From positions 1 through 64,000 of the forward strand of contig JBCCHD010000006.1 of NCBI GenBank assembly GCA_039028935.1: DNA of 64,000 nucleotides, written 5' to 3'. The DNA is from Pseudomonadota bacterium. GTDB lineage: Bacteria; Pseudomonadota; Gammaproteobacteria; Steroidobacterales; SZUA-146. How positions within the stretch are numbered: the first letter of the stretch is position 1; every line of letters starts with the position of its first letter. A model generated the notes under the pieces. That model made no database searches. It worked only from the letters and a program-made list of their open reading frames with translations, and was not told where the DNA came from. Below are positions 1 to 64,000 of the stretch, in pieces. The position numbers and the translations under genes are program-made.

Positions 1-639
1 ACACTGGCCAAGCGCTATGCGGTCGCGGGCAGTTCATGGCTACATGTGGTCAACCTTGATGGCGCGCGAGAAGGCGGCACAATCGACTATGCTCTGCTTC
101 GATCACTGTGCCAAATTCACGGCCTGCATGTGCAGTGCGGGGGTGGATTGCGCTCTGCTCAGAGCATTCAGCGTGCATTACAGATCGGCGTCGAGCGCGC
201 CGTTGTGGGCAGCCTGGTCGTGAGTGATCCAGGTGCGCTCAAAACGTGCTTAAGCGATTACGGCGCCGAACACATCACGCTAGCCCTGGATGTTCGAATC
301 GTTGACGGCGAGCCGCGTTTGGCCATTAACGGTTGGCAGGAACAATCAACGGTCACCCTGTGGGCAACGCTCGACGAGTACGCCAATCTGGGCCTAAGCG
401 ATGTGTTGTGCACGGACATCTCGCGCGATGGCGCCATGCAGGGACCCAATGTTGAACTGTATGCTGAATGTGTTGAACGGTATCCGCAGATCGACTTTCA
501 AGCGTCAGGCGGCGTTCGAGGCATTGATGATCTTCACGCACTCAGCGACGCCGGCGTCGCTGGCGCAATTGTGGGTCGCGCACTCTACCAACGCCCGAAA
601 CTACTCGAAGAGGCACGGTCATTCTTGCCAAACGCATAG
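1..639 (+). CDS. hisA: HisA, phosphoribosylformimino-AICAR ribotide isomerase (5'-truncated by window edge)
   Basis: The frame is open from base 1, so about 30 N-terminal residues lie outside the window and 212 residues are visible. HisA isomerises ProFAR to PRFAR in histidine synthesis and is a cytosolic (beta/alpha)8 barrel. Visible family marks are the phosphate-binding GGGLRS segment near window residue 47, the [12 protein letters not shown] segment near residue 139 carrying the conserved Asp, and a second phosphate loop (SGGVRG) near residue 168. It is followed directly by hisF, whose start overlaps its last 19 bases, so the two are translationally coupled. The first catalytic Asp would be in the missing part. 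Confidence 0.95.
607..623 (+). promoter_or_regulatory. Ribosome binding site and ATT start of hisF
   Basis: GAAGAGG at 607-613 lies 7 bases before ATT at 621-623, inside the end of hisA. In the hisF frame there is no ATG, GTG or TTG between the conserved N-terminal residues and the upstream sequence. The first GTG (654) is codon 12, after the catalytic Asp. The site therefore decides the start: the Shine-Dalgarno-like sequence has normal spacing to ATT. Confidence 0.7.
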
Positions 640-1388
640 TTCCCTGCCTCGATGTGAAAGATCAGCAGGTGGTAAAGGGTGTCGCCTTTCGAAATCACGA
701 GGTGGTCGGTGACATTGTCGAGCTCGCCAAATACTACAGCGACGAAGGCGCCGACGAACTCGTTTTTTATGACATCACGGCAAGCCCGGCCGGTCGATCG
801 GTATCGCTCGACTGGATTGAGCGTGTCGCTCGTGTGATTAACATTCCTTTTTGTGTTGCCGGTGGCATTCGCTCCGTCGAGGCGGCCGAGCGTGTGCTCA
901 ATCATGGCGCCGATAAAATTTCGATCAATACGCCCGCACTTGAAGACCCCGACTTAATTGACGCGCTTGCCACGCGGTTTGGTTCGCAGTGCGTCGTGGT
1001 TGGCATCGACAGTCATCTGATCGATCACACCTATAGCGTCTATAAAAACACCGGCGATCCGTCGCGGACTGAACAGGTTTCACGTGACAGCGGCGAGTGG
1101 CTGGATGAGGTTCAAGCACGTGGCGCAGGTGAAGTGGTTCTTAACTGCATGAGCCATGATGGGGCGCGCACTGGCTTTGACATCGAGCAGCTAACGGCCA
1201 TGCGTGCGCGCTGCGCTGTGCCACTCATCGCGTCAGGCGGCGCTGGTACAAAGCAGCACTTTGCCGATGTGTTTAATCAATGTGATGTCTCCGGCGCGCT
1301 CGCCGCCAGTGTGTTTCACAAAAAGCAAATCCGAATTGCGGATCTAAAATCTTTTCTCTCGAAAAACAGCGTGACCATACGATCATGA
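621..1388 (+). CDS. hisF: HisF, imidazole glycerol phosphate synthase cyclase subunit, probable ATT start
   Basis: HisF condenses PRFAR with ammonia delivered by HisH to make imidazole glycerol phosphate and AICAR. Starting at ATT (621) gives 255 residues, the usual length, beginning [12 protein letters not shown]. This places the two catalytic aspartates exactly at family positions 11 and 130 (IDSH). Phosphate loops are seen at AGGIRS and SGGAG. A GTG start at 654 would delete residues 1-11 including Asp11, so I reject it. The gene overlaps hisA by 19 bases and hisIE by 4 bases, indicating tight coupling in one operon. A sequencing error changing ATG to ATT is the main alternative. Confidence 0.93.
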
Positions 1389-2017
1389 ATACCGACCTAC
1401 CAACACTCGACTGGGAAAAAATGAACGGCCTGATTCCGGCCGTCGTGACACACTATCTGACCGGCAAGGTGCTCATGGTGGCATGGTGCAACGAAACCGC
1501 CGTGCAACACACACTGGAATCCGGTGACGTGACGTTTTACAGCCGAAGCCGACAAGCGCTGTGGACGAAGGGCGAGACGTCGGGACACACGCTCAAACTT
1601 GTCTCGCTGCGCACCGACTGTGACCGGGACACGCTGCTTATCGATGCGCTTCCGGCCGGACCCGTTTGCCATACGGGCACGTCCACATGTTTTGATACGC
1701 CCAATCCCCTGACTGGCGCCGGATTTCTGGGCGAACTCGAACGCATTATCGACGAGCGTAAGCGCGCGCCGGCCGAGGGCAGTTATACCGCGCGACTATT
1801 GTCACAGGGCCACGCCAAAGTGGCTCAAAAGGTGGGCGAGGAAGGTGTGGAAGTGGCACTTGCCGGCGTACAGTCCGATCGCGCGGCGCTGATTGGCGAG
1901 AGCGCCGATCTGGTGTATCACCTGCTGGTCTTACTGTCGGCCCACGAGGTGCCCTTTGACGCCGTACTCAGCGAACTCAACCGTCGTCATACACAACCCC
2001 GCGAGCGCTCCGCGTGA
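1385..2017 (+). CDS. hisI: HisIE, bifunctional phosphoribosyl-AMP cyclohydrolase / phosphoribosyl-ATP pyrophosphatase
   Basis: This fused enzyme performs the second and third steps of histidine synthesis. Residues about 1-112 are the HisI cyclohydrolase: WTKGETSGH at 60-68, the metal-binding DCDRD at 78-82, and zinc cysteines Cys79, Cys95 and Cys102. Residues about 115-205 are the HisE pyrophosphatase, an all-helical domain with EEGVE at 152-156 and [10 protein letters not shown] at 172-181. ATG at 1385 overlaps the hisF stop (ATGA). At 210 residues it has normal length for the fusion. It is the last gene of the operon; the next gene, pdxJ, converges on it 13 bases away and I see no hairpin terminator between them. 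Confidence 0.95.
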
Positions 2018-2030
2018 ACGTCGACTGTTC

Positions 2031-2762
2031 CTACAAGCAGTCGAGGTAGCGCTTTACGGTCTCTGACAAGCCATACTGGAGCGCATCCGAGATCAAGGCG
2101 TGTCCGATCGACACTTCGAGAATGCCTGGAATCTGCAAGAAATCACCTAAGTTTAGACGATTCAGATCGTGGCCCGCGTTCACGCCCAAGCCAATTTCTT
2201 GGGCGGCAGCGGCCGCCGCGGCGTATCGACTTAAGACTTTATCGTGATCCGACGTGTTGTGCGCGATGGCGTAGTCTTCGGTGTACAACTCCACACGGTC
2301 TGCACCCAGTCGCTTGACCAGCTCCAGTTCGTCCGAATCGGGGTCCATAAACAAACTCACGCGGCACCCTAACTCTTTGAGGTCGCCGATCGCACGTTCA
2401 AGGCGATCCCGGTGACGGGCAACGCGCCAACCCTGGTTCGATGTAATTTGATCAACACTGTCGGGCACCAGCGTGGCCTGCGCGGGTCGCACTTCTCTGA
2501 CGAGTGATAAAAACCCAGGATAGTCGCCCAGCGCACCCTCAAAGGGGTTGCCTTCAATGTTGTATTCCACGGTTACCGCATCCGCAATCGCCCGTACATC
2601 ATCCGGCCGGATGTGTCGAAGATCGGGTCTTGGGTGTACGGTGATGCCGTGCGCTCCCTGATCGATGATGGTTTGCACAGCCCACAAAATATCGGGATCG
2701 TTGCCCCCACGCGCGTTGCGCAACCAGGCAATTTTGTTGACGTTTACACTCAGCGCGGTCAT
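2031..2762 (-). CDS. pdxJ: PdxJ, pyridoxine 5'-phosphate synthase
   Basis: PdxJ joins 1-deoxyxylulose 5-phosphate with 3-amino-2-oxopropyl phosphate to give pyridoxine 5'-phosphate. It is a cytosolic TIM barrel. I use ATG at 2762 (243 residues) because the family homology begins with its LSVNVNKIAWLRNARG segment; an upstream start would add 14 unmatched residues. Catalytic residues are in ITVHPRPD (His), YNIEGNPF (Glu) and VNAGHDLN (His). The wording of the motifs (NVNKIA, LVPDS) is that of the subgroup I associate with Bacteroidetes and Xanthomonadaceae rather than the enterobacterial one (NIDHIA). It is alone in its orientation, converging with the his operon. Confidence 0.92.
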   Translation of the reverse strand: MTALSVNVNKIAWLRNARGGNDPDILWAVQTIIDQGAHGITVHPRPDLRHIRPDDVRAIADAVTVEYNIEGNPFEGALGDYPGFLSLVREVRPAQATLVPDSVDQITSNQGWRVARHRDRLERAIGDLKELGCRVSLFMDPDSDELELVKRLGADRVELYTEDYAIAHNTSDHDKVLSRYAAAAAAAQEIGLGVNAGHDLNRLNLGDFLQIPGILEVSIGHALISDALQYGLSETVKRYLDCL

Positions 2763-2972
2763 GCCCGAAGCATAGCCCAAAAAGAGAGCGAGTACCTCAC
2801 TCAACCCATGAGAAATTGTGATGCGAGCAACGCCTCTTTATCCTCAGCGTCCGCGATGCCACACGCGCCCTAAATGCGCCTCACACCACCCCGCGACGCG
2901 GGTAGGCGTCGCGGGGCGATGTGACGAAACGCGCCAGCTCTTCGGCACGCGTAATGATTGGATAGCGATCGC

Positions 2973-4265
2973 TTACAGCTCGTAGCCGCGCTCACCATGA
3001 AGCGCAAGGTCGAGACCTTCCGTTTCGTTTTCGTCCGAAACGCGAAGGGGTATGACAAAGCCGATCAATTTCAATAGCACCCAGGTCAACACCCCACACC
3101 AAACCAACGTTGCAAGACAGCCGATGGCCTGAACGCCCAGCTGACTGCCAATCGAGACGCCTTCATCTAAACCCAGTCCTCCGAAGACCTTGGCGGAGAA
3201 CACCGCCGTGAGTAACGTCCCTAAAAACCCGCCTACTCCGTGCACTGGAAACACGTCAAGCGAGTCGTCGATCTCGAGTTTTCGCTTGATGAATTGGGTC
3301 GCGAAGTAACACACGACCCCCGCGGATAAGCCGATCGCCATGGCGCCCATCGGTCCCACATAGCCTGACGCTGGCGTGATGGTGCCGAGTCCGGCCACCA
3401 TGCCGGTCACAATGCCGAGCACGCTGGGCTTGCCGTGGCGGATCCATTCCATCGCCATCCACGCCAACGACCCGCCAGCTGCACCCAAGTGCGTCACCAA
3501 CATGGCCATGCCCGCACCATACCCCGCCGTCAGCGCACTGCCGGCATTAAAGCCAAACCAGCCCACCCAAAGCATCGCTGCCCCGGTGACGGTCATGGGC
3601 AAATTGTGCGGTGGCATCGGTTTGCGCGGGAACCCACGACGATTTCCGATCATGAGCGCCGCCACTAGGGCAGCCACCCCGGCGTTGATGTGCACCACTG
3701 CACCACCGGCGAAATCGCGAAAGCCCATTTCCGCGAGCCAGCCACCACCCCATACCCAGTGGGCCACCGGAATGTACACAACAAACAGCCAAAGGACTGA
3801 AAACAGAAGCAGCGCGGAAAAACGCATACGCTCGGCCACCGCACCGACAATCAGAGCAGGCGTAATCACCGCAAAGGTCATCTGAAACATCACAAATACG
3901 GTTTCAGGAATCGAGCCAGACGGCGTTTCCAACCCCACACCGTTCAGAAAGGCCTTCGCCAAATCACCGATGTACGCGCCGGAACCTGAAAACGTCAGCG
4001 AATAGCCGGCAAGGACCCACGCGAACGACATCACGCAACACAACGCAAAACACTGCATGAGTAACGATAAAATGTTGTGATTGCGAACAAGGCCACCATA
4101 AAACAACGCCAGCCCGGGCAACGTCATAAAGAGCACCAATGCGGACGACGTCAGCATCCAGGCGGTGTCACCACTGTCAATTCCGGCGTCCGCCATAACT
4201 GCGATCGGCATGGCGGCCAGCCCCATAAGAAAAACTTTTAACCCTCTATTCACCGCGATCCCCAT
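2973..4265 (-). CDS. amtB: AmtB-type ammonium transporter
   Basis: This is an inner membrane trimeric ammonium channel of about 430 residues with 11 predicted membrane helices after a cleavable-looking signal (MGLAAMPIAVMADA). The pore twin histidines are present in VVHINAG and FPVHGVGG, and HWVWGGGW is also typical. ATG at 4265 is preferred. GTG at 4253 has a closer GGGGA ribosome site and is possible; GTG at 4280 is less likely. No glnK is next to it, unlike the usual glnK-amtB pair. An NtrC-like palindrome lies 100 bases upstream, which fits nitrogen control. Confidence 0.94.
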   Translation of the reverse strand: MGIAVNRGLKVFLMGLAAMPIAVMADAGIDSGDTAWMLTSSALVLFMTLPGLALFYGGLVRNHNILSLLMQCFALCCVMSFAWVLAGYSLTFSGSGAYIGDLAKAFLNGVGLETPSGSIPETVFVMFQMTFAVITPALIVGAVAERMRFSALLLFSVLWLFVVYIPVAHWVWGGGWLAEMGFRDFAGGAVVHINAGVAALVAALMIGNRRGFPRKPMPPHNLPMTVTGAAMLWVGWFGFNAGSALTAGYGAGMAMLVTHLGAAGGSLAWMAMEWIRHGKPSVLGIVTGMVAGLGTITPASGYVGPMGAMAIGLSAGVVCYFATQFIKRKLEIDDSLDVFPVHGVGGFLGTLLTAVFSAKVFGGLGLDEGVSIGSQLGVQAIGCLATLVWCGVLTWVLLKLIGFVIPLRVSDENETEGLDLALHGERGYEL

Positions 4266-4302
4266 TTGGTCTGCACACAAAAAGAGCGCCGATTGTGGTC
4301 AA

Positions 4303-4320
4303 TTGATGCCACTGCATCAA
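4303..4320. repeat. Perfect inverted repeat in the amtB leader
   Basis: TTGATGC-cact-GCATCAA is a perfect 7-base inverted repeat with a 4-base loop, 38-55 bases upstream of the amtB ATG. It could be an operator or a leader hairpin. A weak sigma-54-like sequence (TGGCATCAATTGACCA on the minus strand, 4311-4296) overlaps it, but its -12 element is poor. Confidence 0.5.
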
Positions 4321-4364
4321 GTTGGGGCGGTTATTCCGGGCCGCGTCTTTTTGGGTCAACATTC

Positions 4365-4381
4365 TGCACCAATATAGTGCG
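4365..4381. promoter_or_regulatory. NtrC-like binding site upstream of amtB
   Basis: TGCACCAATATAGTGCG fits the dyad TGCACCA-N3-TGGTGCA at 12 of 14 defined bases. It lies 100 bases upstream of the amtB ATG, a normal place for an NtrC enhancer. NtrC is known to activate amtB genes through sigma-54. A convincing sigma-54 promoter is not seen here, which lowers confidence. Confidence 0.45.
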
Positions 4382-4772
4382 TTATTAAAGTCGAACTCAC
4401 CTTAATACTAGCTGCTTATGCGCTGTAATTGCTTACTTTGTTTGATTCGATTATGTGAGTGTGTCGACAGATCGAAAATCCGCTGGATGACTGCACCAAA
4501 TCGGGGACTTCAAGAGCGCTATGTCAGTGCGCACACTGCGCACCGGTGCCCTGCGTGCGCATGATGATTCGGTTAATACCGACTAATTTTGACCGACCGT
4601 CTTACGGTAAGCGCGCCGAGCGAGGTACCTGTGCGGTCGCAGGTAAGGGTGCGACCGCTTCGCGACATGGCCCGTATTGGTCGTCACACGCCGAAAGGCA
4701 GAATGGGCCGATTAGGGCACCCAGGCCGGCTGAATACTGAGACGAGTTTGGGAGGGAGAAAGCGAGACGAAA
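4382..4772. other. Non-coding stretch between amtB and tRNA-Lys
   Basis: About 390 bases hold no gene I can support. Reading frames here are short, Arg/Pro-rich and without family resemblance or ribosome sites. A GCGCAC...GTGCGC inverted repeat is present near 4529-4561. I see no T-tailed hairpin that would end the tRNA transcript. Confidence 0.5.
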
Positions 4773-4848
4773 TGGTGGGCCGTGTTGGGCTCGAACCAAC
4801 GACCAACGGATTAAAAGTCCGGTGCTCTACCAACTGAGCTAACGGCCC
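4773..4848 (-). tRNA. tRNA-Lys (anticodon TTT)
   Basis: On the minus strand a 76-base cloverleaf begins GGGCCGTTAGCTCAG and ends with encoded CCA. The acceptor stem GGGCCGT pairs with ACGGCCC, the anticodon loop is CTTTTAA, and the T arm GTTCGAG is standard. The same tRNA follows queC in Pseudomonas, supporting the synteny of this block. Confidence 0.97.
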
Positions 4849-4868
4849 GTTTCGCTTCAGAGAGCGGC

Positions 4869-4896
4869 ATAATACCCCACTTTGGGTAAAAAACAA
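4869..4896 (-). promoter_or_regulatory. Sigma-70 promoter of tRNA-Lys
   Basis: On the minus strand TTGTTT (4896-4891) and TATTAT (4874-4869) are separated by 16 bases. The expected transcription start is about 13 bases before the tRNA. It sits just downstream of the queC stop, so the tRNA need not depend on queC transcription. Confidence 0.55.
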
Positions 4897-4910
4897 GACG
4901 ATTCGGAGAC

Positions 4911-5594
4911 TTATCGATAGCGCGTTGGGTCGCTCACCCCAGCATCCACAAACCCTTGTTTCCGCAAGCGACACGAGTCACACACACCACATGCCGCGCC
5001 GTCTTCGCTTGCCTGATAACACGAAACGGTCAGCGCGTAGTCCACGCCCAAGGCCATGCCGCGCTGAATGATCTGTGCCTTAGTAAGATCGATTAGCGGC
5101 GCCTCGATTTTTACCGACTGGCCCTCGACAGCCGCTTTGGTCGCCACATTCGCAAGCCGCTCAAATGCCGTAATGAATTCAGGTCGACAGTCCGGATAAC
5201 CTGAGTAGTCAACGGCGTTTGCACCGATATAAATGTGCTGTGCATCCAGCGTCTCCGCATAGCCTAGCGCCAGCGCCAACAATACCGTGTTGCGGGCCGG
5301 TACATACGTAATCGGGATTCCCGTCGCCTCCTGCTCCGGGACCGCGATTGACGCCTCAGTCAACGCTGAGCCACCAATTGCGGTAAGGTCCACGCCGACC
5401 ACCTTGTGACCGCTCACCGAAAACGCTCGTGCCAATGCTCGTGCCGCGTTGAGTTCAGCTCGATGTCGTTGGCCGTAATCCACCGACATCGCGAAGCACT
5501 CGTGTCCAGCATCTGAGGCCATCGCGAGGGCTGTCGCCGAATCCAGGCCACCCGAAAGCAGCACAACCGCGCGAGGAATATTGGATGAAGTCAT
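4911..5594 (-). CDS. queC: QueC, 7-cyano-7-deazaguanine synthase
   Basis: QueC converts 7-carboxy-7-deazaguanine to preQ0 with ATP and ammonia, on the route to queuosine in tRNA. The PP-loop ATP motif [10 protein letters not shown] is at the N terminus. The zinc site [17 protein letters not shown] (C-x10-C-x2-C-x2-C) is near the C terminus. ATG at 5594 is preferred over GTG at 5609 because GGTGGGGG lies about 9 bases upstream. The product has 227 residues, normal for the family. Its pathway partner queE lies about 2.6 kb upstream, separated by an unrelated secreted-protein gene. Confidence 0.96.
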
Positions 5595-5799
5595 TGATGT
5601 TACCCCCACCTGAGTGCAGGTAAGACTAACGCCATTTTGTCCGCATGTCCCGACCTAATAAAAAGCGGTATTAGAAAACAATACGAACAGATAGAACGTC
5701 GAAATGTAGAATCAAAGGAGCGAATTCTGGAACCACTCAATGAGTGAGACGCCACTTAGACAAACATGTTCGGGTAACACCCTTGGAACACTGCTCTTT

Positions 5800-7944
5800 C
5801 TAGGGCGCCGCGCCGCTTGGCCCTGGCGGCTGTTGAAAATAGTTGGCTAGAATCGAAAAATCGACAAAATTGAGCGTACCATCGCCATCGAGATCAAGAT
5901 CACCCGAGCTATTCATACCAAAGCTCGGCGTCCAGGCGACAATGTCAAGAAAGTTCACAACCCCATTGTTATCGAAATCCGGATCGCATTGGTTCCCAAA
6001 GCCATCACCGTTGGTATCGCGCTGATCCGCATTTGCGACCGTCGTGCAGTTATCCAGCGAGTCGATGACGCCGTCCGAATCAACATCCGACAGCTGCGCA
6101 TCGAGAGCATAAGTATACGCAAGCCCATTCGGATTGACGCCCCACGCGCCAACCACCGCATCTGAGCCACTTAGGGCAAGGCTACTCGCATAGTTATCGC
6201 CGTTTTCGGCATCTTCAGCATTAAATTTCTGCACCTCCGACCAGCTCCCATTAACGAGATTAAAGAGGTAGAACGCGCCAGTAGAAACCGACACATCATC
6301 ACCACCAACAGGCGTACCAATGATAAGAGTGTCTCCGTCAAATCCGATGGAGCGACCAAATTGATTACCGTTTTGACCATCAGACGCGGTGATTTTTGAC
6401 GATTCAATCCAGTTGGACCCACTGCCGGTAAAACTGTAAACCGTTCCCCCAAGCATATCTGGACTCACATTATTAGTGTTTCCGTAAAACAGCGACCCTG
6501 CTCGAAGCACCACGCTGCTAATACCGGCACCCTGCGTTAGCGGCGCATCACTAGCGACCAGATTGGCCTGTTGACTCCAGACGTCCGCCACACGCGCAAA
6601 CACGTAAATGGAACCTGTAGATTCACCATTTTCGTCAGTTCTCGACGTAATCGCGAGTGAATCTTGATCCAAACTGACATCCCGACCGAACTGTGCATTT
6701 TCGGATGGCGTAGTGGCGACCAATTTTTGCTGTTCTGTCCAAACACCATCTGTACGTGTAAACACGTAAACCGCACCCACGTTTTGCATGAGGCTCGGCG
6801 ACTCTTCTAGCCGGGCGCCCACAACGAGTGTGTCGCCGTCTAATGACAACGACGTTCCAAATGCATCCCCAAGGCCCGCACTGTCGGCGTCGCTCGCCAC
6901 CAGCACTTGTTGCTCGACCCATGTGTCACCTTGACGTGCATACACATACACAAAACCACAGTTCATGAATGCGCCAACGCCTTCGCATTGAGATTCCGCA
7001 CCAACCGCGATCGTGTCATTGTCTACTGCAACAGTAAGCCCGTAACTTAATTCGCCCTCAATAACTTGCTGCTCGGTCCAATATCCACCTGTATTGACAA
7101 AGACAGTGACGTAACCATTAGCCCCGACGACGGAAGTATCGCCATCAATCGCTACATCGATCCCATATCCCTGTCCACTCGATGGGAAAGGATTGCGAAG
7201 TGTTGTAATCGGTGCGGGCATCGGCGTAATGGTTTCGGTCATCAAAACGCCTGAGTTCGATTCGAACGTGACACCCTCTGGCAAGACAAATCGTGTAATC
7301 AAAGAATCACGGAAATCGATGGTGCCTCCAAAAGAGCCGCCGACTCCGGTCGAAACCGTGAGACCGTATACCTGGCCCGCATTGACCGTGGTATCAAGAA
7401 CGATCTGATCAAATGGCAGCGCCAAGTCTCGAATACCTCGGCTGACGGTCGCGCCGTTAAAGTTAATGGTTGAATTCCAAAATGAACCACCTGCCACGCA
7501 ACTTAAATCACCATTAAAGCAATCAATCAAACCTGCCGTGTCCATCACAATTTGAATGTCTGCTGACGTTTCGCCGTTAGGAAAATTAAAACACACATAG
7601 TCAGAAAAATTACCGCCAGCACCGGCGTAGGAATTTGTAGCGGTGGGCGACGTGGTAACGAAAAAACCGATCGCGCCGGTCCGCAAACTTGCCGAGGCGA
7701 TGGCTTGAGAATTATTGGCAAAGCCCGTATCAAGCGAAAAGAATTCGGAATCCTGTGGATCGCCGCCAGAAGCTGTGCTGTTGAAGCTAAGCACAACCGG
7801 GTCCGGCTGATTAAGTGCACCCGCTTGTACACCACCGGTTAGGTAGCTGGCGCCAACAAACCCTGGATCCGGATCACACTGACCCAGCGCAGTGAGTTGG
7901 CAAAACAACAACCCAATTACAAGCAAACTTCGCTGCAACACCAT
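5800..7944 (-). CDS. Secreted FG-GAP beta-propeller protein with dockerin-like calcium repeats
   Basis: The 714-residue product starts at ATG 7944, chosen for the GGGGGA ribosome site and the signal peptide that follows (MVLQRSLLVIGLLFCQLTALGQ). After a unique N-terminal domain of about 230 residues there are seven FG-GAP-type repeats (for example FGTSLSLDGDTLVVGA, FGRSIGFDGDTLIIGT), enough for a seven-blade propeller. The C terminus has a thrombospondin-3-like stretch (DVDSDGVIDSLDNC) and two dockerin-like calcium loops (DFDNNGVVNFLDI, DLDGDGTLNFVDF). It is probably extracellular or surface-bound. Its substrate is unknown. It interrupts the usual queE-queC adjacency, and its base use looks more AT-rich than its neighbours. 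Confidence 0.8.
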   Translation of the reverse strand: MVLQRSLLVIGLLFCQLTALGQCDPDPGFVGASYLTGGVQAGALNQPDPVVLSFNSTASGGDPQDSEFFSLDTGFANNSQAIASASLRTGAIGFFVTTSPTATNSYAGAGGNFSDYVCFNFPNGETSADIQIVMDTAGLIDCFNGDLSCVAGGSFWNSTINFNGATVSRGIRDLALPFDQIVLDTTVNAGQVYGLTVSTGVGGSFGGTIDFRDSLITRFVLPEGVTFESNSGVLMTETITPMPAPITTLRNPFPSSGQGYGIDVAIDGDTSVVGANGYVTVFVNTGGYWTEQQVIEGELSYGLTVAVDNDTIAVGAESQCEGVGAFMNCGFVYVYARQGDTWVEQQVLVASDADSAGLGDAFGTSLSLDGDTLVVGARLEESPSLMQNVGAVYVFTRTDGVWTEQQKLVATTPSENAQFGRDVSLDQDSLAITSRTDENGESTGSIYVFARVADVWSQQANLVASDAPLTQGAGISSVVLRAGSLFYGNTNNVSPDMLGGTVYSFTGSGSNWIESSKITASDGQNGNQFGRSIGFDGDTLIIGTPVGGDDVSVSTGAFYLFNLVNGSWSEVQKFNAEDAENGDNYASSLALSGSDAVVGAWGVNPNGLAYTYALDAQLSDVDSDGVIDSLDNCTTVANADQRDTNGDGFGNQCDPDFDNNGVVNFLDIVAWTPSFGMNSSGDLDLDGDGTLNFVDFSILANYFQQPPGPSGAAP

Positions 7945-8211
7945 ATTTTGTCCCCCAGACATATTCTTGTTATTGACCCAGCTTACTGAGTCTTGAACGT
8001 CATTTGCAATGCCCCATTTCCGCCGGTTCGCCGTAACGACGACCATAGAATCCTAGATAGTTGAGAGAGCTCACAATTTTCGACTGGGCCGTTGACATTT
8101 TGGTGGCGTTCTAACGCATTAAGTCAATCCAAACACACCGTTGACGCCATTGAGCCGTACCCACACTCCAAATATTAGAGCGCTGCATAACACGACGTTG
8201 CGTCTTCTTGT

Positions 8212-8904
8212 CTAACGCCCCGGTTCGTCGTCCCATAGAATTTTGTGCAGCTGCAACTGGAATCTCACTGGCAAGGCATCAGCGACGATCCAATCGGCTA
8301 ACTGCTGATGCGGAAGTTGATTAAAGCTCGCAGAAAACCACACGGTGCTCCGATCGGTGAGATTATGCCTCTCGATAAACGCCACGGACCAGTCATAGTC
8401 GTTGCGGTCACAAATCACGAACTTAATTTGGTCGTGAGGCGAAATGAAATCAAGATTCTCGAGTCGGTTGCGCGATTCTTCACGTGATCCCGGTGTTTTA
8501 ACATCGAGCACCTTGCTACAGCGCGGGTCGACACGGCTGACGTCCATCGCACCGGAAGTCTCCAGTGACACCTTGAAGCCTTCGTCGCACAGCCGAGAGA
8601 TTAGGCCGATCACGTTTTGTTGTGCGAGCGGCTCGCCGCCCGTCACGCATACATGGCGGACACCAAATTGATTAACCCGATCGAGTATCTCGTCGAACCC
8701 ATGCCACTCACCGCCGTGAAACGCGTACTCCGTGTCGCAGTACTGACAGCGCAATGGACAACCGGTCAGACGCACGAACACCGTCGGCCAGCCGGCATCG
8801 AGCGCCTCGCCTTGCAGTGAACAGAAGATTTCGGTCAGGCGCAAACGTTGCGCCGCCGGCAGGTCGTCGCGTTGCATTCGTATCTCGGTTGCCTGATGCG
8901 CCAC
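8212..8904 (-). CDS. queE: QueE, 7-carboxy-7-deazaguanine synthase (radical SAM)
   Basis: QueE rearranges 6-carboxytetrahydropterin to 7-carboxy-7-deazaguanine. The iron-sulfur motif CPLRCQYC (C-x3-C-x2-C) follows VRLTGC, and VCVTGGEPL is the SAM-binding glycine motif. The family core begins at LRLTEIFCSLQGEALDAG. The start is uncertain: GTG at 8904 lies 13 bases after the cpoB stop, and ATG at 8877 would remove nine residues; neither has a strong ribosome site. It follows cpoB in the same direction, as in Pseudomonas, so it is probably the end of the tol-pal operon. Confidence 0.95.
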   Translation of the reverse strand: MAHQATEIRMQRDDLPAAQRLRLTEIFCSLQGEALDAGWPTVFVRLTGCPLRCQYCDTEYAFHGGEWHGFDEILDRVNQFGVRHVCVTGGEPLAQQNVIGLISRLCDEGFKVSLETSGAMDVSRVDPRCSKVLDVKTPGSREESRNRLENLDFISPHDQIKFVICDRNDYDWSVAFIERHNLTDRSTVWFSASFNQLPHQQLADWIVADALPVRFQLQLHKILWDDEPGR

Positions 8905-8917
8905 CGCGGCGCGTTGA

Positions 8918-9679
8918 TTAGCGGCCTTCGCCTGCCATTTGCTGTAGGCGCTGTTGCGCTAAGCGTGCCGGCGTGGTGTCCGGATAATTGGCAACAACCG
9001 CCTCCAGTGCGCTGCGGGCTTCGCCATAGGCACCCAGCTCATATTGACAGTAGCCGGCTTTCATCCAGGCATCCGCCACTTTGGCACTGTTTGGAAAGTC
9101 TGTAATGACCTTTTGAAACTGAGCTAAGGCCGACTCGAAATCGCCCGTGACGTAGTGTGCTTCGGCCAACCAAAAGTTCGCGTTGTCGGCAAACGTGCTG
9201 CCTGGGTAATTTGTCGTGAACTCGCTAAACGCCGTTTTCGCTTCGTCGTAGCGCCCGTTCTTCAAAAGATCAAACGCCGCTTCGTAGCTTTGGCGATCAG
9301 ATCCCGCCGCGAAAGCCGAGTTAGCGCCCGCAACATTGACACTCGGGAAAGCGCCTCGTCCCTGCTCCAACTTGGCAATACGACCATCAAGGTCCAAATA
9401 CTGCGTGCGTTGGCGCTTGGCCACGGCTTCGTTCTCAAATTGCACCTGCTCCGCCGTACCCCGCACCGAGCGCATGTCTTCTTTTAACTGATCAAGCTGG
9501 CCTTGCAGCCCCACGAGACTTTGGTTATTCACCACCCGCTCGATCGCCACCAGTCGGTCTTCAAGCTCATTGAGTTTGAGTAGAACCGGATCGGGTTCGG
9601 GCGTGGTGGCGCAGCCGCCGAGTGCGAGTGTGGTGCCTAATGTAAGCGCGGTCAGTAAACGGGTTGCACGGTATGGCAT
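8918..9679 (-). CDS. cpoB: CpoB (YbgF), Tol-Pal associated cell division coordinator, probable lipoprotein form
   Basis: CpoB is a periplasmic protein that links the Tol machine with peptidoglycan synthesis during constriction. The product (253 residues) has a signal ending in the lipobox LGGC (about residues 20-23), an N-terminal coiled coil rich in Glu/Gln (about 35-105), and three C-terminal TPR-like units (about 130-250: NGRYDEAKTAF, TGDFESALAQF, LGAYGEARSAL). The E. coli protein is soluble after signal cleavage, so the lipobox predicts a membrane-anchored variant. It follows pal, separated by a strong hairpin terminator. Confidence 0.93.
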   Translation of the reverse strand: MPYRATRLLTALTLGTTLALGGCATTPEPDPVLLKLNELEDRLVAIERVVNNQSLVGLQGQLDQLKEDMRSVRGTAEQVQFENEAVAKRQRTQYLDLDGRIAKLEQGRGAFPSVNVAGANSAFAAGSDRQSYEAAFDLLKNGRYDEAKTAFSEFTTNYPGSTFADNANFWLAEAHYVTGDFESALAQFQKVITDFPNSAKVADAWMKAGYCQYELGAYGEARSALEAVVANYPDTTPARLAQQRLQQMAGEGR

Positions 9680-9712
9680 GACAAATCCTGTCGTCGAATC
9701 TTAAAAACAAAC

Positions 9713-9746
9713 AAAGCGCCAGAGCTCGCGAGAACTCTGGCGCTTT
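9713..9746. terminator. Bidirectional hairpin terminator between pal and cpoB
   Basis: AAAGCGCCAGAG and CTCTGGCGCTTT form a perfect 12-base stem around a 10-base loop. The minus-strand transcript continues TTTGTTTGTTT. It lies inside what is normally one tol-pal operon and may reduce readthrough from pal into cpoB-queE. Confidence 0.75.
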
Positions 9747-9760
9747 TCAATCTCAATCGA

Positions 9761-10291
9761 TTAGTTGTACACCAACTCAACGCGGCGGTTGAGTTGCCAT
9801 GACGATTCGGTGTGACCGGAATCGAGCGGCTTCTCTTCGCCATAGCTGATCGTGGACAACTGATCGGCACCCGCGCCTTGGAGCGCGAGGTTGCGACGGA
9901 CCGTTTGGGCGCGACGCTCGCCAAGACCAATGTTGTACTCTCGCGAACCGCGCTCATCGGCGTGGCCCTCGAGTCGCAATTTCGATCCTGGGTTTTCTCG
10001 CAGGAAGCGTGCGTGTGCGGCCACCACTTTCTGATCTTCAGGGCGCAAGTCGCTGCGGTCGAAGTCGAAAAAGAGTGTACGAATTTTAAGCAATTCCTCG
10101 TAGGAATTCGGGTCAACCGGCTTAGGCTCGGCGGGCTTGGCCACTTGCGGTGCTGGTTTCGGCGCCGGTTTCGGCTTCGGCTTCATGACCTGTGGTTCGG
10201 GCGCGGGCTCCTCGACCACCTGTTGGGTCGACTGACACCCGAACAGCGCGACTGAAAGGACCAGTACCAGGCTTGCGATTTTCGTGTTCAT
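9761..10291 (-). CDS. pal: Pal, peptidoglycan-associated lipoprotein
   Basis: Pal anchors the outer membrane to peptidoglycan and binds TolB and TolA. The 176-residue product has a lipoprotein signal with lipobox LFGC (Cys19). A flexible Pro/Lys-rich linker (about 25-65) precedes an OmpA-like domain (about 68-176) containing FDFDRSDLRP, LEGHADERGSREYN and ERRAQTV. It lies between tolB and cpoB in the standard order. A very strong terminator follows its stop codon, so it can be made in excess of cpoB, in keeping with its known abundance. Confidence 0.97.
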   Translation of the reverse strand: MNTKIASLVLVLSVALFGCQSTQQVVEEPAPEPQVMKPKPKPAPKPAPQVAKPAEPKPVDPNSYEELLKIRTLFFDFDRSDLRPEDQKVVAAHARFLRENPGSKLRLEGHADERGSREYNIGLGERRAQTVRRNLALQGAGADQLSTISYGEEKPLDSGHTESSWQLNRRVELVYN

Positions 10292-10403
10292 GTAGTTACT
10301 CCAATTTGGTGGATCGAGTCATGTGCCCCCCATGGACGCGCTGACCGCCAAACACCGACACATTATAGTGATATTTCAGCTAAAAAATAGGATTGTTACG
10401 TGC

Positions 10404-11711
10404 TTAATTGGTTTCGAGCGGAAACGGCGACCAGACCGGTTCCCGCACCGACGTGCCTTTCGAATTCAACTCTCGCTTCACCTGCCCGTCGGACGATACG
10501 GTCGCGAGCCCGCCGAGACGTCCCCGGCTGGTCGCATAGATCAGCACCGCCCCGTTGGGCGCGATGCTGGGCGATTCATCCAAACGCCCATCACTGAGCA
10601 GGGTCAGGCCACCGGTGATCAGATCAACTCGGCCAATTTGATACTGTCCGTCATTCTCATGAACGACTGCCAGACTCCGCCCGTCCGGCGCCACACGCGG
10701 GCGCGCGTTGTAACGGCCCTCAAATGTAATTCGACTGGGGTTGCCCCCGGCGACCGGCACCGAATAGATCTGCGGGCCGCCGCTACGATCGGAATTGAAG
10801 TATAAAGTCTGCCCGTCCATTGACCAGGCGGGTTCCGTATCAATGGCACTCGAGCGGGTAATTCGATTGAGTTCTTGGGTATTCAAGTCCAGCGTATACA
10901 CATCCAGATTGCCCGTTCGGCTCGACAACGTCAGCGCCAGCATTTGACCGTCGGGTGAAAAGGCCGGCGCGCCGTTGACGCCTTGTCGCGCCGAGACGCG
11001 AGTCGCCGCCCCAGAATAAATATTGCGGATGTAGATCGCCGAGCCGCCTTCCTCAAAAATCACGTAGGCCAGTTGTTCGCTATCGGGTGACCAGGCCGGG
11101 GACATAATCGGTTCACGCGCACGCACGACGGTTTTGGCATTCTCGCCATCCGCATCGGCCACGACCAATTCAAAGTCACCCGCCTCAGATTGTGTGACAT
11201 AGGCGATCCGCGTCGAAAAGATGCCACGCTGACCCAGCAACGCCTCGTAGATTTCGTCGGCGATAAAATGCCCGGCACTGCGCATTCGATCAGCCCGCGC
11301 CTTTACGATCTGGCTTGCCAACCGCTCGCGCTTGACCACGTCAAACAGCGAATAGCGAATGTCTACCATGCCACTCTGACTGGGCAGTATTTTGCCGATC
11401 ACAACAAATTCCACACCCAGCAAACCCCAGTCATCCAGGTCTACTTCGTAGTCGTCAGTGGGTTGCTCCAACATATTACGGCGAGGAAACGGCAGAAAGC
11501 GACCGGTGCTCGACAGGTCGTCTTCAATCACCTGGGCCACATCTTCAGCCAGCGCGGTCCCACCTTCCCAGCCAAACGGCACGATTGCGATGGGTGTGGG
11601 GTCGGTGACACCCGATGTAATCACGAGCTCCAGCGCGCCTTGGCCGTGACTAATCGATGCCAGCCCCATTAGGTAAATACCCACCAACACCTGTTTCAGT
11701 CGTCGCGTCAT
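10404..11711 (-). CDS. tolB: TolB, periplasmic Tol-Pal beta-propeller protein
   Basis: TolB shuttles between Pal and TolA in the periplasm. ATG at 11711 gives 435 residues with a signal peptide (LVGIYLMGLASISHG), an N-terminal alpha/beta domain (about 25-160), and a six-bladed WD/PD40-like propeller with repeats such as SPAWSPDSEQLAY, APAFSPDGQMLAL and EPAWSMDGQTLYF. The upstream frame extension to 11735 adds only polar residues before the signal. Its neighbours tolA and pal confirm the call. The C-terminal position of all five PD40 repeats is usual for the family. Confidence 0.97.
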   Translation of the reverse strand: MTRRLKQVLVGIYLMGLASISHGQGALELVITSGVTDPTPIAIVPFGWEGGTALAEDVAQVIEDDLSSTGRFLPFPRRNMLEQPTDDYEVDLDDWGLLGVEFVVIGKILPSQSGMVDIRYSLFDVVKRERLASQIVKARADRMRSAGHFIADEIYEALLGQRGIFSTRIAYVTQSEAGDFELVVADADGENAKTVVRAREPIMSPAWSPDSEQLAYVIFEEGGSAIYIRNIYSGAATRVSARQGVNGAPAFSPDGQMLALTLSSRTGNLDVYTLDLNTQELNRITRSSAIDTEPAWSMDGQTLYFNSDRSGGPQIYSVPVAGGNPSRITFEGRYNARPRVAPDGRSLAVVHENDGQYQIGRVDLITGGLTLLSDGRLDESPSIAPNGAVLIYATSRGRLGGLATVSSDGQVKRELNSKGTSVREPVWSPFPLETN

Positions 11712-11889
11712 TCTCTTCACTCTCAATTCGTTCACTGTGGACTCACGTGTGTCCTACTGGTCATACAAGGCACGATCCTGCCGAAATTACACGCCATTCA
11801 GGTAGGGCTATTTAGCCACAATCTGCGCCAAAAATCTCAACTTGTCCGGTGCTTTATCTATTCTGCTCAACCACTTGCCGATCACGTAA

Positions 11890-12936
11890 TCACGACTTTG
11901 GCTCAAACCGGAACACCAGATTACGCTCAAACAATGTGGGGTCGGCCGGCTCGGGCAGCGGTGAGGCTTTGAAAACCGCATTCTCAATCGATCGCTGCAC
12001 GACGGCGTCGCCGTTGCATTCAACAATTTCAACCGTCGCCACCTCGCCGCCCGGCAGTTGAGACGCTTTAACTGTGCACGATAAGCCTTCCCCCGCACTG
12101 GGTGGGCGGTTCCAGTTCCGCTCAACTTTGGCCACGATCTGCGCGATATATTGAGCGAGCAAGCCGTTATCGACCGCCTCGGTGCGCTGTTGTTCCAACC
12201 CCATACTTCGACGCATTTCCTCTTCACGCGCCATCTGCTCCCGCAACTTACGCGCCGCTTCAGCTTGGCGCGCCGCCTCGGCCGCCTTTTCTTTCGCGAT
12301 GCGTTCGCGCTCTTTACGCGCTTCTTCTGCCTTTTCTTTGGCGATGCGCTCGGCCTCGGCCTTTTCTCGTTCCCGCTGCTCTGCCTCTGCTTTTTCTTGA
12401 GCCAACCGCTCGGCTTCGGCCTGTTCTGCCGCCAATCGATCGGCCTCTGCTTTCTCTTTTGCCAAACGCTCCGCGTCGGCGCGTTCTTGTTCGCGTCGTT
12501 CGCGCTCGACTCGCGCGGCCTCCTCCGCCTCGGCCTGCTTTTCTCGTGCAATGCGCTCTTGCTCCGCTTGCTGCTCCTCGCGTGCGATTCGTTCCGCCTC
12601 CTCACGTTCGCGTTGCTCCGCTCGCGCTTGCGCGTCACGCTGGCGCTGGGCTTCACGCTCCGCTTCTTCTTTGGCCAGGCGCTCACGCTCGAGCTCCGCC
12701 GGGGTCGGCCCGTCGGGCTCCTCGAGCGGCACCAAATCGAGTTCACCTGGATCGATCATGACCGCCTCCATGACCGGTCCGGATGGCAGGGGTGGACGCA
12801 CGGTCGGTCGCAACGATGGCCCAAAGACCATCAATGCTACGAGCGCAGCGTGAAACACGAGCGAGACTACCCAGGCGGTTTTGCTCGGTCCGTTCACGAT
12901 GGATCTCGTCGGGGTTGTTTCATTGGTGGGGCCCAC
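11890..12936 (-). CDS. tolA: TolA, inner membrane spanning energy-transducing protein
   Basis: TolA joins the TolQR motor to the outer membrane and passes proton-motive force to Pal/TolB. The 348-residue product starts with GTG at 12936, has one membrane helix (about 20-40, TAWVVSLVFHAALVALMVFG), then a long helical Glu/Ala/Arg/Lys domain (about 75-245) and a C-terminal TonB-like domain (about 250-348) with AQIVAKVERNWNRPP. The repetitive codons of the helical domain create long meaningless frames on the opposite strand. It follows tolR by 23 bases. Confidence 0.95.
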   Translation of the reverse strand: MGPTNETTPTRSIVNGPSKTAWVVSLVFHAALVALMVFGPSLRPTVRPPLPSGPVMEAVMIDPGELDLVPLEEPDGPTPAELERERLAKEEAEREAQRQRDAQARAEQREREEAERIAREEQQAEQERIAREKQAEAEEAARVERERREQERADAERLAKEKAEADRLAAEQAEAERLAQEKAEAEQREREKAEAERIAKEKAEEARKERERIAKEKAAEAARQAEAARKLREQMAREEEMRRSMGLEQQRTEAVDNGLLAQYIAQIVAKVERNWNRPPSAGEGLSCTVKASQLPGGEVATVEIVECNGDAVVQRSIENAVFKASPLPEPADPTLFERNLVFRFEPKS

Positions 12937-12959
12937 TCGGTGCGCTCAACGGGATCCGT

Positions 12960-13406
12960 TTACTCAGGTAGATCCGCTACGCGATCGGGTGGATCGGTGA
13001 TAAACCCGACTTTTTTAGCGCCAGCGCTCTGCAAGAGAACCATGCCGGCCACCACGTCACCGTAGGCGACGCGATGATCCGCGCGAACCAACACGGGAAT
13101 GGCCGGGTTAGTGTTCATCACTTTGCGGGCGCGATTGCGCACTTCGAGCTCATCAATAGGCTGATCCTCGTCTTTACCGACGCTCAAATACATGCGGCCG
13201 TTGGCATCGATCGACAGGACCAGAGGATCATTGTTGTCCAGCAATTCGTCGCTAATCGGCTCCGCGTCGGCACTCGGCAACTCCACCTCGACGCCCTGCG
13301 TCAGGAGCGGCGCCGTCACCATGAAAATGACCAGCAAAACCAGCATCACATCAATATAGGGCACGACGTTAATGTCGCCCATCACCCTGCGTTTACTACG
13401 TGCCAT
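12960..13406 (-). CDS. tolR: TolR, Tol-Pal motor protein (ExbD/TolR family)
   Basis: TolR forms the ion channel of the Tol motor with TolQ. The 148-residue product has a short cytoplasmic N terminus (MARSKRRVMGDINVVPYIDV). Its only membrane helix carries the channel Asp (YIDVMLVLLVIFMVTAP), and a periplasmic domain follows with VLVRADHRVAYGDVV. Length is typical. It lies 9 bases after tolQ in the same direction. Its last residues end 23 bases before the tolA start. Confidence 0.97.
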   Translation of the reverse strand: MARSKRRVMGDINVVPYIDVMLVLLVIFMVTAPLLTQGVEVELPSADAEPISDELLDNNDPLVLSIDANGRMYLSVGKDEDQPIDELEVRNRARKVMNTNPAIPVLVRADHRVAYGDVVAGMVLLQSAGAKKVGFITDPPDRVADLPE

Positions 13407-13415
13407 CAGAGACTC

Positions 13416-14099
13416 CTATTGCGCTTTCCGCTGTTGGGCGTAGCGCTGAAGAATGCTGGAAAACTCTTCCATGAAGGTTTCAAACCGACTTTCTAATCGA
13501 TCGACTTGATCGGCATAGCGGTTATAGGCAATGACGGCTGGGATGGCCGCAAACAACCCCATCGCAGTGGCGATCAAGGCCTCGGAAATACCGGGCGCAA
13601 CCACCGACAGTGTTGGGTTTTTTATGGCCCCAAGCCCCAGAAACGCGTTCATGATGCCCCACACGGTGCCGAACAAACCCACGTACGGACTTGTCGAGCC
13701 CACAGTAGCGAGCGTGGCCAAGTTGTGCTCGAGTCGATCGATTTCTTTTGCCTGTGAGACCCGCATCGCACGCTGACAACCCTCCACAATCTGCGCCGGG
13801 ATGAGGTTGCTCTCGCCACGCAGTCGCGTGAACTCACCGAAGCCCGCCGCAAAGATCGCCTCCATGCCCTGACTGGATCGGCCGGACCCAGATATGCGCT
13901 GATAGATCGTGGTCAGATCACTGCCGGACCAGAACGTTGATTCAAACTCATCGGATATTTCGCGTGACTTTCGGATCAGGCGACTTTTATTCACGATGAT
14001 TGCCCACGACGCGATCGACGCGAGCAGCAGCGTCGCCATGACAAGCTGCACGACGAAGCTGGCGCCTAGAATAAGATCGAGAATGGAATGATCGTTCAT
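13416..14099 (-). CDS. tolQ: TolQ, Tol-Pal proton channel subunit (MotA/TolQ/ExbB family)
   Basis: TolQ is the three-helix inner membrane subunit that pairs with TolR and energises TolA. The 227-residue product has helix 1 at about 16-37, a cytoplasmic loop, and helices 2 and 3 around TVGSTSPYVGLFGTVWGIMNAFLGLG and SEALIATAMGLFAAIPAVIAYN. The SPYVGLFGTVWG motif is diagnostic. It follows ybgC by 27 bases in the standard ybgC-tolQRA order. Confidence 0.97.
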   Translation of the reverse strand: MNDHSILDLILGASFVVQLVMATLLLASIASWAIIVNKSRLIRKSREISDEFESTFWSGSDLTTIYQRISGSGRSSQGMEAIFAAGFGEFTRLRGESNLIPAQIVEGCQRAMRVSQAKEIDRLEHNLATLATVGSTSPYVGLFGTVWGIMNAFLGLGAIKNPTLSVVAPGISEALIATAMGLFAAIPAVIAYNRYADQVDRLESRFETFMEEFSSILQRYAQQRKAQ

Positions 14100-14126
14100 G
14101 AGTAGATTCCTAAACGGGTTGAAAGC

Positions 14127-14519
14127 TTAATCGGTAAACCGAGAGGTATAGTGAAGTGGCATTCGCGCAGGCTTAAGGGTCGATCCTGCCACATGCGCGC
14201 ACCGGATGCTGGCCTCAAACAATCGGCGTTGATCTGAGTCCCTTTCCACAGTTTGAAAGAACGTGACGCTAGCCCGACCGAACTGTTCGACTGATGTGTT
14301 CACGCGTAGTTCGTCACCCAATCGCGCCGGCGCGATGAAGCGCATCGTTGCCGCGGCGACCACAAAGGTGCTTGACGACGAAGCCAGATCATCGAAGATG
14401 CCAAGATCAGCCAGCCATTGGGTGCGCGCTCGATCGCAAAACTTCAGATAGTTGGCGTGATACACCACCCCGATCGCATCGGTATCCTCATAATACACTT
14501 TAGCCTTAAATATATACAT
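14127..14519 (-). CDS. ybgC: YbgC, tol-pal associated acyl-CoA thioesterase
   Basis: YbgC is a hotdog-fold thioesterase of the 4-hydroxybenzoyl-CoA thioesterase family, linked with phospholipid metabolism and the Tol-Pal system. The 130-residue product has the active-site segment YYEDTDAIGVVYHANYLKF near the N terminus, with the catalytic Asp in EDTD. It leads the tol block and lies downstream of ruvB with about 107 bases between them, where tol transcription may begin, though I see no clear promoter. Confidence 0.94.
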   Translation of the reverse strand: MYIFKAKVYYEDTDAIGVVYHANYLKFCDRARTQWLADLGIFDDLASSSSTFVVAAATMRFIAPARLGDELRVNTSVEQFGRASVTFFQTVERDSDQRRLFEASIRCAHVAGSTLKPARMPLHYTSRFTD

Positions 14520-14626
14520 ATTTCATAAGGTTATTTGGTATATGTGATGTAATTTAAGAGATAAAGTTTCGTGATGGAAGCGATCCGTCGACGCCATGTC
14601 CGTCACGCTGGCCACGACTCAGTGAT

Positions 14627-15676
14627 TCAAGCCGATGGGTCGCCATCCTTAAACAATGGTAAGGAGTCATCGGCGTTGCCCGGTTCCAACCCGAAATGGC
14701 GGTAGGCACGTGCGGTCGCGACGCGGCCGCGTGAAGTGCGCATCAAAAAGCCCTGTTGAATAAGATACGGTTCGATCACGTCCTCGATCGTGCCGCGTTC
14801 ATCACCGATCGCCGCAGCCAAACTCTCGACGCCAACCGGCCCTCCATCAAATTTATCGATCACCGTGCGCAATAGTTTTTGGTCCATGATGTCGAAACCT
14901 TGTGGGTCGACCTCGAGCATGTCCAAGGCCGCATTAGCCACCGCTTCCGTAACGCGCCCGTCCCCCTCCACCTCGGCAAAATCACGTACCCGCCGCAGTA
15001 GCCGATTGGCGATGCGGGGTGTGCCACGCGAACGGGCCGCGACCGCTGTTGCACCGGCCGCATCCGTGGGCAGCGCGAGAATATCGGCTGATCGCGCAAC
15101 GATATCAGCCAATTCTGCGGTTTCATAAAACTCCAAACGCTGGACGATGCCGAAACGATCGCGCAAGGGTGAGGTCAGCAAACCCGCACGGGTCGTTGCA
15201 CCTACCAAGCAAAAGCGCGGTAAGTCGATTTTGATGGACCGCGCCGCTGGCCCCTCCCCGATCATGATGTCGAGCTGGAAGTCTTCCATCGCTGGATACA
15301 GCACTTCTTCGATAACCGGGCTTAAGCGATGGATTTCGTCAATAAACAACACGTCACCGGCCTCGAGATTGGTCAGTATGGCAGCCAGATCGCCGGCTTT
15401 TTCGAGCACGGGCCCAGAGGTCTGCCGTAAACTCGCCCCCATTTCATTGGCGACGATGTGCGCGAGCGTGGTTTTACCCAAACCCGGGGGACCAAAAATG
15501 AGCATGTGGTCGAGCGCTTCATTGCGCTGTCGTGCCGCCTCGATAAACACGCGCATTTGCCGTTTTACACGCCGTTGGCCTACGTATTCCTCGAGGGTAC
15601 GCGGACGAATCGCGCGCTCAATGGATTGCTCTCCCTCTTCGGGTACCCCGCTGACCAGCCGATCTTGCTCAATCAC
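14627..15676 (-). CDS. ruvB: RuvB, Holliday junction branch-migration helicase
   Basis: RuvB is the hexameric AAA+ motor that drives branch migration with RuvA. The 349-residue product has Walker [10 protein letters not shown] (about 63-71), Walker [12 protein letters not shown] (about 110-120), sensor 1 LVGATTRAG and the arginine-finger region PLRDRFGI. A winged-helix DNA-binding domain ends it (about 255-335, [18 protein letters not shown]). It follows ruvA by 30 bases and completes the ruvCAB cluster. Confidence 0.98.
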
Positions 15677-15706
15677 GACGCCACTCTCCTGCTCGTTTGG
15701 GCTTCA

Positions 15707-16279
15707 TCATGCACTGGCTTTGAGCGCCTGACGAATGAGCTCTTCAGTGCTGAGCCCTTCGGTATCCATGTTTTTCAGCATGCGTCGAACTTCCGCTTCT
15801 TTGTATCCCAGCGCCTGGAGCGCGCTGACGGCCTCGCTGGTTGCGCTGCCCGTCGTCGCAGTACCACCAAAACTGAGTTTCGCCAGCGGGTCTTTCATTT
15901 CCACCAGCAGTCGCTGAGCGGTTTTCTTGCCAATTCCAGGAAGGCGCACCAGCCGATCGACATCGCCGTTGGCGATCGCATCGGCAAACTCGGCAGGCGT
16001 AATCCCTGATAACACCGTCATCGCCAGTTTGGGTCCAACGCCAGACACCTTTATTAACGCGCGAAATAAAACTCGGTCTTGGTTAGACGCAAAGGCATAC
16101 AGCGTGTGCGCGTTTTCACTGACAGCCAAATGAGTAAAAACCGAAACGGTGGCACCGGTTTCGGGCAAGTCATAAAACGTCGACATCGGCGCCAACAGCT
16201 CATACCCCACGCCATTGACATCGATCACCAAGTCCGGCGGCTGCTTGAGCGCCAGCGTTCCACGCAAGTAGCCAATCAT
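15707..16279 (-). CDS. ruvA: RuvA, Holliday junction recognition protein
   Basis: RuvA binds four-way junctions as a tetramer and loads RuvB. ATG at 16279 gives 190 residues beginning MIGYLRGTLALKQ, as in the family. It overlaps the ruvC stop (ATGA), showing translational coupling. Domain I is the OB fold (1-65). Domain II has two helix-hairpin-helix motifs (ISGVGPKLAM-like VSGVGPKLA and LPGIGKKTAQRL, about 70-130). A flexible linker leads to the RuvB-binding domain III (about 145-190, ALQALGYKEAEV). Confidence 0.97.
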   Translation of the reverse strand: MIGYLRGTLALKQPPDLVIDVNGVGYELLAPMSTFYDLPETGATVSVFTHLAVSENAHTLYAFASNQDRVLFRALIKVSGVGPKLAMTVLSGITPAEFADAIANGDVDRLVRLPGIGKKTAQRLLVEMKDPLAKLSFGGTATTGSATSEAVSALQALGYKEAEVRRMLKNMDTEGLSTEELIRQALKASA

Positions 16280-16794
16280 CGCACAATCCCAGCAGCTCGA
16301 GTCTTGGCCACCATGCCACGCGTGTTGGCATGACACACGGCGACCGCCAGCGCATCGGCCGCGTCGGCAGACAAATCGCCTGACAGCTTGAGCAGGTGTT
16401 TCATCATGTGCTGCACCTGTTCTTTCGACGCGCCGCCAAATCCGACGGCCGCCTGCTTAATCGCTCTGGGCGTATATTCGTAAATGGCCTCGGCATCCAG
16501 GTCATCCAGAATGCGACAGATGGCGGCCGCACGGGCCTGGCCGAGCTTGAGAGCACTGTCGGCATTCTTGCTCACGAAAACCTGCTCAATCGCCGCCTCT
16601 GCAGGCTGATAGTCAGCCAGTAATTGCCGTACGCCCTGCCCAATGGTGTGCAGCCGATTGATGTGCGAGCCCTTGGGCGTGCGAATGCAGCCACTGGCCA
16701 CGTAACGCACCTGGCTACCGCGCACATCAATCACACCATAACCGGTCAGGCGTGAGCCTGGATCAATGCCCAGGATGCGCACCGATTCGGTCAC
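16276..16794 (-). CDS. ruvC: RuvC, Holliday junction resolvase
   Basis: RuvC cuts Holliday junctions as a dimer. GTG at 16794 gives 172 residues; the frame could extend upstream but the family begins at RILGIDPGSRLTGYG. A GTG four codons later is also possible. Acidic catalytic residues are visible in GIDPG, IEQVF and DAADALAVAVCH. It lies 31 bases after the yebC stop and overlaps ruvA by 4 bases. Confidence 0.96.
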   Translation of the reverse strand: MTESVRILGIDPGSRLTGYGVIDVRGSQVRYVASGCIRTPKGSHINRLHTIGQGVRQLLADYQPAEAAIEQVFVSKNADSALKLGQARAAAICRILDDLDAEAIYEYTPRAIKQAAVGFGGASKEQVQHMMKHLLKLSGDLSADAADALAVAVCHANTRGMVAKTRAAGIVR

Positions 16795-16825
16795 GAACGC
16801 CTGACTCGCGGTCTGGTCACTGGGC

Positions 16826-17575
16826 TTAGTCCGCCATACCAGCCAGAATCTCGTCAGAGATCTCAGCGTTGGAATAGACTTCTTGCACATCGTCCAGGTC
16901 TTCGAGACGTTCGAGCAAGTTCATAATGGTCTGAGCTTCTTTGGCATTGAGTTCGGCTGTGGTTGACGCTTGCATCGTCACTTCAGAGCGTTCCACCGGA
17001 AACTCAGCACCGGTCAGCGCATCCCTCACCGCTTCAAACTCATTGGGATCGGTTGTGACATCGAAGGTACCGTCACTGTTATTGACCACATCCTCAGCAC
17101 CGGCATCGAGCGCAGCCTCCATCAGGGCGTCTTCATCCGCCTCCTGCCCTATGCTGATCAATCCGACTTTGTTAAACAGATACGCCACCGAGCCGTCCGA
17201 GCCGAGATTACCGCCCGCCTTACTAAACGCATGACGCACCTCCGCTACCGTGCGGTTTCGATTATCGGTCATGCAGTCCACCATGACGGCGGCGCCGCCT
17301 GGGCCATAGCCCTCGTAGCGCACCTCCTCATAGTTCGCCCCTTCGAGTTCGCCCGCCGCTTTTTTGATCGCACGCTCGATATTGTCTTTGGGCATCGACA
17401 CCGCTTTGGCTTTATCGACCGCTAACCGCAGTCGCGGATTGGCGTCCAAATCCGATCCCCCCATCCGTGCTGCAACCGAAATCTCTCGGATCACTTTGGT
17501 AAATAACTTTCCGCGTTTTTTATCCTGTGCGCCCTTGCGGTGCTGAATATTTGCCCATTTACTATGGCCTGCCAT
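16826..17575 (-). CDS. yebC: YebC/PmpR family protein (TACO1-like)
   Basis: The 249-residue product begins [21 protein letters not shown], diagnostic of YebC. The family has been described as DNA-binding transcriptional regulators (PmpR) and, more recently, as factors that help ribosomes through difficult sequences. [11 protein letters not shown] and [10 protein letters not shown] are further conserved marks. It is first in the yebC-ruvCAB order and likely shares the transcript with ruvC, 31 bases downstream. Confidence 0.96.
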
Positions 17576-17634
17576 CGTGCTGTTCCTGTCGTATTGTCGA
17601 GTTGAAAAGAATTCGTGTTGTGATTCGGCTTCGA

Positions 17635-18285
17635 TTAGAACTTGAGCCTAAAGCCAATATGAACGCCGGTATCAAAATTGAAATCGCCACGTAATTTGAA
17701 GTCGCCCTTTAGCGTACGCGCCCCGATATACACATCGCCATTGCGCAAAACGCTATAGCTACCGTACAGCCACAAGTCAGCAAACTCTTCGAGATCACCA
17801 AACGCCAATACGTCCGGCGAAAAATACAGATGACCGCCGTATCCAATGCGATCATAATTTGGCAATTGACCACTGAAGTAACCACCGATCGACAACGCAT
17901 AACCGTCTTCGGTCGGCGACGACGGCGGCGGCACAATGGCGATAGTCGGGAGGTTGTCCAGATCCGTATTGGCGTAAACCACACGACCACCCAGACCCGC
18001 CGCTACCGGCCGCGCCTTGGTTGCGGCATTGCCGATGATATGAAAATCACCCGTGATCACCGTGCCGCGATCTTGATGATTGAACGCCGAGGCACCAAAG
18101 GCAATCTGTCGAGTCGACGGCGATTGCTGCCACGATAGCCGCACGGCATCATCGTTGATGTCCAGACCCAGCGTCGCGGTTTGCGCACTCGCGGCCATCG
18201 ACCCTACCAGGCTGAGCGATACGGCAGCGGCCATGGCGCCCTTGGATACCCATTCGCGTAAGTTCTGCAAATTTGTCGAGATCAT
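17635..18285 (-). CDS. YfaZ-like outer membrane beta-barrel protein
   Basis: ATG at 18285 has a very strong ribosome site (AAGGGGGAG) and gives 216 residues. A signal peptide ends near ASAQ (about residue 36). The rest consists of alternating beta strands with aromatic girdles and ends in a Phe (FRLKF), the outer membrane barrel signature. The pattern [21 protein letters not shown] and [12 protein letters not shown] resembles YfaZ family proteins, whose function is unknown. It is monocistronic and divergent from relA. Confidence 0.7.
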
Positions 18286-18296
18286 GACTCCCCCTT

Positions 18297-18311
18297 GGTG
18301 CATGGTGCACC
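18297..18311. repeat. Palindrome next to the ribosome site of the YfaZ-like gene
   Basis: GGTGCA-tgg-TGCACC is a perfect 6-base inverted repeat 12-26 bases upstream of the start, next to the AAGGGGGAG ribosome site. It could be an operator or a translation-affecting hairpin. Confidence 0.4.
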
Positions 18312-18445
18312 TATTTTACGCACAAGACTGAATGAAAGCACCGTCTAACGGTCTATCTGACAACAGAAAAAGCGTATGATTGCGCGGTAATGTGCTCCAT
18401 CACCGCCGCCTGCCAGAGTCTGACCCCAATAAACGGCCGCCCGCC

Positions 18446-20674
18446 ATGACTGATAAACCCTCCGACAATCCGCGTTCCATCACAAACAGCGTCACGGCGC
18501 TTGCCCCGGACGAGCAGCTTGACGGCCGCGTGGTTCGATCCGAGGTCAATGAGGCCGAGGCGCTGCGCGAATCAGTGGAGCAATTTCTCGCGCATCGCAA
18601 CGACGGTGGTGATCGCTTTGCCCAGGCCCTTGCCGAAGGACAGGCCATCGTCGCCATTGTGGGCGACCTGGGCGTCGACGCCACCATGCGCGCTGGCACC
18701 CTGCTCTTCCCATTCGTTCGCGACGAGCTCATTAGCCTCACTCAGATCGGTAAACACCTCGATAAAACACTCGGGGCTCTGGTGGGCGAAATCGTAAAAC
18801 TATCCAAGTTTGGTGAACTGGGAAATTGGAACAACGAAACGGCCTTGGGTGCTCGTCAGGTCGACTCGCTACGGCGCATGCTTCTGGCCATCGCCGAAGA
18901 CGTGCGGCTAGTGCTGGTGCGCTTGGCTGACCAGCTTCATCGTTTACGTCAATGTAAAGACGCGAGCGAGGCAGAGCAACGTCAAGTAGCCATGGTCACA
19001 CGCGAGATTTTTGCACCGCTCGCCAGCCGTTTGGGTATCTGGCAGATCAAATGGGAACTCGAGGATTTATCGTTTCGATTCTTGGAGCCTGAGCAATACC
19101 AAATCATTGCGCGATTTCTAGCCGAACGCCGCGCCGACCGAGAGGCGTACATCGCGGACGTCACACACTTGCTCACCACTCGTATGGATGAAGCCGGTAT
19201 TCGAGGCGACGTACAGGGACGACCCAAACACATTTACAGCATCTGGCGAAAAATGCAGCGCAAGCAGCTCGACTTTGAGCAGGTGTACGACGTACGCGCC
19301 GTCCGGATACTGCTCGATGATGTAACGGACTGTTACACAATGTTGGGCGTGGTACACGGCAATTTTCGCTACTTACCCGGTGAGTTTGACGACTACATCG
19401 CCACACCCAAAGAAAACAACTATCAGTCACTGCATACGGCGGTAATTGGTCCGGGCAACAAAACCGTTGAAATTCAAATTCGCACGCACGAAATGCACGC
19501 ACATGCTGAGCTGGGTGTGGCGGCACACTGGACCTATAAGGAAGGCGCTTCCGCCAAACCCAGCTACCACAAGAAAATTAATTGGCTGCGGTCGATTCTC
19601 GAGCCCGCTGCCGATGAAGACACGCGGGTAGATGAGAACGACACCGAAGACTTCATTGACCGTTTCAAAGCGGAAATATTCGAAGATCGCGTCTATGCGG
19701 TAACCCCCAATGGGGATATCGTTGATCTGCCGTTTGGGTCCACGCCACTCGACTTCGCCTACTATCTGCATACGCAGCTTGGCCATCGCTGCCGTGGCGC
19801 TAAAATCAACGGTCGTATCGTGCCGCTCACGCACACGCTTGAAAATGGCGATGTCGTCGAGATCATCTCCGCCAAAGAGCCGAAGCCCAGCCGCGACTGG
19901 CTCATTCCACAATTGGGTTACCTCATTTCCACACGGGCCCGCGCGAAAGTGCGTGTGTGGTTTCGGCGGCAGGACAAAGAACACATCGTGACGCAGGGCC
20001 AAAATCTTTTGGAGAAAGAACTCAAACGACTGGGTGTCGAAGTGCCCCATGTCTCAGAGCTCGCCAAAGAACTCAAGCTGGAGGGCGCCACCGGACTGTA
20101 TGCCGCTGTCGGCAATGGCGACCTCACGGTTGTTGACGTCGTGCGCGTGGTACAACGACTGACTACGCCACAGCTTCCCGATGACCCGCCGGTAATAAAA
20201 ACGAAGAAGACGAAGGAAGCCGGATCCGGTCAAGATATTCGTATTGCCGGTGTGGGTGATCTGCTCACCACCATGGCGGCATGCTGTAAGCCCGTGCCAC
20301 CCGACGATATCTGTGGCTACATTACGCAGGGGCGTGGCGTTACCATCCACCGCACCGATTGTGGCAATGCGTTACGCCTTCAAGTGACACACCCTGAACG
20401 ACTTCTTGAGGTGACGTGGACCGAAGACCGTCCAGACAAATATCCGGTCGATATTGAAGTAGAGGCCTACGATCGCGAAGGCCTCCTCAAAGACATCACA
20501 GCCTTGTTATCCACGGAGCGAATCAATATCGCTGCCATTAACCTCATGCAAGATGAGGCAAGTTTTGCGATCAAAATTCAGATGACGTTGCAGATTGCGG
20601 GTCTCGATGAATTGAGCCGGATTCTGCTCAAAATTTCCTCTCTACCCAATGTATTTGCCGTTCAGCGCCAATAG
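18446..20674 (+). CDS. relA: RelA, GTP pyrophosphokinase (ppGpp synthetase I)
   Basis: ATG at 18446 gives 742 residues, matching RelA length. The N-terminal hydrolase-like domain (about 40-190) is degenerate: FPFVRD stands where SpoT has the metal-binding HD, so this is a synthetase without hydrolase. The synthetase domain (about 215-370) has GRPKHIYSIWRKMQ and the RelA-specific EFDDY in GEFDDYIATPKENNYQSLHT. A TGS domain (about 385-450, VYAVTPNGDIVDLPFGSTPLDFAY), a Cys-containing zinc-finger-like region (MAACCKPVPPDDICGY) and a C-terminal ACT domain (about 665-742) follow. It makes (p)ppGpp on starved ribosomes. No spoT is in the window. Confidence 0.95.
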   Translation: MTDKPSDNPRSITNSVTALAPDEQLDGRVVRSEVNEAEALRESVEQFLAHRNDGGDRFAQALAEGQAIVAIVGDLGVDATMRAGTLLFPFVRDELISLTQIGKHLDKTLGALVGEIVKLSKFGELGNWNNETALGARQVDSLRRMLLAIAEDVRLVLVRLADQLHRLRQCKDASEAEQRQVAMVTREIFAPLASRLGIWQIKWELEDLSFRFLEPEQYQIIARFLAERRADREAYIADVTHLLTTRMDEAGIRGDVQGRPKHIYSIWRKMQRKQLDFEQVYDVRAVRILLDDVTDCYTMLGVVHGNFRYLPGEFDDYIATPKENNYQSLHTAVIGPGNKTVEIQIRTHEMHAHAELGVAAHWTYKEGASAKPSYHKKINWLRSILEPAADEDTRVDENDTEDFIDRFKAEIFEDRVYAVTPNGDIVDLPFGSTPLDFAYYLHTQLGHRCRGAKINGRIVPLTHTLENGDVVEIISAKEPKPSRDWLIPQLGYLISTRARAKVRVWFRRQDKEHIVTQGQNLLEKELKRLGVEVPHVSELAKELKLEGATGLYAAVGNGDLTVVDVVRVVQRLTTPQLPDDPPVIKTKKTKEAGSGQDIRIAGVGDLLTTMAACCKPVPPDDICGYITQGRGVTIHRTDCGNALRLQVTHPERLLEVTWTEDRPDKYPVDIEVEAYDREGLLKDITALLSTERINIAAINLMQDEASFAIKIQMTLQIAGLDELSRILLKISSLPNVFAVQRQ

Positions 20675-20725
20675 CGAAACGGATGGCGGCGCGCTGTGCG
20701 CCGTCGGGTCACCGACCCGTTTCGC
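20674..20725 (+). terminator. Structured RNA element after relA, possible terminator
   Basis: GCGAAACGG (20674-20682) pairs with CCGTTTCGC (20717-20725). Inside lie CGGCGC/GCGCCG (20687-20703) and CGGGT/ACCCG (20705-20719, partly competing). This makes a branched fold beginning at the last base of the relA stop. The tail (AGTTTAAG) is short of T residues, so it may be a processing or stability element instead of an intrinsic terminator. Confidence 0.4.
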
Positions 20726-20954
20726 AGTTTAAGTGCAGACCAAACCGGCCAAAACCACCGCCTTAACGCGGGTATGACTGACTTTTTGCGCATTGTGCGT
20801 CGTGCTGTTGCCGCTTGGGACGTATGCAAGCCAGCGGGATTGCGGGTAGACTGTGGTGGAGTGGATCAGCCGGCCTAAGAGCCGCTTGTCACGAACACAA
20901 TAATAAATCGCGATCGCGCGCGAGGCGCGTCGATCCAATTGGGAGAGCAATTCG

Positions 20955-21752
20955 ATGAAAACGATTATTCGCGTTACGGCGACTGCGCTACTGTTTACCG
21001 CCTCGATTGTATCGCACGCGGCCAGCGTCAGCCTCGCGTCGTTCATGAGCGCAGACAGCTATATGGCAGAGACAAGCTTCAGTGGCGCTTTTGCCCAAAT
21101 TGGCCGTGGCGATGGCAGTCTCGGCTCAGTCGGTGCGCTTACGGGCGACAACGATGGACTGTACAATTTCGCGGACTTTGGCGAGCCCGACCCGCAAGCG
21201 TTCGGCGGCGTTGACCTGTTTCCTCGCGAACAGAACTTTGAAGTGGGTAGCCTCACCTATGATGATTCGCAGCTCAATGGCTCCGGCACGGAAACGGTGC
21301 AAATCACAGGCATCGATTTGAGCGCCTTTTGGACCGCTGACCCAGCCCGCTTGGATAACTCGCCAGGCGCGGTACCGACTGTCCTCAGCGACATTTCGGA
21401 TCAGGCGATTGGCCTATGGTTGTTCAACAATCCCGGCGGCATTAGCTTTGGCGGCCTGGACAGTAACGACACCTTGACGTTTGTTGACGGCGTGCTCACA
21501 TCCATTGACCTGAGCATCACAACGCAATTTACGGTTGAATCGTTCACAACGTTGGTCTTCGACGGCACGTTCACGATTTCCGGCAGCGCATTGTCTTACA
21601 TGATTAATGATTCCGCTGCAGGCTCTACGTTTATCGCCGATCTCAATGGCGAGGTCTTAGCGGTCTCTCAAGTTCCAGTGCCACCGGCGCTTGTACTACT
21701 GCCCTCCGCCCTCGCTCTACTGGGTCTATCCGGGCGGCGCCGTCGTCCGTAA
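20955..21752 (+). CDS. Secreted protein with PEP-CTERM-like C-terminal sorting signal
   Basis: The 265-residue product starts with ATG behind GGGAGAG and has a signal peptide ending near SHAAS (about residue 23). The middle is rich in Gly, Asp, Ser and Thr, with beta-strand pattern and no recognised catalytic domain. The C terminus has the three parts of a PEP-CTERM-type signal: VPVPP, a hydrophobic helix (ALVLLPSALALLGL) and RRRR. Such proteins are processed by exosortase and are often linked to exopolysaccharide or biofilm. No exosortase gene is in this window. Confidence 0.75.
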   Translation: MKTIIRVTATALLFTASIVSHAASVSLASFMSADSYMAETSFSGAFAQIGRGDGSLGSVGALTGDNDGLYNFADFGEPDPQAFGGVDLFPREQNFEVGSLTYDDSQLNGSGTETVQITGIDLSAFWTADPARLDNSPGAVPTVLSDISDQAIGLWLFNNPGGISFGGLDSNDTLTFVDGVLTSIDLSITTQFTVESFTTLVFDGTFTISGSALSYMINDSAAGSTFIADLNGEVLAVSQVPVPPALVLLPSALALLGLSGRRRRP

Positions 21753-21845
21753 CGGAAAATAGCCACAGGGCTAAAACGAAAGGAAACGGGGTATCGGTCG
21801 ACAATCAACGATCATCGGGCCCACGCTGGCGGATTAGCCAAAACA

Positions 21846-21874
21846 AAAACGGCGACATTAAGTCGCCGTTTTTC
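21846..21874. terminator. Bidirectional intrinsic terminator
   Basis: AAAAACGGCGAC-attaa-GTCGCCGTTTTT is a perfect 12-base stem with A and T tracts on both sides. It serves the plus-strand secreted-protein gene and the minus-strand lpd gene, which converge here. Confidence 0.85.
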
Positions 21875-21955
21875 GTTCCCCGATATCAGACAGCACCGAA
21901 CACACTCGAGTTGTTCGGCATGTCATTCACCGTTCGCCCTTCCTAGGCGGGCATG

Positions 21956-23383
21956 CTATCGATTAATGCCGTGAATGGCTCGCTTATCCGTTGCGAGCGC
22001 TGCCTCATGCAGTGCCTCGGACAATGAGGGGTGCGCATGAATGGTGCGCTGAAGATCTTCCGCACTGGCCGTAAACTCCATCGCCAATACTGCTTCGGCA
22101 ATCAGTTCACCCGCCATCGGGCCGATAATATGCACACCCAAAATTTCGTCATCGTCGGTGGACGCCAACACTTTGGCCATGCCGCCGGCCTGTTCCAGCG
22201 CTTTGGCCCGACCGTTTGCACCGAATCCAAATGAACCGGATTTATACGGCACGCCCGCTTCTTTGAGCTCTTCTTCCGTTTTTCCAACCCACGCCATTTC
22301 GGGCGCCGTGTAAATCACTGAGGGAATCACGTTGTAATTCATATGGCCATATTTGCCGGCCATAAGATCACCCACCATCACCCCTTCTTCCGAACCCTTA
22401 TGGGCCAACATCGGGCCACGCACCACATCCCCGATGGCCCAGACATTGGGGACGCCGGTTCGGCACTCATGGTCGACCACAATAAAACCGCGCTCGTCCG
22501 TGCGAACACCGGTATTGTCGGCCAACAGTCCGGCCGTATTGGGCCGGCGGCCGACCGCGACAATGACTTTATCGACATCGAGCGTGCCGCCACCTTTCTT
22601 ATCTTCGTATTCCAGCGACACTGCACCGTCATTGACTGTTGCCGATTTGACCTTTGCGCCCAGGCGAATATCAACGCCCTGTTTTTTAAATTGGCGGTGC
22701 GCGTCTTTAGCAAGCTGCTGATCCGCGGTGGCCAAAAAGCTGTCCATCGCCTCAAAAATGGTGACCTGTGAGCCCAGTCGCTTCCAGACGCTGCCAAGTT
22801 CAAGACCGATGACGCCACCACCGATGACTCCCAGTCGCTCTGGGACATGATCAAACTCTAGTGCGTCCCACGAATCGACGATGTGTTCTCGATCAAAGGG
22901 CATGTTGCCGAGTTCAATCGGTACCGATCCAGACGCCAGAACGATATGCGTGCACTCCAGCACTTCCGCTTCTCCCTCATGCGGGATGTACTCGACCTTG
23001 CCCGGTGCCAGCATACGACCGTGACCAAACAGCCCCGTCACTTTGTTGGCTTTAAATAACTGCACAATGCCACCGGTAAATTGTTTGACGATGCCGGTTT
23101 TTCGTTCCTGCATCTTCGCCACATCAATGGTTGGCTTGGACACGCCAATACCGTGAAGATCAAACTCGTGCTCGGCGCGATGGTACAACTCCGACGACTC
23201 CAGCAGCGCCTTGGACGGGATACAGCCCGCGTTCAAACACGTGCCGCCAAACGCCGACGAATCGTCAAAATTTTTCCAGCCGTCAATGCAAGCTGTGTTG
23301 AGTCCATTTTGAGCGGCGCGTATGGCGGCTACATAGCCGGCCGGGCCCGCGCCAATGACCACGACATCAAATGTCTGTGACAT
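21956..23383 (-). CDS. lpd: Lpd, dihydrolipoyl dehydrogenase (E3)
   Basis: E3 reoxidises the dihydrolipoyl group of 2-oxoacid dehydrogenase complexes with NAD+. The 475-residue flavoprotein has the FAD motif VIGAGPAGYVAA (about 8-19) and the redox disulfide GGTCLNAGCIPSKA (about 47-60). The NAD motif IGGGVIGLELG and the C-terminal active-site HAHPSLSEALHE (His-x4-Glu) are also present. The ribosome site GAGG precedes ATG at 23383. It is the last gene of sucA-sucB-lpd, about 80 bases after sucB, and is followed by a terminator. Confidence 0.97.
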   Translation of the reverse strand: MSQTFDVVVIGAGPAGYVAAIRAAQNGLNTACIDGWKNFDDSSAFGGTCLNAGCIPSKALLESSELYHRAEHEFDLHGIGVSKPTIDVAKMQERKTGIVKQFTGGIVQLFKANKVTGLFGHGRMLAPGKVEYIPHEGEAEVLECTHIVLASGSVPIELGNMPFDREHIVDSWDALEFDHVPERLGVIGGGVIGLELGSVWKRLGSQVTIFEAMDSFLATADQQLAKDAHRQFKKQGVDIRLGAKVKSATVNDGAVSLEYEDKKGGGTLDVDKVIVAVGRRPNTAGLLADNTGVRTDERGFIVVDHECRTGVPNVWAIGDVVRGPMLAHKGSEEGVMVGDLMAGKYGHMNYNVIPSVIYTAPEMAWVGKTEEELKEAGVPYKSGSFGFGANGRAKALEQAGGMAKVLASTDDDEILGVHIIGPMAGELIAEAVLAMEFTASAEDLQRTIHAHPSLSEALHEAALATDKRAIHGINR

Positions 23384-23463
23384 GAGTATTCCTCTACTCT
23401 AGATAATTCGGATCGGATTGAACGCGCAGCGCACTTCGGTGCAAACGCGTTCGATCAGTGTGA

Positions 23464-24636
23464 TTAAACGTGCAGCAATAGACGAGCCGGGTCTTCCAAC
23501 GCTTTTTTGATTTCAACCAAAAACTGCACGGCATCGGCACCGTCAATGATGCGATGATCGTATGTCAGCGCCAGATACATCATCGGACGAATCTTTACTT
23601 CCCCATTTACCGCCATTGGTCGATCGGTAATCGCATGCATACCCAATATCGCACTCTGCGGCATATTCAGAATCGGCGTTGACATCATCGAACCAAACGT
23701 ACCGCCGTTGGTGATACTGAAGGTTCCCCCGGTCAATTCTTCCAGCGTGATTTTTCCTTCACGTGCACGGGCCGCAAATCCTCGTATGCCTTGCTCTATA
23801 TCGGCGAGTGTCATGTGTTCGGCGTTTCGCAACACCGGCACCATGAGTCCGCGTTCTGTCGATACCGCAATACCTACGTCGTAATAGTCGTGGTACACGA
23901 TATCCCCGTCTTCAAGCGACGCGTTGATAATTGGAAACTTCTTGAGTGCCTTGACGGCCGCGACCACGAAAAAAGACATAAAACCCAGCTTAACGCCGTG
24001 TTCTTCAACAAAGGCCTCTTTGTACTTTGCGCGTATCGCCTTGACTTCGGTCAGGTCCACTTCGTTAAACGACGTCAGCATGGCTGCGGTCGATTGCGCT
24101 TCGATCATTCGTTCGGAGATACGCGCCCGCATTCGGGTCATGGGAACCCGTCGGTCGCCACGCGATCCCACCGGTGGCATCGCCGCGGGAGCCGAAGCCA
24201 CATGCCCCATCACATCTCCCTTAGTGAGTCGACCATCCTTTCCGCTGCCTTTAATGCCCGAGGTATCGACCTGGTTTTCTTCCACAACACGACGCACGGC
24301 TGGGCTCAACTTATCGGCATCGTTGTCGGCCGTCGCGGCGGCGGCTGGCGCGGGCTCAGCCGCGGGCGTTGGGGCCGCGGCGGGCTCGGCGTTGACTTCG
24401 CCTGGCTCAACCACCGCGAGCACCTCACCTGCGACCACCGTGGTGCCTTCCTCCGCTTTGATTTCTTTGATGACGCCATCGACCGGCATGGGAATTTCAA
24501 GCACCACCTTGTCGGTTTCAAGCTCAACGACGATGTCGTCGCGACTCACCGCATCGCCAACAGCTTTGTGCCAGGTGCCCACCAATGCATCGGTCACCGA
24601 TTCGGGCAGGGCATCAACTTTAATTTCAGTGCTCAT
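23464..24636 (-). CDS. sucB: SucB, dihydrolipoyllysine-residue succinyltransferase (E2 of 2-oxoglutarate dehydrogenase)
   Basis: SucB transfers the succinyl group to CoA in the 2-oxoglutarate dehydrogenase core. The 390-residue product has one lipoyl domain (1-77) with the lipoylated lysine in [11 protein letters not shown]. An Ala/Pro/Glu linker, an E1/E3-binding domain (about 107-143, [15 protein letters not shown]) and a catalytic domain (about 160-390) follow. The active-site motif [14 protein letters not shown] lies near residue 361. It sits between sucA and lpd in the common order. Confidence 0.97.
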
Positions 24637-24679
24637 AAATCATCCTTTGAGGAAGGCGTGTTTGTTTCATGTGGTTGGT

Positions 24680-27508
24680 TTAGTGCGCCAGACCCAGGGC
24701 CGCGGCGACGAGCCCGGTCTGTTGCTCTTTATGGATGCTTGGGTAACCCGATGCCGGCGCTGCCGACCCGGCGCGCCCGGAATAATAAAGACGACGGGTC
24801 GTACCCAGCGGTTCCTGTAAGCGATGGCGAATCTGGTACCAGGCACCCTGGTTTTGTGGTTCTTCTTGACACCACACCACCTCGGTCGCATTGGGAAACA
24901 ACTCCAATTCTCGGGCGTAGTAGCTCGCTGGGAACGGATAGAGTTGCTCGATTCGTACGATCGCCACATTGTCGACGTTGTGCTGTCGACGCTGTTCATC
25001 CAGATCAAAATACACTTTGCCACTGCACAACACGATGCGGGTCACTTTACCGGGGTCGGGGCGACGATTGTCCGAAATCAGTAGCTGAAAACCACCGGAT
25101 TCGAGTAACTTAATATTGGATACCGACTCTTTATGCCGCAGCAAGCTTTTGGGCGTCATCACAATCAGCGGTTTGCGCAATGGTCGCAACATCTGACGCC
25201 GCAGCATGTGGAACATCTGCGCGGGCGTTGACGGCACGCACACCTGCATGTTCCATTCGGCACACAGCTGCAAATAGCGCTCAAGGCGAGCCGACGAGTG
25301 CTCGGGTCCCTGCCCCTCGTATCCGTGCGGCAAAAAGAGCACCAGTCCGGACAAGCGCCCCCACTTGGTTTCGCCGGAACTGATGAACTGATCGATAACC
25401 ACCTGAGCGCCGTTGGCGAAGTCGCCAAACTGGCCTTCCCAGATCACTAGTGTGTCGGGTGCCGTGGTCGAATAGCCATACTCAAAGCCCATCACGGCCT
25501 CTTCGGAGAGCAGGCTGTCGGTGACACGAAAACGCGGTTGATTCTCGGCAAGATGCTGGAGCGACACATACTGCCGGTCTTGATCCTGGTCGTGCAGCAC
25601 CGCATGTCGATGGAAAAACGTGCCTCGACCACTGTCCTGACCGGTGATGCGGATGGCATAACCATCATCGAGCAAACTGGCATAGGCCATGTTCTCGGCG
25701 AATCCCCAGTCCATCGGTATCTGATCATTGAGCATGCGTGCGCGATCTTCGATGATCCGTTTGACCCGGTTATGCAACCGCAAATCTTCCGGCATCGTGA
25801 GCAGCACTTCCCCAAGTTTTTGAACCTGCCCAGGCGGCAAGCGCGTTTCCGTGCCCACACCAAGATCACCCTCTAAGAAACGTGTCCAGTCGACGGTGTG
25901 TTCGTTGCCCTCTAAGCCGATCAACGAATCCTGCACGGATTCTTTGCGATCAAGCTTATCCCGATACTCATCCGCCAGTGCTTTGACCGTGGCGTCGTCC
26001 AACACGCCAGTGCTGACAAGATGTTCGGAGTACATTTGTCGGGTAGTGGGGTGTCGCTTGATCTTCTGATACATCTGCGGCTGAGTGGCCGAAGGCTCGT
26101 CCGCCTCGTTATGACCATGACGCCGGTAGCACACCAGGTCGATCACAACGTCCTTGCCGAAACGCATTCGATAAGCGAGTGCTAGGCGACCCGCCGCCAA
26201 CACCGCTTCGGGATCGTCACCGTTCACGTGGATGATCGGCGCTTCGATCATCTTCGCCACATCGCTACAAAATGGCGTGGAACGTGCATCGGCCGGATTG
26301 CTGATCGTAAAGCCAATCTGGTTGTTGCAAATAATGTGCACCGTACCGCCCGTGGCGAACCCGCGGGCCTGCGACATTTGGAAGGTTTCCATAACAACGC
26401 CTTGGCCTGCAAAGGCGGCGTCACCGTGAACAACGATCGGTACAACCCGCTGCCCGGTTTCATCCAGCCGTCGCTCCTGACGAGCGCGCACCGAGCCCAC
26501 GACGACAGGACTGACGATCTCCAGGTGGGACGGGTTGAACGCCAATGCCACATGCAGCGGACCGTGCGGCGTGGACAAATCGGCCGAAAAGCCCATGTGA
26601 TACTTAACGTCGCCCGATCCGTTGTTCGCAATTGCGCTGTTTCCCTCGAACTCATCAAACAAGGTCGCCGGCGATTTGCCGAGCACATTGACCAATACGT
26701 TGAGTCTTCCCCGGTGCGCCATACCGATGACGATTTCCTCAACCCGCTCTTTCCCACACTGGCGCACGATATCCTGCACCAACGGAATCAGGGAATCACC
26801 GCCTTCCAACGAAAAACGTTTCTGCCCAACGTAGCGTGTGTGCAGATAGCGTTCGAGGCCCTCCGCGGCGGTGAGATCCTTGAACAGTCGTGTTTGATCG
26901 TCTGCGGTGAGCTCCGGGTTCACTCGCCCCATTTCAAATCGTTCACGCAGCCACAACCGTTCCGCCGTATTCGAGATGTGCGAAAACTCAACGCCAATGC
27001 GTCCAGCGTAAATCGTATCGAGCAACGAAAGGATGTCTTTAAACGGTAAACGCTCTTTACCCGCCAATTCAGCGGTCAGGAAAGATTCATTGGGGTCTAC
27101 GGCCGACAAACCATGAAACGATGGTTCCAAATCGGGAGAGCGAACCGGATCGGACAGTTCCAATGGATCGAGCTGTGCGCACAGATAACCATGCAAGCGA
27201 TAATTGTTAATGAGCCGCAGGACAGCTGATTGGTCGCCTAGACTGCCTTGATCGGTGTCATCGGTCACACCGCTCGCGGCACCGCGCATGCTTTTGGCCT
27301 GTTCGGCCAGCGCCTTGCGGATGGGCCCATGGGCCACATCGCGGGCGGTTCCCTGGCCGCTCTGGCTTATGCCTTTGAAGAAGGTCTGCCAACCCGGTTC
27401 GACCGAATTGGGGTCTTCAAGGTATTGCTCATAAAACTGCTCTACGAGTGCGGCGTTACCGCCAAAGAGTGCGGAGTACTTATATAAGTCGGATAAGGAT
27501 TGACCCAT
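24680..27508 (-). CDS. sucA: SucA, 2-oxoglutarate dehydrogenase E1 component
   Basis: SucA decarboxylates 2-oxoglutarate using thiamine diphosphate. The 942-residue product has the N-terminal E2-binding segment (SALFGGNAALVEQFYEQYLEDP), the ThDP-binding region (about 390-440, HGDAAFAGQGVVMET and VNGDDPEAVL), the active-site stretch RRHGHNEADEPSATQP, and a transketolase-like C-terminal domain with SGETKWGRLSGLVLFLPHGYEGQGPEHSSAR. Length is normal for proteobacteria. It is the first gene of the sucA-sucB-lpd operon. Succinate dehydrogenase and sucCD are not in the window. Confidence 0.97.
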   Translation of the reverse strand: MGQSLSDLYKYSALFGGNAALVEQFYEQYLEDPNSVEPGWQTFFKGISQSGQGTARDVAHGPIRKALAEQAKSMRGAASGVTDDTDQGSLGDQSAVLRLINNYRLHGYLCAQLDPLELSDPVRSPDLEPSFHGLSAVDPNESFLTAELAGKERLPFKDILSLLDTIYAGRIGVEFSHISNTAERLWLRERFEMGRVNPELTADDQTRLFKDLTAAEGLERYLHTRYVGQKRFSLEGGDSLIPLVQDIVRQCGKERVEEIVIGMAHRGRLNVLVNVLGKSPATLFDEFEGNSAIANNGSGDVKYHMGFSADLSTPHGPLHVALAFNPSHLEIVSPVVVGSVRARQERRLDETGQRVVPIVVHGDAAFAGQGVVMETFQMSQARGFATGGTVHIICNNQIGFTISNPADARSTPFCSDVAKMIEAPIIHVNGDDPEAVLAAGRLALAYRMRFGKDVVIDLVCYRRHGHNEADEPSATQPQMYQKIKRHPTTRQMYSEHLVSTGVLDDATVKALADEYRDKLDRKESVQDSLIGLEGNEHTVDWTRFLEGDLGVGTETRLPPGQVQKLGEVLLTMPEDLRLHNRVKRIIEDRARMLNDQIPMDWGFAENMAYASLLDDGYAIRITGQDSGRGTFFHRHAVLHDQDQDRQYVSLQHLAENQPRFRVTDSLLSEEAVMGFEYGYSTTAPDTLVIWEGQFGDFANGAQVVIDQFISSGETKWGRLSGLVLFLPHGYEGQGPEHSSARLERYLQLCAEWNMQVCVPSTPAQMFHMLRRQMLRPLRKPLIVMTPKSLLRHKESVSNIKLLESGGFQLLISDNRRPDPGKVTRIVLCSGKVYFDLDEQRRQHNVDNVAIVRIEQLYPFPASYYARELELFPNATEVVWCQEEPQNQGAWYQIRHRLQEPLGTTRRLYYSGRAGSAAPASGYPSIHKEQQTGLVAAALGLAH

Positions 27509-27592
27509 GGGGATTCCCGGCTCGCCGTGGCTCGGTCAGAGGATACAAGGGCCGTGATGACGGCCCGCGTCTGGCATTGCAAACATGCTCGA

Positions 27593-27621
27593 ATTGTAGC
27601 GTATTGAATGCAGCGAAGGAA
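27593..27621 (-). promoter_or_regulatory. Candidate promoter of sucA-sucB-lpd
   Basis: On the minus strand TACAAT (27598-27593) is a good -10 box, with a weak TTCCTT -35 box 17 bases before it. The implied leader of about 77 bases contains a GGGCCG/CGGCCC hairpin (27549-27566). Read by eye only. Confidence 0.35.
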
Positions 27622-27631
27622 CCGTTCAACC

Positions 27632-27653
27632 AACCGAAATCTGTCGGTTTTTT
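27632..27653 (+). terminator. Weak plus-strand terminator-like hairpin
   Basis: AACCGA-aatctg-TCGGTT is a 6-base stem followed by TTTT on the plus strand. It lies between two minus-strand genes, so it would only stop antisense transcription. Its minus-strand reading has no T tail. Confidence 0.25.
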
Positions 27654-27710
27654 CGTCCAGCAACCCTCGCCACCAAGCGCACCCTCTGGCGGACCATCCG
27701 CGCCCGGATT

Positions 27711-29204
27711 TCAGGCTGTGAATAGACGCGCGAGGCGAACCGTTTCGTCCACCAAGAGATCGAAATCTGACTGTTCGCTACGGTGATTAGCGATCGCGAC
27801 ACGCAGGCAATACACGCCATTTAGAGTCGTATACGACGGCACAGCCGTGCCGCTTTCCTGCATCTCGATCAAAATACGCTTATTGAGCTGATTGAGCGCG
27901 TCTAAGTCGAGACCCGCAACGACCACGCGATAACACACAATATCGAGCCCGACGGGTGCCACAAGCTCTAGCTCTGGCACGGCTTGAACGCGCTGGGCTA
28001 GATACTGCGCCTGCGCCACATTCTTGCTCATCATTCGACCCAGTTTTTTCGTGCCGTGTTCTTTCAGGGACATCCAGATTTTGAGTGCTCGAAACTGCCT
28101 GGAGAGCTGCACACCATACTCACTCGCCCAATCGCTACCGCTGGCAACACCGGCTGTTTCTTTTGCCAGATATTCTGGAATGAGCGTGAACGCCTCTTTG
28201 TGTGCCTGGCCATGGCGGACCAGCACGCAGCCGGCCTCGAACGGCACATGCAGCCACTTGTGCAAATCGAGGGCCACACTATCGGCGCGCTCAAGGCCCG
28301 AGAGCTGGGGGCGAATGTCATCGGCCAACATCGCAATGGCACCGATCGCGCCATCGACGTGAAACCACAATCCGTACGTCTGACAAATATCAGCCAACGC
28401 CGGTAAATCGTCAATGGCGCCCGTATTGACGGTTCCCGACGTGCCGATCACGCAGATCGGTTGATAGCCTTTGGCCAAATCTGCCTCAATCGCGCGACGC
28501 AGCGCACTGATGTCGATGCGGTAGTTCGCATCGACCGGCACGCGAACCAATGCTTGGCTACCCATTCCCATCAGTTCAAGCGCCTTTTGATTACAGCTGT
28601 GCAACTCCGTGGAGGCATACACTCGCATTGCTGGGGCATTGGCACCGGGTCCCGACTGATAACCGTGTCGCCGATGGTCGTAGGTCGACTGGGCGTGTCG
28701 CGCGACCACCAGCCCCACTAAATTGGCCATCGAACCCCCACTGACCAGCAAGCCGGAACTGTCGCTTGGCAGATTAAGCGCCTGCACCAGCCAACCGATG
28801 ACCTGTTGCTCAACCACCATGGCGCCATGTTTGCCAGCTCCGGAATTGGCATTGAGCATCGCGGTCAGAAGTTCAGCGTACGCGCCCATAACGGTGCCGT
28901 TGCCCATGTACCAAGCCCAAAATCGAGGATGAATATTGCCGAGTGGGAAGGGCCTTATATACGCCAGAAACTGCTCGTAGACGGCATCGGGCCTCATCGG
29001 CTCAGCGGGCGGTGCCTGCTCGAAAAACGCCTGCATTTCATCGCTCGGCGGTTGCCAGACCGGACGCTCGCGAACCTCGGCGAGAAAATCGATCAGATCG
29101 TCCACCATACGATGCCCCAATGCACGCATCGATGCCCAGTCGGCCGGGTCGAGCGTCTCTTGATCGCTCTGCGGATCGAGTGGCTCAGGGTGAAGATCGC
29201 TCAT
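27711..29204 (-). CDS. PLP-dependent group II (aromatic-L-amino-acid type) decarboxylase
   Basis: The 497-residue product (ATG 29204) belongs to the glutamate/aromatic amino acid decarboxylase family. It has HPRFWAWYMGNG and VSGGSMANLVGLVVAR (PLP phosphate site) near the N-terminal third. The cofactor Asp is in FHVDGAIGA (about 284), and the PLP lysine is Lys316 in LDLHKWLHVPFEAG. A GGGAG ribosome site is 11 bases upstream. The substrate cannot be told from sequence; aromatic amino acids are likely. Its upstream neighbour in the same direction is a MaoC-like gene 75 bases away, with no obvious functional link. Confidence 0.88.
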   Translation of the reverse strand: MSDLHPEPLDPQSDQETLDPADWASMRALGHRMVDDLIDFLAEVRERPVWQPPSDEMQAFFEQAPPAEPMRPDAVYEQFLAYIRPFPLGNIHPRFWAWYMGNGTVMGAYAELLTAMLNANSGAGKHGAMVVEQQVIGWLVQALNLPSDSSGLLVSGGSMANLVGLVVARHAQSTYDHRRHGYQSGPGANAPAMRVYASTELHSCNQKALELMGMGSQALVRVPVDANYRIDISALRRAIEADLAKGYQPICVIGTSGTVNTGAIDDLPALADICQTYGLWFHVDGAIGAIAMLADDIRPQLSGLERADSVALDLHKWLHVPFEAGCVLVRHGQAHKEAFTLIPEYLAKETAGVASGSDWASEYGVQLSRQFRALKIWMSLKEHGTKKLGRMMSKNVAQAQYLAQRVQAVPELELVAPVGLDIVCYRVVVAGLDLDALNQLNKRILIEMQESGTAVPSYTTLNGVYCLRVAIANHRSEQSDFDLLVDETVRLARLFTA

Positions 29205-29279
29205 GGCATTCGCGCTCCCGACTCGCACATAGCGAAGTGACGCATCGTGCAGCGTTCTTGGTTCAACACATCGCACACG

Positions 29280-29735
29280 TTACGAAGACGCCTGTTTGTG
29301 CAGCATCGCCGTGCGTAAGAATGTGCAAACCACCTCTTGCCGTTGGTTTGTCACGCGATGCTCAAACGTCACAATACCGGCATTAGGACGCGAGCGACTC
29401 TCACGACGCTGAACAATTTCGGTCTCGACACTCAACGTATCATTTATGAACACCGGCTTGGGAAATCGCAGGTCGGTGTAGCCCAGATTCGCCACCAAGG
29501 TTCCCAGCGTCGTGTCCTCAACCGATACGCCCGTTGCGAACGATACTGTCAGCATGCTGTTCACGACCCGTTGCCCAAATTCGGTTTTCGCCGCGTATTC
29601 GGCATCCAAATGCAGTGGCTGAGGATTATGCGTTAACGCACAAAAGAACACGTTGTCCGCTTCCGTAATCGTGCGACTGAGTCGGTGAACAATAACCGTT
29701 CCCACTTCCGTCTCATCAAAATAAAGCCCTGGCAT
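29280..29735 (-). CDS. MaoC-like hotdog dehydratase/hydratase
   Basis: The 151-residue product has the MaoC hotdog fold: [24 protein letters not shown] contains the hydratase-2-type Asp and His pair, and [20 protein letters not shown] is the central helix. Such proteins hydrate enoyl-CoA compounds, but the substrate is unknown. The start has an excellent ribosome site (AGGAGAGGAG). It precedes the PLP decarboxylase and may share its transcript. Confidence 0.85.
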
Positions 29736-30021
29736 GCGTGCTCCTCTCCTGTTGTATTACCTCATGGTAACTCCGTGCGCAGGTCAATACACGCCCCGTG
29801 GCTGACACAAAAAACACGGCGATTCGCCCTGATGATGGTGTTTTGGACGATTTGCATGCCGTTATCCCCAACCATTTCTTAATTTATAAACCATTGTTTT
29901 TATTTTATTTTCCAAATTTATCGGCCGACGATTAACGAATTTTGACTTTTTTTGAGGGAATATCGCGTTGCGCGTCGCCTTGTGGGTCAGGAACGAATAA
30001 AAACCCAACTCGGAGAGAACA

Positions 30022-30555
30022 ATGAAAATCAAAACGCTGCTTTTTATCCTTGCTGCCCTGACTGTAACCGGTGTGGCCACCCAAGCCGATAACACATCAC
30101 TCTATATGACCGTGCATCACGATTACGCAGGCTCCGCTGAAATCTTGAATCAAGACTTCGCCCGAGGCGTTAAGCGCACGAAAATGGCACTGCGCGCTGA
30201 ACAGTCTATCTCCGGACATTCGGTGGCGTCCTCTGAGCTGTTCAATAACTTGTGTGTTGCCTACGTCAAACAAAACGAACTCAAAAAAGCACGCACCGTT
30301 TGCAAGCGCGCCGTAAGCCACGCGATGCAAACTTCTTCGGGCATCGGTCAAAACCCAAAAGCCATTAAGCGCGTCAAAGCTGCTGCGCTATCGAACCGAG
30401 GCGTGCTTAACATGCTCGACGGAAAGCTCGATCGCGCCCTGGCAGACTTTAATAAAGCCAGCACGTTGAGTCCGGCCCTCGGTTTCGTACAGCTCAACAT
30501 GGCGGCCGCGACGACCGCGCGCTCTGAGTCAGGCCTGGCTGTTGTCATCGACTAG
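30022..30555 (+). CDS. Small secreted protein with TPR-like repeats
   Basis: The 177-residue product starts behind GGAGAG. A signal peptide ends near THAQADN-like TQADN (about residue 24). Two TPR-like helical pairs are visible at about 72-103 (SSELFNNLCVAYVKQNEL) and 120-152 (ALSNRGVLNMLDGKLDRAL), with two cysteines (about 76 and 93) that could form a disulfide. It is periplasmic or secreted and probably a protein-binding scaffold. It is monocistronic, with a strong terminator after it. I recognise no close family. Confidence 0.75.
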   Translation: MKIKTLLFILAALTVTGVATQADNTSLYMTVHHDYAGSAEILNQDFARGVKRTKMALRAEQSISGHSVASSELFNNLCVAYVKQNELKKARTVCKRAVSHAMQTSSGIGQNPKAIKRVKAAALSNRGVLNMLDGKLDRALADFNKASTLSPALGFVQLNMAAATTARSESGLAVVID

Positions 30556-30627
30556 ACAGCGCCTATCGTCGATTACGGATAATCAAGGCCACGGAAGGCT
30601 CAATATCCAACGACTTCTCCCCTCAAA

Positions 30628-30662
30628 CGAGTCGCGCCCCAGCTGGGCCGACTCGTTTTTTT
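30628..30662 (+). terminator. Intrinsic terminator of the TPR-like gene
   Basis: CGAGTCG/CGACTCG and GCCC/GGGC form an 11-base stem with one bulged C and a 5-base loop, followed by seven T residues. Confidence 0.9.
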
Positions 30663-30742
30663 ATGCGTGACGACGTCAGTGCGCGAACGACGTGTCAGCA
30701 CTTCATGCTACATTTGCATCCGACTCATCACCGGTATCCAAC

Positions 30743-32005
30743 ATGACTTCGCACGTATTCTCCCATTCTAATCAGACTCAGACCGCACGCCGCGTCACAT
30801 CGTTTCGGCCCCGCCCGCGTCGAACCCCATTAGCGCTCTTCTCGATCCTGTCGACACCGGGTCGTGACTCGCTGCATTGGTTCGCGGCATTGACGTGCAT
30901 CGGTTTGCTCGCTGCGTGCGGTGACGCCCCGCCGTTTATCGACAACGCCGACGCGGTATCCATGCCCGCTGAGCTCCCACCCGCTCGTGCTCACGTGGTC
31001 GAAGATCGTTTCGCTCAGCTCGCATTTGACTGCATTCACCGCGAATTCCCTAACAAGATCAGTCATGTCATGCAAAACGAGGGCGACGTCGAGCGACCCA
31101 GACAGCTGACACCCATGTTTTACGGCTGTTTCGACTGGCATTCGGCTGTGCATGGTCATTGGCTGTTGGTGCGCATTGCCAAACACACCGATTCGCCCGA
31201 GCAGGCAGCGGCCATCAAGCGCCGCCTGAGCATCAGCTTCACCGCGGACAAAGCCGCGGCAGAGCTGGCGTATTATTCGCAACCGGGCCGTGCGTCCTTC
31301 GAGCGACCCTACGGAATCGCTTGGTATCTGCAACTCGTGGCCGAACTGCACGAAAGCGACGATCCGGAGTTGCGTCAATTTCGTGAGGTATTGCGTCCTT
31401 TGGAAACGGCCATCGTCGCTCAGGTGCAATCGTGGTTACCCAAACTCGCCTATCCCATCCGACTCGGCACGCACAATCAATCGGCGTTCGCATTTGGATT
31501 GATGCTCGACTATGCGCGTACGGTTGGTAATACCGATCTGGCAACACAGCTTGAGAACAAGTCACTTGAGTTTCACGCCGATGACACCCACTGCCCGATG
31601 GCCTACGAACCCTCAGGCGAAGATTTTTTGTCGCCCTGTTTGATGGTGGCCGATCTGATGCGACGTGTGCTCGACACGCCCGATTTTCAGGACTGGCTTA
31701 GCCTCTTCTTGCCCGAGATTCCCCGTGACGGCACAGCAAACTGGCTTCAGCCTGGCGTGGTACGCGATGCATCCGACGGTAAGCTAGTGCACCTTGATGG
31801 CGTGAATTTGTCCCGCGCCTGGGCGCTGGAAGGAATGGCATCGTCGTTGCCCGTTGACGATACACGAATCGCAGCCCTACTCGCCGCCGCCGACGTGCAC
31901 ACTCAAACCGGCATCGCCGCGGTTTCCGATGAACACTACGCCGGCAGTCACTGGCTCGCCAGCTTCGCGCTCTATTTAACCAGCCGTCGCGGCGTGTCTC
32001 GCTAA
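30743..32005 (+). CDS. DUF2891 family lipoprotein
   Basis: The 420-residue product (ATG 30743; GTG at 30692 would add 17 residues) belongs to the DUF2891 family. Marks are FDWHSAVHGHWLLVRI, YGIAWYLQLVAEL, RLGTHNQSAFAFGLMLDYA, and a C-terminal HLDGVNLSRAWALEGMA with AGSHWLASFALYL. The architecture is an alpha/alpha-barrel-like helical protein with conserved His and Trp, which suggests a carbohydrate-active fold; no activity is proven. A lipobox (LLAAC) lies unusually deep, at about residue 59, behind a basic Arg/Pro-rich leader. Neither start has a good ribosome site, so the N terminus is uncertain. Confidence 0.78.
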   Translation: MTSHVFSHSNQTQTARRVTSFRPRPRRTPLALFSILSTPGRDSLHWFAALTCIGLLAACGDAPPFIDNADAVSMPAELPPARAHVVEDRFAQLAFDCIHREFPNKISHVMQNEGDVERPRQLTPMFYGCFDWHSAVHGHWLLVRIAKHTDSPEQAAAIKRRLSISFTADKAAAELAYYSQPGRASFERPYGIAWYLQLVAELHESDDPELRQFREVLRPLETAIVAQVQSWLPKLAYPIRLGTHNQSAFAFGLMLDYARTVGNTDLATQLENKSLEFHADDTHCPMAYEPSGEDFLSPCLMVADLMRRVLDTPDFQDWLSLFLPEIPRDGTANWLQPGVVRDASDGKLVHLDGVNLSRAWALEGMASSLPVDDTRIAALLAAADVHTQTGIAAVSDEHYAGSHWLASFALYLTSRRGVSR

Positions 32006-32045
32006 CGGCAAGACCAACACCAGACCGATGCTCAGCGCGCCTCCG

Positions 32046-33173
32046 TTAGGAAGCCTGTCCTGTTAATTCGATAAGCTGCTCATTGAGCAGCACAACGAGA
32101 ATGCGACATTCCTCAGCGGACAGAGGCGCAAACAATTTGCCGTGACAAAGTTGCCGAGAAAAGGATTCGCTGGCGTTAAACGCCACACCGTTGGCGAACA
32201 GCTGAGTGCGTGAGTACGCCAAGCGTGCATGGGGCGCAGGACGCAGCACGAGAGATCCTGTCTGCGCCAGGCGCCGCTGAATGTGCGAGACATCGCACGA
32301 CGTCTGCGTTTCGCTCGAACCCACATAGCGGCTATCGGTAACGAGTCGCCCCAACGCTTCGTGGAGTGCGGCGTGCCAGTGCTCAGGCGGCAGGTCGCGC
32401 CAGGCACGCACGGCATAATCAAGCGCGTAATCATTGAGCTTAAACGGATCATCGTCAAGCGATTGCCGCGTGTCGCGAAATCGATGCTCGGCGACCAACT
32501 GATCACTCAATATATGGATCGCCTCGCTAAACAGCTCATCATTTGAGGGCGCACGGAACCCGACCGACAGCGTCACGCAGTCGTCACTCAAGGACGTTCC
32601 CCAATGGGCGAGTCCACCCGGCACGTACAGCATATCGCCCGGCGCCATGTCGACACACGCGCTTTGTTCAAAGTGCGCCAATAATTTAATCGTGTCGTGT
32701 ACCTGTATAGACGTACGGTCATCGCACTGCTGGCCGAGACGCCACTTACGCCGACCGCGACACTGTATGAGAAACACATCGTAATAGTCGAAATGTGGAC
32801 CGACACCACCTCCTTGTGGCGCAAAACTGGCCATAATGTCCTCTAATCGCCAGCGTGGTAAGAACGAAAAGTGCTCAAGCAACGCCCGCAGCGCGTCATC
32901 CCATTGATCCACGCCTTGTACCAGCAGCGTCCAATTGCGTAGACCGAGCGCGTCGTAATCAAAGTCGGGAAACGGGCCCTGGTGACACACCCACTCTCCC
33001 TGGGGGTCATAACCCGCCACAATACGTGACTCAACGCTGTCTTCGCAGGCTAGCCCTGCCAGCTCATCGCCATCGATAAGATCCACCGCCTGCGGTAACG
33101 CATCAACGAACAGATACGGTTGCTGCTGCCAGTAATCGGTCAGAAAGGAATGCTTTGACAGTTTCGAGAACAT
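32046..33173 (-). CDS. roxA: RoxA (YcfD), ribosomal protein uL16 arginine hydroxylase
   Basis: The 375-residue product (ATG 33173) is a JmjC-type 2-oxoglutarate/Fe(II) oxygenase. The metal site is HFD in GGGVGPHFDYYDVFLIQCRGRRKWRLG, with the distal His in GGLAHWGTSLS. The C-terminal half has the dimerisation and winged-helix domains of the family. In E. coli the homologue hydroxylates Arg81 of ribosomal protein uL16. The N-terminal FLTDYWQQQPYLF is also typical. It converges on the DUF2891 gene and is not linked with ribosomal genes. Confidence 0.92.
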   Translation of the reverse strand: MFSKLSKHSFLTDYWQQQPYLFVDALPQAVDLIDGDELAGLACEDSVESRIVAGYDPQGEWVCHQGPFPDFDYDALGLRNWTLLVQGVDQWDDALRALLEHFSFLPRWRLEDIMASFAPQGGGVGPHFDYYDVFLIQCRGRRKWRLGQQCDDRTSIQVHDTIKLLAHFEQSACVDMAPGDMLYVPGGLAHWGTSLSDDCVTLSVGFRAPSNDELFSEAIHILSDQLVAEHRFRDTRQSLDDDPFKLNDYALDYAVRAWRDLPPEHWHAALHEALGRLVTDSRYVGSSETQTSCDVSHIQRRLAQTGSLVLRPAPHARLAYSRTQLFANGVAFNASESFSRQLCHGKLFAPLSAEECRILVVLLNEQLIELTGQAS

Positions 33174-33425
33174 CAAACGGAATCGTATCGTACTGAAGGC
33201 CAAAGTCGAAGGTCGGCTGCACTCAGGGCTCGTGCATGCGTATCTGGCACCGCGTCACAGGTCGCGGATCGAGCGATCACGGATGGAATTTCAATTCAAT
33301 GGCTTAGGTGACCACGATCCGCGCATGGCTAGGTGGGGGTGGTCGGACGCAATTGATGCTGTAGTAACAAGTGGGGTCGGTCTGTCGCCAGTCGGCAAGC
33401 CGCGCTCACCCTAAAAGGACTCCAT

Positions 33426-33446
33426 GCAGGTAAACTATTCACCTGC
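33426..33446. promoter_or_regulatory. Imperfect 21-base palindrome before the kinase gene
   Basis: GCAGGTAAA (33426-33434) and TTCACCTGC (33438-33446) form a 9-base dyad with one mismatch around a 3-base centre. It ends 23 bases before the kinase ATG, where a repressor would block transcription or where a regulated promoter core could lie. Confidence 0.4.
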
Positions 33447-33469
33447 CAACACATCACGAAGCGAATAAG

Positions 33470-36124
33470 ATGGATAAAAAAGCAGTCAGCCAGCTCAAGA
33501 AAGCATTTCTCGAGGCGACGTCGCTGAACCATGCGGCACAATCATCGTTTGTCGAGGCGCTGACCGCAAAAGACCCGCGTCTCGGTCAACAGCTCGCAGA
33601 GCTGTTGTCTTTTCAGGCAACCGGCGAAGACGAAATCGCCAAAGCGGTGCAGTCCGTGGCGACCGACTTCAACGAAACGGGTGACGACGCCTACATTGGG
33701 CAAACGCTCGGCCCCTACAAATTGATTGAACATCTTGGCCAAGGCGGTATGGGAACCGTCTATCTGGGCGAACGCATCGACGGCGAATTTGAACAAAACG
33801 TCGCCGTGAAACTGATCGGCAGCCAGTCGTTTTCAAGACAATTAGTAGAACGCTTTCGTAACGAAAGGCAAATTTTGGCACGTCTCAATCACCCTTTTAT
33901 CGCCCGCATTTTGGACGGCGGCACGGCCGAGAACGGTGTCGCCTACCTGGTTATGGAACTGGTTGAGGGAATTCCGATCACTGACTATTGTTCCGACAAC
34001 GCGCTTTCCATGACACAACGGTTGAATCTATTCCTCCAGGTTTGTGAGGCCATTGAGTTTGCGCACAAAAATTTGGTCGTACATCGGGATATCAAGCCGT
34101 CCAATATATTGGTAACGACTGATGGCACGCCCAAACTACTGGATTTCGGCATCGCGAAATGGCTTGATCCGATGAGCAGCACCGACGCTAACCAGCCCGC
34201 CACCGTGGTTGCCATCACGCCGGACTATTCAAGCCCCGAGCAAATTCTCGGCCAGCCGGTTACGACATCGTGTGACGTTTATTCACTGGGTATTTTGCTG
34301 TACGAAATGCTAACGGGCACACGCCCATACGAACGTCAAGGCAAACGCCTCAGTGAGATCGAGCAGGAAATTCGTCTTACCGGCGCCACCAAACCCAGCG
34401 CCGCTCTTGATCGTGAGGGCCGATCGGCTACCGCGCTGATCAATTCGCGCGCATTGAGTGGCGATCTCGACACGATTGTCATCGCGTCCATTAGGCGCGA
34501 GCCCAACGACCGGTACCAAAGCGTTAATGCTCTGGTGATGGACATTCATCGCTATCTCAACGGCGAACCCATTGCGGCTAAACAACGCCATATCGGCTAT
34601 GTGGCGTTAAAGTTTTTGCGTCGCAATCGATTGCCCGCGACCATTGCGATGGCGATGATGCTGGCGACGGCCGGAGCGATCTACTTTCATATCGATCAAA
34701 TTGAAACGGAACGGGATCGCGTTGTCGCCGAGTCGCGAAAGGCGATGGCCGTTACGCGTTACCTCGAAAACCTGTTTGAAATCACAGGTCCAAATGATGC
34801 ACTGGGTAAGGAAATCTCTGCTTTGGATATACTTGATCGCGGCAGACAGAGACTGGACAAAGAATTGGCCGATCAACCCGATGTGCGGGCCCGTTTGCTC
34901 ACGTCAATCGGCACGGTGTATCACAATCTCGGTGTCGCCGATCAAAGCGTCGACATAGCCAAACAAGCCGTCACGATCCTCGATGAACTGCCCCCTACTC
35001 CGCAAATGTTGCTCAGTCTTGCCAGTCTTGCGGAAATGCACCGGCTTCAGGGGGATTATGACCAGACGCGCCGCGTGTTGGAGCGCGCCGACCGCTACAT
35101 GGCGACGTTGGATAAAAACGACGGGATTGAGGTTGCGCGGTTTCAGTATGAATACGGTGAGCTCTCTCTTAACGAAGGTAAATACCAAGACGCACTGACT
35201 TATTTCCATCGCACGATGACGCTGCTCGATGATTTGTCTGTGGGCGATCCAAAATTCAAAGCTAATCTGCTTGCCTCACTCGGTCAAAGTTATCAATTTG
35301 GCGGTGATGTTGATAAGGGTGAACGCTATATGCGCGAGTCACTCGAGCTTATCGATGAACTCGATTATGACATTCCGCTCGACCGATCGACGATTTCTCA
35401 CAATCTGGCGACCTTGCTCCATGAACTCGGTCGCTACGAGGAAGCCGAGGTCCTCTATCTCGACACCTACGAAATTGAGGGCCGGATATTGGGGGAAGAT
35501 CACCACGCGCTCGATGTTGTCATGACGAACATCGGGCGTCTTTATAAAGATATGCGTAATTTCGAGAAGGCTGAACAGTTCTTGCGTGGCGCCATAAGGG
35601 TAGTGCAAAAAGTGCATGGTGATAATCATTTCTTTACGGCCTACAACACAAAAAATCTCGCGGATCTCCTGCGAGATAAAAACGACTTCGCCAACGCCGA
35701 CGTCCTGTACACTAAAGTGATCGCGACCTATGAAAACACACTGGAAACTGACCACCCCTATATGGCTTCGGCACAGCTAAGCCGCGCTCAACTGTTCGTC
35801 CGCCGTGCACGCCCAGACGATGCGGTTAGCGCAGCGGAAGAGGCGCTCCGTATCTGCAATCTGCACTTGCCCAACGACCATTGGCTGACGGCCACCTCCA
35901 AAAGCGCGCTGGCGGCCGGTCGCATGCAGAAAGTGTTGTTCGATGCAAGAACCGAAACGCTACTGCTCGAGTCCTGGGAGGCACTCAACGTGTCTCGACC
36001 GCATCACAGCACAACACTGGAAGTAGCTCGCCAGCTCTCTGCCTTCTATGCCAAAACGTCGCAGTTGGACAAGCAACGTGTGTTTTCAGAACACGCCGAG
36101 GCGATTGTCAACGCGAATCAATAG
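33470..36124 (+). CDS. Receptor-like Ser/Thr protein kinase with C-terminal TPR sensor domain
   Basis: The 884-residue product has a helical N-terminal segment (1-75) and a complete kinase domain (about 83-365). Kinase marks are Gly loop LGQGGMGTVY (89-98), Lys114, HRDIKPSN (205-212), DFG (225-227) and YSSPEQ (253-258). One membrane helix (about 389-406) is followed by an extracytoplasmic or periplasmic TPR array with at least six repeats (about 440-880, for example ALTYFHRTMTLLDDL, EEAEVLYLDTYEIEG). All catalytic residues are present, so it should be active. An ECF sigma gene follows after 75 bases in the same direction, and the two are probably one unit. Confidence 0.92.
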   Translation: MDKKAVSQLKKAFLEATSLNHAAQSSFVEALTAKDPRLGQQLAELLSFQATGEDEIAKAVQSVATDFNETGDDAYIGQTLGPYKLIEHLGQGGMGTVYLGERIDGEFEQNVAVKLIGSQSFSRQLVERFRNERQILARLNHPFIARILDGGTAENGVAYLVMELVEGIPITDYCSDNALSMTQRLNLFLQVCEAIEFAHKNLVVHRDIKPSNILVTTDGTPKLLDFGIAKWLDPMSSTDANQPATVVAITPDYSSPEQILGQPVTTSCDVYSLGILLYEMLTGTRPYERQGKRLSEIEQEIRLTGATKPSAALDREGRSATALINSRALSGDLDTIVIASIRREPNDRYQSVNALVMDIHRYLNGEPIAAKQRHIGYVALKFLRRNRLPATIAMAMMLATAGAIYFHIDQIETERDRVVAESRKAMAVTRYLENLFEITGPNDALGKEISALDILDRGRQRLDKELADQPDVRARLLTSIGTVYHNLGVADQSVDIAKQAVTILDELPPTPQMLLSLASLAEMHRLQGDYDQTRRVLERADRYMATLDKNDGIEVARFQYEYGELSLNEGKYQDALTYFHRTMTLLDDLSVGDPKFKANLLASLGQSYQFGGDVDKGERYMRESLELIDELDYDIPLDRSTISHNLATLLHELGRYEEAEVLYLDTYEIEGRILGEDHHALDVVMTNIGRLYKDMRNFEKAEQFLRGAIRVVQKVHGDNHFFTAYNTKNLADLLRDKNDFANADVLYTKVIATYENTLETDHPYMASAQLSRAQLFVRRARPDDAVSAAEEALRICNLHLPNDHWLTATSKSALAAGRMQKVLFDARTETLLLESWEALNVSRPHHSTTLEVARQLSAFYAKTSQLDKQRVFSEHAEAIVNANQ

Positions 36125-36199
36125 TCGAGTGCGTCCGGCCGTTGCGGGCATCGCGACGGGTGTTTACCATAGCCCCTCACTTTTGGGCGGAGTGCTTGC

Positions 36200-36772
36200 G
36201 TGTCCGACGATCAACTGACTCGCCTTCTTCAAGAATGGCAGCGCGGCGATGAGAGCGCTCTCGAACAGCTGACGCCAGCTGTGTATGACGAATTGAAGCG
36301 GCTAGCCACAGCGGCGTTTCGCAGTGAACGTCCTGGGCATACCTTACAACCCACCGCGCTCGTCAACGAAGCGTATCTCAAGCTGATCAATGCGAGTGTC
36401 GATTGGCAGGATCGCGCGCATTTTTTTGCGCTCGCTGCCCGTATGATGCGGCGCATACTGGTCAATCACGCCAAGGCACGAATCGCGCAAAAACGAGGTG
36501 GCGGCATGGGCCACGAAACGTATCAGGACGATGTGCACGCTAGTATCGATGACGACCAGTTTCTGGTGCTCACGCTAGACGATCAACTACACCAGCTGGC
36601 GGAGCTTGACCCGCGCAGCGCGGAGGCTATTGAGTTGCACTACTTTGCCGGCTTAACACATAAGGAAATGAGTCTCGCGCTCAACATTTCCACGTCTACG
36701 CTCGAACGCGATCTCAAGTTTGCCAAGGCCTGGATGCGCAAGAACCTCGCCGAACTCAAAGACGGCGAATAG
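36200..36772 (+). CDS. ECF sigma factor of the Ser/Thr-kinase-associated type
   Basis: GTG at 36200 with GCGGAG 7 bases upstream gives 190 residues. Region 2 covers about 10-95 and region 4 about 128-185 (DPRSAEAIELHYFAGLTHKEMSLALNIS, helix-turn-helix). It matches the group often called Sig-70_X6/TIGR02999. Region 2.2, which in most ECF factors carries an acidic DAED-like motif that contacts the beta' subunit, reads HTLQPTALVNEAY (47-59) with no acidic residue before Asn56, and has Thr48 and Thr52. This fits sigma factors that need phosphorylation by a partner kinase, as in EcfP/PknT of Vibrio parahaemolyticus. No anti-sigma gene is seen. Confidence 0.9.
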   Translation: MSDDQLTRLLQEWQRGDESALEQLTPAVYDELKRLATAAFRSERPGHTLQPTALVNEAYLKLINASVDWQDRAHFFALAARMMRRILVNHAKARIAQKRGGGMGHETYQDDVHASIDDDQFLVLTLDDQLHQLAELDPRSAEAIELHYFAGLTHKEMSLALNISTSTLERDLKFAKAWMRKNLAELKDGE

Positions 36773-36797
36773 TTCACCCGACTCTTTGCCCGCCCAC

Positions 36798-38894
36798 CTA
36801 TCCGGTGGAAAGCGTATGACCAGAGAGCTGATGACGATGAACGAGCGCCTCAAACTCGTTTGGTGGAATCGCTTTGCTGAACAGAAAACCCTGAACTTGT
36901 TCACAACGATGCTCCCGCAGATAGTCCACCTGGGTCTCACATTCGACGCCTTCAGCGACGACTTGCAGATTGAGCTTATGGGCCATGGCGATAATCGCTG
37001 CGCAAATGGCTGCATCGTCCTCATCAATACGCAAATCTTGAACAAACGAGGCATCGATCTTCAAGGCATCAATCGGAAACCGCTTTAGATAGGCCAGACT
37101 GGAGTAGCCAGTGCCAAAATCGTCCACGGACAGTCCCACGCCCAACTGTTTTATTCTCTGCAGCGTCTCGATCACCTTTTCAACATCTTGCATCAGCATG
37201 CTTTCTGTTATCTCAAGCTCGAGGTTGACGGGATCAACGCCGGCGCGTGCGAGTGTTTCTGCGACACTGGCGACAAGATCACCCGTGTACAGCTGCGGCC
37301 CAGACACATTAATGGAAACCGCGAGGTTTGACAGTGGAGAATGACGCCAAGCTCGGAGCTGACGACAGGCCTCCTCCAACACCCAATTGCCAAGTGACAG
37401 AATCAGACCGGTTTCTTCTGCTATAGGAATGAACTCACCGGGGGAAATCCAACCTCTATCGTGGTGACGCCAACGAACCAACGCCTCGGCGCCGACAATC
37501 GACCACGACGCGAGGTCAAGTTTCGGTTGGTAATGCAATTCGAAGTCGTCGTTTTTGATGGCCTTCCTGAGCTCCTCTTCCAACGACAGCCGATGAAGAG
37601 AACGCTGACGATTTGACCCCGAGTAGAAGCAATGCGTGTTTCTGCCTGCGGATTTTGCACGATACATGGCCGAATCCGCGTTCATTACCAAATCGTCTTT
37701 GGTGTGCCCATCTTTCGGGTAGAACGCCACACCAATACTCGGTGTCACCACAAGATGATGCCCTTTGCAGCTAAACGGCTCTGATAAGGTGGCAACGATT
37801 CGATTGGCGATAGACGTCGCCACCTCTTTGGAACTGACGTCATGCATGACGATGACAAATTCATCGCCGCCTAGACGCGCCAGTCGAAATTGATCGTAGG
37901 CCTGATCACCCATCTTCATTAAATCATCGCTGGCGCGCGTGCAATTATCCAACCTGCGTGCTACCGCCTTGAGCAGCTCATCGCCAATCGAATGACCCAA
38001 CGTGTCGTTAATGCGTTTGAATCGATCCAGATCAACAAGCAGCATGGCGAATTTACGCTGGTCGCTCGACGCTGAGTCAAGAATTCGTTCCAATTCTTGG
38101 GAGAACAGATGCCGGTTAGGCAACCCTGTGAGACGATCAAAATAGGCTAAATCGTAAATTTGCGATTCGGACTGTTTGCGTTGAGTAATGTCGCGTACCA
38201 TCGCAAGCACGGATTTTCGATCACGCGCCACAAAACGCGTTTCTAAGAACACACCCGCATCGGCGTACTCATGTTCCAATATTTGCGGTTCGGACGTCTT
38301 GAAGGCCTCAGCGATTTTGCTTATCGCTCGCGCTCTCACCTCACCCTCAAATAACTCTGAAAAGGCCACATCACGCAGCCCGTCAATGCCGACCGACACG
38401 ACCTCATCGACGCCTGCCGGCCCGCTCAGCACAGCACCGTGCTCGTTCAAGACAAACAGCACATCCGGGATCGCACTCACCAATCCGCGAATGTCGTTGA
38501 GTGCGTTGCTCGAGCGTAGTAAGTAGCGCACGCGAAACGCAAGCACCGACCAATCGATAGGCTTGGTGATAAAATCCGTCGCACCGATGTCGAATGCTTT
38601 ACCGGCAGAGGAAAAGTCGTCGAGGCCGGTAACGATACACACGGGCGTTGTGCGCCGCGTTTCGGTCGCACGGATTTTCTCACAAACCGTCAAACCGTCC
38701 ATTTGCGGCATATCGACATCCAGAAGTACCGCATCGGGCGCATTCGCAAGATAGAGATCAAGCGCCTGCTCCCCATCGCGCGCCTCAAGCACGTGCATAC
38801 CAGCCTGTTCCAAAACTTCACGGGCGATAAGACGAGTAGTCGGGTCGTCATCCGCGATCAAAATAACCGGTTGTGTCGGCTGAGAATGAGTCAT
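36798..38894 (-). CDS. Response regulator with PAS, GGDEF and EAL domains (cyclic-di-GMP enzyme)
   Basis: The 698-residue product starts at ATG 38894, overlapping the histidine kinase stop (ATGA). A receiver domain (1-120, phospho-Asp59 in LLDVDMPQMDG) is followed by a PAS domain (about 125-240). The GGDEF domain (about 255-430) has an intact RLGGDEF, and the EAL domain (about 440-690) has AEALVRW, ELEITESML and DDFGTGYSSL, so both can be active. About 13 extra residues lie before GGDEF, displacing the RxxD inhibitory site (RASD) from its normal spacing. It should make or break cyclic-di-GMP under control of the adjacent kinase. Confidence 0.93.
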   Translation of the reverse strand: MTHSQPTQPVILIADDDPTTRLIAREVLEQAGMHVLEARDGEQALDLYLANAPDAVLLDVDMPQMDGLTVCEKIRATETRRTTPVCIVTGLDDFSSAGKAFDIGATDFITKPIDWSVLAFRVRYLLRSSNALNDIRGLVSAIPDVLFVLNEHGAVLSGPAGVDEVVSVGIDGLRDVAFSELFEGEVRARAISKIAEAFKTSEPQILEHEYADAGVFLETRFVARDRKSVLAMVRDITQRKQSESQIYDLAYFDRLTGLPNRHLFSQELERILDSASSDQRKFAMLLVDLDRFKRINDTLGHSIGDELLKAVARRLDNCTRASDDLMKMGDQAYDQFRLARLGGDEFVIVMHDVSSKEVATSIANRIVATLSEPFSCKGHHLVVTPSIGVAFYPKDGHTKDDLVMNADSAMYRAKSAGRNTHCFYSGSNRQRSLHRLSLEEELRKAIKNDDFELHYQPKLDLASWSIVGAEALVRWRHHDRGWISPGEFIPIAEETGLILSLGNWVLEEACRQLRAWRHSPLSNLAVSINVSGPQLYTGDLVASVAETLARAGVDPVNLELEITESMLMQDVEKVIETLQRIKQLGVGLSVDDFGTGYSSLAYLKRFPIDALKIDASFVQDLRIDEDDAAICAAIIAMAHKLNLQVVAEGVECETQVDYLREHRCEQVQGFLFSKAIPPNEFEALVHRHQLSGHTLSTG

Positions 38895-41800
38895 CGCGCA
38901 CCGCCCAATTCGATTTCCAGTTCGCAAACAACACGGTCATATTCGAATTCCAGGGTCTGCTTGAGCGACGGATCAGCCGAGATTGTATTATCTCGCCCCA
39001 TCACCTCCAGTCGCTTACAAAAACTGGCAAGTTGCGTTGCGCCGATATTCATACTACTGGACTTCAATGCATGCGCAGTTTCTCGAACAATAACGGCATT
39101 CTCACTTTCGATCGCACTACTGAGTTTTTCTTTGATCACACTGGACGACGACAAATAGAGATTAAGAATTTTGCGTAGAAGATCTGGCGCTCCTGGCTGC
39201 TGAAGTTGCTGCAGTCGTTTTAGCGTGCTTCGATCGATAGCTGCGTCCACCTCACCGTCCTTGTTCAAGGCGGAATCGGTCTCTTCGAATCCCATCGAGG
39301 ATTGATCCAACACGGTTGTTGACGTTAGGTCCGCCGCCTGAACTCGTTGAGCGAGCGGTAAATACAAGGATAAGAGCGCGTGAAGTTGTTCTCCCGTGAA
39401 CGGCTTCGTGAGCCAGTCGTCCATCCCAGCGCAAAGGGCTTCTTCTTTATCACGTTCCAAGGCATTCGCCGTTGCTGCGACGATGGGTGTGCGAGAACGA
39501 TCTGTTTCAGCCTCTATGAGTCGAATGGTCTCGGTTGCTTTCAGACCGTCCATCACCGGTAGTTGACAATCCATTAGGATAAGATCAATCGGCTCAGACG
39601 AAAATTTCTCAACAGCCTCGAGACCGTCGCTGGCCAACACCACCTGTAGACCGAATTTTTCCAACATTGAGAACGCCACTTGGCGATTGACGTGATTGTC
39701 TTCAACAAGCAAAACTCGCCCCTGCAGCTGTTGGCTGGCAGTAAAAACAGGCTCAAACTGACTCCGGTCCTCTTCGCCCCGCATCACCCTGGCGAGCGTG
39801 TCAAACAGCTGCGAGTGCTTCACCGGCTTGCACAATTGTCCGGCAATGTTGAGCTCACGCATATCGTCTTCAGGAATTTGCGATGCAACGGAACTGAGGA
39901 TAATGATTTTTAGCGTACTCAATGCCGCACTAGCGCGAATGGTTCGCGCCAACTCGAGCCCATCTTCTAGCGGCATATGACGATCCAGTAAAACCAAATC
40001 ATAGGGCGTATTGTTATGAGCGGCCTTCACCAGTTTCTCGTACGCCTGTCCGGCCGATGACGCGGTACCCACTAACGCGCGCCAACTGTCCAGCTGGTGT
40101 TCGAGAATGTCGCGATTCGTCGCGTTATCATCCACAATCAACACGCGTTGATCGGACAATCGCGGCATCTGCGTGCACTCTCCGGCGGCAACAAAATGAC
40201 TGGTATGCATACGCAACCGGAATGAGAAGACGGAACCATCCGATGGATGACTGCTGACCTTTAGCTCGCCACCCATTTGCTCGACAAGCTGCTTGCAAAT
40301 CGCAAGCCCAAGACCGGATCCGCCATAGAGCCGAGTAATGGAGCCGTCCGCCTGAGTGAAGGACTCGAAGATTTGTTGCTGTTCTTCCGGTGCGATGCCG
40401 ATGCCCGTGTCGTGCACTTCGAAGCGGATCGTCTCATAGTCTCCAAGTCGCTCCTCCACGGACAACTTGACCAACACCTCTCCGTCGTGTGTGAACTTAA
40501 TGGCATTGCTGACAAGGTTGGTGATGACTTGACGCAACCGCACAGGATCTGTTTTGACCAACTTATTGAGCCCGGGCGGCACCATGGTCATGAGTTCAAT
40601 GTTCTTTGCGTGTGCCTGACTGGCCAAACTGTCGACCGTTTCTTCGATCACAGCACGAAGATGCACGTCGACGATCTCCAAATTGAGTTTGCCTGCCTCC
40701 ATTTTGGAAAAATCGAGTATGTCATTAATCACGTTGAGCAGTGATTCAGCCGACGAGTAAATGGTGTCGGCGAATTTGCGCTGTTTGGGCTTTAGCGGCG
40801 TGCTGCGCAGTAGCTCGGTCATTCCGAGCACACCGTTCATCGGCGTTCGAATTTCGTGACTCATTCGTGCCAGAAATTCACTCTTAGCCTTTGAAATCGC
40901 TAGCGCGTCATCACGCGCTTTTTCCAGTTTCATACGCCCCCGTTGTAGCTGCTCCGCCATCGCCGCAAACTCACCGCCCAGCACACCGACCTCGTCACGA
41001 CGCCATCTGTCTACATCAAACTGAAGATTGCCGGTTTGACGAATGGTTAAAATTTGACTTGTGAGTTTGGTCAGTGGCGCAATAATCAGACGCCGGACAA
41101 ACAGCAGCGTCGACACCAGGAATATGGCGGTAAGCACAACGAGCAGTAACGTGAGTTTCTCGGTGATTTCCGCGCCCACGCGCGTTACGCGCTTGGGTGT
41201 GTGCACACGTAGGTTCGCCACGGTGTTACCGTATAGATCACGTAGAGGCTTAAAGCCAAACGACGCGATGCCGGTCGTTTCCACCACTCGCATTGCGCCA
41301 TTTTCGGTGTGAGGTCCATGTGTCGACGTGGTGGGCCGCGGCGTGGCGTCATCCAATAAATACACACTCGCCATGGTGCGCTGTTCGATCGCCAGCATGC
41401 GCTGATGAGTGAAATATCGGCCCACGACGACGCTGCCGGCCACTGGCCCACCGGCCTCGTCGGTAAGAATCGGATAGGACGCGACCTGCATAATGCCGGA
41501 GCGCGTGCGCAGAAGACCCGAAATCGAGTCGCCAGGCGATTGATGAGTAACAAGAACATGATCGCGAACCAGAGGCGATTCGAACTCTTGTTCAACGCTC
41601 AGCGGCTCGTCCGCATCCGGATTGGTCAGTTCCGCGTAAAGACGCTCACCATTCGCGTTAAAAATTAGCACCATGTGCAGCCGACGACTCGCTCGATTCG
41701 CCCGCACAATGCTCTTGTCTGCAAATTCTGGACGGCGGCCCTGGGCAAACTCATACGTTAGGTCACGGCGTGACAACTCAATGTTGGCATTTTTCAACGC

Positions 41801-41974
41801 GCTCAGATCAGCCTCCAGCGCTTGTGAGACGCGGGTCAATGCCGCTTCGGTGGATTCGCGATCAAACTCATGAAACAACGGAAACACCGTCCATTTGAGA
41901 ATGACGTAGCTAACGAGCGAAAACGCCAACCCAAGCCCTAGGAACAACCAGACTGTTTTTCTTCCCAGCGACAT
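38891..41974 (-). CDS. Hybrid sensor histidine kinase (CHASE4-like, HAMP, HisKA, HATPase, REC, REC, HPt)
   Basis: The 1027-residue product has membrane helices at about 8-28 and 273-294 around a periplasmic sensor that resembles CHASE4 (about 35-265). HAMP follows at about 297-350, then HisKA with phospho-His373 (MSHEIRTPMNG) and a HATPase domain (DTGIGIAPEEQ, GGSGLGLAICK). Two receivers follow (VLIVDDNATNRD with LLDRHMP; VLLVEDNHVNRQ with LMDCQLPVMDG), and a C-terminal HPt domain carries its His in AHALKSSS. This is a full phosphorelay in one chain. The response regulator overlapping its stop codon is the obvious target. AAGGAATTGA precedes the ATG. Confidence 0.95.
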   Translation of the reverse strand: MSLGRKTVWLFLGLGLAFSLVSYVILKWTVFPLFHEFDRESTEAALTRVSQALEADLSALKNANIELSRRDLTYEFAQGRRPEFADKSIVRANRASRRLHMVLIFNANGERLYAELTNPDADEPLSVEQEFESPLVRDHVLVTHQSPGDSISGLLRTRSGIMQVASYPILTDEAGGPVAGSVVVGRYFTHQRMLAIEQRTMASVYLLDDATPRPTTSTHGPHTENGAMRVVETTGIASFGFKPLRDLYGNTVANLRVHTPKRVTRVGAEITEKLTLLLVVLTAIFLVSTLLFVRRLIIAPLTKLTSQILTIRQTGNLQFDVDRWRRDEVGVLGGEFAAMAEQLQRGRMKLEKARDDALAISKAKSEFLARMSHEIRTPMNGVLGMTELLRSTPLKPKQRKFADTIYSSAESLLNVINDILDFSKMEAGKLNLEIVDVHLRAVIEETVDSLASQAHAKNIELMTMVPPGLNKLVKTDPVRLRQVITNLVSNAIKFTHDGEVLVKLSVEERLGDYETIRFEVHDTGIGIAPEEQQQIFESFTQADGSITRLYGGSGLGLAICKQLVEQMGGELKVSSHPSDGSVFSFRLRMHTSHFVAAGECTQMPRLSDQRVLIVDDNATNRDILEHQLDSWRALVGTASSAGQAYEKLVKAAHNNTPYDLVLLDRHMPLEDGLELARTIRASAALSTLKIIILSSVASQIPEDDMRELNIAGQLCKPVKHSQLFDTLARVMRGEEDRSQFEPVFTASQQLQGRVLLVEDNHVNRQVAFSMLEKFGLQVVLASDGLEAVEKFSSEPIDLILMDCQLPVMDGLKATETIRLIEAETDRSRTPIVAATANALERDKEEALCAGMDDWLTKPFTGEQLHALLSLYLPLAQRVQAADLTSTTVLDQSSMGFEETDSALNKDGEVDAAIDRSTLKRLQQLQQPGAPDLLRKILNLYLSSSSVIKEKLSSAIESENAVIVRETAHALKSSSMNIGATQLASFCKRLEVMGRDNTISADPSLKQTLEFEYDRVVCELEIELGGAR

Positions 41975-42323
41975 TCAATTCCTTTGAGCCAATCGCATCT
42001 CAATGCCCCCCGCCTCTCGCGGTCGTAATCTGCATCGCAGCCAAAAACATTGATGCACTAAGGAGATAGCGGCCAAAAACGGTGAACGTTTAGTCACAAT
42101 CCAATCGATCCAGGCAATCTTGTTCTTATGTCAAAGCCGTGTCCGGGTAACCCCTATCAGAGCATTTCTTGCAGGTCCACGCTCAAGGCTAAAGGTGTGC
42201 CCGGGATTGCCGCTAAACGGTGTATTGGGCACCTGTCCCCGGATGGCTCGTGTGGAAACGGCCAGACGCGCCGCCCTGTTTGCCCGACCCGCGGGCTGAC
42301 CACCCACACTGGAGACGCGCACA
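41975..42323. other. Divergent intergenic region between the hybrid kinase and pomA
   Basis: No gene is visible in these 349 bases. It holds the ribosome site of the kinase gene on the minus strand and the sigma-28 promoter of pomAB on the plus strand (42190-42216), with a leader of about 100 bases. No promoter was recognised for the kinase gene. Confidence 0.5.
42190..42216 (+). promoter_or_regulatory. Sigma-28 (FliA) promoter of pomAB
   Basis: TAAA (42190-42193), 15 bases, then GCCGCTAA (42209-42216). The consensus is TAAA-N15-GCCGATAA, so there is one mismatch with exact spacing. It predicts late flagellar-class expression of the stator genes by the FliA encoded about 4 kb away. Confidence 0.75.
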
Positions 42324-43091
42324 TTGGATATCGCAACACTGGTCGGACTACTTGGTGCCATCATCACGGTGGGCGCCACGATTCTACTCGGCGGATCGGC
42401 CTCAACCTTCTTCAATATCCCCTCGCTGGTGATCGTACTGGTCGGTACGCTGCTGGTGACTATGGTCAAATTCAGCCTCGCTCAATTTCTGAGCGCAACC
42501 AAAGTCGCGGTCCATGCCTTTACCAACAAACTGCCTGAACCCGAGGCACTGATCGAAAAAGCGGTTGAACTTGCCAAAGCTGCACGTCAGTCGGGCATCC
42601 TGGCACTGGAAGAGGCAGAGGTACCGGATCCGTTCATGAAAAAGGGCATCAATCTGCTCATCGACGGTCACGACGCAGACGTTGTGCGCAAGATGCTTGA
42701 AGACGACACCCGCTTGACGGTGCAGCGCCATCTTAACGGCCAGGGCATTTTTAAAGCGATTGGTGATGTGGGTCCGGCGATGGGCATGATCGGGACGCTG
42801 ATTGGTCTGGTGCAGATGTTGTCCAATATGGACGATCCGAAACAGATCGGGCCGGCCATGGCCGTGGCGCTGCTCACCACACTCTACGGCGCCATCCTCG
42901 CCAACGTGATCGCAATTCCAATCGCCGACAAATTGGTCAAACGCAGTGCCGACGAAAAACTCTGTAAAGCGATGATCATCGATGCACTGATGGGTATTCA
43001 AGACGGGCAGAATCCGCGCGTTATCGAGGGTTTATTGCAAAACTACCTACCGAGTTCGCTTCGTCCCACAGAAGACGCAGAGGCCGCCTGA
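42324..43091 (+). CDS. pomA: PomA, flagellar motor stator subunit (MotA family, sodium type)
   Basis: The 255-residue product forms the ion-conducting stator with PomB and touches FliG. Four membrane helices are visible (about 5-24, 28-48, 148-170, 180-205). GPAMGMIGTLIGLVQMLSNMDDPKQIGPAMAVALLTT-type motifs are diagnostic (helices 3 and 4), and the cytoplasmic loop holds conserved charged residues. The start is TTG at 42324 with GGAG about 9 bases upstream, since no ATG fits the family N terminus (MDIATLVGLL). PomA rather than MotA is inferred from length and wording. It lies directly before pomB. Confidence 0.94.
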   Translation: MDIATLVGLLGAIITVGATILLGGSASTFFNIPSLVIVLVGTLLVTMVKFSLAQFLSATKVAVHAFTNKLPEPEALIEKAVELAKAARQSGILALEEAEVPDPFMKKGINLLIDGHDADVVRKMLEDDTRLTVQRHLNGQGIFKAIGDVGPAMGMIGTLIGLVQMLSNMDDPKQIGPAMAVALLTTLYGAILANVIAIPIADKLVKRSADEKLCKAMIIDALMGIQDGQNPRVIEGLLQNYLPSSLRPTEDAEAA

Positions 43092-43094
43092 TCG

Positions 43095-43967
43095 ATGTCC
43101 GACGCGCCTGAAGAAAAAGGTACTCCGGCGTGGGTCATGACCTTCGCCGATCTGATGAGCCTACTCATGTGTTTCTTCGTGCTGCTCTTAGCGTTCTCTG
43201 AAATGGACGTCATGAAATTCAAGCAGCTCTCTGGTTCGATGAAAGAAGCGTTCGGTGTGCAGGCCGACATGAAAGCGGACTTCATCCCTAAAGGCACCAG
43301 CGTCGTAACCACCGAGTTCAGCCCGGGACGTCCAGACCCGACCGTGCTCAACGAAATTCGACAGCACACAATCGACTCGTCCAAGAGCACGTTGGAGTTC
43401 AAAGACGGTGAGCACGATCTACCGCCCGAACTCGAGGAAATTATCGAGGACCTGGAACGAATCAAAGAGGAGCTCAAAGAGGAAATCGAGAACGGCAACC
43501 TCAGCGTCGAACGCGAAGGCTCTCGCATTGTCATTCGCATTCATGAGCAGGGCTCATTCGCGTCAGGCTATGCCGACATCCAAGATAATTTCTTACCAAC
43601 GCTGGACAAAATCAGCGCACTCAGCGCGTCAATGAACGGCATCGTACAGATTACCGGACACACCGATAACGTGCCCATCGCCAATCAGCGATTTCGCTCA
43701 AACTGGGAGCTCTCGTCCAGTCGGGCGGTCACGGTGGCTCATCGTATGCTCAAGCGCAGCGATCTCGACCCTAGACGCATTGTGATCACAGGTTTGGCGT
43801 GGACTCAACCGGTTGTTGACAACGACACACCGGCTAATCGTGCGCTCAATCGACGCGTCGAAATCAACATTGTACGCAGCGTATTTGACGACGTTGCGGC
43901 CGACATTGATCAAGCCGACTCCCCCACTGAACCGCCCGCTGAATCCGACCTCTCCACCGCACCATAG
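43095..43967 (+). CDS. pomB: PomB, flagellar motor stator subunit (MotB family)
   Basis: The 290-residue product has one membrane helix (about 12-35) carrying the essential ion-binding Asp19 in WVMTFADLMSLLMCFFVLLLAF-like sequence. A helical plug/linker with many charged residues (about 110-140) follows, then an OmpA-like peptidoglycan-binding domain (about 150-265, ITGHTDNVPIANQRFRSNWELSSSRA). It starts 3 bases after the pomA stop. Length and the N-terminal motif fit PomB-type stators. The acidic, Pro-rich tail is not conserved. Confidence 0.95.
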   Translation: MSDAPEEKGTPAWVMTFADLMSLLMCFFVLLLAFSEMDVMKFKQLSGSMKEAFGVQADMKADFIPKGTSVVTTEFSPGRPDPTVLNEIRQHTIDSSKSTLEFKDGEHDLPPELEEIIEDLERIKEELKEEIENGNLSVEREGSRIVIRIHEQGSFASGYADIQDNFLPTLDKISALSASMNGIVQITGHTDNVPIANQRFRSNWELSSSRAVTVAHRMLKRSDLDPRRIVITGLAWTQPVVDNDTPANRALNRRVEINIVRSVFDDVAADIDQADSPTEPPAESDLSTAP

Positions 43968-43976
43968 AGCACCGCC

Positions 43977-44600
43977 GTGAGTATGAAAGAAACCGCCAAT
44001 CGTCGTCAGGACTTTCGTGTCGAAGACCAAATTCTACTTGACTATGAAATTGTCACGGAAACCGAAATGCGTGGAGGCTTACGCAACATTGTTCTGGTCG
44101 ACTCAGCCGAGCTGAACGCTACCACCACCCTGCGTCGTCTCGAAACCGACATCCAGGACGCGTTGGCCACGATTCAAAAAACCGACAAAGATCTGTCGCG
44201 GTGTCTGGATCTTCTCAACAACAAACTCAATACCATCGCAAGCCTTGTGCCGATGGCGGTTGAAATCGATGCCGCCCTCAAGCGGCGTGAGGTCCGGACT
44301 TGCAGTCTCAGCGCTTCCGGCATCGCATTTAGTTGTCGTCGAGCGTTAGAGGTAGGCAGCAACCTGTGCTTACGCATGGTCGTACTGCCCAATTACCATC
44401 ATGTTATGGCTTATGGTGAGATCATTCGCGTCACGGAAATGCAAGAGCCCGTCGACGGATTCACTCATGTGATTGGCGTGCGTTTTGTTCATATACTCGA
44501 TCGCTATCGCGAGGTTTTGGCCCGCCGCGCATTGCAACGCGAAATAGAAGATCTGCGAATAAAACGCCTCGATTCAGAGGAATCGCACGAGAACCCATGA
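43977..44600 (+). CDS. PilZ-domain protein with a helical insertion, next to the stator genes
   Basis: The 207-residue product starts 9 bases after pomB (GTG 43977; ATG 43983 possible). RxxxR is present (Arg10-Arg14, RRQDFR), but the second cyclic-di-GMP motif reads SLSASG (110-115), with Ser for the usual Asp/Asn, and lies about 95 residues later. Between them is a long amphipathic helical stretch (about 42-100) with heptad character. This layout resembles the tetrameric PilZ proteins described in Xanthomonas. It may couple cyclic-di-GMP or oligomerisation to the motor, but binding is uncertain. It is cotranscribed with pomAB. Confidence 0.8.
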   Translation: MSMKETANRRQDFRVEDQILLDYEIVTETEMRGGLRNIVLVDSAELNATTTLRRLETDIQDALATIQKTDKDLSRCLDLLNNKLNTIASLVPMAVEIDAALKRREVRTCSLSASGIAFSCRRALEVGSNLCLRMVVLPNYHHVMAYGEIIRVTEMQEPVDGFTHVIGVRFVHILDRYREVLARRALQREIEDLRIKRLDSEESHENP

Positions 44601-44651
44601 ACAACCGTCAGCATACAACGCTTGACTTGTCGATTGGATATTGACAGGTTG

Positions 44652-45056
44652 ATGCGTATGGGGGAATGGTATTTGCGACGAGTCGTGAGTGCGGTGGTTT
44701 TTGTTTGGGTAACCTCGGCAGCGGCGGACAACACGCCTACGCCTAATCAAGCTAGCGCCTCGATGACCCTATCGGTAACGGTTAACACACCGATCAACGC
44801 GCGTGTGCTACAGCCACGCACAGCCGATCGTCCCGCCCAATCGGAACCGCGTGTGTGCCTTGAAGGCGGTGATTATTCCTATCGCCTCTACTCACTCAAC
44901 CGAGCAGGCGAACATCCGTTAACGATAACTACCACAGCGCCAAACCCCATCAAGAGCGATACTGATGGAGCCTGTATGCTCACGGCGGATTGGGTGCGTC
45001 AACAGATAGAGCACAGCGATCACGCAATTGTGAGGCTGATCATTTCACCTGAGTAG
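44652..45056 (+). CDS. Small secreted protein of unknown function
   Basis: The 134-residue product (ATG 44652; ATG 44658 also possible) has a signal peptide (about 1-26, RRVVSAVVFVWVTSAAADN). The mature part is short and beta-rich with two cysteines (about 70 and 110), which could form a disulfide. I recognise no family. It follows the PilZ gene by 51 bases in the same direction and may share the pomAB transcript. It is probably periplasmic. Confidence 0.6.
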   Translation: MRMGEWYLRRVVSAVVFVWVTSAAADNTPTPNQASASMTLSVTVNTPINARVLQPRTADRPAQSEPRVCLEGGDYSYRLYSLNRAGEHPLTITTTAPNPIKSDTDGACMLTADWVRQQIEHSDHAIVRLIISPE

Positions 45057-45175
45057 TGGGACGGTTTATCGATCGATGATCACACCAGATGGCTCCGGGC
45101 TTTCCCAATCACATAGTCATTTCAGCACAGACCGCCGCCTTACTCTGGTGGCAGGTTGCCAACTCGTCCGATGAA

Positions 45176-45877
45176 TCAGGATGCGACGTTTTCTTTGAAG
45201 CGAGCCAATAACTGCGCCTGAGACGGTCGGCGGGCGGAGCCCATTTGACCCAGCGTATCGTCCGACAAGGCCAACTCGAACTCTTCGGTTTCCGCGTGTC
45301 CGTTCACGGGCTTCTCGTCACTCGGTAACTGTTGTTTGGGGGTGGCGTGGGAATTCTCGGGCGACGAAAGATCGGTCGACCCCGAACTGTTGGGCGTCGT
45401 CAACGTCGTATCGACGCATCCTGTCGATTCGCTCTTAACCAGCGACGACCATTCGGTTGGAGTAAACGATTGCTTGGGTAATGACTCGGTGCGATGTAGT
45501 CGCTTGAGTAGCCGAATCTCTGACGTCTTAAGACCGATCTCTTCGAGCAACGCGGTCTCCACAGAGCCTCGTTTTAAGAGTCTCGTTGCCATGGCAAAAC
45601 GTTCTGTCGGTGCTACCGACTGATTCAGCCGATTCTGGCTAAATTTGAGTGAGTCACATTGCTCGCTGAGTACGGTTACCTGATCGGTGGTCACGATTTG
45701 CTGCTGCAAACACACGACAAGCTGCTCATGGAGCTGTCGGGTGAGCGCGCGCTGGCGGCGAGCGTTGTCGGCCTCTGCGGAGATCGACCGAAACATAAAC
45801 AGTCCGCCAGTGAGATACAATATGAGCGCGATAAAGGCGCTGTATTGATGGAACAATGTGGAAAAAACGGCGCTCAT
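45176..45877 (-). CDS. DUF2802 protein, membrane-anchored, flagellar locus
   Basis: The 233-residue product has an N-terminal membrane helix (about 11-30), a coiled coil (about 36-85) and a DUF2802-like helical core (about 90-130, ATRLLKRGSVETALLEEIGLKTSEIRLLKRLH), which looks like a small helix-turn-helix. A disordered Ser/Thr-rich tail follows. In Pseudomonas and Vibrio the homologue ends the chemotaxis block downstream of fliA. Here it comes straight after a 54-residue ORF. ATG at 45877 overlaps that ORF's stop (TAATG). Confidence 0.8.
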   Translation of the reverse strand: MSAVFSTLFHQYSAFIALILYLTGGLFMFRSISAEADNARRQRALTRQLHEQLVVCLQQQIVTTDQVTVLSEQCDSLKFSQNRLNQSVAPTERFAMATRLLKRGSVETALLEEIGLKTSEIRLLKRLHRTESLPKQSFTPTEWSSLVKSESTGCVDTTLTTPNSSGSTDLSSPENSHATPKQQLPSDEKPVNGHAETEEFELALSDDTLGQMGSARRPSQAQLLARFKENVAS

Positions 45878-46041
45878 TACACGTACTCGTCAATCAGTGG
45901 TGGGGAATCCTCGTCGTCATCGCTAGGCGTGGACGGCAAAGGCTTTTCGGGCTTCGTTCGTTCATCGTTTGATTGCTTCTGTTCGCGACGACGTACGGGC
46001 AGAATCGGACTGGCCGGTTTAATTTCACTGACATCGCTCAT
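45877..46041 (-). CDS. 54-residue acidic/proline-rich small protein in the flagellar operon
   Basis: This short gene starts at ATG 46041 behind GAGAGGTCA, 15 bases after the fliA stop, and ends TAATG with the DUF2802 start. The product begins MSDVSEIKPASPILPVRRRE, has an acidic stretch (DDDEDSPP) and ends LIDEYV. It has no hydrophobic segment and is probably disordered. Good ribosome site, coupling on both sides and position argue that it is real. The C-terminal IDEYV-like ending also occurs in small proteins of other gammaproteobacterial flagellar loci as I recall, but I cannot verify this. Confidence 0.7.
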   Translation of the reverse strand: MSDVSEIKPASPILPVRRREQKQSNDERTKPEKPLPSTPSDDDEDSPPLIDEYV

Positions 46042-46056
46042 TGACCTCTCCTACCG

Positions 46057-46779
46057 TCAGCCAGTCCATTCGCCCAGGCGCGCCCGTAATCGAACGACCG
46101 CTTTGCTGTGAATTTGCGATACACGCGATTCGCTCACCTGCAGGACTTCGCCAATCTCACGAAGATTGAGTTCATCGTCATAGTACAGAGACAGCACTAG
46201 CGCCTCTCGCTCCGGCAGCTTGCTAATCGCGTCCGCCAACGCGAGGCGAAACTCCTCCTCGGACGCACTCTCTTGCGGCCCTAATTCCAAATCGCCCGCA
46301 GGCTGTGTGTGACTGCCCTCACTCTGCGTCTGCTCGAGCGAGAATAATCGGCAGGTCGTCGCATCGCGCAACACCTTATGATATTCGTCAAGACCCAGAC
46401 CGAGTTCCTCGGCGACCTCACTTTCGCGAGCGCTTCGGCCATGACGCATTTCGACAGCGCGCATTGCCTCGGTCACTTTACGCAGCTTTTGATACACCGA
46501 TCGCGGCGTCCAGTCTGATCGCCTCACTTCATCCAGCATGGCGCCACGGATGCGAATACCGGCGAACGTCTGAAAGTTAGCACCGCGTGACGCGTCATAT
46601 TTACGCGAGGCTTCAAGCAAACCAATCATCCCGGCTTGGATCAGATCGTCGACATCGACATTTCCGGCCAGGCGGCTAACTAAATGATAGGCAATGCGTT
46701 TGACCAACTGAGCGTTCTCAATAACCAGTTCGTCCTGTGCACTCGACGAGTACTGTGCATACGCTGTACTGACCACCAT
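46057..46779 (-). CDS. fliA: FliA, flagellar sigma-28 factor
   Basis: FliA drives late flagellar genes. The 240-residue product has regions 2 (about 15-90, NVDVDDLIQAGMIGLLEASRKYD), 3 (about 95-150) and 4 (about 180-238, LREIGEVLQVSESRVSQIHSKAVVRLR). RRSDWTPRSV is typical for FliA. Its start overlaps the flhG stop (TAATG), so flhF-flhG-fliA are coupled as in other polar flagellates. The pomAB promoter in this window fits its recognition sequence. Confidence 0.97.
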   Translation of the reverse strand: MVVSTAYAQYSSSAQDELVIENAQLVKRIAYHLVSRLAGNVDVDDLIQAGMIGLLEASRKYDASRGANFQTFAGIRIRGAMLDEVRRSDWTPRSVYQKLRKVTEAMRAVEMRHGRSARESEVAEELGLGLDEYHKVLRDATTCRLFSLEQTQSEGSHTQPAGDLELGPQESASEEEFRLALADAISKLPEREALVLSLYYDDELNLREIGEVLQVSESRVSQIHSKAVVRLRARLGEWTG

Positions 46780-47654
46780 TACACAACCTCCGCGGGCATC
46801 GGCGCCACCAATCGTTCGGCGAAAAACTCAATATTGCCCCGCGCACCGGCACGGCTGGCTCGCTTAGATAAATTATGGGCCACGTCGCTCAACGCTTTGG
46901 CCGCCCGACTGTCCGGATACGTGTTTACGACACCGCATTGCTGCTGAATCGCTTTACGCACACTCGAGTCTTGCGGTACGTGCCCCAAGTACTTCAATCC
47001 GACATTGAGAAATCGCGCTGCGACCGCACTCAATTTGTCAAACAGATGCCGGCCATCGACCGCACCGCGAGTCTTGTTGCACAGAATACTGAAGTGCTTT
47101 ACGCCGTGATCACGACTGAGAAGCTTTATTAATGCATAGGAATCGGTGATTGACGCCGGCTCATCACACACCACAACGACCACCTCCTGGGCCGCCGCAC
47201 TGAAGCGAATCACGCTATCCACAATGCCGGCGGCTGTGTCGATAATCAGATCATCTACGGGCGTTGCCATATCGCTGAACGCCCATATCAAGCCACTGTT
47301 CTGAGCCGGTGTAGTATCCGCTAATTGCCGGATACCCGATGACGCCGGCACAATTTTAATGCCACCGGGTCCATCGATCATGATGTCGTCCAGCGAACAC
47401 GTCCCATTCATGACGTGGGCCAAGTTCTTTCGCGCCTGCAACCCGAGACACACATCGACATTCGCGAGGCTCAAATCGGCGTCCATCAGCACCACATTCC
47501 GCCGCAACGAGGCGAGCGCCATGGCCAGATTGATCGAGACCATCGTTTTGCCCACGCCGCCTTTGCCACCGGTAATGGCGACTACGCGCACAGGTTGCGG
47601 CATCGCGCGACGCAGGCCGGCTGCTTGGTCCGCTGGATAATTAGGCGAAGACAT
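46779..47654 (-). CDS. flhG: FlhG (FleN), ParA-like flagellar number regulator
   Basis: FlhG is a MinD/ParA-type ATPase that limits the number of polar flagella and opposes FlhF and FleQ. ATG at 47654 (291 residues) is favoured because GGAGG is 9 bases upstream; ATG at 47660 is only 3 bases from it. The deviant Walker A is ITGGKGGVGKT, and VLMDADLSLANVDVCLGL and LIIDTAAGI follow. The N-terminal DQAAGLRR resembles the FleN activation motif. It overlaps flhF by 14 bases and fliA by 1 base. Confidence 0.95.
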   Translation of the reverse strand: MSSPNYPADQAAGLRRAMPQPVRVVAITGGKGGVGKTMVSINLAMALASLRRNVVLMDADLSLANVDVCLGLQARKNLAHVMNGTCSLDDIMIDGPGGIKIVPASSGIRQLADTTPAQNSGLIWAFSDMATPVDDLIIDTAAGIVDSVIRFSAAAQEVVVVVCDEPASITDSYALIKLLSRDHGVKHFSILCNKTRGAVDGRHLFDKLSAVAARFLNVGLKYLGHVPQDSSVRKAIQQQCGVVNTYPDSRAAKALSDVAHNLSKRASRAGARGNIEFFAERLVAPMPAEVV

Positions 47655-48888
47655 GCGCATGACCCTCCGCAAAATGCCGGGCCATAAATTCATCGCCGTG
47701 CTCCATCGCTTCTTCTTGCGCGAGCCGCTCAGCGCGATCTATCAATGTTTGGCCGCTATTTTGTGTGCTGTGTAAATCCTCCGGCACCCGTTGTCCGTTC
47801 GCGAGCAGGGTGATCGGCAACTGTCGGCGAATGGCGACCGAGAGCGCTGGGCCTAAACTGGTTGCCTCATCGATTTTCGTTAGAACACAGCCATCCAATG
47901 GCACGTCCCCAAAATGTCGGACCACGTCATCAAGCGTTTGCTCTTGTGCGTTAGCCGCCAGGGTCAGATATGTTCGAATCGACGCATCGTCGAGATGGAG
48001 CGCTTGCAGATGATCCGCCAAGCCACGCGCGCGCTGGCTCACGCCGGCGGTGTCAATCAGCACCAGTTGTTTGTCGGACAGCCCTCGGAGTACGTCACTC
48101 AATTCGCCCGCTTCGTTGACGCACAGTGCCGGGACATCCAATATTCGAGCAAAGGTGGCGAGCTGTTCTTGCGCACCAATACGAAAACTGTCTGTGCTCA
48201 CCAGCGCGACTTGATCACGCCCATATTTTAGCGCGTAGATCGCCGCTAGTTTGGCGATGGTGGTGGTTTTCCCGACACCGGTCGGACCGATGAGTGCGAC
48301 GATACCGGGCGCGGTCGTCATGTCCTGATCCGGCAGCGGCAGCGCCTCGGCTAAGACGCGCGTCGCGTTTTCGATCTGCAGCGGCACCTCAAAACAGTCC
48401 GCCACACGGTCAGCGAGTTCCTGCGCCAGTCCCGCATGGATACCCATCGCGGCGTATTGCTGAAGTACGGCGGCTCGTTCCGGACTCCGCTCGCAGGTTG
48501 ACTGCCACGCCATCTGCGATAACTGTTCGGTGAGCAGCGAGCGCATGCTTGTCAGTTCCTGGCGAACTGCTGTCATTTCGGTCGCCACTGGTTTTGACGC
48601 GTTGGATTTTGATTCATCGCTCACGGCAAGAGACTCACTAAACGGCGTGTCATCGGAAAGCAGCGACGACAGTTCATTTTGCTCAGGCGAATCGGCCAAT
48701 GCCTGATGATCTGTCGACGGATCGGCGGGCTGGTGAATAAGCGTTTCGTCGTAATCCACGGCCGCCACCACTTCCACACCATTGTCCGCTCGGCGATTTG
48801 AGAGGATCACCGCATCGGGACCTTGTTCTCGACGAACAGCGGCGAGTGCAAGTCGCATTGTAGGCGCATTAAATCGTTTGATCTTCAT
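47641..48888 (-). CDS. flhF: FlhF, SRP-type GTPase for polar flagellum placement
   Basis: FlhF marks the cell pole for flagellar assembly. The 415-residue product has a basic N-terminal segment (MKIKRFNAPTMRLALAAVRREQGPDAVILSNRR), a disordered B domain (about 60-130), and the NG GTPase domain with LIGPTGVGKTTTIAKLAA (G1, near residue 217), VSTDSFRIGAQEQL and LIDTAG. It sits between flhA and flhG as in Vibrio and Pseudomonas. ATG 48888 matches the family start. A 96-base gap to flhA shows no promoter I recognise. Confidence 0.95.
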   Translation of the reverse strand: MKIKRFNAPTMRLALAAVRREQGPDAVILSNRRADNGVEVVAAVDYDETLIHQPADPSTDHQALADSPEQNELSSLLSDDTPFSESLAVSDESKSNASKPVATEMTAVRQELTSMRSLLTEQLSQMAWQSTCERSPERAAVLQQYAAMGIHAGLAQELADRVADCFEVPLQIENATRVLAEALPLPDQDMTTAPGIVALIGPTGVGKTTTIAKLAAIYALKYGRDQVALVSTDSFRIGAQEQLATFARILDVPALCVNEAGELSDVLRGLSDKQLVLIDTAGVSQRARGLADHLQALHLDDASIRTYLTLAANAQEQTLDDVVRHFGDVPLDGCVLTKIDEATSLGPALSVAIRRQLPITLLANGQRVPEDLHSTQNSGQTLIDRAERLAQEEAMEHGDEFMARHFAEGHAHVFA

Positions 48889-48984
48889 ACGTTGTCCTGT
48901 CTGTGGTTCGTGTTACTCGAACCGGTTTCTGTGTTATCCGCCACCCTGCTCGAGCACGCGGCCGTCAATGTTGCTCTGTTCGCG

Positions 48985-51057
48985 CTAACCCACTGTCGCG
49001 ACCATACGGATGGGCTTGTCATCCGGCACCTCGTTGAACGCGAGTACATTCAAGTTAGGCAACGAGTGTCTGGCCAGCCGCGCAAACCAAGCACGCAGTC
49101 GTGGCTCAACCAGCAACACCGGCGTTTCACCTGCCGCCTCCTGTCGCTTCGCCCCGTCTTTCAGCGCACCATGGACCCGTTCAACCAGGTCGGGTTCAAA
49201 ACCAGGGCCGTTATCCGCTGAATTGGCTTGTAGTGAATTTTGCAATATCTGTGCCAGCTCCGGTTCGAGCGTCAGCACCGGAAGCTCATCTCGTAAGCCA
49301 CTGATTTGTTGAACGATTGACCGTCCGAGCGCAATGCGCACCTGGCTGATTAGAACGTCAGGATCCTGACTGACGGTCGCCGCAGACGCCAAAGTTTCGA
49401 CGATTTTGTGCATGTTGCGCAGCGATATTTTTTCGTTGAGCAAGGCTTGCAGAACTTTGAGTAGAACACTCATCGGCAGTGATTTGGGTACAAGATCTTC
49501 GACCAATTTTGGCGAGGTCTCGGCGACACGATCGAGCAGCTGTTGCGATTCATGCGTGCCGAATAAATCCGCTGCATGATGTTGAATCAGTTTGCTCAGA
49601 TGCGTCGCCACCACAGTACTCGTGTCCACCACTGTGTAGCCGAGCGTTTGCGCATGCTCTCGATGGGCCGGTTCGATCCATACCGCATCCAAATCAAAGG
49701 CCGGATCCTTGGTGTCGATGCCGGCCAGTTTGCCAAACACCTGGCCAGGATTGATGGCCAGATCACGATCAACGTGAATCTCTGCCTCCGCCACCGGCAC
49801 GCCCATAATGACGATACGATACGCATTCGGCGCAAGCTCCAAATTATCGCGCACGTGAACAGGCTGAATAAGAAAGCCGATTTGCTGCGAGATTTTCTTA
49901 CGCACGCCCTTAATTCGATTGAGTAGTTCGTTACCACCATTACGGTCTACGAGTGGAATCAATCGATAGCCAACCTCAAGACCAATCGCGTCGACCTGCG
50001 GAATGTCCTGCCAGCCAAGTTCCGTAGGCTCTTCCTTCACCGGCGCTTCGACCGCCTCCTCAGACACCGGGGCCGTTTTTTGACGATGCGTCAGATAGGC
50101 ACCGCCTGCGCAGGCCGCGGCCAAGGTTAAGAAAGCCACGTTGGGCATGCCGGGAATCATTCCTAATAAGGTCAAGATACCCGCCGTGACCACCAGCACG
50201 TGGGTCTGACCGAAAAGCTGACCGAGCACCTGATCACCGAGGTTTTGCATACTCGAGACACGCGTCACAATGATCGCTACCGCTGACGACAGCAGCAAAG
50301 ACGGAATCTGCGCCACCAAGCCGTCACCAATCGTCAGTAGCGTGTAGTTATGCATTGCGACCGACAGCGTCAGATCATGCTGGGCCATCCCGATTGAAAT
50401 GCCGCCGATTATATTGATGAACAAAATCAGGATGCCGGCGACCGCGTCGCCTCGCACAAACTTACTCGCGCCATCCATTGAGCCGTAAAAATCAGCCTCT
50501 TCGCGAATGTCATTACGTCGCCGCTTGGCTTCTTCTTGATTGATCACACCGGCGTTTAAGTCGGCATCAATGGCCATTTGCTTGCCGGGCATCGCGTCGA
50601 GGGTAAAACGGGCCGTCACTTCCGAAATGCGTCCCGCGCCTTTGGTGACGACCACAAAGTTGATGATCACCAAGATCGCAAACACCACAAGACCGACGGC
50701 GTAGTTACCACCGACCACAAAGTCACCGAATGCCTCAATTACCTTACCGGCCGCACCGGTGCCGGTATGCCCATTGAGTAGCACGACACGCGTCGAGGCA
50801 ATATTCAGAGCCAGTCGCAGAAGCGTGACGACTAATAGCACCGTCGGAAAGACCGACAATTCGAGTGGGCGACTAACGTAGATAACGGCGAGCACAATTA
50901 CCAACGACAAAGCGATATTAAAACTGAATAGCGAATCGAGCATCAACGGCGGCAACGGCAAAATCATCATTGCGAGCAACAACAACAGCAGCAGCGGCAC
51001 ACCCACGCCACGCGCGCCCGCGCGGGTCGTTGAAAACAGTTCCATCAATTTATTCAT
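48985..51057 (-). CDS. flhA: FlhA, flagellar type III export gate protein
   Basis: FlhA forms the nonameric export ring. The 690-residue product has eight membrane helices in the first about 330 residues (LPLPPLMLDSLFSFNIALSLVI at about 33-55), the FHIPEP-type loop with GAGRISEVTARFTLDAMPGKQMAIDADLNAG, and a cytoplasmic C-terminal half (about 360-690) with VGYRLIPLVD. It overlaps the flhB stop (ATGA). Length is typical. Confidence 0.97.
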   Translation of the reverse strand: MNKLMELFSTTRAGARGVGVPLLLLLLLAMMILPLPPLMLDSLFSFNIALSLVIVLAVIYVSRPLELSVFPTVLLVVTLLRLALNIASTRVVLLNGHTGTGAAGKVIEAFGDFVVGGNYAVGLVVFAILVIINFVVVTKGAGRISEVTARFTLDAMPGKQMAIDADLNAGVINQEEAKRRRNDIREEADFYGSMDGASKFVRGDAVAGILILFINIIGGISIGMAQHDLTLSVAMHNYTLLTIGDGLVAQIPSLLLSSAVAIIVTRVSSMQNLGDQVLGQLFGQTHVLVVTAGILTLLGMIPGMPNVAFLTLAAACAGGAYLTHRQKTAPVSEEAVEAPVKEEPTELGWQDIPQVDAIGLEVGYRLIPLVDRNGGNELLNRIKGVRKKISQQIGFLIQPVHVRDNLELAPNAYRIVIMGVPVAEAEIHVDRDLAINPGQVFGKLAGIDTKDPAFDLDAVWIEPAHREHAQTLGYTVVDTSTVVATHLSKLIQHHAADLFGTHESQQLLDRVAETSPKLVEDLVPKSLPMSVLLKVLQALLNEKISLRNMHKIVETLASAATVSQDPDVLISQVRIALGRSIVQQISGLRDELPVLTLEPELAQILQNSLQANSADNGPGFEPDLVERVHGALKDGAKRQEAAGETPVLLVEPRLRAWFARLARHSLPNLNVLAFNEVPDDKPIRMVATVG

Positions 51058-52181
51058 GTATTGTTCTCTTCATCATCGAGCTCCACGGTTGGCCGATCTG
51101 GCTCCAATCCTCCGTGTTGCTGCACGTGTCTTACCTGAAACACCCAGGTCAACACTTGGGCGACCGCGGAATACAGGCGAGCTGGAATTTCATCGTTTAG
51201 TTCGCAACTTCGGAACAAGGCTCGTGCAAGTGGTGGCGCTGAGAGCAACGGCACGCCGTGCTCGCGTGCCGACTCGCGAATTCGGGCTGCAACTAAGTCC
51301 GCGCCCTTGGCCACCACGCGCGGTGCCGCATGACGCTCGGGGTCATACCGTAATGCCACCGCAAAATGCGTCGGGTTGGTGATGACCACATCCGCGGTTG
51401 GAACCTCTTCCATCATGCGCGCGTTTGCTTGCTCCATTTGGAGTTGACGAATCCGTGATTTGAGTTCGGGGTTGCCGTCGGTCTCCTTCATTTCATCGCG
51501 CACTTCCTGTCGTGTCATGCGAAGCTGTTTGGCGTGCTGCCACAACTGGAACGGCACATCGACAGCCGCAATGAGTAGCAACGGCGCGCTAAACATGAGC
51601 AGCGCTTTGACACCGAGAACGGCCGCTTCCACCAACGCCGCTCTAACGGGCATGGTGCTCAGGGCTAAAAACTCCAAGGCGTAGAGCTTGAGAAAGACCA
51701 CGGCAAAGCCGCCCACCACGGCAAACTTGGCCAGCGCCTTAACAAGCTCGAGTAAGCCGTTCGCGCTAAACACGCGCTTGAGTCCTTTGATCGGATTGAG
51801 CTTGCTGGCCTTAAAGGCGATCGCCTTGGTGCTGAACGACCACCCGCCCGTCATGGCCGGTGCGCAGATGGCCGCCGCAAGCACCACCGCAAAAAACGGC
51901 AATAGAGATTTGAGTGCCGTGTAGATGGCCTCGCCGAAGGTGGCGATCGGTGCATTGAGATCAAACAGTTCGCCGCGCTCAAGCGCAAGACCCGAGCGCA
52001 AGGCCTCCAACGTGTCAACAGCCAGGTTATCCCCAAACGCAAACAGCCCGGCCGTCGCAATAAGCATCACGGTAGCCGTATTGAGTTCGCGGGATCGTGG
52101 TACTTGCCCTTTCTTGCGCGCGTCGGCCAGACGCTTCGGTGTCGCCTGTTCGGTTTTTTCTTGACCATTGTTTTCGCTCAC
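51054..52181 (-). CDS. flhB: FlhB, flagellar export switch protein
   Basis: FlhB controls the change of export specificity from rod/hook to filament. The 375-residue product has the N-terminal EKTEQATPKRLADARKKGQVPRSRE, four membrane helices (about 35-215) and the cytoplasmic autocleavage motif NPTH in ADVVITNPTHFAVALRYD. GTG at 52181 overlaps the fliR stop (GTGA). The tail after the motif is normal, with a short acidic end. Confidence 0.97.
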   Translation of the reverse strand: MSENNGQEKTEQATPKRLADARKKGQVPRSRELNTATVMLIATAGLFAFGDNLAVDTLEALRSGLALERGELFDLNAPIATFGEAIYTALKSLLPFFAVVLAAAICAPAMTGGWSFSTKAIAFKASKLNPIKGLKRVFSANGLLELVKALAKFAVVGGFAVVFLKLYALEFLALSTMPVRAALVEAAVLGVKALLMFSAPLLLIAAVDVPFQLWQHAKQLRMTRQEVRDEMKETDGNPELKSRIRQLQMEQANARMMEEVPTADVVITNPTHFAVALRYDPERHAAPRVVAKGADLVAARIRESAREHGVPLLSAPPLARALFRSCELNDEIPARLYSAVAQVLTWVFQVRHVQQHGGLEPDRPTVELDDEENNT

Positions 52182-52981
52182 GGCGCTAGTATCCGGAACG
52201 ACTGTTCGAACGCGCCCTCAAGAAGCGATACGAAGACGCCAACAATGTTCGGCACGCTCACCATGAGAATGACAAACCCAAGTACCATCGTGATAGGGAA
52301 ACCCACCGCGAACAAATTCAGTGTCGGTGCAGCACGGCTAATTACCCCGAACGCCAGGTTCACAATCATGAGCGCCGCCATAGCCGGTAACGCGATCTTA
52401 ACCGCACCCACGAAAATTTGACTGCCCCAGTAGGCCAGCTGCTGAAAGCTGCGTGGCGCCAGTCCGGTTTCCCCAATCGGTAACACAAAGAAACTCTGTG
52501 CAAGCGTATCGATAATCATGATGTGGCCATCAATGGCCAAGAACGCCAAGGTGGCGAGCACCATGAAGTACTGACTCACCACCGGCACGTTTACACCGCG
52601 GGCAGGATCGACCGCGATCGCAAAACCTAAGCCCATGCTCATGGCCGCCGCTTGACCGCCCAGTATCAGCGCGTCAAACACAATCTGCAGAGCAAACCCC
52701 ATGCCGATACCAATCAGCAATTGCTGAGCGGCAACAAGCCCGCCGTTAATGCTCAACGGGTCAATGGCTGGCGGCGCAGGGATCAACGGCACAAGAATGA
52801 GCGTCAGTGCGACGGAGATTAGAATACGAATCCGCGGCAGTACCATCGACGCACTGAAGATTGGTGCGACCATTATCATGCCCATGATGCGTATGAACGG
52901 CCAAAGATAGATCGCCACCAGATTGGTCAAATCGACGCTGTGCAGCTGCAAGAGCCCGTTGTTGACCGTCACCACCGACAT
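52178..52981 (-). CDS. fliR: FliR, flagellar export gate component
   Basis: FliR is part of the FliPQR export channel. ATG at 52981 overlaps the fliQ stop (ATGA) and gives 267 residues; an upstream extension has no family match. Six membrane helices are visible. LWPFIRIMGMIMVAPIFSA (about 20-38) and GFAIAVDPARGVNVPVVSQYF are conserved marks. It is coupled to flhB downstream. Confidence 0.96.
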   Translation of the reverse strand: MSVVTVNNGLLQLHSVDLTNLVAIYLWPFIRIMGMIMVAPIFSASMVLPRIRILISVALTLILVPLIPAPPAIDPLSINGGLVAAQQLLIGIGMGFALQIVFDALILGGQAAAMSMGLGFAIAVDPARGVNVPVVSQYFMVLATLAFLAIDGHIMIIDTLAQSFFVLPIGETGLAPRSFQQLAYWGSQIFVGAVKIALPAMAALMIVNLAFGVISRAAPTLNLFAVGFPITMVLGFVILMVSVPNIVGVFVSLLEGAFEQSFRILAP

Positions 52982-53250
52982 CACCCGACAAGTTGCGGGA
53001 TGGTGTGGTAAAGACGGCGGGTGAAGTCGAGCATTTTGTGCATCATCCACGGACCACCGATAGCCAATGCCGCCGCCAGCACCAGCAGCTTGGGAATAAA
53101 GCTCAGGGTCATCTCATTGATCTGCGTGGCCGCCTGAATCATGCCGATAAACAAGCCAACGGCGAGGGCCGACAGCAACATGGGCGCCGCGATTAACACC
53201 GTAAGTGCTAACGCGTTCTGCCCGATGGTCATGACGGTTTCAGGAGCCAT
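52981..53250 (-). CDS. fliQ: FliQ, flagellar export gate component
   Basis: The 89-residue product has two membrane helices (about 15-37 and 52-72) and begins MAPETVMTIGQNALALTVLIAAP, matching FliQ. LFIGMIQAATQINEMTLSFIPK is the diagnostic middle segment. It lies 3 bases after fliP and overlaps fliR by ATGA. It joins FliP and FliR in the export channel. Confidence 0.97.
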   Translation of the reverse strand: MAPETVMTIGQNALALTVLIAAPMLLSALAVGLFIGMIQAATQINEMTLSFIPKLLVLAAALAIGGPWMMHKMLDFTRRLYHTIPQLVG

Positions 53251-53253
53251 AAG

Positions 53254-53988
53254 TCAAGCGAAGAAACTGGAAGCAAGCGTGCCGACTACTAAGGCCCAGC
53301 CGTCGACCAGCACAAACAGCATCAGCTTAAATGGCAAGGAGATAAGCATCGGCGACAACATCATCATACCCATCGACATGAGTACGCTCGAGACCACCAG
53401 ATCGATAATCAGAAATGGAATAAACATGAGAAAACCGATCTGAAAAGCGGTTTTCAATTCGCTGATAATAAAGCTGGGTATTAATAGCGTGAGTGGCACG
53501 TCATCCGGCGAGGCCATTGGCGGGGAATCGGCAATCTCAGACAGAAGCGCCAAGTCCGACTCGCGAGTTTGCGCGAGCATAAATTGCCTTAGCGGAACGC
53601 CGGCGGCGACCACCGCTTCATTAAACTCAATATCACCGGCTGAATACGGCTGGATCGCTTGCGTGTTAATCTCGTTTAAAACCGGCCCCATGATAAACAG
53701 CGTCAGAAACAGCGCAACACCAATGAGTACTTGGTTGGGTGGCGTTTGCGCCGTTCCCAGCGCTTGACGCAGTATCGATAGCACGATAATGATGCGCGTG
53801 AAGGACGTCATGGCCAGCACCAATGCCGGTAGCACGGTGAGCAACGTCATCAGCAGCAGCACCTGCACGCTTAAGGTGTAGGACTGTCCACCATTTTCAG
53901 TGGGCGTTGCCGATAGCGCTGGGAGTCCGTCAGCCGACACGGACAGCGAAAACAGCACGGCGACTAACACGCCTGCGACTCGGATCAT
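53254..53988 (-). CDS. fliP: FliP, flagellar export gate component
   Basis: The 244-residue product has a signal sequence (about 1-20), then helices around [34 protein letters not shown] and the C-terminal [22 protein letters not shown], all diagnostic for Fli[24 protein letters not shown] is also conserved. Its ATG overlaps the fliO stop (ATGA). The protein forms the core pore of the export gate in the inner membrane. Confidence 0.97.
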
Positions 53989-54443
53989 GAACGGGACTCC
54001 GAATGTGGCTGGGCATCGACGCCTTGCAGTGCGCGTTTTAGCTTAGCGCTAAACGATACAGCGTCAACGTCTTCCGAATCAGACAGCGCATTTAGGGGCG
54101 CGGCCAATACGTGCAACGTCGTCAACCCCGCCTGACTGGCGCCAACGAGAATCTGCTCTTCGCCTACTTCAACCACGAGGATCTTTTCCTTGGGCCCAAG
54201 AGGCAGCGCCGCTGTTACTCGAAGCTGGCCGGTGCTGGGCTGATCGATGCCCTGAAATCGTTTAAACAGCCAAGCCAGGACAAAAATCGCGATGAGCACC
54301 AAGCCAAGATTGAGTGTGACTTCAACAAGATTGGTCGTAAGACCCAGTGCTTCTGGCGTCGCGGCACTTTGTGCGTGCGCATGCACAACCGACGCACTCA
54401 GCGTCAACGCCATCCATCGTTGAACGTGAGAAAGAACGCTCAT
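53985..54443 (-). CDS. fliO: FliO, flagellar export gate assembly protein
   Basis: FliO is a short membrane protein that helps FliP oligomerise. The 152-residue product has a signal-like N terminus (about 1-25) and one membrane helix (about 42-65, [20 protein letters not shown]). A cytoplasmic domain follows with [28 protein letters not shown], typical of FliO. It overlaps fliN and fliP by ATGA on both sides. Confidence 0.93.
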
Positions 54444-54868
54444 GCAGCCGCGTCATCCTTCAGGTTCTTAATGCGTTCACCAGGGCTCACTACATCAATG
54501 AGCCGAATACCGAAATTGTTGTCGACCACCACGATCTCAGCCTTGGCGACGAGTGTGCCGTTGACCAGTAAGTCCATCGGCTCGTCGGCCGCACGCTCAA
54601 GTTCAACAACCGAGCCTTGATTGAGCTTTAACAGATCGCGAATGGTCATTTGTGTGCGGCCAACCTCGAGCGCTAACGTCACAGGCACGTCCAAAATAAC
54701 CGCCAAATCGACCTCTTCGGATGACAGACTGGTATCGGTCAATTCATCAAACTGCGCTGGTTCAGCACTGTCGGGGTTAGCCGGTTTGTTCACACCCTCG
54801 GGGGTGGTGGACTCCGTGGTCGCGGCTTCTGTGCCGTCGGTTGCCACTGCATCGTGTTCAGAACTCAT
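54440..54868 (-). CDS. fliN: FliN, flagellar motor switch C-ring protein
   Basis: The 142-residue product has a variable acidic N terminus (about 1-55) and a conserved SpoA domain (about 58-135) with VILDVPVTLALEVGRTQMTIRDLLKLNQGSVVELERAADEPMD-like sequence, diagnostic for FliN. FliN forms the lower C-ring with FliM and takes part in switching and export. It overlaps fliM and fliO by 4 bases each. Confidence 0.97.
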   Translation of the reverse strand: MSSEHDAVATDGTEAATTESTTPEGVNKPANPDSAEPAQFDELTDTSLSSEEVDLAVILDVPVTLALEVGRTQMTIRDLLKLNQGSVVELERAADEPMDLLVNGTLVAKAEIVVVDNNFGIRLIDVVSPGERIKNLKDDAAA

Positions 54869-55866
54869 GAGTTTGCCTCGCTGGATGAAAGGTTTGACTT
54901 GCGGTCGGTTACTCGGCCGTAAACGCTGACCGCGTCCATGCCGCGCGAACGACCAAATCGGCCATAGAGCACAGGCGCGTCGTCCACATCCAACTCAATG
55001 GTCGACGGCAAATCGATTGGAATAATGTCTCCGGGTGACAAGGCCAGCAGATCGCGTAAGGTCATTGGTAATTCGCACAATGTACCGCTGAGGGCGACGC
55101 GTGCATCTTTGATCGCCTGCTGCATGCCGCGTCGAAAGCGCGCGCGTTCGAGCAAACCACCTTGATTGCTCGCCTCGAGGCGGGGTCGTATCGGCTCAAT
55201 CATGGCAAGCGGCATCGCGACATGACAATCATGTGGCGTGCCCCCAATAGCAATCGTAATACGGACAACGAGCATTGACTCGGTGGACGCGGCCACAGTC
55301 ACCATGGACGGGTCGGTTTCAAATTTTCGTACCGAGAAATCAAGCGTCAACACATCCGACCAAGTGTCCGCCATAATCGAGAGCAACTGCTCGAGTAGTC
55401 GACGAGACATACGCGCCTCAGCCGGTGTAATATCGCGCTCCTCGATCTCGGTCGGATCGCCTTCGCCACCAAAATAATTATCGACAAATCCGTACACCAG
55501 GCTAGCGTCGAAAATGATCAGTGCGGTGCCGGGTAGACGCGACTCTTTGAGCGTGTACAGGCAGATGGGGGCTTTCATCGACGCGAAGTATTCGTCGTAG
55601 CGGTGACGACGAATCTCACTCAGTGTGACACTGATATCTTTACGAAGCATCGTATAAAGCGCCGTTTGAAGGCGTCGCGTGGTGCGTGTGTACAGCGTGA
55701 CCAGCGCCGCTGGACAATAACTTGAAACGTGACAGTTTGATTTATACTCAAACGCCGACACGTCGCCGCTAGGTTTGACACCGCTGTTGGTTTTGATCAC
55801 ACCATCCGCGACACCGGTGAGTAGCGCGCCAACTTCCGCCTTGGACAAGACATCGCTATCGCTCAT
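54865..55866 (-). CDS. fliM: FliM, flagellar motor switch protein
   Basis: ATG at 55866 (4 bases after the fliL stop) gives 333 residues beginning MSDSDVLSKAEVGALLTGV, which is the CheY-P-binding segment (LSxxEVxALL). The middle domain (about 40-230) and a C-terminal SpoA domain (about 245-320, LPMTLRDLLALSPGDIIPIDLP) follow. An upstream ATG at 55881 would overlap fliL and add five residues. The retained CheY-binding segment shows the motor still expects chemotaxis input, although no che gene is nearby. Confidence 0.96.
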   Translation of the reverse strand: MSDSDVLSKAEVGALLTGVADGVIKTNSGVKPSGDVSAFEYKSNCHVSSYCPAALVTLYTRTTRRLQTALYTMLRKDISVTLSEIRRHRYDEYFASMKAPICLYTLKESRLPGTALIIFDASLVYGFVDNYFGGEGDPTEIEERDITPAEARMSRRLLEQLLSIMADTWSDVLTLDFSVRKFETDPSMVTVAASTESMLVVRITIAIGGTPHDCHVAMPLAMIEPIRPRLEASNQGGLLERARFRRGMQQAIKDARVALSGTLCELPMTLRDLLALSPGDIIPIDLPSTIELDVDDAPVLYGRFGRSRGMDAVSVYGRVTDRKSNLSSSEANS

Positions 55867-55870
55867 ATCG

Positions 55871-56431
55871 CTACTGCACAACGAACGACGTGAAATACAC
55901 GCCTTCGATTTGGTTACTGCCGTGATATTGCTTCAGCACGCGGGTGATTTCGTCGAACGCGATCGTCTGCAGTGTTTCGACGCCTTCCGAACCAGCAACA
56001 GTCGCGTAATCGACTTCTTGGAACAGTTTAATCAGGTTGTTACGCAATATCGGATGAAACTGTTCGACGCCCTTAATGACCTCTTCATCACGGGCCATCA
56101 CGTCAATTTTCAATTTGAGGTAATGCGAACCTTCGCCGCGCCCGAGCGTGACCAGCATGTCGGGGTAGAAAGAGAAAAAGAAGGCGGGTGATCCAGCGGC
56201 CGCACCATCGCCCATGTCGTCACCGCCGTCCGCGCCTTCACTACCTTCGCTCGCGCCACCCTCTTCGGCCATCGCATCAGCCGGTGGGGGCCCGAATGAA
56301 ATAATACCGAAGAAGCTCAATCCACCGACCGCAGCGCCGGCGACCACCAGCGATAAGATGACGGGTAGCATGAGCCGTTTAATCAGTGACGGTTTGGCTT
56401 CTTCGCCCGCGCTTGCCTCTTCCTCGGCCAT
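55871..56431 (-). CDS. fliL: FliL, flagellar basal body-associated protein
   Basis: FliL is a single-pass inner membrane protein around the stators. The 186-residue product has a cytoplasmic tail, a membrane helix (about 19-42, LMLPVILSLVVAGAAVGGLSFFG), an acidic Gly-rich linker (about 55-80) and a stomatin-like periplasmic domain (about 83-186, GSHYLKLKIDVMARDEEV). It is first in fliLMNOPQR and has an exact sigma-54 promoter immediately upstream. Confidence 0.94.
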   Translation of the reverse strand: MAEEEASAGEEAKPSLIKRLMLPVILSLVVAGAAVGGLSFFGIISFGPPPADAMAEEGGASEGSEGADGGDDMGDGAAAGSPAFFFSFYPDMLVTLGRGEGSHYLKLKIDVMARDEEVIKGVEQFHPILRNNLIKLFQEVDYATVAGSEGVETLQTIAFDEITRVLKQYHGSNQIEGVYFTSFVVQ

Positions 56432-56467
56432 GGTGTTTGTCCTTTGCAGTGGGATTGCTCAGTCCAA

Positions 56468-56483
56468 TGCAAACACCGTGCCA
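56468..56483 (-). promoter_or_regulatory. Sigma-54 promoter of fliL
   Basis: On the minus strand TGGCACGGTGTTTGCA matches TGGCAC-R-N4-TTGCW at every defined position. The expected start of transcription is about 26 bases before the fliL ATG, with AAGGA as ribosome site. It would drive fliLMNOPQR-flhBA. Confidence 0.88.
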
Positions 56484-56560
56484 TTTAGACGCGATCGTTT
56501 ATTTCTATATATAACAGTAATTTAGGATTTCTGTATGGCCTCAAGGCGTCGCGCATTTGC

Positions 56561-56574
56561 GTCGGTATTTTGAC
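56561..56574. promoter_or_regulatory. FleQ-like box upstream of the fliL sigma-54 promoter
   Basis: GTCGGTATTTTGAC has the GTC-N8-GAC form and agrees at 10 of 14 positions with the FleQ motif as I remember it (GTCAATAAATTGAC). It lies about 80 bases upstream of the -24 element, normal for an enhancer-binding activator. Confidence 0.45.
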
Positions 56575-56597
56575 ACGCCGGCAAAAACGTCAACGGC

Positions 56598-58151
56598 TCA
56601 GACAAACTCATCAATCAACGCACGACCACCGCCGATCGGCAGTGCGCCAAGCCGAGGTGCCCCTGGCTCGTGCACATGTCCTCGCCCGTTTTCCGCAATC
56701 TCTTTATCACCCGACAGCATGAGTTGCGGATGCGAATTGTCAGCCGATGCATCGGCGTTGTGTTCACGTTCCGCACTACCGTCCGAATCCAAAACATCGG
56801 CATCCGCTAACGTCATGCCGTTTTGGGAGAACAAATCCCGGAGTTTCGGCAGCGCGGATTCTAATGCCTCGCGGGCGGCCGGATGCGAGGCCTGAAACAG
56901 CAGCTGTGCTTGATCGTCAAATAAGCTGATGCGAACACTGACACTGCCCAACTGCGGAGGATCAAGCCGCAGCTCAGCCTGATTCAGCCCATTGTCGACC
57001 ATCCACATGAGACGCTGACCCAGGCGTTGGTCCCAGCCGGGCGTACCGGTGCGGGCAAGCGGCGCTAAGTTGGCCACCTGCTGAAGTGCCGCGGTTCGCT
57101 CCTGAGCACTGATTTGCGCGGTTCGGAACGGATCGGCCGGCAACGCGCCGTCTTCGGTCAACTCCCCCGCCAGAGCGGCGTCGTCGATGAACGACGCGCC
57201 CGTCGCCACCGCGTTCAGTGCGTCGCGACCGGTCAGCGTGTTGGATCGACCAATCCCCGCCCAACCCTGAGCGGGCATCAGCGCCAGCGACTGAAATCCG
57301 TTGGGTCCAAGACCACTCGGCAACGGCGACCCACTCAACTGAGCCGGCCCCGCGACCGCCGCTGGCGGCAGATGCCAGCCAGCCAACGGCAACAGGTTGC
57401 CGCTCGGTTGCCGCGGTCCACCGGTCGATGGGGCAACCGGTGCGCTTAAGGCGTTGGGCAGAGTCGATCCGCTCACGCCGGCATCCCCGTGGGCAGATAA
57501 GGACGCTGAGCCGGACAAACCGACGTATTGAAGCGCGATCCCTTCGCCCGGGCTGGTCGTCGCGCCACTAGCCCCTAATCCGTGCATAGTCAATGTATTA
57601 AAGCCATATTGTGATGCAACTTCTGGGTTGGCGGGTGGCACCTTCGGTCCGCCTGTGCCACCGGCGACGGACAGCGTGCCCATAGAGCCAGGATGCGCAT
57701 CGAAGGGGGCCCCGCCAAGCGGATTCCAACCACCAGGTTGAGCGGCGTCGACAAACACCTGTCCATCGACCAAAGGCATCATAAATAGTTGTTTTTCTTT
57801 ACTAACTGCGACTTCCTCGAGTGAGACTAACCCATCCTGAGAGGCGAGCGCGGCCAGACTGAAGTGACTGCTTGGCAACGCGTCTGTCGGCAACGGCCGA
57901 ATGCCGCCGTTCAGCGCTGGTGTGGCGTGAGACAGTCCGTCTTGCCGATGACTCGTAGTAGAGAGGTTCATCGCCTGACTGATTTGCTGTGCTTCTGAAG
58001 AATCATCCATATTACTTTGAAAATATTGATAAAACTTCTTGGCATCGTCACTCACATCCGGTGCAAACGAACCGGAACGTCCACCCGGGAGCACGCCCGA
58101 AGGTCCACTGAAAATGTGAAAGGCAGAATCGGTTGGTGTGCTTGTACTCAC
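56598..58151 (-). CDS. fliK: FliK, flagellar hook-length control protein
   Basis: FliK measures the hook and switches export. The 517-residue product starts at GTG 58151 with AGGAG 6 bases upstream. The first about 370 residues are low-complexity and rich in Gly, Pro, Ser and Ala, as expected for the molecular ruler. The C-terminal Flg_hook domain (about 385-470) has LRLDPPQLGSVSVRISLFDDQAQLLF and REALESALPKLRDLF. It is separated from fliL by 166 bases with a promoter and from fliJ by an inserted gene on the other strand. Confidence 0.9.
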   Translation of the reverse strand: MSTSTPTDSAFHIFSGPSGVLPGGRSGSFAPDVSDDAKKFYQYFQSNMDDSSEAQQISQAMNLSTTSHRQDGLSHATPALNGGIRPLPTDALPSSHFSLAALASQDGLVSLEEVAVSKEKQLFMMPLVDGQVFVDAAQPGGWNPLGGAPFDAHPGSMGTLSVAGGTGGPKVPPANPEVASQYGFNTLTMHGLGASGATTSPGEGIALQYVGLSGSASLSAHGDAGVSGSTLPNALSAPVAPSTGGPRQPSGNLLPLAGWHLPPAAVAGPAQLSGSPLPSGLGPNGFQSLALMPAQGWAGIGRSNTLTGRDALNAVATGASFIDDAALAGELTEDGALPADPFRTAQISAQERTAALQQVANLAPLARTGTPGWDQRLGQRLMWMVDNGLNQAELRLDPPQLGSVSVRISLFDDQAQLLFQASHPAAREALESALPKLRDLFSQNGMTLADADVLDSDGSAEREHNADASADNSHPQLMLSGDKEIAENGRGHVHEPGAPRLGALPIGGGRALIDEFV

Positions 58152-58189
58152 GAAAATCTCCTGAACAAAAGGGTCGCCTCCCGAGAGTT

Positions 58190-58205
58190 TGCAAATTGTG
58201 TGCCA
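58190..58205 (-). promoter_or_regulatory. Sigma-54 promoter of fliK
   Basis: On the minus strand TGGCACACAATTTGCA matches TGGCAC-R-N4-TTGCW exactly. The expected transcript starts about 25-30 bases before the fliK GTG. It gives fliK its own promoter, needed because the upstream gene runs the other way. Confidence 0.88.
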
Positions 58206-58254
58206 TTCGGCCTTTCACAGGTGGCGTACGCTCGACATAACGCCCTAAAAATTC

Positions 58255-58268
58255 GTCAATTTTTCGAC
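58255..58268. promoter_or_regulatory. FleQ-like box upstream of the fliK sigma-54 promoter
   Basis: GTCAATTTTTCGAC has the GTC-N8-GAC form and agrees with the remembered FleQ motif at 10 of 14 positions. It is about 50 bases upstream of the -24 element and overlaps a perfect palindrome AAAAATT-cgtc-AATTTTT (58247-58264). It also lies about 110 bases before the divergent HDOD-GGDEF gene. Confidence 0.45.
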
Positions 58269-58376
58269 TTCTTTGACTCAAGATCAGGCGGCGTCGGTCG
58301 CTATATCGGCTAGGCCGCTAATAAAAGCGTGAATCCCCTACTGACACGGTACCCATCCGCCACCTGGAGTCATCAC

Positions 58377-59909
58377 ATGAACGCCGATTTTCTCGCCAAA
58401 TTGCAAAGTGTCACCAACTTACCCACGCCACCGGCCGTGGCGTCGAGCGTGATTGCCCTTGCTCAGAAACCCGAAGTGGCCATGGCCGATCTGGCCGAGG
58501 CCATCACGTGTGATCCGTCGCTCACATCCAAAGTGATGCGGGTGGCGAATTCGCCAATGTATGCACAGAGACGCCAATGCGGCAACCTGCAACAGGCGCT
58601 TGTGGTGCTCGGCATCAACGCGGCGGTGACGCTGGCCTTGGGCTTTTCGTTGATGCCCATGCTCCGACGCTCACCGACTGAGAATCGACACCTGGCGTAT
58701 TCCTGGAAACGCGCCGTGCTCTCCGCGGTGTCCGCGCGCGTGATTGCCAAGCGACTCAACATTCGACAAGCCGAGGATGCGTTCCTAGCGGCTTTGCTCC
58801 AAGACATCGGTATCATGGCGATCGACCGAGTGAGTCCAGATTTTTATCAAGACTCTGATTCTGTGTTTACGCAGCATCAAAAACTGATTGCATTCGAGAA
58901 TAAATACCTCGGTGGCGACCACGCCGAAGTGGGCGCCTGGCTCATTAATCACTGGGCGCTGCCCGGCTACCTACAGCGCGCCGTCGCCGCGAGTCATGAT
59001 TTTGATGTGCGTAATGAAGACGTCACGCAGGAACGGCTGCTGCGTACCGTTGCTCTGTCGGGCCCCGTTGCCGATTTATGGCTCAAAGAGGGCGACGAGG
59101 TTGAAGGCTTTACCGAAGTGGCTGACCTGGCGCGCGACGCGGTTGGCATGGACAATGAAACCTTTGCGCTTGTCATGAGTGAAATCGGTACCAACATTCC
59201 GGATATGGCCGCCACCTTTAAAACAGAGTTACTGTCCGAACACGATGCACAGGCAATTGTTGAGCAGGCGCAGGAAGCGCTTACACTGCGTAACTTGGTG
59301 TCGATCAACGAAGTGGCAGAGCTGGGTAAAAAGACGCGCCAGCTGCGCAACCTTGCGTACGAGCTACAGCAGGAAAACCAGCGCGACGCGCTGACCAACG
59401 TGTCGAATCGCGGCCACCTCAATGACACCCTGTCCAAAGGGTTTAAACACGCTAAACGATTCGGCTGGACTCTGTCGATCGCGTTCATCGATCTGGACGG
59501 TTTCAAACAGCTTAACGATCAATACGGTCACCAATTCGGTGACGATGTCTTGCAACGCATCGCAGATTGTCTGTCGGGCGCCGTGCGCTGTACCGATACC
59601 GTTGGTCGTTATGGAGGTGATGAATTCGTGCTGATTCTACCGGGTGCCGACGAAGAAGGCGCTGAAGTGGTCGGTGATCGGGTGGTAAATGCGTTACGCG
59701 AAGTGCGTCACGATCCTTCCGATAACGAGACCCTCATTGTCACGGCATCGATCGGCCTGGCTACGCTCAATGAGTCTTCCGCATTCTCGACGGTCGCCGA
59801 ATTTGTGGCCGCTGCCGACAAAGCGGCCTATGCCGCCAAATCCGCGGGTCGTGATCAGTATGCACTCTATCAGCCGGATGGCAATTCCACTCTGGCCAAA
59901 GAAGCCTAG
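58377..59909 (+). CDS. HDOD-GGDEF protein, probable diguanylate cyclase, inserted in the flagellar locus
   Basis: The 510-residue product starts at ATG 58377 with GGAG upstream; the frame extends further but without a ribosome site. An HDOD domain (about 5-210, LPTPPAVASSVIALAQ, LLQDIGIMAIDR) is followed by a helical linker (about 300-335) and a GGDEF domain (about 340-500). GGDEF is intact (RYGGDEFVLILPG) and an RxxD inhibitory site (RCTD) lies five residues before it, so it should be an active, product-inhibited diguanylate cyclase. It runs opposite to fliJ and fliK; its stop codon abuts the fliJ stop with no gap. Confidence 0.92.
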   Translation: MNADFLAKLQSVTNLPTPPAVASSVIALAQKPEVAMADLAEAITCDPSLTSKVMRVANSPMYAQRRQCGNLQQALVVLGINAAVTLALGFSLMPMLRRSPTENRHLAYSWKRAVLSAVSARVIAKRLNIRQAEDAFLAALLQDIGIMAIDRVSPDFYQDSDSVFTQHQKLIAFENKYLGGDHAEVGAWLINHWALPGYLQRAVAASHDFDVRNEDVTQERLLRTVALSGPVADLWLKEGDEVEGFTEVADLARDAVGMDNETFALVMSEIGTNIPDMAATFKTELLSEHDAQAIVEQAQEALTLRNLVSINEVAELGKKTRQLRNLAYELQQENQRDALTNVSNRGHLNDTLSKGFKHAKRFGWTLSIAFIDLDGFKQLNDQYGHQFGDDVLQRIADCLSGAVRCTDTVGRYGGDEFVLILPGADEEGAEVVGDRVVNALREVRHDPSDNETLIVTASIGLATLNESSAFSTVAEFVAAADKAAYAAKSAGRDQYALYQPDGNSTLAKEA

Positions 59910-60365
59910 TTAAGGCGTATGATCTTTGCCGGGACGGCGTATCGCATGCCGCCCGCTTAGATCATCAAGTTGTTTCTGCTCCTGACGTAACGTCTCATGT
60001 CGGGCCGTTTCTTCACGTCGATCGCAGAGCTTTTCGACCGACTGTGTTTTGCGATGTCGGGCTAACCAGCGCGCGCGCAGAGCGAGTCGCTCTGCTTCTG
60101 CACGCTCAATTAACTGTTCTTGCTGATGGATGGCTTCATTGAGTCGCTGCGCAAACGCCTGCTGATTTTGCAGCCGACTGGGATCGCAGCGATACCCACC
60201 CCGAATTGAGGCGGTATACGCCTCACGATGTTCGCGAAGCTGCGCGAGTTGCGTTGTCGCGGTATCGATTTGTTGTTGAAAACGCCCCATTTCCCTGGCC
60301 AACGCCTCTTCTTGACGCGCAAAAACGTCTTTGACCAGCTGAAGACGCTTGGGATCCGATTTCAT
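59910..60365 (-). CDS. fliJ: FliJ, flagellar export chaperone/ATPase stalk
   Basis: FliJ is a coiled-coil protein that sits in the FliI hexamer. The 151-residue product is almost entirely helical and rich in Gln, Glu, Arg and Ala, with the FliJ pattern ARQEEALAREMGRFQQQ and NQQAFAQRLNEAIHQQE. Sequence is weakly conserved in the family, so position helps: its ATG overlaps the fliI stop (ATGA). Its stop abuts that of the convergent HDOD-GGDEF gene. Confidence 0.9.
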   Translation of the reverse strand: MKSDPKRLQLVKDVFARQEEALAREMGRFQQQIDTATTQLAQLREHREAYTASIRGGYRCDPSRLQNQQAFAQRLNEAIHQQEQLIERAEAERLALRARWLARHRKTQSVEKLCDRREETARHETLRQEQKQLDDLSGRHAIRRPGKDHTP

Positions 60366-61780
60366 GAATGAGTGGCCGGATTATTCGGCGTGTGACTGAG
60401 CGCGGGCAACAGGGCGCTCAGTTCAGTAATGCTTTGCTCTGCCGGCACACTCGCGTGCATATCCTGGGCCAGAAACTGCACCATTCGGGGCCAGCTCTCG
60501 ATGGCCCGATCAATGAGCGGGTCGGTGCCCGCTTGATAAGCACCGACATTGATCAAATCTCGGTTTTGTTGGTACGCGCTATACAATGTTCTGAACTGTA
60601 CAACCCAATCGCGATGCTCGTCGGTCACAATTTGATTCATGATTCGACTGATGGACGCTTCGACATCGATTGCCGGATACAATCCCGACTCCGCCAGTTG
60701 TCGAGATAACACAAGATGACCATCCAAGATGGCCCGCGCTGCATCGGCAATCGGATCATTGTGATCATCCCCTTCTGTTAGCACGGTATAAAAAGCGGTG
60801 ATCGATCCTTGGCCGTCATCGCCGTTGCCGGCGCGCTCCACGAGCCGCGGCAACATGGCAAACACGGAGGGGGGATAGCCTTTGGTTGCTGGCGGCTCGC
60901 CAATCGCTAGCGCAATTTCGCGCTGTGCCTGGGCAAATCGTGTTAGCGAATCCATCAACAGCAGCACATCTTTGCCTTGATCGCGAAAATGCTCTGCGAT
61001 GCTGGTCGCCAGTTTTGCGCCGTGCATGCGCATCAGCGGTGAATGATCGGCCGGACTGGCTACGACGACGGCTCGGCGCATACCGTCTTCACCGAGTGTA
61101 TCTTCGATAAATTCTTTCACTTCGCGGCCGCGTTCTCCGATCAACCCCACCACAATCACATCGGCCGTAGTGAAACGCGTCATCATCCCCAGCAAGACAC
61201 TCTTGCCAACGCCACTGCCCGCAAACAGGCCCATTCGTTGGCCGCGTCCCACAGACAGCAGCGCGTTAATCGAACGCACACCCACATCCAACGGCTCACG
61301 CACAGGGCGTCGCGACAAAGGATTCACCAGTGTTCCAGTCAACGATGTGCGATGGTCGAGCCGCAGCGCACCTTTCCCATCCAACGGTCGACCCTCGGCG
61401 TCAATGACTCGGCCCAGCATGGCGTCACCCACGGCAGCCTCACCCGCTACACCGGATGGAATGACACGCGCATTCGGCACCACGCCGCTCATATCACGGG
61501 TTGGCATGAGATAGAGTTTGTCGCCAGAAAATCCCACCACTTCGGTTTCGACTCGCGTGGCATCGGGTGCGACAACCTGGCAACGCCCGCCAATCGGCGC
61601 CCGACAACCAGCGGCTTCGAGCGTCAATCCAACGACGCGGCGCAGGACACCCTCCACCACAAGGGTCGGCGCGTCGGCAAGGCGTGATTCGTAGTCCGCT
61701 AGACGCGCGGCCCAGATTCGCTCTCTTGACGGTGTGTCAGACGCGTTCAATGCAACAGGCTGTGTCGTTGAATCAGTCAT
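60362..61780 (-). CDS. fliI: FliI, flagellum-specific ATPase
   Basis: FliI is the F1-beta-like ATPase of the flagellar export apparatus. The 472-residue product has Walker A in GLFAGSGVGKSVLLGMM (near 187), Walker B in DVLLLMDSLTRFAQAQREIALAIGEPP, and the conserved GYPPSVFAMLPRLVERAGN. The cytosolic protein works with FliH and FliJ, encoded on either side. It overlaps fliH by 8 bases and fliJ by 4 bases. Confidence 0.97.
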   Translation of the reverse strand: MTDSTTQPVALNASDTPSRERIWAARLADYESRLADAPTLVVEGVLRRVVGLTLEAAGCRAPIGGRCQVVAPDATRVETEVVGFSGDKLYLMPTRDMSGVVPNARVIPSGVAGEAAVGDAMLGRVIDAEGRPLDGKGALRLDHRTSLTGTLVNPLSRRPVREPLDVGVRSINALLSVGRGQRMGLFAGSGVGKSVLLGMMTRFTTADVIVVGLIGERGREVKEFIEDTLGEDGMRRAVVVASPADHSPLMRMHGAKLATSIAEHFRDQGKDVLLLMDSLTRFAQAQREIALAIGEPPATKGYPPSVFAMLPRLVERAGNGDDGQGSITAFYTVLTEGDDHNDPIADAARAILDGHLVLSRQLAESGLYPAIDVEASISRIMNQIVTDEHRDWVVQFRTLYSAYQQNRDLINVGAYQAGTDPLIDRAIESWPRMVQFLAQDMHASVPAEQSITELSALLPALSHTPNNPATHS

Positions 61781-62513
61781 CGGGAGTCGATTGATCCGTG
61801 TGGCCAGGGAATGAAGGTGCTTGGTTTTCGGAGTCCGCCGGCGTGCCCGTTGCGACTGACGGGCGTGTACCGACGTCGGTCGTACGTGGCGCGTCGCGCT
61901 CGTCGCCCAAGAGTGTCGCTACGAGCGTCGACATCCGCGACTCGATGCGCGCGTCAATATGCGAAAACTCCGACTCCACGCGACACCCTCCGCGTGTCAG
62001 AACCGGGTCTTCTTCGATTGTCCACGCCAAGTCGCCGTCCGCGGGTTTGAGCAGCGAGCGCACCAGTTCGGCGTCATCTGGATGAAGTCGCACGCGCACA
62101 TCGCGCGAGGCAATCGGCAGCGCGGCCAAGGCGTCGCGCACAGCGCCGATCACATGAGCGGGCTCGGTCTTCAATTCTCGACGGATAATGTGGCGCGCCA
62201 CGACGAGTGCAAGTTGCACAAGCTGCCGCTCCACGCAATCGTCCAGTGCTGCAAACGGCTGAGCGAGTTGATTGACCATGCCAGCAAGACGTTGCGCGGC
62301 CTGCAGTGATTGCTGCTGTCCAGCTTTGAGGCCTTGCTCGAGTCCGGCTGCATAGGCCTCGTCGTAGGCTTGCTGCTGCAACAGCTCCAGTTGGCGTATT
62401 GACATGCCAGGCGAGGCAACTGAACCGGAAACGGCAAAATCGGGCCCTTCCCATCGATCGATATCCGCGTCTGGCTTGGTCGAGGCGGCGTCAGACAAAC
62501 TCGTCTCCACCAC
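61773..62513 (-). CDS. fliH: FliH, flagellar export ATPase regulator
   Basis: FliH binds FliI and the C-ring. The 246-residue product has a disordered N terminus (about 1-35), a helical region with GxxxG-like repeats (about 45-90, YAAGLEQGLKAGQQQSL) and a conserved C-terminal domain (about 100-205, VQLALVVARHIIRRELKTEP, VRLHPDDAELV). A long disordered tail (about 210-246) is unusual but variable in the family. Its start overlaps the fliG end by 23 bases. Confidence 0.93.
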   Translation of the reverse strand: MVETSLSDAASTKPDADIDRWEGPDFAVSGSVASPGMSIRQLELLQQQAYDEAYAAGLEQGLKAGQQQSLQAAQRLAGMVNQLAQPFAALDDCVERQLVQLALVVARHIIRRELKTEPAHVIGAVRDALAALPIASRDVRVRLHPDDAELVRSLLKPADGDLAWTIEEDPVLTRGGCRVESEFSHIDARIESRMSTLVATLLGDERDAPRTTDVGTRPSVATGTPADSENQAPSFPGHTDQSTPDD

Positions 62514-63501
62514 CGGATGAAATCACGATGTCTCCAGCTTCTGCCATGCGTTGCGCAACCGTAAGAATGTCGCGTTGCGCTTCTTCAACATCACTGAGTC
62601 GGACAGGCCCCTTCGCTTCCAAATCCTCACGCAGCATTTGTGCTGCACGCTTGGACATGTTGCGATAGATCTTATCCTGCATTTCGGGGTCCGCGCCCTT
62701 CACTGCCAAGCCCAACGAATCGCCAGAAACTTCACGCAACAGTGCCTGAATATGGCGATCACTCACGCTCAACAAATTATCGAAGACAAACATCAACTCT
62801 TGAATGCGCGTTACAAGCTCACCGTCGCGACTATTGAGATGCTCAACCACCTGTTCTTCTTGACTCTTGGCCAGCGCGTTTAAGATACCCGCGGCGACTT
62901 TCTCGCCACCAATTCTCTCCGATTTGTTATCGGTGCTGCCCTCCGATTGCTTGTCGAGCATCGCTTCAAGCTCACGAAGCGCGGACTGCTGGACGTCATC
63001 GAGCTTGGCAATGCGAAAAACAATGTCGCCACTGAGTTCTTCGGGTAGCAAGCTGAGCACGTCAGCTGCACGATCCGGATCAAGATACGCCAGGACAATC
63101 GCAATAATCTGAGGATGCTCGTGCCGAACCATTTCAACAATGGAACGCGTGTCCATCCAGGCAAGGGCCTCCAGACTCTTACTTGTTCCTTCGGCAAAAA
63201 TTCGATCCAAGAGCGTGTTGGCCTTCGCTTCACCGAAGGCGTTGGTCAGCAGGTTGCGAATATACGCCTCACCGCCTGCACTAATACCAGCCTGATCTTC
63301 CAGTGATGCGTCCAGCGACTCGAACACGGTTTCCAGTTCGTCTTTGCCAATCTTCTCCAGGCCGCTCATCGCCATGCCGAGCTTCTCCGCTTCGCCTGGC
63401 GCCATGAGCTTGAGTACGTTCGCGGCGTCTTTCTCGCCTAACGACAGCAGTAGAATGGCGGCACGATCCGTACCGTTAATTGACGCGTTATTTCTATCCA
63501 T
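62491..63501 (-). CDS. fliG: FliG, flagellar motor switch protein
   Basis: FliG transmits torque from the stators to the rotor. ATG at 63501 gives 336 residues and matches the family; the longer frame upstream has no homology. N domain (about 1-105) has RAAILLLSLGEKDAANVLKLM, the middle domain (about 110-200) has EHPQIIAIVLAYL (EHPQ motif), and the C domain (about 210-330) has the charged torque helix LMFVFDNLLSVSDRHIQALLREV. It overlaps fliF by 8 bases. Confidence 0.97.
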   Translation of the reverse strand: MDRNNASINGTDRAAILLLSLGEKDAANVLKLMAPGEAEKLGMAMSGLEKIGKDELETVFESLDASLEDQAGISAGGEAYIRNLLTNAFGEAKANTLLDRIFAEGTSKSLEALAWMDTRSIVEMVRHEHPQIIAIVLAYLDPDRAADVLSLLPEELSGDIVFRIAKLDDVQQSALRELEAMLDKQSEGSTDNKSERIGGEKVAAGILNALAKSQEEQVVEHLNSRDGELVTRIQELMFVFDNLLSVSDRHIQALLREVSGDSLGLAVKGADPEMQDKIYRNMSKRAAQMLREDLEAKGPVRLSDVEEAQRDILTVAQRMAEAGDIVISSGGGDEFV

Positions 63502-64000
63502 CTTCAGCCACCCAGTTTTTGACGACGCCTGCCACACTTTCAGGACTGTCTGCGGCCAGCTTTCGCGCGTTTTCGATGCGTTGTTCAACCGGTATTGGCG
63601 GGGCCTCGTCAACGGTTGCGACCGCGCCAGAGTCCTCCACCGCCAGCATACGGCCCGTAGCTTCGCCGGCGCCGGCATAAGCGATTTGCGGCGCTGACGC
63701 TGCCTGCATGAGGCTGCGCGTCATCGGTCGCAGCGCGCCAAAGAACAGCACGAGCACCAACACAACACCCAGACCCTGCTTGAGCAGATCTCTAAACATC
63801 GGGGTTTCCCATATTTTTGGTGCTTCCGGCGGCTCGCCGGGATCGAACGTCTCAAATGACGAATTGACCACTTGAATACTGTCGCCTCGTGCCTCATCAA
63901 ACCCTACCGCTTCACGCACGAGTGCATTGATTTGCTGCAACTCTTCGTCGGAGCGCGCCGTCTTCGTGACGTTGCCCTCTTCGTCTGTAGACTGACGATC
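63494..64000 (-). CDS. fliF: FliF, flagellar MS-ring protein (C-terminal part, truncated by window edge)
   Basis: The frame is open to the window end, so only about 168 C-terminal residues are visible. They include the end of the periplasmic domain (LVREAVGFDEARGDSIQVVNSSF), the second membrane helix (LLKQGLGVVLVLVLFFGALRPM) and the cytoplasmic tail that binds FliG (RIENARKLAADSPESVAGVVKNWVAEDG). The stop overlaps the fliG start. The N-terminal part, and probably fliE and the fleQ-type regulator, would lie beyond the window. Confidence 0.95.
   Translation of the reverse strand, partial: DRQSTDEEGNVTKTARSDEELQQINALVREAVGFDEARGDSIQVVNSSFETFDPGEPPEAPKIWETPMFRDLLKQGLGVVLVLVLFFGALRPMTRSLMQAASAPQIAYAGAGEATGRMLAVEDSGAVATVDEAPPIPVEQRIENARKLAADSPESVAGVVKNWVAEDG

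Follow-up and report, generated by a model that had tools for sequence, protein, structure and literature searches.

A PknS-like receptor kinase and its neighbouring ECF sigma factor as a probable further example of a phospho-switched pair

The window analysed here, a stretch of 64,000 nucleotides from a gammaproteobacterial contig, carries on its + strand the gene of a Hanks-type Ser/Thr kinase (33470-36124) followed by the gene of an ECF sigma factor (36200-36772), both in uninterrupted reading frames. Judging from their sequences, we read the two as a member of the PknS-EcfK / PknT-EcfP (ECF43) kind, with a receptor kinase that would switch on its dedicated sigma factor by phosphorylation (probability about 0.8). 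Specifically, a protein or peptide would be bound by an array of tetratricopeptide repeats (TPRs) in the periplasm, the kinase would then autophosphorylate and in turn phosphorylate the sigma factor at Thr52, and possibly at Thr107, and the gained negative charge would allow the sigma factor to bind the beta-prime subunit of RNA polymerase and transcribe its regulon. This kind of system, a receptor kinase activating a sigma factor by phosphorylation, is already published, and the window pair is a further example of it, found beyond Xanthomonas and Vibrio. Five such pairs exist in this one genome, so that kinase-sigma specificity can be tested within a single organism; the less explored parts are the N-terminal extension of the kinase and the linker threonine as a second site.

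The kinase (884 aa, PknS-like) begins with a helical extension (aa 1-78, 33470-33703), followed by the Hanks domain (about aa 79-375, 33704-34594; PF00069 at residues 83-349, E 9e-49), in whose translation the P-loop, HRDIKPSN, DFG and SPE motifs can all be read. One hydrophobic stretch, detected by a hydropathy window only, forms the single predicted membrane helix (about aa 388-406, 34631-34687); it is preceded by KFLRRNR, and these flanking charges would fit a cytoplasmic kinase with a periplasmic C-terminus. The remainder is the TPR sensor (aa 424-884, 34739-36121), which is matched by TPR families. The original prediction of a complete transmembrane kinase with a TPR region is therefore correct, and every element of the PknS-type layout (extension, intact Hanks domain, one membrane helix, C-terminal TPR) is present. 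Indeed, the best PDB match of the kinase is 9eed_A (PknS 1-364, E 6e-51), and since the alignment covers query residues 7-363, the extension is included in the match.

The TPR part was modelled with AF2 as a superhelix of 22 helices with a mean pLDDT of 93.5. The top structural match of this model is degron-bound APPBP2 (Z 33.8, rmsd 3.3, 447 aligned), followed by Rap proteins with their peptide pheromones (about 355 aligned at an rmsd of 4.4, Z about 31) and, at lower ranks, by MalT domain III, NprR and AimR. High Z scores are usual for helical repeats, so the peptide-binding TPR proteins among these matches make a peptide or protein ligand compatible with the model and plausible, but not more. 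Both the large TPR array and the kinase-first gene order, which the original prediction had stressed, are indeed present, yet neither is distinctive: PknS already carries a periplasmic TPR sensor (PMC13147305), and, as called, seven of the 118 adjacent pairs have the kinase gene in front.

The 75 bases that separate the two genes, as previously stated (36125-36199, + strand), hold neither a sigma-70 promoter-like nor a terminator-like match; the promoter/terminator scan returned no sigma-70-like site, and its four terminator-like sites compare with a shuffle mean of 4.9. No member of an anti-sigma family was found in the five flanking ORFs scanned, three upstream (a small TPR protein, a DUF2891 protein and a JmjC oxygenase) and two downstream (a response-regulator/PAS/GGDEF/EAL protein and a CHASE4 hybrid histidine kinase), in line with the earlier claim that an anti-sigma gene is lacking nearby. 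The marks of a canonical anti-sigma-controlled ECF factor, namely acids in region 2.2 and a neighbouring anti-sigma gene, are thus both missing from the window sigma and these neighbours. Four PP2C phosphatases were found, none of them near the kinase-sigma pair.

The sigma gene (190 aa, GTG start) matches TIGR02999 with 206.3 bits (cut-off 126.15) and PF07638 with 187.3 bits (E 3.4e-55, cut-off 21.1). When aligned by MAFFT with three further ECF sigmas from this genome, its region 2.2 motif is Q50-P51-T52-A53 (36347-36358), in place of DxxD, against DALD, EAMD and MADE in the others, which agrees with the claimed loss of the acidic motif; in a profile alignment of the same set, one of the three control sigmas stayed unaligned. 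Two threonines had been proposed for region 2.2. Thr52 (36353-36355), the third of the four motif positions, stands, whereas Thr48 is unsupported as a site because it lies outside DxxD, in a five-residue family insertion preceding the motif. Thr52 falls on the published phospho-position, that is, the second Thr of STTA in EcfP and T51 of QATE in EcfK (PMC8999054, PMC13147305), an equivalence that is drawn from the published strings (STTA, QATE, QTTA) and from spacing, not from the EcfK and EcfP sequences. The spacing in question is that between Thr52 and Thr107 in the linker (36518-36520), which at 55 residues equals the distance from T51 to T106 in EcfK. The likely switch residue would thus be Thr52 and not Thr48, and Thr107, at the EcfK T106 position, is possibly a second candidate phospho-site, as suggested by spacing and column conservation. 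The T51A variant of X. citri EcfK is still functional (PMC13147305), and therefore Thr52 may not be the sole or main switch here. QATE itself was present in none of the seven sigma loci examined (of 10 fetched, with 18 matches listed) from a 20-genome genus that shares its family with a Luteimonas genome and is presumed to be Xanthomonas.

Conservation was followed in 256 unique family members. Of these, 241 have Ser or Thr at position 52 (234 of them Thr), 31 have an acid at position 53, and 192 have S/T/D/E at position 107. The figures published for ECF43 are 88% for Thr at the region 2.2 site, 15.8% for an acid after it and 76.9% for the linker position (PMC13147305), and those found here at 52 and 107 are near the first and the last of these. 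Two samples were used, which share one locus (L020 and L158 are the same). The order sample comprises 74 of 84 matches, since nine weak ones (E no better than 9e-11) and a frame interrupted by internal stops were set aside. Peptide patterns, LVNEAYLK beside Thr52 among them, served to retrieve the named sample, which has 86 sigmas at 80 loci; because this pattern touches the Thr52 region, conservation figures from the named sample are biased upward, and the order sample is free of such a pattern. Complementarity of the two sites, with Ser/Thr at 52 lost only where 107 is S/T/D/E, was considered and is not established: such losses had S/T/D/E at 107 in 13/13 cases of a first set and 2/3 of a further set, and after removal of duplicates the comparison is 14/15 against 178/241 (Fisher p 0.13). 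Nor is it established that an acid at 53 is commoner in unlinked sigmas (linked 8/59 vs unlinked 5/15, p 0.12; 2/59 vs 3/27, p 0.18).

The adjacency of kinase and sigma genes is not a matter of chance. A Hanks kinase lies within 300 bases of five of the seven strong PF07638 sigmas in this genome (the window sigma, L011, L013, L015 and L016), and of 59 of the 74 sigmas in the order sample. The arrangement of the 118 adjacent pairs, as called, is sigma first in 97, kinase first in seven, divergent in 11 and convergent in three; among the kinase-first cases, L047 is probably a mis-called frame, and L169 and L264, which overlap through long open frames, are probably real. The kinase-first order is therefore a minority arrangement, not a unique one. 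It is retained, together with Thr52 and Thr107, in a same-genus relative (L020, from a MAG), where the TPR end of the kinase precedes the sigma by 111 bases and the kinase domain lies past the contig end; identity to this locus is 132/185 in the sigma and 230/444 in the TPR part. Paralogous pairs were also compared within genomes (33 pairs from five genomes, two of which belong to one genus). Sigma distances correlate there with kinase-domain distances (r 0.55) and with TPR distances (r 0.60), values that none of 2000 permutations reached, which supports cognate pairs diverging together.

The N-terminal extension is a marker of sigma-linked kinases across phyla. A profile was derived from 47 named-sample kinases, all at loci other than the window. 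It detects the extension in the window kinase with E 3.6e-10 and, counting that kinase, in 54 of 56 sigma-linked kinases from the order sample and the window's own genome. The extension also occurs in nine of 18 other kinases, three of which (L242, L252 and L264) actually adjoin a sigma and were lost through the overlap filter. In the own genome, ten of the 16 Hanks kinases above the cut-off carry it, five adjoining a sigma and five without one, and none of the six extension-less kinases adjoins a sigma. Its consensus is W..l..LF..A..L....R..FL...C..D..LR.EV..LL, and the AF2 model consists of three helices, with pLDDT block means above 90 for residues 1-50. At an E-value limit of 0.1, no Pfam family matches more than two of 76 extension members; in NCBIfam, the best E reached by the three members searched was 0.09, and Foldseek returned no match at E 0.001. 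The best VIA-align match, part of a catalase (Z 5.9), is no better than chance can give with small helical domains; among the structural matches listed there is no anti-sigma domain, an absence that excludes nothing. The PknS paper, in the part of it that was available, gives its own N-terminal extension no assigned role (PMC13147305).

The co-evolution evidence for a role of the extension as a sigma-docking domain did not hold up. In a first test of 99 pairs, sigma distances followed the extension (r 0.54) and not the kinase domain (r 0.12), but the signal did not stay above that of other kinase parts after realignment, splitting and the within-genome test. Upon realignment the correlations with extension and kinase domain were 0.60 and 0.68 in the order sample (49 pairs), and 0.75 and 0.43 in the named sample (50 pairs), and among the 33 within-genome pairs the value for the extension was 0.24, below those of both other parts. 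Sigma-first operons place the extension beside the sigma gene, and such linkage alone could yield the signal. A broader proposal is kept as a tentative and rather doubtful one, namely that this uncatalogued helical extension of about 50-80 residues may be a family-wide module that recruits or holds the sigma, with several insulated kinase-sigma lines in each genome; the window pair would form one such line, its sigma carrying phospho-sites at both Thr52 and Thr107.

Other explanations of the pair have to be weighed against the phospho-switch. The sigma factor might not be switched by phosphorylation at all, if Thr52 were a structural residue or an RNA-polymerase contact and the kinase acted otherwise (e.g. 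through expression or another protein), or if the sigma were constitutively competent. With both samples added, Ser/Thr at 52 is indeed no rarer in sigmas lacking a kinase within 300 bases (40 of 42) than in those that have one (107 of 118), which makes it a family trait, so that the residue alone is no proof of phosphorylation, and kinase-linked sigmas without Ser/Thr at 52 do exist, for instance L015 of the same genome with SPGD. However, every acid of DxxD is missing in the window sigma, EcfP and EcfK are phosphorylated at the equivalent position by the neighbouring kinase (PMC8999054, PMC13147305), and sigmas that seem unlinked may be served by a kinase in trans, given the five kinases of this genome, mentioned above, that bear the extension but adjoin no sigma gene. 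We therefore regard a sigma outside phospho-control as quite unlikely. Those same five kinases, along with the two of seven sigmas that have no neighbouring kinase, can also be taken as signs of a network, in which the window sigma would be phosphorylated by other extension-bearing kinases, or the window kinase would act on the two kinase-less sigmas. The within-genome co-divergence of sigmas and neighbouring kinases favours mainly one-to-one pairs instead, and such cross-talk is considered unlikely.

It is also conceivable that the kinase, in addition or instead, holds the sigma inactive through its N-terminal extension, thus serving as its own anti-sigma, and that phosphorylation releases the sigma. 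The helical nature of the extension and its near-constant presence in sigma-linked kinases would suit this role, as would the correlations of 0.60 and 0.75 in the two samples and a weak match of one of the 76 extension members to the anti-sigma NepR (Pfam, E 0.017). Against it stand the lack of any structural match of the extension at E 0.001, the lower correlation of the extension within genomes, and the published switch, which consists of a gain of charge (PMC8999054, PMC13147305); we consider this very unlikely. Activation of the sigma by phosphorylation is accordingly the explanation retained, and the original naming of the pair as an EcfP/PknT-like, kinase-linked sigma agrees with Thr52 at the published phospho-position and with the missing region 2.2 acids.

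Among known systems, the pair resembles most closely PknS-EcfK of Xanthomonas citri, as far as the available text of that report describes it (PMC13147305). PknS consists of an 83-residue extension, a kinase domain, a membrane helix and periplasmic TPRs; shared with the window kinase are thus an extension of about 80 residues, the Hanks domain, one membrane helix and the C-terminal TPR, and shared between the sigmas are the position next to the kinase, Thr at the region 2.2 site and a linker Thr 55 residues further on. In EcfK, T51 is phosphorylated, as are sites in the linker, T106 among them, and full-length PknS is silent without a cue, whereas truncated forms autophosphorylate (PMC13147305). 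The two systems differ in that PknS has 833 aa and three reported TPRs, against 884 aa and 22 predicted TPR helices in the window kinase, and in that EcfK keeps a Glu after the Thr (QATE) where the window sigma has Ala (QPTA). EcfK also drives a type VI secretion system (T6SS; PMC13147305). The flanking genes scanned include no T6SS family, and the window genome (96.89% complete) has no match to VipB at E 0.001, so that T6SS is not expected as an output here. With PknT-EcfP of Vibrio parahaemolyticus, where EcfP has STTA instead of DAED and its second Thr is phosphorylated by PknT (PMC8999054), the window pair shares a Thr at the phospho-position (STTA vs QPTA) in a kinase-linked sigma whose region 2.2 lacks the acids; a single site is reported for EcfP in the available text, whereas the window sigma has the linker Thr as an additional candidate (PMC8999054, PMC13147305). 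Of the traits of ECF43, the window shows a neighbouring Hanks kinase (gap 75 bases), no anti-sigma in the five flanking ORFs, a replaced DxxD with Thr at the phospho-position (by comparison with published strings) and S/T/D/E at the linker position (Thr107). Further relatives are the TIGR02999/PF07638 loci of Acidobacteria, Planctomycetes, Xanthomonadaceae and others, which share the motif HTLQxTALVNEAYLKL, extension-bearing TPR kinases and many copies per genome, and which mostly have the sigma gene first (97 of the 118 adjacent pairs), whereas in the window pair the kinase gene leads.

In the same genome, a further pair in which the kinase gene precedes the sigma gene is found at locus L015 (5161-8226, + strand), where region 2.2 of the sigma reads SPGD, with no Ser/Thr at position 52 and an acidic residue at position 53, and where the linker column (Thr107 of the window sigma) is Thr. 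The N-terminal extension of the window kinase is shared by five more kinases of this genome, namely those of L151 (7798-11793, +), L152 (7568-10111, +), L154 (6871-9576, +), L155 (7689-10397, +) and L156 (6269-8662, -), and no PF07638 sigma occurs in their retrieved surroundings. It is possible that these kinases are partners of sigmas encoded elsewhere, or that they have other substrates. Two family sigmas, L012 (6307-6873, +; motif QPSA) and L014 (8488-9120, -; motif QATE), have no kinase in the stretches retrieved around them; the first is followed by a gene for an exported-looking product without any Pfam match and the second by a gene encoding a 1018-aa laminin-G protein.

Convergent with the window sigma gene run the genes for a response-regulator/PAS/GGDEF/EAL protein and an adjoining CHASE4 hybrid histidine kinase (window 36798-41974, - strand), which probably form a separate c-di-GMP signalling unit.

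Beyond this genome, an acidobacterial group with the motif RSDHTLQPTALVNEAYLKM (L041, L058, L062, L092, L093 and L099) carries a long extension-bearing kinase (its start cut off in L058) on the opposite strand, 0.8-4 kb from the sigma. The TIGR02999 family is very largely expanded in Sulfidibacter corallicola (genome of L066), with 51 matches at E 0.001, 29 of which reach E 1e-40 or better.

Unlike the sigma-linked kinases, own-genome kinases that lack the extension (G000:C36 5813-7289 and G000:C7 66058-68006) are adjoined by PP2C phosphatase genes.
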